Assembly: GCA_030595925.1 (NCBI GenBank)
Contig: JAUVLC010000040.1
Location: 1-20,598, forward strand
Length of the DNA: 20,598 nt
Direction: 5' to 3'
Source of the DNA: Clostridia bacterium
Lineage (GTDB): Bacteria; CBDUZB01; JAGLHV01
Shown in pieces: positions 1 to 20,598 of this stretch. Within the stretch, counting starts at the first letter, position 1. Each line of letters starts with the position of its first letter. Position numbers and translations under genes: made by a program. The notes under the pieces were generated by a model. It was not told where the DNA came from. It searched no databases and saw only the letters and a list, made by a program, of their open reading frames with translations.

Positions 1-420
1 ATAAAAAAAATAGGATTAAAAATATATATAGAAACTAACGGTACCTGTTACAAACAATTTGAAAAAATTAAAAATAAAATTGATTTTTTAGCGATGGATA
101 TTAAACTACCTGCTGACTGCAAAAAAAATTATTGGCAGGAACATAAATTTTTTTTAACTTTAGCTAACAATAAAAAAACATTCCCTTTTATAAAAATTGT
201 TTTAACTGCCAAAACCCCTCAAAAAGAAATAGAAAAAGCTGTAAAACTAATAGCAAACATTAACAAAAACATTCCTCTCATTCTTCAACCGGTTACCCCC
301 ATAAAAAAAATACTTCCACCAAAAAACGATATAATCCTTACTTACCAATCCCTCGCCGGAAAATATTTAAAAGAAGTACGGGTTATTCCGCAAATCCACA
401 AAATATTAGGTCTAAAATAG
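1..420 (+). CDS. queE: 7-carboxy-7-deazaguanine synthase (QueE-like radical SAM), 3' part
   Basis: The frame is open from base 1, so the start and the CX3CX2C cluster motif lie upstream of the window. The 139 visible residues begin near YIETNGT, the radical SAM strand equivalent to the QueE (D/E)T(E/N)G motif. MDIKLP, ILQPVTP and a C-terminal VRVIPQIHK follow, all typical of QueE. In this family the enzyme converts 6-carboxytetrahydropterin to 7-carboxy-7-deazaguanine, on the pathway to queuosine or archaeosine precursors in the cytosol. The QPVTP and PQ(I/T)HK blocks favour QueE over the related pyruvate-formate-lyase activases. An ATG at 94 is internal to the conserved domain and is not the start. 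The next gene is convergent, so this is the end of its transcription unit. I see T-rich sequence after the stop but no clear hairpin. Confidence 0.82.
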   Translation: MKKIGLKIYIETNGTCYKQFEKIKNKIDFLAMDIKLPADCKKNYWQEHKFFLTLANNKKTFPFIKIVLTAKTPQKEIEKAVKLIANINKNIPLILQPVTPIKKILPPKNDIILTYQSLAGKYLKEVRVIPQIHKILGLK

Positions 421-438
421 TAAAATAAAAACCCTTTT

Positions 439-1212
439 TTATTCTTCTTTTTTCTTTTTAAAAGATTTCATCCAATCTGAAAATTGATTCTTTTGTTTTG
501 CTTTACGCTTTTGTTTATAAGCTGCACCGGGAATATTAGGCCCAATTTTATTTTTAATAATTGCTTTAATTTTATTAGCAAACTTTCGGGTAACTTTGAC
601 GTTATTAAAAATATTACCTGTTTCTTTCACCGTGAAAGTATCCTCAGCAAAATAATGGGATGAAATGGTAGCTGTATAGACCAGTGCGGCCATTTTGCCT
701 AACTTGCCGGTTGATTTACTCCTGCCCACAACTTCTTTAACCGAGGCCGTGGTAAAGACAGAGATATCTGCCTCTACTTTTGGCCTGGCAGTGGAACCCA
801 AACGTCCATGACGTTTTCTTTTTACCTGCTTAGCGGCATTATTTACTGTCTTCTGGTCAACAAGTATAATAATAGTATCTTTTTCGAATTCTTTACGCAA
901 TTGAGGGAACAACCTGCCTTTGGTATTTGTTTTAAGGTTTTGGGCGACATCAGTCTCAAAAAGCGCTACAATAATGGGGTCTTTGGATTTCCTTTTTTCA
1001 GCTTTGTTTATTTCTTCCAGGTAAACAACTCTTTGTTTTTCTTTTTTCGCTTCTTTTTCTTCCATCCATTTTGCTTCTTCCGGACTGGTCCAGGTAGTAA
1101 CCTTCCTTCCATTTACTACCCGTGTGGTTTTAACCATCCCCCCACACCCCCACAAACCGGCAAGAATAAACAGACCCAAAACAAAACCCGCCATACTTTT
1201 CTTATTAAACAT
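439..1212 (-). CDS. Hypothetical lipoprotein, 257 aa
   Basis: The N-terminus (KK, then a hydrophobic run and LWGC with Cys23) looks like a type II signal peptide, although W at -2 is unusual for a lipobox. The ATG is preceded on the minus strand by a strong AGGAGG (complement of 1217-1222), which settles the start. After the lipidation site come a Lys/Glu-rich stretch (about 45-75) and then an alpha/beta-looking domain (about 78-225). That domain includes IIVALFETDV, TIIILVDQKTV and ADISVFTTASVKEV, vaguely like CsgG/FlgT-type outer-membrane-associated lipoproteins that test for variable effectors. This likeness is weak, and I do not assign a family. The C-terminus is very basic (KRKAKQK and KKKK). 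It stands alone between convergent queE and the divergent bat operon. Confidence 0.75.
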   Translation of the reverse strand: MFNKKSMAGFVLGLFILAGLWGCGGMVKTTRVVNGRKVTTWTSPEEAKWMEEKEAKKEKQRVVYLEEINKAEKRKSKDPIIVALFETDVAQNLKTNTKGRLFPQLRKEFEKDTIIILVDQKTVNNAAKQVKRKRHGRLGSTARPKVEADISVFTTASVKEVVGRSKSTGKLGKMAALVYTATISSHYFAEDTFTVKETGNIFNNVKVTRKFANKIKAIIKNKIGPNIPGAAYKQKRKAKQKNQFSDWMKSFKKKKEE

Positions 1213-1345
1213 ACTACCTCCTTTTAAGAATTTATATTTACATTAATTAAAGGATATCACCACAATCGCTTTTTGGCAATAATTATTTTATTTAGGTATT
1301 AATATTTTTTCTGACTGATAAAAAACTATGCTTAATAAACAACTA

Positions 1346-1402
1346 TTGACATTACTCTGGCAAGTAAAATACTTGACAAACCCCTTATAAATTTTGTAAA
1401 TT
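1346..1402 (+). promoter_or_regulatory. Two overlapping candidate sigma-70 promoters for the bat operon
   Basis: A first TTGACA at 1346-1351 is followed 16 bp later by AATACT (1368-1373). A second TTGACA at 1373-1378 is followed 18 bp later by TAAATT (1397-1402). Both -35 boxes are perfect, while each -10 matches 4 of 6. They sit 75-130 bp upstream of the moxR start in the divergent gap and point into the operon. Both could work, or one may be chance in AT-rich DNA. Confidence 0.5.
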
Positions 1403-1477
1403 ATTTACTAATTTATACCCTCTTTAAATTATATTTTTCAAGATAAAAATTAAAAAATAACTGGAGGAGAAAAAAAT

Positions 1478-2467
1478 ATGGAACAAACTATTAAAGTAAT
1501 TGATGAAAAAGTAAAAGAAAACTCCCTTTTTGTTGAAGAATTAACAACAGAAATAGGAAAAGTTATCATCGGTCAAAAATATGCCGTGGACCGGTTACTA
1601 ATTGCCCTTTTGGCTGATGGGCACATTCTTCTGGAAGGTGTTCCCGGTTTAGCCAAAACGTTAATGGTAAAAACTTTATCTGAAACTATAGATACTAAAT
1701 TTCAACGTATCCAGTTTACCCCCGACCTCTTACCGGCAGATTTAATCGGAACAAACATTTACAATCCCAAAGGCGGAGATTTTACGGTAAAAAAAGGACC
1801 CATATTTACTAATCTTATTCTTGCCGACGAAATAAACCGTGCTCCGGCAAAAGTACAGAGCGCTTTATTAGAAGCAATGCAGGAGAGACAGGTCACTATA
1901 GGAGAACACACCTTCCCTCTGGATAAACTTTTCATGGTTTTAGCTACTCAAAATCCTATTGAACAGGAAGGAACTTATCCTCTGCCGGAAGCACAAATAG
2001 ACCGCTTTATGCTCAAACTGAAAATTACTTATCCGGACAAAAAAGAAGAATATCAGATTTTAGAAAGAATGACTACCGGAAAAGAAATTACAGTGCGTAA
2101 AATAACTTCACCGGAACAAATTATTAAAGCCCGTTCTTTAATAAACGAAATCTATATTGATGAAAAAATTAAAAAATATATTGTAAACATTGTATCTGCT
2201 ACCCGTAATCCGGAAGAATACAACCTTCCTAATTTAAAAAATCTTATTGCATATGGTGCTTCACCGCGTGCTACTATTTATTTAACCAAAGTAGCCAAAG
2301 CTTATGCTTTCTTACGCCGACGGGGGTACGTCACTCCTGAAGATGTAAAATCCATTGGGTTAGATGTCTTAAGACACCGCATCATTGTTACCTACGAAGC
2401 AGAAGCAGAAGAAATGACCGGGGAAGATATCGCCAAACAAATCTTTGATGAAATTGAAGTGCCCTAA
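1478..2467 (+). CDS. moxR: MoxR-family AAA+ ATPase
   Basis: This is a 329-aa AAA+ ATPase of the usual MoxR length. Walker A is GVPGLAKT (residues 54-61), Walker B LILADEIN (113-120) and sensor 1 ATQNP (156-160), followed by the MoxR signature GTYPLPEAQIDRF (about 165-177) and a C-terminal lid helix domain. MoxR ATPases are thought to act as chaperones that remodel or activate vWA-domain partners, here the DUF58, BatA and BatB proteins downstream. The ATG is preceded by GGAGGA at 1463-1468. It is the first gene of the operon, behind two candidate promoters, and the DUF58 gene starts 54 bp after its stop. No active-site residue appears to be missing. The exact substrate is inferred from context. 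Confidence 0.95.
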   Translation: MEQTIKVIDEKVKENSLFVEELTTEIGKVIIGQKYAVDRLLIALLADGHILLEGVPGLAKTLMVKTLSETIDTKFQRIQFTPDLLPADLIGTNIYNPKGGDFTVKKGPIFTNLILADEINRAPAKVQSALLEAMQERQVTIGEHTFPLDKLFMVLATQNPIEQEGTYPLPEAQIDRFMLKLKITYPDKKEEYQILERMTTGKEITVRKITSPEQIIKARSLINEIYIDEKIKKYIVNIVSATRNPEEYNLPNLKNLIAYGASPRATIYLTKVAKAYAFLRRRGYVTPEDVKSIGLDVLRHRIIVTYEAEAEEMTGEDIAKQIFDEIEVP

Positions 2468-2521
2468 AAGGCAGGGTTATAACATATTTTATGCATCATA
2501 AACAAAATTATAAGGAATGAA

Positions 2522-3400
2522 ATGATACCTAAAGAGATTTTAAAACAAATCCGTCATATTGAAATACGCACAGGTAAACTGGTAAACGAACTTTTTGCCG
2601 GAGAATACGAAAGCGTTTTTAAAGGGCGCGGAATGGAATTTTCGGAAGTAAGGGAATATCAACCGGGTGATGATATCCGTACGATTGACTGGAATGTTAC
2701 TGCCCGCACGGGAAAACCGTTTATCAAGAAGTTTGTTGAAGAAAGAGAATTAACCATAATGTTATTGATTGATTTAAGTTCTTCCAAGAATTTCGGAACC
2801 CGGAAAAAAACAAAAGCTCAAATTGCTGCTGAAATTGCCAGTATTCTTGCTTTTTCGGCTATAAAAAACAATGATAAGGTCGGAACAATCCTTTTTACCG
2901 ACCGGACTGAAGCATTTATTCCCCCAAAAAAAGGGCGCCGACATATTTTAAGAATAATCAGAGAAATTTTATATTTTAAACCTGCTCATCAACAAACAGA
3001 CATCTCTTCGGCATTAGAATATTTAAACGAAATTGCTAAAAGAAAAATGATTGTTTTTATTATTTCGGATTTTATTGATCAGGGATATGAAAAAACGTTA
3101 CAAATTACTAATAAAAAACATGACGTAATTGCTATTTCCATAACAGATCCCAGAGAAAAAAAATTACCTTCTCTCGGATTTATCGAACTGGAAGATAGTG
3201 AAACAAAAAGAAAAATACTAATTAATACCCGGGATAAATCTCTCAGAAACTCTTTTTTCAAAATAAACAAACAAAAAGAAAATGATCGCAAAGCATTTTT
3301 CAAGTCTATAGGCCTGGATAATGTAGAAATTTCTACCGAAAGTTCTTATGTGGAACCATTAATTAATTTCTTTAAAGCAAGAGCAAAACGGTTTAAATAA
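2522..3400 (+). CDS. DUF58 domain protein (vWA-like), bat operon
   Basis: This 292-aa protein carries the DUF58 hallmark GMEFSEVREYQPGDDIRTID (about 37-56), then W(N)VTARTGKPFIKKF. A vWA-like strand follows, with the metal-site motif DLSSS (84-88, the DxSxS form). DUF58 proteins are regularly encoded right after MoxR and are presumed to be its vWA-type partner. No convincing transmembrane helix is seen, so it is probably cytosolic or membrane-peripheral. The start follows AAGGA with short spacing. An overlapping ATG at 2517 is in another frame. The next gene begins 16 bp after the stop, suggesting co-transcription. Confidence 0.92.
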   Translation: MIPKEILKQIRHIEIRTGKLVNELFAGEYESVFKGRGMEFSEVREYQPGDDIRTIDWNVTARTGKPFIKKFVEERELTIMLLIDLSSSKNFGTRKKTKAQIAAEIASILAFSAIKNNDKVGTILFTDRTEAFIPPKKGRRHILRIIREILYFKPAHQQTDISSALEYLNEIAKRKMIVFIISDFIDQGYEKTLQITNKKHDVIAISITDPREKKLPSLGFIELEDSETKRKILINTRDKSLRNSFFKINKQKENDRKAFFKSIGLDNVEISTESSYVEPLINFFKARAKRFK

Positions 3401-3416
3401 AAAACAAGGAAAACAA

Positions 3417-4352
3417 ATGATAAAAAAATTATTTACTATACTCCTTAGCAGTTGTCTTTTAATATGCAGTATTTATTCTTTTTCTCAGTCAAATGAGCTA
3501 CCGATAATAATTAATTCCAGCGTTAATAAACATAAAGTTACCATTGCCGACCAAATAACCTATACTGTAACCTTAACTTACGACCCTAAAAAAATTAAAA
3601 CACCACCGTTTTCTCCGGGAACAAATCTATCCTCCTTTGAAATAAAAGATTACAAAATCTATAAACAAAAAAAGAAAAAAGGTAAAATAATTCAAAAATA
3701 CGAATATATCATTACGACCTTTACTATCGGCGAATTTAAAATTACTCCATTAGAAGTCAATTATACAACCCATTCCGGTGAAGAAAAAAAAATAACCGCA
3801 CCGGAAATTTCTATTATAGTAGAAGGAATAAAACCATCCCAAACCGACAGGGGTGATATCCGTGATATTAAATCACCGGTATATATAAAATGGGGTTTTT
3901 TGTTTTATCTCATATTAGCTATTATCCTGCTAATTATCGGAGGAGGAACAGGATTATATTTTTATCGGAAGAAAAAAACTGAATTATTTTCTGCCCCGCA
4001 AGACACTACAACAGCGGAAGAAATAGCTTTCCGGGAATTAGAAAAAATATCACAGATGGATTTAATTAAACAGGGAAAAATAAAACTTTATTACATTCTT
4101 ATTTCAGAAGTCATTAGAAAATATATAGAAAAAAGATTTGAAATTTCGGTATTGGACCGCACTACTTACGAACTTTACCGACAAATGCGAATGTTAAATA
4201 TAAATAATAAACAGTGTCGACAGATTAGAGATTTCTTAGAAGAGTGCGACCTGGTAAAATTTGCTAAATTTGAACCGGGTGAAAAAACGATTAACGCGGA
4301 TTTCATAATGGCTAAAGAAATTATTGAGACAAATACAAAAAACAGTCCATAG
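3417..4352 (+). CDS. BatD/DUF4381-like single-pass membrane protein
   Basis: 311 aa. An N-terminal signal segment (1-24; LLSSC at 9-13 could alternatively be a lipobox) leads to a beta-rich extracytoplasmic domain (about 27-140) resembling the Ig-like repeats of BatD. One TM helix follows (about 158-183), then a cytosolic helical domain (200-308) with RKYIEKRFEISVLDRTTYE and CDLVKFAKFEPG. That C-terminal pattern is what I associate with DUF4381 and BatD tails. It probably works as an accessory membrane subunit with the MoxR-DUF58 pair. The last codons and the stop lie inside a heptad repeat (AGTCCAT units from about 4344), so the original C-terminus may have been altered by repeat invasion. 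Function is inferred from operon position. Confidence 0.8.
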   Translation: MIKKLFTILLSSCLLICSIYSFSQSNELPIIINSSVNKHKVTIADQITYTVTLTYDPKKIKTPPFSPGTNLSSFEIKDYKIYKQKKKKGKIIQKYEYIITTFTIGEFKITPLEVNYTTHSGEEKKITAPEISIIVEGIKPSQTDRGDIRDIKSPVYIKWGFLFYLILAIILLIIGGGTGLYFYRKKKTELFSAPQDTTTAEEIAFRELEKISQMDLIKQGKIKLYYILISEVIRKYIEKRFEISVLDRTTYELYRQMRMLNINNKQCRQIRDFLEECDLVKFAKFEPGEKTINADFIMAKEIIETNTKNSP

Positions 4353-4450
4353 TCCATAGACAACAGATAAAAGACAAAGATAAAAAATAGTCCACAGTCC
4401 ATAGACAAAGACAAAAAACTGCAAATGGCAAATGGCAAAAATAACAGTCA
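4335..4450 (+). repeat. Heptad microsatellite tract (AGTCCAT and GCAAATG units)
   Basis: The tract has repeated AGTCCAT units, phrases such as GTCCATAGACAA and GACAAAGACAAA, then tandem GCAAATG units. It overlaps the 3' end of the preceding gene. Positions 4335-4359 are a perfect 25-bp reverse complement of 12095-12119, upstream of leuS. Confidence 0.75.
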
Positions 4451-4609
4451 TAAGTAGTCAAACATAGTCAAAAAAAAGATTGCGAATGGCAAAAGAAAAG
4501 ACAGACACAAAGGCATCAAGGCACAAAGTGAAAAGATAAAAATAAAAGACAAGACAAAGAAAACGGAATAAAGACAACAGACAGACGAGTTAGGAATTAG
4601 AACGAGGAA

Positions 4610-4773
4610 AATAAAGGCAAATTATGTTTTTCTCTAGACGCATAATTTTACCCTTTGGGCACGCAAAAACAAGCTAAAAATGAAAAACTCGCTTTGCTCA
4701 GACAGTTCCATTTTTTTAACGCTTATTTTCGCTAAAATTTGCTAAGTCGTTCAAAACACATTTTAGCTTCATT
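4610..4773 (+). repeat. MITE-like element, copy 1 (164 bp)
   Basis: The left end AATAAAGGCAAATTATGTTT and right end AAACACATTTTAGCTTCATT are imperfect inverted repeats (15 of 20 match). The interior (GCATAATTTTACCC, CACGCAAAAACAAGCTAAAA, CTCGCTTTGCTCAGACAGTT, CGCTAAAATTTGCTAAGTCG) is nearly identical to copy 2 at 11781-11944, with the same total length and orientation. There is no ORF and no obvious target-site duplication. Confidence 0.85.
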
Positions 4774-4881
4774 TTTTTGTTTTGAATTTAACTTTTTGAA
4801 TTTTGGATTTGTTTAGAATTTAGATATCAGGATTTCGGATTTGTCTGTTTGCGTTTATGACAATGTATGACACGAACAAAT

Positions 4882-4916
4882 CTTCCCCCTTTGAAAAAGG
4901 GGGTTAGGGGGATTTG
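4882..4916. repeat. CCCCCTTT hairpin element, copy 1
   Basis: CCCCCTTT (4885-4892), a 3-nt loop GAA and AAAGGGGG (4896-4903) form a perfect 8-bp stem, followed by TTAGGGGGATTT. A near-identical unit lies at 15134-15165. There is no T-tract immediately after the stem, so it reads as a dispersed palindromic repeat rather than a classical terminator. Confidence 0.75.
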
Positions 4917-5006
4917 TGACTATTTGTGACACAATATTATTTATGTTTTTTGATTTTGAGATTGGAAATTTGAAAGTTCAAATTGGTTAAACTGAGGTTT
5001 TGAAAA

Positions 5007-5999
5007 ATGCGGTTTGCAAATGCTTATTTTCTTTTGTTATTAATATTTATTCCTTTGCTTATTTATACTTTTTCCTGGTGGAATAAAAAGAAAAAAACAT
5101 CTCTTATTTTTTCCAGTATCGGAACATTAGAAAAAATAAACCCGGGATGGCAAATAAATCCTGATTACTTCTTAACCGGACTGCGGCTTTTAACCCTTTC
5201 GCTTTTAATCCTTGGTTTAGCCCGGCCGCAAACAGGACAAAAAGGTGAAGAAATACTCACCAAAGGCATCAGCATTATGATTGTGCTGGACACTTCGAGC
5301 AGTATGAAAGCAGAAGATTTCAAACCATACAACCGATTAGACGCAGCTAAAAAAATGGCAGCAGAATTTATCCGGGGAAGAAAGAACGATCAAATAGGAC
5401 TAATCGTTTTTTCCGCATTAAGTTTTACCCAATGCCCCCTAACTATTGATTATGGAGCATTGCTTGATTTTTTAGACAAAATTGAAATCGGAATAACTCA
5501 AACAGATGGTACTGCTATCGGAATTGCTATCGGAACTGCAGTAAACAGATTAAGAAACACCAAAGCAAAAAGTAAGGTCTTAATCCTGCTTACCGACGGT
5601 AGAAATAATATGGGAGAAATAGATCCCATTACTGCGGCAAAAGCAGCTAATTCTTTTGGTATAAAAATTTATACTATCGGTGCAGCCCGTAAAGGCGGAG
5701 CTCTTTATCCCATAGATGATCCTGTTTTCGGTAAACGATATGTTCATATAAAAGAAGATCTTGATGAAGACACCTTGATTAAAATCGCTAATATAACTAA
5801 TGGATTATATTTGCGGGCAACCGACACAAAAAGCCTAAAGAATATTTTTCAAAAAATTGACAAAATGGAAAAAACAGAAATAAAAATAAAAGAATACACT
5901 AATTACACAGAAGTGTTTTCTTATTTCCTATGGTTTGCTTTTGGTTTACTGTTTTTAGAAATAATCTTAGGAAATACAATTTTCCGTAAAATCCCATAA
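5007..5999 (+). CDS. batA: BatA: membrane-anchored vWA protein
   Basis: The 330-aa protein has the Bat layout: an N-terminal TM helix (about 7-24), a second hydrophobic segment (about 56-72, ending LARPQTG), a vWA domain, and a C-terminal TM helix (about 308-325). The MIDAS is complete: DTSSS at 95-99, T169 in TDGT and D197 in LLTDG. FTQCPLTIDY (140-149) is a Bat-family signature. The vWA domain is expected to coordinate a divalent metal and bind partners, plausibly BatB and MoxR, in the periplasm or at the membrane face. GAGG at 4994-4997 supports the ATG. BatB starts 24 bp downstream, and both proteins begin MRFAN, indicating old duplication. The designation of A versus B rests on gene order. 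Confidence 0.92.
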   Translation: MRFANAYFLLLLIFIPLLIYTFSWWNKKKKTSLIFSSIGTLEKINPGWQINPDYFLTGLRLLTLSLLILGLARPQTGQKGEEILTKGISIMIVLDTSSSMKAEDFKPYNRLDAAKKMAAEFIRGRKNDQIGLIVFSALSFTQCPLTIDYGALLDFLDKIEIGITQTDGTAIGIAIGTAVNRLRNTKAKSKVLILLTDGRNNMGEIDPITAAKAANSFGIKIYTIGAARKGGALYPIDDPVFGKRYVHIKEDLDEDTLIKIANITNGLYLRATDTKSLKNIFQKIDKMEKTEIKIKEYTNYTEVFSYFLWFAFGLLFLEIILGNTIFRKIP

Positions 6000-6023
6000 A
6001 CCGACTAAAAAGGAAATATTATT

Positions 6024-7022
6024 ATGCGATTTGCTAATCCATATAGTTTGTATTTATTTTTACTAATTCCTATTTTGGTTTTCTTTTATATTTTTGTTTT
6101 CAAACAAAAGAAAAAATCACTTGCCCTTTTTGGCAACCCGGAATTAATAAAAAACCTTATGGCTTCCACCAGTAAAACTAAGCAAATAATTAAAACAATC
6201 TTAATTCTGACAAGTTTTTTCTTTCTCATTTTGGCTCTTGCCGGTCCTCAAATGGGAACAAAACTTGTGCAGGTAAAAAGAAAAGGATTAGATATTATCA
6301 TTGCTATCGATACTTCTTTAAGTATGACCGCAGAGGACATTAAACCCAGCCGATTAGCTAAAGCCAAAATGGAGTTGGAAAGTCTCATTGACCAATTACA
6401 GGGAGACCGTATCGGAATTATTGCTTTTGCCGGGACCGCTTTCGTACAATGTCCCCTAACCCTGGATTACCAGGCAGCAAAAATGTTTTTAAATCTGATT
6501 AATACTGACCTTATTCCCCAGCCGGGAACATCTATCGGAGAAGCTATTAAATTAGCAATAAATAGTTTCTCACAAAAAGAGCGAAAATATAAAGTTTTAA
6601 TTCTCCTAACTGATGGGGAAGACCATCACAGCCCACCCCTAAAAGCCAGTGACGAAGCAAAAAAAGAAGGAATTAAAATATATACCATTGGTTTTGGCAG
6701 CCTAAAAGGTGAACTAATTCCCCTCTACGACGAAAAAGGAGATATTATCAGTTTTAAGAAAGATAAAAAAGGCGCTGCGGTAATGAGCAAACTCGATGAA
6801 ATGACGCTCAGAAAAATTGCCTTAAATACCGGTGGAAAATATTATCGGGCAACAGCAGGAGAACTGGAAGTTGAACACCTTTATAAAGACATTTCCCGTT
6901 TAGAAAAAAAAGAACTGCAAAGTAAATTTTTCAGCCAATATGAAGACCGGTTTCAATATTTTTTGGCTATTTGCCTGCTTTTACTGTTTATTGAACTTCT
7001 TCTACCGGCAAGAAAAAAATAG
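6024..7022 (+). CDS. batB: BatB: membrane-anchored vWA protein
   Basis: A 332-aa paralogue of the preceding gene. TM helix 8-26, second hydrophobic segment 57-73 (ending LALAGPQMG), vWA domain with full MIDAS (DTSLS 96-100, T169, D197 in LLTDGED) and a C-terminal TM helix (about 310-326). The Bat signature FVQCPLTLDYQ is at 140-150. Compared with BatA there is a longer insert after LIPLYDEKGD (about 227-260), which includes a KKDKKG stretch. AAGGA lies about 10 bp before the ATG. In characterised Bat systems these proteins form complexes that affect envelope stress or aerotolerance. That role is family knowledge and is not visible here. A gap of 69 bp separates it from batC. Confidence 0.92.
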   Translation: MRFANPYSLYLFLLIPILVFFYIFVFKQKKKSLALFGNPELIKNLMASTSKTKQIIKTILILTSFFFLILALAGPQMGTKLVQVKRKGLDIIIAIDTSLSMTAEDIKPSRLAKAKMELESLIDQLQGDRIGIIAFAGTAFVQCPLTLDYQAAKMFLNLINTDLIPQPGTSIGEAIKLAINSFSQKERKYKVLILLTDGEDHHSPPLKASDEAKKEGIKIYTIGFGSLKGELIPLYDEKGDIISFKKDKKGAAVMSKLDEMTLRKIALNTGGKYYRATAGELEVEHLYKDISRLEKKELQSKFFSQYEDRFQYFLAICLLLLFIELLLPARKK

Positions 7023-7091
7023 TGGAAAAATTATAAATATTTGATTACAATATTAAGTTACAAAAGATTATATAAATCAAAGGAGTAAGAA

Positions 7092-7892
7092 GTGTTTAAA
7101 CAAACCGTTTTTATCCTTTCACTGGTTATTTTTTTTATATCTCTTTTAAATTGCCCCGGGTGGACTTCTTTCCGGGGAAAAATATCCAAAGGGAATAAGC
7201 TTTATCACAAAGAAAAGTTTGAGCGGGCTTTAGAAAAATATCAGGATGCCCAAATAAACAATCCCGAATCTCCGGAATTACATTTTAATATGGGAAATGC
7301 TTTTTATAAAAAGGAAAATTTTGAATCTGCATATAAAGAGTACGAAATGGCTACTTATAGTAAAAATACTCTCTTTCAGGCAAAAGCATATTACAATATG
7401 GGTAATTCTTTATACAGGCAGGGAAAACTTGCCGAATCAATACAACTTTATAAAAAATCTTTGCAAATAAACCCGGATGATGCCGATGCTAAATATAATA
7501 TAGAATTTGTTCAGAAGAAAATAAAAGAGCAAATGAATCAAAAACAAAATCAAAAAGATGACCCAAAAAAACCAAAATCGGATAAAAAAAACGAACAAAA
7601 AAAGAATAACGAAGAAAAAAAAGACCAACAAAAACAAGAAGAAGAAAATAAAAAAAAGGATAAAGAAAAATCAGAAGAAAAAAAAGAAGAACAACAAAAA
7701 GAAGCAAACAAAAATGAAGAAAAAGACCGGAAAGATAAAAAACCTAAAGAAGAAAAACCAAAAGAAGGAGAAATGTCTAAAGAAGATGCTTTAAGAATAT
7801 TAAATGCATTAGACGATGAAGAAAAAGCCCAAAAAAAGAAGAAGAAAGCGGCAAAAATGAGAGTTCCTTCTACTGGAATGGAAGACTGGTAA
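7092..7892 (+). CDS. batC: BatC: TPR protein with charged tail
   Basis: The GTG start is set by AAAGGAG at 7079-7085. No in-frame ATG precedes the signal segment. The 266 residues have a signal or anchor helix (3-20), about three TPR units (27-130, with GNKLYHKEKFERALEKY, NMGNAFYKKENFESAYKEY and NMGNSLYRQGKLAESIQLY), then about 85 residues made almost wholly of K, E, Q, N and D (142-227). A conserved C-terminal patch follows (EDALRILNALDDEEKAQKKK, ending MEDW). That patch, with a terminal aromatic after acid residues, is typical of BatC. TPRs presumably scaffold the BatA/BatB complex. It sits between batB and batD, only 6 bp from the latter. The A-rich coding tract has several homopolymer runs. 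Confidence 0.88.
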   Translation: MFKQTVFILSLVIFFISLLNCPGWTSFRGKISKGNKLYHKEKFERALEKYQDAQINNPESPELHFNMGNAFYKKENFESAYKEYEMATYSKNTLFQAKAYYNMGNSLYRQGKLAESIQLYKKSLQINPDDADAKYNIEFVQKKIKEQMNQKQNQKDDPKKPKSDKKNEQKKNNEEKKDQQKQEEENKKKDKEKSEEKKEEQQKEANKNEEKDRKDKKPKEEKPKEGEMSKEDALRILNALDDEEKAQKKKKKAAKMRVPSTGMEDW

Positions 7893-7898
7893 AAAAAA

Positions 7899-9737
7899 AT
7901 GAAAAACATATTATTAAAAATTTTATTACCCGGATTAATTTTATTTGTTTTATTTTCATTGTTTTCAATTAACGGTCAAACAGCTTTTGCCCGGGATATT
8001 TCCCTTAGTGCATCAGTAAATGAAAATATAATTTCTCTGGATGACCAACTAACCCTGAAGGTTTCTGCTTCCGGTAAAACAACTAAAATTCCCTCTCCCA
8101 CCCTTCCTGATTTACCTGATTTCACCGTTTATTCCGCCGGCCGCTCACAAAATGTTTCCCTAATCAACGGAAAATTTTCTTCTTCTGTTACTTTCAACTA
8201 TATCCTCTCTCCCCGAAAAACGGGCAAATATACTATTCCTCCTATTACACTGACTTATAAAGGAACAACCCACAAAACTTCCCCTATTGAGATAGAAGTG
8301 CAATCCTCTGCGACTCATTATCCTCCCTATAAAAATCCCCCCCCTCAAACATCTTCTCCCCGGGAAAAACATTCGGAGAAAGATAAAGATATTTTTATCA
8401 CTACTTCGGTAGATAAAAAAACCGCCTATGTAAACGAACAAGTTATTCTTTCTTTTAAATTTTACCGCAGGGTAAGGCTATTGTCACAACCTCAATATTC
8501 ACCATCCGATACGACCGGTTTCTGGAACGAAGATTTGCCGCCGCAAAAAAATTATTCCAGTATGATTAACGACAAACATTACACAGTCACTGAAATAAAA
8601 ACAGCCCTTTTTGCTACAAGCCCCGGTAAATATACTATTGGCAGTGCTAATCTCAAATGCAACATTGAAGATTTCTCCAGGGATGATTTCCTTGGGGATA
8701 GTTTCTTCCAGAGCTTTTTTTCGGGGGGAAAAACAAAAACCTTAAAAAGTTCTCCCATCCAAATTAAGGTTCTTCCTTTACCTGAAAAAGGGAAACCTAA
8801 AAATTTTACAGGAGCTGTCGGACAATATTCTGTCGCCACCGGTATTGATAAGAACAAAATTCAGGTCAATCAACCCATTACCCTTACTATAAGTATTTCC
8901 GGCAAGGGTAACATAAAAACAGTCTCCCTTCCCTCTCTTGAAAATATTAAGAATTTTAAAAAATATAAAACAGTTAGCTCTCTTAATCTTTCTAAAAAAA
9001 ATTATATAGTTAACGGGTCCAAAACTTTTACGACTATGATTGTCCCTCAAAAAGCAGGTGAACAAACAATTTCAATACCTTCTTTTTCCTTTTTTGACTC
9101 TAAAGTGAAAAAATATAAAACAATTAAAACTGCTCCCCTTAAAATTAAAGTATTACCGGCTTCTAAAGAAGAAACTGCCCTGCTTCCTGCCCTTCCTCAA
9201 TTCAGGGAAGGAATAAAAATACTGGGAAAAGACATCCGCTACATTAAAACCAATATAAATGACAAAAGCAAGATGGTTTTTCTTTATCAATCGCCTTTTT
9301 TTATCGGCTTTCACCTTGTCGCCCTTTTAATATTATTCCTGCTCCGGCAATATAAAAAACAGACGGATAGATTAAACAGGGATATTAGTTATGCACGAAA
9401 AAAACAAGCTTTAAAAACGGCAAATCACACATTGAAAAAAGCGAAAAAAATAATTAACCTTCAAAACACTAAAGAATTCTACTCCCTTTTAGCTAACAGC
9501 CTAATCTCCTATCTGGGTGATAAGTTAAATTTTTCCGCCCGTGGAATCACCCGGGAAGAATTAAGCAAACAACTAAAAGTAAGAAATATTTCTCAGGATA
9601 TAATCAATCAATGTATGAAAATTTTCGAAAATTCGGATTTTGCCCGTTTTGCTTCCAGCAAATTTAATGCGGAAAATTTAAGAAATGACTATCAGGAAAC
9701 TACTAAAATAATCAAACAATTAGAAAAACTTCTTTAA
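7899..9737 (+). CDS. batD: BatD: large membrane protein with BatD repeats
   Basis: 612 aa, the usual BatD size range. Signal peptide (1-31, ending AFA), then tandem beta-sandwich BatD units (ISLSASVNENIISLDDQLTL, later IFITTSVDKKTAYVNEQVIL and YSVATGIDKNKIQVNQPITL), each starting with the same V-x-(D/E)-x-x-x-(V/I)-x-(V/L)-(N/D)-(D/E)-Q pattern. A TM helix at about 465-482 is followed by a 129-residue cytosolic helical domain with GITREELSKQL and ENSDFARFASSKFNAE. The extracytoplasmic part likely docks the vWA subunits. The tail resembles that of the gene at 3417, suggesting a shared module. It starts 6 bp after batC, so the two are probably translationally coupled. Confidence 0.92.
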   Translation: MKNILLKILLPGLILFVLFSLFSINGQTAFARDISLSASVNENIISLDDQLTLKVSASGKTTKIPSPTLPDLPDFTVYSAGRSQNVSLINGKFSSSVTFNYILSPRKTGKYTIPPITLTYKGTTHKTSPIEIEVQSSATHYPPYKNPPPQTSSPREKHSEKDKDIFITTSVDKKTAYVNEQVILSFKFYRRVRLLSQPQYSPSDTTGFWNEDLPPQKNYSSMINDKHYTVTEIKTALFATSPGKYTIGSANLKCNIEDFSRDDFLGDSFFQSFFSGGKTKTLKSSPIQIKVLPLPEKGKPKNFTGAVGQYSVATGIDKNKIQVNQPITLTISISGKGNIKTVSLPSLENIKNFKKYKTVSSLNLSKKNYIVNGSKTFTTMIVPQKAGEQTISIPSFSFFDSKVKKYKTIKTAPLKIKVLPASKEETALLPALPQFREGIKILGKDIRYIKTNINDKSKMVFLYQSPFFIGFHLVALLILFLLRQYKKQTDRLNRDISYARKKQALKTANHTLKKAKKIINLQNTKEFYSLLANSLISYLGDKLNFSARGITREELSKQLKVRNISQDIINQCMKIFENSDFARFASSKFNAENLRNDYQETTKIIKQLEKLL

Positions 9738-9787
9738 GGTGCTATTAAAAATGCTCTGTTCTCCAAAAAAATTTTAAGGAATAAAAT

Positions 9788-10315
9788 ATGAAATATCACA
9801 AATCTATTCGATTAAAGAATTACGATTATAAAACTAATGGTTATTATTTTATTACTATATGTACAGATTATCATAATCCTTACTTAAAATATGGTAAAAT
9901 TTATCAAATCGTAGTGGCAGAGCTTGCTCTGCTATCCAAAAGATTTCAGGGAATAAAAATTGATTATTATACTTTAATGCCAAATCATATTCATATGATT
10001 TTAATTCTTGAAAATTCAAAATACCGTTTAGATCAGGTTATTCAGGCATTTAAATCCATTACAACATTGAAATCAAAGCAAGCTTTGAAACTACAAATAA
10101 AAAGACGCTTATGGCAACCAAACTATTATGAACATATTATAAGAGACCAAAAAGCACTTTATGAAATACGAAAATATATTCAGGAAAATCCGGAAAAAGA
10201 CAAGATAGATTTTAAATCGTTAACAATCACGTATATCAAACTATGTCATAACCTTGATTTTAATGATTTTATTTATCATTGCCATTGTCATTGTAGTGGC
10301 AAAGTTTCCGCCTAA
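9788..10315 (+). CDS. REP-associated tyrosine transposase (RAYT, HUH/Y1)
   Basis: 175 aa. YYFITICT (19-26), the HUH metal motif in MPNHIHMIL (H67, H69) and a Y1 candidate in NYYEHIIRD (Y113 or Y114), followed by IRKYIQENPEK, identify a RAYT of the IS200-like superfamily. RAYTs cleave single-stranded palindromic REP DNA, and known members read a GTAG/GTGG tetranucleotide next to the hairpin. Such palindromes lie inside the gene (9911-9937, in frame as residues 42-50) and across its stop (10293-10346). The gene sits alone between batD and batE on the operon strand, with AAGGA before the ATG and no IS-like ends, as is usual for single-copy RAYTs. The last dozen residues (CHCHCSGKVSA) are encoded by repeat-like DNA, so the native C-terminus may differ. 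Confidence 0.88.
   Translation: MKYHKSIRLKNYDYKTNGYYFITICTDYHNPYLKYGKIYQIVVAELALLSKRFQGIKIDYYTLMPNHIHMILILENSKYRLDQVIQAFKSITTLKSKQALKLQIKRRLWQPNYYEHIIRDQKALYEIRKYIQENPEKDKIDFKSLTITYIKLCHNLDFNDFIYHCHCHCSGKVSA
9911..9937 (+). repeat. GTAG-headed palindrome inside the RAYT gene
   Basis: GTAG (9911-9914), then GCAGAGC TT GCTCTGC (9917-9932), a 7-bp perfect inverted repeat. It is in frame as residues 42-50 (VVAELALLS), in a region where RAYTs vary. The opening GTAGTGGCA matches the palindrome at 10293. Confidence 0.7.
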
Positions 10316-10346
10316 GGCGGATCTGCCTCCGGCATGATACTTTGCC
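10293..10346 (+). repeat. GTAG-headed REP-like palindrome over the RAYT stop codon
   Basis: GTAG at 10293-10296, outer arms GGCAAAGT (10298-10305) and ACTTTGCC (10339-10346), and an inner hairpin TCCGCC TAA GGCGGA (10307-10321). The TAA in the inner loop is the stop codon of the transposase gene. The layout (tetranucleotide plus nested palindrome beside a RAYT) fits REP elements. Confidence 0.75.
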
Positions 10347-10376
10347 TCATCAAATAAGGAGGATACTATTACCCCT

Positions 10377-11126
10377 ATGCAAATTAAAATCTTTATATTT
10401 ATTTCTTTATTTTTGAGTTTATTTAATAACTTTTCTTTCGCTGTTTCCCAAACCGAGGACATTTTCAATGAGGGGTGTTCCTTTTATGAAGAAGGTAATT
10501 ATCTTCAATCTATCAACGCTTATAAATCAATCATTAAAAAGGGTATTGAAAATCCTACTATTTATTACAATCTGGCTAATGCCTACTTTAAAAATCAGCA
10601 ATTAGGAAAAGCAATTGTCTGCTATGAACGTGCTTTCCGGCTTTCTCCCCGCAACAAAGATATCCGCTTTAATCTCAATTTTGCCCGTGCAAAAGCATCT
10701 AAGGAAAAAGTTAAAGGCATTTTTAAAGAATTTTTTTCTAATATCTACAATTTTTTAAGTATAAATGAATTAAGCCTGCTTACTTCAATTTTTTATTTTT
10801 TATTATGTATATTAATAGCTATCTATATTTTCAAGAAAAAACCTTTATTATTATGGACAATCGTTGTGACAGGATTTTTAATCGTTTTTAATGGTTTATG
10901 GCTGGGTATAAAAATTTATAAGGAAAAAATAACCTCTTCTGCCATTATTATTGTTCCCTGCGGGGAAGTTTATAACGGCCCATCTATAAATTATTCTGTC
11001 GGTTTTACTCTTCCGGAAGGTGAAAAAGTAATCATTCTTCAACAAAAAGACTCCTGGTATGCTGTTGGAATTAAAGAAAAAGGACTAAAAGGATGGATAA
11101 ACAAAGAATCAATAGAAAAAATATAG
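10377..11126 (+). CDS. batE: BatE: TPR protein with C-terminal SH3-like domain
   Basis: 249 aa. Signal peptide (1-23), TPR pair (about 25-94; NYLQSINAYK, YYNLANAYFKNQQLGKAIVC), two TM helices (about 133-153 and 157-178) and a bacterial SH3-like domain (187-249) with VYNGPSINYSVGFTLPEGEK and WYAVGIKEKGLKGWI. This order is that of BatE. The SH3-like domain would sit outside the membrane and may bind peptidoglycan or partner loops. AAGGAGG (10357-10363) lies 13 bp before the ATG, rather far. An in-frame ATT at 10368 would have better spacing, so a start three codons earlier is possible. It is separated from batD by the RAYT insertion and followed at 22 bp by the sigma factor gene. Confidence 0.85.
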   Translation: MQIKIFIFISLFLSLFNNFSFAVSQTEDIFNEGCSFYEEGNYLQSINAYKSIIKKGIENPTIYYNLANAYFKNQQLGKAIVCYERAFRLSPRNKDIRFNLNFARAKASKEKVKGIFKEFFSNIYNFLSINELSLLTSIFYFLLCILIAIYIFKKKPLLLWTIVVTGFLIVFNGLWLGIKIYKEKITSSAIIIVPCGEVYNGPSINYSVGFTLPEGEKVIILQQKDSWYAVGIKEKGLKGWINKESIEKI

Positions 11127-11148
11127 TTATTTGATAAACTGGAAATAT

Positions 11149-11700
11149 ATGACTAAAAACAATCTTCCTCCCTTTGAAACTATTTTTGATAAATACAAAC
11201 AAAAAATATTCAATCTTATTTACCGTTTATTAAATGACCCTAATCAGGCAGAAGATTTAACCCAGGAAACCTTCCTGCGTGCTTATAAAGCTTACAATAA
11301 TTTTCGTCAAGAGGCTGATATTTACTCCTGGCTTTACTGCATTGCTTTGAATCTGTGCCGGGAAAAAATAAGACGGCTGTCCAGACAAAAAAAAAATCCT
11401 ATTGTTTCCCTGGACCTGACCATTAAGGATAAAGATGGTAATCAAATAAATAATCAAATTCCTGACCCTTCAAGCAATACCCCCCTGGAAATATTAGAAA
11501 AAGAATCTACCCGCTCGAAAATAAGGACAGCTATTGCCTCATTACCTGAAAAATACAGTAAAATAATCATTTTAAGGGAAATAGAACAGCTCTCTTATGA
11601 AGAAATAGCTAAAATCCTGAATATATCCGGTGAATTAGTGGGCGTACGCTTAATTAGAGCCAGAAAAATGCTCAAAAAAAAATTAAAAAATTTTGGTTAG
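11149..11700 (+). CDS. ECF-type RNA polymerase sigma factor
   Basis: 183 aa from the ATG at 11149. A TTG at 11131 would add six residues but has no ribosome site, whereas TGGA precedes the ATG. Region 2 (FETIFDKYKQKIFNLIYRLL, DPNQAEDLTQETFLRAY, SWLYCIALNLCREKIRR; about 5-75) and region 4 (IASLPEKYSKIIILREIEQ, SYEEIAKILNISGELVGVRL, RARKMLKKKL; about 125-182) are both present, joined by a polar linker. The usual GTVKSRL turn reads GELVGVRL. The factor is probably anchored near the membrane by a regulator, but no zinc-finger anti-sigma gene follows, and repeat DNA comes next. Being last in the bat operon, it may be co-expressed with envelope functions or feed back on them, which is inference. 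Confidence 0.9.
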   Translation: MTKNNLPPFETIFDKYKQKIFNLIYRLLNDPNQAEDLTQETFLRAYKAYNNFRQEADIYSWLYCIALNLCREKIRRLSRQKKNPIVSLDLTIKDKDGNQINNQIPDPSSNTPLEILEKESTRSKIRTAIASLPEKYSKIIILREIEQLSYEEIAKILNISGELVGVRLIRARKMLKKKLKNFG

Positions 11701-11733
11701 ATAAAGACAGTGCATTGGTTTTATTGCCTGTCC

Positions 11734-11774
11734 GCTCCGCCTGATCCGCCTCAGGCGGAGGATAAGGCGGGAGC
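11734..11774. repeat. GC-rich nested palindrome after the sigma factor
   Basis: Outer arms GCTCCGCCT (11734-11742) and AGGCGGGAGC (11765-11774) pair with one bulge. The inner arms are TCCGCC TCA GGCGGA (11745-11759). There is no T-tract after it. It could act as an RNA stem at the operon end, but it belongs to the same TCCGCC/GGCGGA repeat style as 10307-10321. Confidence 0.65.
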
Positions 11775-11780
11775 AAGGAA

Positions 11781-11944
11781 AATAAAGGCAAAATATGTTT
11801 CTCTATAGACGCATAATTTTACCCTTCGGGCACGCAAAAACAAGCTAAAAATGAAAAACTCGCTTTGCTCAGACAGTTCCATTTTTTTAACGCTTGTTTC
11901 TGCTAAAATTTGCTAAGTCGTTCAAAACACATTTTACCTTTATT
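11781..11944 (+). repeat. MITE-like element, copy 2 (164 bp)
   Basis: Left end AATAAAGGCAAAATATGTTT and right end AAACACATTTTACCTTTATT are inverted repeats with 18 of 20 matches, extended outward by AA/TT. The interior is almost identical to copy 1 and has the same length and strand. Inside, the halves still pair imperfectly (TAAAAATG with CATTTTTTTA, AACT with AGTT), making the whole a long imperfect palindrome. Confidence 0.88.
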
Positions 11945-11958
11945 TTTATCTTTTGTTT

Positions 11959-11998
11959 TCCCTTTCCCTTGAGGGGAGAGGATTAAGGTTAGGGGGTT
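11959..11998. repeat. Small CCCTT/GGGG hairpin, related to the CCCCCTTT element
   Basis: CCCTTTCCCTTGAGGGGAGA followed by AGGTTAGGGGG. It shares the TTAGGGGG tail with 4882-4916 but has a different stem. It is probably a diverged relative, sitting right after the MITE-like copy 2. Confidence 0.45.
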
Positions 11999-12014
11999 TA
12001 GTTTTTTTCTGTAA

Positions 12015-12119
12015 TCTGTTGTCTATTGATTATCGACTATGGACTACGGACTGTCTTTTGTCTTTGTCTTTATCCGTAATCTATGGACTATCGACTATGG
12101 ACTATGGACTGTTTTTTGT
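12015..12119 (-). repeat. Heptad microsatellite tract (GACTATG units) upstream of leuS
   Basis: On the plus strand the tract is GGACTAT/CGACTAT units with period 7, plus TTTTGTCTTTGTCTTTATCC spacers, and two similar blocks in tandem. It is the reverse complement in type of the 4335-4450 tract. Reading frames through it (for example the 26 codons before the leuS start) look coding only because the repeat lacks stops. Confidence 0.75.
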
Positions 12120-12160
12120 CTTTGTTTTTAATTAATTTTTATAATTTGAAAGGGAAAAAA

Positions 12161-14629
12161 ATGTATAAAGAGTATGATTTTGAAAAAATAGAACTAAAGT
12201 GGCAGGATTACTGGAAAGAAGAAAAAATATTTCAGTGTAAAGAAGATAAAAATAAGAAGAAATTTTATCTTCTGGAAATGTTTCCCTATCCTTCCGGAAA
12301 ATTACATATGGGGCATGTGCGTAATTATACCATTGGTGATACCCTTCACCGGTTTTTACGGATGAAGGGAGTTAATGTTCTTTATCCGATGGGCTATGAT
12401 TCACTGGGATTACCTGCGGAAAATGCGGCAATTAAAAACGATTCTCATCCACGGGTGTGGACTAAACGATGTATTTCTTCTATGCAGGAGCAACAGAAAA
12501 GATTAGGAATGGGTTATGACTGGGAAAGATTGGTCGTTACCTGTGATGAGGACTATTATCGTTGGAATCAATGGCTCTTTCTAAAGTTTTATGAGAAAGG
12601 CCTGGCTTATAAGAAAAAAGCCCCAATAAATTGGTGTCCTTTCTGCAAAACGGTATTGGCTAATGAACAGGCAAAAGAAGGGAAATGTTGGCGTTGTGAC
12701 GGAGAAGTAGAGATTAAAAATTTAGAACAATGGTTTTTTAAGATAACGGCTTATGCGGAAGAACTGCTGGATAGTTTAAAACAATTAGATGGTTGGCCCC
12801 AGCGGGTAAAAACAATGCAAAAAAACTGGATTGGTAAAAGCGAAGGAACGCTCATTTATTTTGACATAAAAGATAGCAAAGAAAAAATTCCTGTATTTAC
12901 TACCAGGCCGGATACTTTATACGGAGTAACTTTTCTTAATTTTGCCTGTGAACATCCTCAGGTTTCGGAGTTAATTAAAGGGACAAAATATGAAAAGGAA
13001 GTAAAGGAATTTATTAATCGGATAGTAATTGAAGATAAATTTACCCGTACTGCCGAAGACAAAGAAAAAGAAGGAATTTTTACCGGCCGTTATGCCGTTA
13101 ATCCTGTAACAGGCGAAGAAATTCCTATTTTTGTAGCTAATTTTGTTTTAATGGATTATGGAACCGGAGCCATAATGGCTGTTCCCTGTCATGACCAGCG
13201 GGATTTTGAGTTTGCGGCTAAGTACGAGCTTAATTTAAAAGTAGTGATTACTCCCCCGGATAAAGAATTAAATTCGGATAAAATGACGGAGGCATATATA
13301 GAAGAGGGGGTAATGGTTAATTCGGGAGAATTTACCGGAATGAAAAGTACGAAAGCGATTGGGGAAATTACCGAATATTTGGAAAAAGAAGGAAAAGGTA
13401 AAAAAACAGTGCGGTATAAATTACGTGATTGGTTGATTTCCCGTCAGCGTTATTGGGGAGCACCGATACCGATTATTTATTGTGAAAAATGCGGGGTTGT
13501 ACCGGTTCCTCAGGAAGAGCTTCCGATAGAATTACCCCGGGAAGTTAAATTTACCGGAAAGGGAAATCCCTTAGCTCATTGCGAAGAATTTGTGTGTTGT
13601 AAATGTCCTCACTGCCAGGGTGAAGCCCGCAGGGAAACCGATACGATGGATACCTTTGTCGATTCTTCCTGGTATTTTATGCGTTATTGTAGTCCCCGGG
13701 AAAACACTCTCCCTTTTAATCGGCAATCAATAGAATACTGGATGCCGGTAGACCAGTATATCGGAGGGATAGAACATGCTGTTTTACATTTACTTTATGC
13801 CCGTTTTTTCACTAAGGTTTTAAGGGATATAGGATTGCATAATATAGATGAACCGTTTAAAAAACTGCTTTGTCAGGGTATGGTCATTAAAGATGGGGCG
13901 AAAATGAGTAAATCATTGGGAAATGTAGTAGATCCCGGTGTAATTATAGAAAAATACGGGGCTGATACTGCCCGCTTGTTTATTTTATTTGCCTCTCCTC
14001 CGGAAAATGATTTGGAGTGGAGTGATAAAGGAGTGGAGGGAAGTTTCCGCTTTTTAAATCGGGTATGGAGATTAGTAAATAAATTAGTAGAGTATAAAAA
14101 AGAAAGTACTAATAACAGAAAAGAAGACTTAAAAGAAAAAAAAGATTTACTCAGAAAGACCCACATAACAATTAAGCGGGTTACCCGGGATGTTGAAAAA
14201 GAATTTCATTTCAATACGGCTATTGCCCTGGTTATGGAATTAGTAAATCATTTGTATCAATATAAAAATTTCGGTGATGAAGTTTCCTGTGATGCGGTGG
14301 AAACGGTTGTTTTATTGCTTTCTCCTTTTACGCCGCACATTTGTGAGGAAATGTGGGAAATATTGGGAAATAAAGAAAGTATTTTGAAGCATCCCTGGCC
14401 GGAATATAATCCGGAACATATTAAACAAGACGAAATTTTAATCATAATCCAGGTAAACGGAAAAGTAAGAAATAAAATTTTAGTCCCGGCAGGGTTAGAG
14501 CAAAAAGAAATAGAGAAAAAATGCCTGGAGGATGATAAAATAAAATCTTATATTCAGTATAAAGAAATAGTAAAAGTAATCTCCGTTCCCAAAAAATTAG
14601 TAAATATTGTCGTTAAACTTGTGACATAA
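12161..14629 (+). CDS. leuS: Leucyl-tRNA synthetase
   Basis: 822 aa, typical of bacterial LeuRS. The class I HIGH box is HMGH (49-52, after PYPSGKL), the CP1 editing domain includes [12 protein letters not shown] and [20 protein letters not shown], and KMSKS is at 581-585. Zinc-type Cys clusters appear in WCPFCKT/CWRC and CEKCG/CPHC. A C-terminal anticodon and tail region ends [15 protein letters not shown]-like. It charges tRNA-Leu in the cytosol. The ATG at 12161 follows an AGGG-containing site. An open frame continues 26 codons upstream to 12083, but those codons are heptad repeat and are not conserved LeuRS sequence. It lies between two repeat islands and appears to be its own unit. The promoter is not obvious and must lie in or beyond the repeats. 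Confidence 0.97.
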
Positions 14630-14640
14630 CCCCACTTTAG

Positions 14641-14688
14641 GTAGCCGCAGGCTTTCCTCCAAACAGACTGGCGGACAAGTAGCCTGCG
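14641..14688 (+). repeat. GTAG-headed palindrome after leuS
   Basis: GTAG (14641-14644), then arms CGCAGGCT (14646-14653) and AGCCTGCG (14681-14688), perfect over 8 bp with a 27-nt loop containing CCTCC and GGCGG. It starts 11 bp after the leuS stop and could shield the 3' end of the mRNA. Confidence 0.6.
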
Positions 14689-14782
14689 TAATTTCTCCAT
14701 CGATATTCCTAATTATCTTAAAGGACTCAATAAATAATCTGAGAAAAACTCTTAAAAAACAATTGGACAAATGGGGTGGTTT

Positions 14783-14979
14783 AATAAAGGTGAAATATGT
14801 TTCTCTCTAGATGCATAATTTTACCCTGCGGGCATGCAAAAACAAGATAGTTATTTAAATGTAGGGGAGACCTTGGTCGCCCAAAAGACTCCACGGGTGG
14901 GCACTTGTCCGCCTAAGGAGGAAGCCCATCCCTACGCGAAAAATTTGCTATATCGTTCGAAACACATTTCACCTTTATT
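14783..14979 (+). repeat. MITE-like element, copy 3 (197 bp, core replaced)
   Basis: Left end AATAAAGGTGAAATATGTTT and right end AAACACATTTCACCTTTATT match at 19 of 20 inverted positions. The flanks GCATAATTTTACCC, GCAAAAACAAG and AAATTTGCTA, TCGTTC agree with copies 1 and 2. The central CTCGCTTTGCTCAGACAGTT part is absent and a GTAG-headed palindrome takes its place. Confidence 0.82.
14861..14935 (+). repeat. GTAGGG...CCCTAC palindrome nested in MITE-like copy 3
   Basis: It begins GTAGGG (14861-14866) and ends CCCTAC (14930-14935), with GGTGGGC and GCCCATCC arms inside and TCCGCCTAAGGAGGA (one base off the motif at 10307). The GTAG head matches the other palindromes near the RAYT. Confidence 0.6.
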
Positions 14980-15033
14980 TCTTGCCGTATCCTATAATAT
15001 TTAAGGAATGAGGCAAGGTTGTTAAAAAACAAC

Positions 15034-15062
15034 TTGACAATATATGCACAATCCTTTACAAT
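15034..15062 (+). promoter_or_regulatory. Strong sigma-70 promoter for abiEi/abiEii
   Basis: TTGACA (15034-15039), 17-bp spacer, TACAAT (15057-15062): 11 of 12 consensus bases at ideal spacing. The start of transcription would be near 15070, leaving a leader of about 145 nt that contains the CCCCCTTT hairpin. Confidence 0.8.
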
Positions 15063-15077
15063 ATTGTTAAGTATTGT
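15058..15077. promoter_or_regulatory. Candidate AbiEi operator (inverted repeat on the -10)
   Basis: ACAATA (15058-15063) and TATTGT (15072-15077) are perfect inverted 6-mers 8 bp apart, covering the -10 box and start site. AbiEi antitoxins are known to bind inverted repeats in their own promoters, so this is a reasonable operator, though unproven. Confidence 0.5.
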
Positions 15078-15133
15078 GTATATATAGCAGGTAAATTTAA
15101 TTTGTATTTGCTGCGGGGTTGCTTTATTGGGTT

Positions 15134-15165
15134 CCCCCTTTGAAAAAGGGGGATAGGGGGATTTT
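15134..15165. repeat. CCCCCTTT hairpin element, copy 2
   Basis: CCCCCTTT (15134-15141), GAA loop, AAAGGGGG (15145-15152), then ATAGGGGGATTT. Same stem, loop and tail as 4882-4916. It falls in the untranslated leader of the abiE operon, so the stem would form in that mRNA. Confidence 0.75.
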
Positions 15166-15213
15166 AGAATAATTTAACTTTTCATACCTTGTAGCTTGTT
15201 AGAGGGTAATTGA

Positions 15214-15792
15214 TTGAAACAATTAGAAGTTATTAGAGTATTGGAAAAAGCTAAAAAGTCTCTTTTCAGTTTAGCAGACTTGAAAAAACTGCTTTACTTA
15301 AAAGATAAAACTGTTTATATCCAACTAAACAGGTTAACTAAATCCGGTCTGCTGATAAGAATGAAAAGGGATGTTTACTGTTTAGGATCGAGGAAAATAG
15401 ATAATTTTGAAATTGCAAATTTTTTGTATAAACCTTCTTATATTTCTTTAGAATCGGCATTAGCTTATTACGGCATTCTTCTCCAGGTTCCACAAACAAT
15501 TATTTCTGTTACCCCGCGACGAACAAAACGTTTTATAATTGATGGTAAAGAATTTATTTACTTACATCTGGATCAAAGATATTATTTTGGGTATGAACAA
15601 AATGATAAATTTCTTGTTGCCGATAAGGAAAAAGCGATTATAGATACTATTTTTTTTGCATCTTTTGGGAGGATTTTGATTAATCCTGAGGAGTGGATTT
15701 TTAAAGATGTTTCTCATGTCCGTTTAAAGCAACTGGCCTCAAAGATAAAAAGTCCTATTTTTCATAATTTATTAAGAAAGATAACAAAATGA
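15214..15792 (+). CDS. abiEi: AbiEi-type antitoxin (type IV toxin-antitoxin)
   Basis: 192 aa from a TTG at 15214, with AGAGGG (15201-15206) at good spacing; no in-frame ATG fits. A winged-helix N-terminus (1-60; FSLADLKKLL, VYIQLNRLTKSGLLIRMKRD) precedes the AbiEi C-terminal domain (about 72-185), with SYISLESALAYYGIL and LVADKEKAIIDTIF. The winged helix would bind its own promoter and the C-terminal domain neutralises the nucleotidyltransferase toxin. The stop overlaps the toxin start by 4 bp (ATGA), which implies coupled translation. In AbiE systems the pair can stop phage growth or stabilise mobile DNA. The specific activity here is inferred. It is near the right-hand defence cluster. Confidence 0.88.
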   Translation: MKQLEVIRVLEKAKKSLFSLADLKKLLYLKDKTVYIQLNRLTKSGLLIRMKRDVYCLGSRKIDNFEIANFLYKPSYISLESALAYYGILLQVPQTIISVTPRRTKRFIIDGKEFIYLHLDQRYYFGYEQNDKFLVADKEKAIIDTIFFASFGRILINPEEWIFKDVSHVRLKQLASKIKSPIFHNLLRKITK

Positions 15793-16556
15793 TTACGACG
15801 GAACAGATTCAAAATTTGAGCCGGAAATTTAACATCGATAAATTTTCAGTAATAAGAGAATATTTACAGATAGTTTTTCTTTCCAACCTTTATGCCCGGA
15901 GGGAAAGTGATAAGATATTTTTTAAGGGTGGGACGGCTCTAAGACTTTTGTTCCATTCTTTTAGATTTTCTGAAGATTTGGATTTTACTTCTCTTCTTTC
16001 CGGCAAAAAATTACTTAATATTTTAGAAAAAACTATCAAAGATACTAATTTGACAATTCCTAATGTAACATTAAAAAAAACACAAATTAACAAGGTCGGT
16101 TTAACAGGGTTTTTAAGTTTTAAGGCAGAAAACTTAAAATTTCCTTTAAATGTTCATTTGGATTTTTCTTCCCGGGAAAAACCTTTAACCAGCAAGGAAA
16201 CTATTTTAGAAACCCTTTTTCCTGTTGGACCATATCCTGTTATTCGTCATTTAGAAATAGAAGAGATTCTTGCTGAGAAAATAAGAGCATTAATGACTCG
16301 AGCAAAAGGAAGGGATTTTTTTGATATATGGTTTTTGCTAACAAAACAAGTCCGGATTAATTGGGAAATGGTTAATAAAAAGATGCTTTATTACAAAAAG
16401 AAGATATCATCGGATGATTTAGTCAGAAAGATAAAAGCAATTGATTCTAAAAAGATGTCACAGGATTTGGGTAAATTCTTACCTTTACAACAAAGGAAGA
16501 TTGTTTACAAATTAAAAGAATTACTTATGGAAAAAATTAATAATTTGCCTCAGTAG
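15789..16556 (+). CDS. abiEii: AbiEii-type nucleotidyltransferase toxin
   Basis: 255 aa. Motif I is KGGTALR...SEDLDF (46-66), giving the GG(S/T)xL(R) and DxD-type metal site of DUF1814/AbiEii nucleotidyltransferases. HLDFS (123-127) is a further acidic strand. EEILAEKIRAL (158-168) and RAKGRDFFDIWFLL (171-184) are motifs III and IV of the family. Such toxins transfer nucleotides from NTPs to RNA targets (tRNA in the MenT relatives). The target here is unknown. All catalytic motifs appear intact. The ATG overlaps the antitoxin stop. No terminator is seen after it, and a repeat with ATAGGGGAC follows at 16592. Confidence 0.9.
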   Translation: MITTEQIQNLSRKFNIDKFSVIREYLQIVFLSNLYARRESDKIFFKGGTALRLLFHSFRFSEDLDFTSLLSGKKLLNILEKTIKDTNLTIPNVTLKKTQINKVGLTGFLSFKAENLKFPLNVHLDFSSREKPLTSKETILETLFPVGPYPVIRHLEIEEILAEKIRALMTRAKGRDFFDIWFLLTKQVRINWEMVNKKMLYYKKKISSDDLVRKIKAIDSKKMSQDLGKFLPLQQRKIVYKLKELLMEKINNLPQ

Positions 16557-16859
16557 GAGAAAACAGGGAGATAGAAAAAATATAGGCGAACATAGGGGAC
16601 AGATACTTCAATAAATTAAAACTTTAAGCAATGTTTTTCAAAACAGTCCATTTTAATAACACCTTTGTCAATTTATGCAGTCACTGTATAACTATTAAAT
16701 ATCATGTGTTTTGTCATTGGGCAAGAGAAAAAATAAAAAAGTTGACACTAAACCCTTTTGTTTTTTATAATAATGCAGTGTGGTTTTCTGAAAATAGAGT
16801 AACCAGATAATATATAATATTATGTGAAAACTGAAAATAAATTTAAATGGAATTAAATC
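16557..16859. other. Intergenic spacer with possible transposon-end remnant
   Basis: 303 bp. ATAGGGGACAGATACTTCAA (16592-16611) resembles the leader of the transposase at 19860-19900 (ATAGGGGACGTTGCGTACTA), suggesting a remnant of a related element. The rest is AT-rich, with the promoter noted at 16742. No ORF is convincing. Confidence 0.5.
16742..16771 (+). promoter_or_regulatory. Sigma-70 promoter for the deaminase-HATPase gene
   Basis: TTGACA (16742-16747), 18-bp spacer and TATAAT (16766-16771): both boxes are perfect. It lies 88 bp before the ATG at 16860, indicating that this gene is transcribed on its own rather than from abiE. Confidence 0.8.
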
Positions 16860-18359
16860 ATGACAGATAACAAACGAAAAACCCCAAAAATATACATGAG
16901 AATGGCGGTAGACGTCATGAAGAAGTCTATTTCTGAAGGGAAGAAGGATAAACCAAGTCCGCATGTAGGAGTTGTATTAGTATTTCCAGATGGTAGGGTA
17001 GATACTGCCTATCGCGGGGAACTCAGGGCAGGAGATCATGCAGAATATACTGTTCTGGACAAAAAGAATCGACATCGCGAATTGTCTGGATGTTGGTTGT
17101 TTGCAACACTTGAACCGTGTGCTCCTGGAGCACGAAACGCACCGAAAGTGAGTTGTGCAGAACGAATTGTAAATGCTCGCATTGCAGAAGTATGGTTTGG
17201 GATAGAGGATAAAAACCCAAAAGTGGACAATGGAGGGATTGCATACTTGTTAGACAACGCTGTTAAGGTTCACCAGTTTGATCCTGAATTTCACAAAGAA
17301 ATTGAAGATGTCAACAAAAGATTCAACACTTGGGCTGAAATGAAAAACACCGAAGCTAAAGCCAAAAAGTCGAAGCCCAAAAATTATCTTAATGAAAAAG
17401 TTATGGTTACCAATATGAATAGTCTTTCAAAAGAGGCTCTTCAAAAATTTCTGACAAAGTCAGGCAGAAGATGGAAACCAAATTCAGACATAGTTCTTCA
17501 GGAATTGAAGGAGATGGAGTTGTTGGAATATAATGAAAAAACAAATAAATATTTACCTACAGGGAATGCAATTCTTCTTTTTGGTGAAAACCCGAGATAT
17601 AAATTTCCTCAAGCAGCAGTGAAAGCCAAAGTGGATTTTGGTAATGGTAAATTTGGGGCTGAAACCTTTGACGATCCATTGACGCTTATTCCAGATAAAG
17701 TGGAGGATTGGATCAAAAAAGTGTTACCAGAAAGCTTTGATCGTTCAAAGTTTAAGGCTGAAAAGATTCCGGCTTTCCCAATGGAAGTAATCAGGGAAGC
17801 TCTGATAAATGCAATTGTTCACCGTGACTATGCTAAAGATGGGGCAAAAGTTCAGCTGGAAATTAAGCCGGATCGAATTATAATCAAAAGTCCTGGTGGA
17901 CCAGTCCCGCCTGTTACGATAGAGTCAATGAATAATTTCACGGCTACTTCATGGAGTCGCAATAAGAAACTTACATTCATTTTCAATGAGATGGGATATA
18001 TGGAAGAATCTGAAATTGGAATGGACACTTTTAGATCACTAAGAGATAAACATCATTTTCCACTTCCTATCATTAATTATGATGGAAGTAATGTTATTGT
18101 GATATTCCCAAGGACAGCTGATGCTGTTAAAAAAGTAAGCGGTAAGGAGGCAATTGATAAACTGAATGAAGCAGAACTGGTAGGTTATGATTTTGTAAGA
18201 TCAAGAAAAGAGGTTTCTAAAAAGGAATATGCTAATCATTTTGATCTTAGTGATAAAGTTGCACAGAATCAACTCAGGAAGATGCGAGATTTAGATTTGA
18301 TTGGAGATAATGGAGAGCCGCTTAAGTCGAATAAATATAAATATGTGGATAAAGAATAG
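16860..18359 (+). CDS. Fusion of RibD-like deaminase domain and HATPase_c_4 (AlbA_2/RecG-type) module
   Basis: 499 aa. Residues 10-145 form a CMP/RibD-like deaminase fold: HAE (H60, E62) and TLEPC...C (C87, C99), the expected zinc ligands and proton shuttle. Residues 145-175 are a charged linker. Residues 185-400 match the ATP-binding C-terminal part of AlbA_2/Schlafen-like 'RecG-type' regulators: LPTGNAILLFGENPRYKFPQ (232-251), the N box EALINAIVHRDY (313-324) and SPGGPVPP (344-351). A helix-turn-helix-like tail (435-485) ends the protein. Usually the N-terminus is an AlbA_2 domain; here a deaminase replaces it. ATP binding might control deamination of a nucleotide or base, which is inference only. 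A weak Shine-Dalgarno precedes the ATG. It has its own consensus promoter and sits between abiE and an RM remnant. Confidence 0.82.
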   Translation: MTDNKRKTPKIYMRMAVDVMKKSISEGKKDKPSPHVGVVLVFPDGRVDTAYRGELRAGDHAEYTVLDKKNRHRELSGCWLFATLEPCAPGARNAPKVSCAERIVNARIAEVWFGIEDKNPKVDNGGIAYLLDNAVKVHQFDPEFHKEIEDVNKRFNTWAEMKNTEAKAKKSKPKNYLNEKVMVTNMNSLSKEALQKFLTKSGRRWKPNSDIVLQELKEMELLEYNEKTNKYLPTGNAILLFGENPRYKFPQAAVKAKVDFGNGKFGAETFDDPLTLIPDKVEDWIKKVLPESFDRSKFKAEKIPAFPMEVIREALINAIVHRDYAKDGAKVQLEIKPDRIIIKSPGGPVPPVTIESMNNFTATSWSRNKKLTFIFNEMGYMEESEIGMDTFRSLRDKHHFPLPIINYDGSNVIVIFPRTADAVKKVSGKEAIDKLNEAELVGYDFVRSRKEVSKKEYANHFDLSDKVAQNQLRKMRDLDLIGDNGEPLKSNKYKYVDKE

Positions 18360-18360
18360 A

Positions 18361-18484
18361 ATCGCATGGAAAGATGCATGGAAAATGATTCCATGCGATG
18401 ATATAATTACTGTAATGGATGCAACGCATAGAAAACTGCATAGAAAACGATTCCATGCTAAAAATCAAAATTAGAGTAATAGTG
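18361..18484. repeat. 62-bp imperfect tandem repeat with GCATGGAA boxes
   Basis: Unit 1 has GCATGGAA at 18364 and 18376 and TTCCATGC at 18389. Its outer arms ATCGCATGGAA and TTCCATGCGAT (18361-18371, 18389-18399) are a perfect 11-bp inverted repeat. Unit 2 repeats the pattern exactly 62 bp on (GCATAGAA at 18426 and 18438, TTCCATGC at 18451). It starts 2 bp after the fusion gene's stop. Confidence 0.75.
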
Positions 18485-18551
18485 ATGAGATCTATCTTAA
18501 ATTTTAAACAATGCTCTGTATATGTTCCCTGACAGTGAATCCCGTAAACAT

Positions 18552-18685
18552 GCAAAATATGTGCCTTTTTGGGCTTAATTTTATTTGATTGTTATTTGTT
18601 CCGATAGAGTAATAGCAAGCAAAATATGTTGATAATGAAAGGAATTCTTATTTGACTGTTATTTGACTGGAGCATTTTTTATGAG
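18552..18685. repeat. 67-bp imperfect direct repeat
   Basis: GCAAAATATGT (18552 and 18619) and TTATTTGAYTGTTATTTG (18581 and 18648) recur in the same order 67 bp apart; the sequence between is diverged. There is no ORF beyond about 16 codons in 18360-18841. Confidence 0.55.
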
Positions 18686-18841
18686 CATAACAGACAAAAA
18701 GGCTTTTGAAGAATTTGTGTGTTTTGACTAATGAATTTTAGATAATAGAAATAGGTGTGATGAGATTAGACAGGCAGATTGCAAATTAAGTAATCATGTT
18801 TGCTAAGTCTGGCATATGACATATTTCAAGGATTTTAGAAA

Positions 18842-19852
18842 ATGGAATTAACAAAAGAAAAAGCGAAAGAAAATCTATCGAAATTAATAAAAAAGTTTGA
18901 AAAAGAAATGTCTCTTGGTTTAATTCAGGAATACAATGAAGAAGCCACCAAGATTTCATTTATACAACCGCTTTTAAAGGATGTATTAGGCTGGAATGTG
19001 AATGACCGTAACGAGGTAAGCCCGGAAGAAAAAGTTTCGCGGGGGAGGGTTGATTATGGTCTAAAAATTAACGGGAAGACTAAAATTTTTATTGAGGCAA
19101 AGCCGGTAAAAGCAGATCTCAATAAACATGTTGAACAGGCGGTTAGATATGGTTATAACCGAAAAGATGTGCATTTTGTTATTCTTACTGATTTTGAAGG
19201 AATAAAAATATTTGATGTAACAGTCAAGCCGGATACAAGGAACTTTCTTAAAGGGTTAAAAATTGATTTGCCGTGGAATGAATATCTACAAAAATTTGAT
19301 AAATTATGGATGCTTTCAAGGGAATCAGTAAGTCAGGGTCAACTTGATAAATTACTTCTCATAAAACCGAAAGAACGATTGCCGGTTGATAAAGCTATTC
19401 TTGATGACCTCCAGAAATGGCGGGAAGCTTTAGCTAAGGATATTTTTAAAAACAATTCCGAGATTTTTCATTCCGAAGAGCCGGAAAAAGATGCTAATTA
19501 TCTCAAAGAAATAACCCAGAAGATTCTTGACCGCATAATTTTTATGCGTTCCTGTGAAGACCGCGGTTTAATTCACAGGCGTCATTTAAAAGAACTCTTT
19601 GAAGAAAGAACCGAGGGTGTAGGAACGAGCACAATGGTATTTCTTAGAGAGGAATTTAAATATTATAATATCATCTTTGACAGTGACATATTTAGTCCCC
19701 GGGAATGGGAAGATGATTTAGCCATTGATTTTAAGGTTATGAAAAATATCATCTTAGATACCTATAATCCGTATCAATTTGATGTTATTCCTTTAGAGGT
19801 TTTGGGAAATATTTATGAACAGTATTTAGGTTATACTATAAAGGGAAAATAG
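18842..19852 (+). pseudogene. N-terminal part of an Eco57I-like restriction-modification protein (truncated)
   Basis: 336 aa. The N-terminus has a PD-(D/E)xK-type nuclease fold: E33/E34 in a helix, D71 in RVDYGL, and E85-A-K87 in IFIEAKP, then QAVRYGYN. A long helical linker (180-330) follows, with DRIIFMRSCEDRGL and PREWEDD, ending FDVIPLEVLGNIYEQYLGYT. In the type IIG/Eco57I-like family, that last motif is directly followed by a helix and the KAGGVYYTP start of the N6-adenine methylase domain. Here the frame stops four residues later, beside a GGGAAAATAG duplication and a transposase leader. The methylase and target-recognition parts are absent from the window, so the gene is most likely disrupted. 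AAGGA (18828-18832) supports the ATG. The remaining nuclease half may be inactive or toxic; I cannot tell. Confidence 0.78.
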
Positions 19853-19881
19853 AGGGAAAATAGGGGACGTTGCGTACTAAC

Positions 19882-19910
19882 TTGATTAATTGTAAAAATG
19901 TTGTTATAAT
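19882..19910 (+). promoter_or_regulatory. Promoter for the Y1 transposase, probably leaderless
   Basis: TTGATT (19882-19887), 17-bp spacer and TATAAT (19905-19910). The ATG is at 19917, six bases after the -10 box, so transcription should start at or next to the start codon. No Shine-Dalgarno precedes the ATG. Confidence 0.65.
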
Positions 19911-19916
19911 TAAACC

Positions 19917-20598
19917 ATGCCAAGACAAGCAAGAATAGAAATATCAGAATTATTGTATCATGTAATAGTAAGGGGAATAGAACGAAGTGAAATTTTTCCC
20001 TGGAAAGAAGACCGGGAAGATTTTATAAATCGTTTAGAAAAAAATCTGGAAGGAAGCGGTGCAAAATGTTTTGCCTGGGCAGTGATGACAAACCATGCAC
20101 ATTTACTGATAAGGACAGGAGAGAAAAAGTTAAGCAGAATAATGAGAGGATTATTATCGGGATATGCAACAAATTTCAATATAAAACACAAAAGGAGCGG
20201 ACATTTGTTTCAAAACAGGTATAAAGCAATAATATGTGAAGAAGAGGAATATTTATTTGAATTGATCAGGTATATACACCTTAATCCGGTTAGAGCAAAA
20301 ATAGTGAGGAATATGGAAGAGCTTGATAATTACGAATGGACGGGACATTCAGTAATAATGGGAAAGAGAGAAAAAGAATGGCAGGAAGTGAAAGAATTAC
20401 TGGAAAGATTTGGTTGCAAAATGAGACAAGCAAGAGAAAAGTATAGGAGATTTGTAGAAGAGGGATTAGGATTAGGGAGACAGAGTAAATTTAACGGTGG
20501 AGGGGGATTAATAAGGAGTGCCGGTGGATTAATGGAAGTTTTGAGAAACAGGAAAGACGGAATAAAAGAGCGGTCGGATGAAAGAGTGTTGGGTAGCG
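19917..20598 (+). CDS. HUH/Y1 transposase (Transposase_17 / REP-associated type), 3' truncated by window end
   Basis: 227 residues are open to the last base with no stop. MPRQARIEI at the start, TNHAHLLI (HUH: H60, H62), GHLFQNRYKAI (Y102, the likely nucleophile) and YIHLNPVRAKIV place it in the IS200/RAYT-like superfamily, in a different subgroup from the transposase at 9788. A C-terminal extension (170-227; FVEEGLGLGR and a Gly-rich GGGG) is seen in this subgroup, where I recall it as a DNA-binding helix domain. The promoter is close to the start codon. It lies directly after the truncated restriction gene, and it or its element probably cut that gene. Upstream ATAGGGGAC (19860) is a plausible element end. 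The right end is not in the window. Confidence 0.88.
   Translation, partial: MPRQARIEISELLYHVIVRGIERSEIFPWKEDREDFINRLEKNLEGSGAKCFAWAVMTNHAHLLIRTGEKKLSRIMRGLLSGYATNFNIKHKRSGHLFQNRYKAIICEEEEYLFELIRYIHLNPVRAKIVRNMEELDNYEWTGHSVIMGKREKEWQEVKELLERFGCKMRQAREKYRRFVEEGLGLGRQSKFNGGGGLIRSAGGLMEVLRNRKDGIKERSDERVLGS

Follow-up and report, generated by a model that had tools for sequence, protein, structure and literature searches.

The locus described here raises the question of what a protein that carries a zinc deaminase domain and an ATPase domain in one chain does among defence genes, and what would keep such a protein in check. The gene lies in a window of 20,598 bp (the whole stretch of DNA analysed, contig JAUVLC010000040.1 of a Clostridia bacterium) and encodes 499 residues (Table 1). 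From the sequence alone, the initial annotation had described a deaminase in place of AlbA_2 in front of a HATPase_c_4 module and suggested an antiviral, nucleotide-altering effector with an ATP-gated switch; the C-terminal winged helix (wHTH) and the two repeat arrays behind the gene were not mentioned.

The domain assignment is borne out by profile and structural comparisons. In the 499-residue protein, the Pfam families dCMP_cyt_deam_1 (6.2e-11, residues 10-114) and HATPase_c_4 (PF13749; 4.9e-15, residues 328-416) match over their curated cut-offs, and AlbA_2 (PF04326) has no Pfam match. The motifs H60-A-E62, P86-C87 and C99, with 11 residues between the two cysteines, are followed by LLFG (239-242), the N box E313-ALINAIVHRD-Y324 and SPGG (344-347), at the places first given for them. 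In an AlphaFold2 model built on 65 sequences (mean pLDDT 88), the N-terminal 150 residues do fold as a deaminase, with residues 7-164 matching RibG (4g3m_B) at a Z score of 20.5 and an rmsd of 2.1 Å over 144 residues. Residues 160-499 match DIP2311 (3lmm_A; Z 22.1, rmsd 9.5 Å over several domains), which also matches the HATPase part by sequence, and the modelled wHTH consists of three helices (437-449, 454-461 and 465-477) and two strands. On these sequence and model comparisons, the protein has the known Schlafen - minimal histidine-kinase-type ATPase - wHTH frame, with a predicted intact zinc deaminase of RibD fold where the AlbA_2/Schlafen RNase would stand.

Table 1. Features of the locus in the window, with the evidence for each
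Feature	Position	Strand	Evidence
AbiEi-type antitoxin gene, defence neighbour	15214..15792	+	PADLOC AbiEi 1.6e-33
AbiEii toxin gene, defence neighbour	15789..16556	+	Pfam AbiEii 1.1e-30
Discrete transferred unit: gene, ~40 bp before, ~110 bp after	16821..18473	+	91% DNA identity, Candidatus Scalindua rubra
Deaminase - HATPase_c_4 - wHTH gene, 499 aa	16860..18359	+	open frame, Pfam, 65 homologues, AlphaFold2 model
RibD-fold zinc deaminase domain, residues 7-164	16878..17351	+	Pfam, invariant residues, structure match
Deaminase site codons: H60/E62; P86-C87; C99	17037-17045; 17115-17120; 17154-17156	+	
Middle domain, residues 185-300, common to DIP2311-type proteins	17412..17759	+	3lmm match, PADLOC match
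HATPase_c_4 region, residues 301-428 (N box E313-Y324 at 17796-17831)	17760..18143	+	Pfam, invariant residues
C-terminal winged helix, residues 430-499	18147..18356	+	model; identity tracks half-site sequence
Array unit 1: W1 CGCATGGAA 18363-18371; W2 TGCATGGAA 18375-18383; inverted W' 18389-18397	18363..18397	.	
Array unit 2: W1 GCATAGAAA 18426-18434; W2 18438-18446; inverted W' 18450-18458	18426..18458	.	
N-terminal third of type IIG restriction-modification protein	18842..19852	+	PADLOC REase_MTase_IIG 2.7e-51, positions 5-338/1011

Among 84,980 species genomes, a search with a GDHAEF-type deaminase pattern yielded 219 relatives confirmed for the deaminase stretch, and the full architecture of about 500 residues is encoded at most of the best 80 of these 219 loci, which were the loci read (ranked by a 53-residue stretch, a choice that favours less divergent architectures). 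By record name, the carriers among these best 80 belong to the Bacteroidota, Planctomycetota, Proteobacteria, Omnitrophota, Elusimicrobia, Armatimonadetes and others, and the matching architecture is found in three more genomes of 386 sampled (G131, at 66% identity; G185, in two copies; and G003). The deaminase residues H60, E62, P86, C87 and C99 are invariant in all 65 aligned homologues, as are E313, N317, H321, R322, Y324, G346, R367, N368, E382 and G387 of the ATPase part; the gap between the cysteines is 11 residues in 56 of the 65, nine in eight and ten in one. Between the window copy and the copy in Scalindua, dN/dS is 0.14 for the deaminase and 0.19 for the HATPase. These alignments show the residues of both the deaminase and the ATPase to be conserved, with the signature of purifying selection on both.

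Several variants accompany the family. Two viral contigs (L029 4282-5316 and L046 5911-6828) encode the same deaminase clade without HATPase or wHTH, in architectures that differ (a helical N-terminus; a different C-terminus), and a short form (L058 80-802) joins the deaminase straight to the wHTH without the middle domain and HATPase. Frame-broken copies in metagenome genomes (L067, L070, L087, L089, L118 and L124) reflect decay or assembly error. Plasmid and phage records gave no full-length match, nor did a viral search with the full-length query; a phage or plasmid gene was rejected, as only the deaminase clade occurs in the two viral contigs, in other architectures.

A RibD or other metabolic enzyme was likewise rejected, on clade, cut-off, context and the coexistence of true RibD. 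The family shares with RibD/RibG its fold and its zinc and catalytic residues (HAE and two Cys), but lacks the reductase domain, forms its own clade, has a longer Cys-Cys loop and lies outside rib operons. In the tree, the family and the two viral-contig variants are separate from RibD and TadA (support 100/99), and in 372 genomes the family profile scores members at 206 bits or more and every other match at 99 bits or less. The window protein reaches 46 bits against the RibD equivalog cut-off of 156 and contains no C-terminal reductase domain by Pfam, whilst a separate true RibD is present over cut-off in 24 of the 29 carriers tested; the window's own genome has a RibD-sized gene directly upstream of a riboflavin-synthase-like gene. 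In a phmmer alignment, the Cys-Cys loop is three residues longer than in Bacillus subtilis RibG, consistent with the long gap remarked on earlier, and the near-invariant R92 and K96 flank and extend the site of the single RibD lysine, which in RibD binds the substrate phosphate. Because of the longer loop and the presence of R92 and K96 around the lysine site, the substrate is probably nucleotide-like rather than a riboflavin precursor.

In the window, the gene has AbiEi and AbiEii genes upstream and a type IIG restriction-modification (R-M) remnant downstream, as the initial annotation had recognised. Only about a third of the usual length of the type IIG frame is present, and the frame stops 65 bp short of a gene for a REP-associated tyrosine transposase (window 18842-20597). 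The neighbours of the homologues, a survey of which had been proposed, form defence operons and not metabolic ones. At a threshold of 1e-15, the family's nearest neighbours matched 319 PADLOC families against 27 for genes of the control regions, which were of similar gene number and came from the ordinary chromosome of carrier genomes rather than from other accessory genes; these counts are a rough index, as PADLOC families are redundant. Pfam domains of the neighbours include ResIII, HSDR_N, Piwi, AlbA_2, reverse transcriptase, AIPR, HerA, RhuM and GmrSD, together with those of a few housekeeping genes.

The order of genes is often that of an R-M operon, with names at some loci assigned by sequence likeness in a gene-by-gene reading. 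The order hsdS-gene-hsdR is found at L095 (with a SIR2 gene between), L100, L109 and L116, where the gene overlaps hsdS by 4 bp; related orders are hsdM-hsdS-SIR2-HerA-gene-hsdR (L107), hsdS-OLD-gene-hsdR (L092), mod-res-AIPR-gene (L053 and L054) and mod-res-caspase-gene (L052). The window copy lies beside an R-M remnant only and not inside an R-M operon, and some loci have no recognised defence neighbour (G131, with V-type ATPase genes; L086, with ribosomal and uppS-type genes). Read in this way, the gene orders show the gene to be carried as cargo within R-M operons and at further defence loci.

This cargo appears to be mobile. DNA identity of 91% to Candidatus Scalindua rubra is confined to the unit of gene and short flanks listed in Table 1, and the copy in Candidatus Tharpella has 88% DNA identity, whereas LeuS of the window's genome and that of Scalindua share 56% protein identity; the window's phylum is likely to differ from that of Scalindua. 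The high DNA identity of the gene set against the divergence of LeuS argues for movement between phyla: a discrete 1.65-kb unit, with the ~110 bp behind the gene as part of it, was probably transferred recently. An integron cassette also combines a gene with a 3' inverted repeat, but was rejected, as inspection of 18357-18473 gave no GTTRRRY core and the triple-repeat form differs.

The transferred sequence behind the gene contains the repeat arrays. Each unit has the form W-N3-W-loop-W', in which three 9-bp half-sites follow one another at a 12-bp pitch with the third inverted, and usually two arrays per locus lie directly 3' of the stop codon. Within 300 bp downstream, a unit is found in 57 of 70 loci by a 9-mer test (3 of 210 shuffles; the other 13 loci have no unit at the threshold used) and in 55 of 70 by an 8-mer test (1 of 210 shuffles). 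Upstream of the gene, 1 of 65 loci has such units, and none were found inside genes in the same locus scan. The 12-bp pitch is kept by 94 of the 110 units, and the spacing between successive units is mostly 61-63 bp, close to six turns of the helix. On the loop side the core resembles GACA, with its G present in 85 of the 86 units, and the bases further out differ among loci, giving distinct half-site types such as GCATGGAAA and ATCCCGCCA. By pattern search, a paired half-site with one mismatch or fewer occurs at two places only in the window's genome, namely the two arrays. In several R-M operons, hsdR follows the gene with the array in between. The sole locus with upstream units, L101, carries the TCCCGACA type twice, 147 bp and 86 bp ahead of the gene, and none downstream. 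The short form at L058 keeps arrays of the ATCTCGCCA type, like members with a similar wHTH, and the array is absent on inspection from L029 and L046, the deaminase variants without wHTH.

The array sequence changes in step with the wHTH and not with the deaminase, as comparison among the loci shows. Half-site similarity correlates with wHTH identity when deaminase identity is held constant (partial rank correlation 0.50, permutation p 0.0005), compared with 0.06 for deaminase identity given the wHTH. When scanned along the protein, the correlation with half-site similarity stays uniformly low until about residue 400 and is highest at residues 460-499 (0.61; partial 0.57). With near relatives collapsed to 21 loci, a peak remains at 455-499 (0.42, p 0.0005), accompanied in this set by weaker signals in other segments. 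Among the strongest residue-base links, wing residues 483-491 are linked to half-site positions 1-4, and recognition-helix residues 466-467 to positions 3, 5, 7 and 8; for a winged helix on DNA, this would be a plausible geometry. The array adjoins the wHTH codons, and linkage or joint recombination may inflate the co-variation; joint exchange of array and wHTH codons would itself hold a matched pair together.

Taken together, the locus is rather likely to be a single-gene defence effector that moves horizontally and is under the control of a cognate array in cis. In this explanation, the wHTH would bind its own array, the only such sites found in the window's genome, and binding would keep the protein inactive or limit its amount until an infection trigger frees or reassembles it. 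The trigger is perhaps inhibition of the neighbouring R-M system, by analogy with PrrC, or perhaps a change of the nucleotide pool sensed by the ATPase. The ATP-switched deaminase would then deaminate a nucleotide-like substrate and halt growth, so that the effector would form a second line behind restriction. With respect to the antiviral effector first suggested, the effector swap on the HATPase_c_4 frame and the antiviral setting are supported, and the ATP-gated switch stands as a step of this proposed mechanism.

A different action of the array, as RNA, has been weighed: 3' untranslated repeats or an antisense transcript would form hairpins that inhibit the protein, in the manner of a type III antitoxin. 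The position of the repeats directly after the stop codon fits this, as does the folding of the array RNA, which in each of eight loci tested is more stable than that of shuffled sequences (z -3.3 to -6.6), but stable folding is expected of any inverted repeat, the array has no Rfam match, and the part of the protein that co-varies is a winged helix, typically a DNA binder. Transition mismatches between the arms comprise 51 A.C against 24 G.U-compatible pairs, counted over related loci that are not independent; this excess is the opposite of selection for sense pairing and bears on sense RNA, less on an antisense transcript. A sense RNA hairpin as the selected feature is thus disfavoured and action of the array as DNA is favoured on sequence grounds, which leaves the RNA reading as a whole improbable. 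Another account accepts binding of the array but assigns it to transcriptional autoregulation, with control of the gene itself or the next gene and a deaminase that is metabolic or ligand-sensing and unrelated to defence. COG2865-type proteins are commonly named transcriptional regulators, and both the location of arrays ahead of hsdR and the restriction of sites to two in the window's genome would suit a dedicated regulator; this account is nevertheless unlikely, given the invariance of all deaminase catalytic residues, the coexistence of true RibD, a context of defence rather than metabolism, and arrays that lie 3' of the gene and not at its promoter.

An effector that depends for its function on pAgo or another neighbouring system is very unlikely. 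A pAgo gene does lie downstream on the same strand at six of the loci read, and the PADLOC model Aga_SIR2-PNTD1-PNTD2 (PDLC02402) aligns at profile positions 272-491 with residues 134-356, but no Piwi domain was found in the window's genome, that pAgo is absent from 22 of 30 carriers, neighbours vary by locus and related pAgos have other genes in the corresponding slot. On these grounds an obligate pAgo partner was rejected, and the pAgo neighbourhood is best read, from gene content, as a common hotspot. In this Bacteroidota hotspot (L052, L053, L054, L057, L064 and L075; L147-L149), the slot upstream of pAgo is occupied by the deaminase gene, a Fic-like pair or RhuM, depending on the contig. 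A DNA-tethered base editor, in which the wHTH brings the deaminase to DNA, for instance the adjacent wHTH codons and array or invading DNA, is similarly remote from expectation. A deaminase and a DNA reader do share one chain, several comparisons show the wHTH as the domain with the least conservation, and half-sites vary among loci; however, the nearest fold is that of the small-molecule enzyme RibD, and 3' direct repeats are also found behind the genes of related AlbA_2- and DUF4062-type proteins that have no deaminase, so that such repeats need no editing.

The single-gene effector with its cognate array can be compared with several known systems. The Schlafen - HATPase_c_4 - wHTH proteins (COG2865; DIP2311) have the same middle domain, a HATPase_c_4 with intact N box and a wHTH, likewise lie in defence islands and in some cases have direct repeats around the stop codon; the window family differs in its N-terminal zinc deaminase in place of AlbA_2 and in the triple W-W-W' array, usually present twice, at its 3' end. 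RADAR and Cad1 couple a deaminase defence effector to nucleotide binding with adenosine-deaminase-type barrel enzymes, whereas the window family has a cytidine-deaminase/RibD fold on a GHKL-type frame. PrrC and RloC, guards embedded in or linked to R-M systems, combine an ATP-binding domain and an effector in one chain and, like the family at L095, L100, L109, L116 and others, lie inside type I R-M operons; their effector is an anticodon nuclease in contrast to the deaminase here, and a guarding role of the family is putative. For that location, PrrC is a precedent as an R-M-embedded guard (PMC12707154), and the Schlafen-RNase version of the frame is described as a widespread anti-phage backup effector in BREX and related systems (PMC12839542). 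In type III toxin-antitoxin systems of the ToxIN kind, tandem RNA repeats inhibit the protein; here the repeats are 3' of the gene. The pAgo-associated SIR2 protein (PDLC02402) has a SIR2 effector, whilst the window family has no obligate pAgo, and its alignment suggests another N-terminal effector on a similar frame; this swap is taken from the name of the PADLOC model and the alignment, and a search of 372 genomes for PDLC02402 found one match, a partial one.

These comparisons raise the possibility, put forward tentatively, of a class of self-contained modules in which an ATP-switched effector is joined to a wHTH and a specificity-matched 3' triple-half-site array, with swappable N-terminal effectors (deaminase, Schlafen RNase, DUF4062 and perhaps SIR2) and the array as cis off-switch or infection sensor. 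A wHTH-paired array could explain how HATPase_c_4 proteins, a large and little-understood class, stay silent and what releases them. The present family adds a deaminase to a frame known mainly with an RNase, and does so across many phyla. No description of the architecture with its 3' array was found in the open-access full-text literature, and precedent elsewhere is possible, with Iyer et al. 2011 the likeliest one for deaminase fusions. The gene thus represents an apparently undescribed, widespread bacterial family, and the 3' array an apparently unreported cis component.

Among AlbA_2- and DUF4062-type relatives, direct repeats of at least four copies were found downstream in 10 of 32 and upstream in 2 of 32, counts to be read with shuffles reaching four copies fairly often, and a 3' repeat array may, tentatively, be a feature of the whole HATPase_c_4 frame. 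Short direct repeats around or after the stop codon were seen at L008-L012, L014, L022, L213 and L221, AlbA_2-/DUF4062-type HATPase_c_4 genes from unrelated genomes, in which the repeats are about 11-12 bp apart or multiples of this. Elsewhere in the window, a MoxR/Bat-type operon contains a second Y1_Tnp (IS200-like) transposase gene (9788-10315), flanked by its BatD-like and Tpr/SH3-like genes. At window positions 18565-18675, the direct repeats TTATTTGAYTG and a stretch of sequence, TTTTTGGGCTTAATTTTATTTGATTGTTATTTG, resemble the 3' end and repeats of the HATPase_c_4 gene at L221, and are perhaps the remnant of a second gene of this kind.
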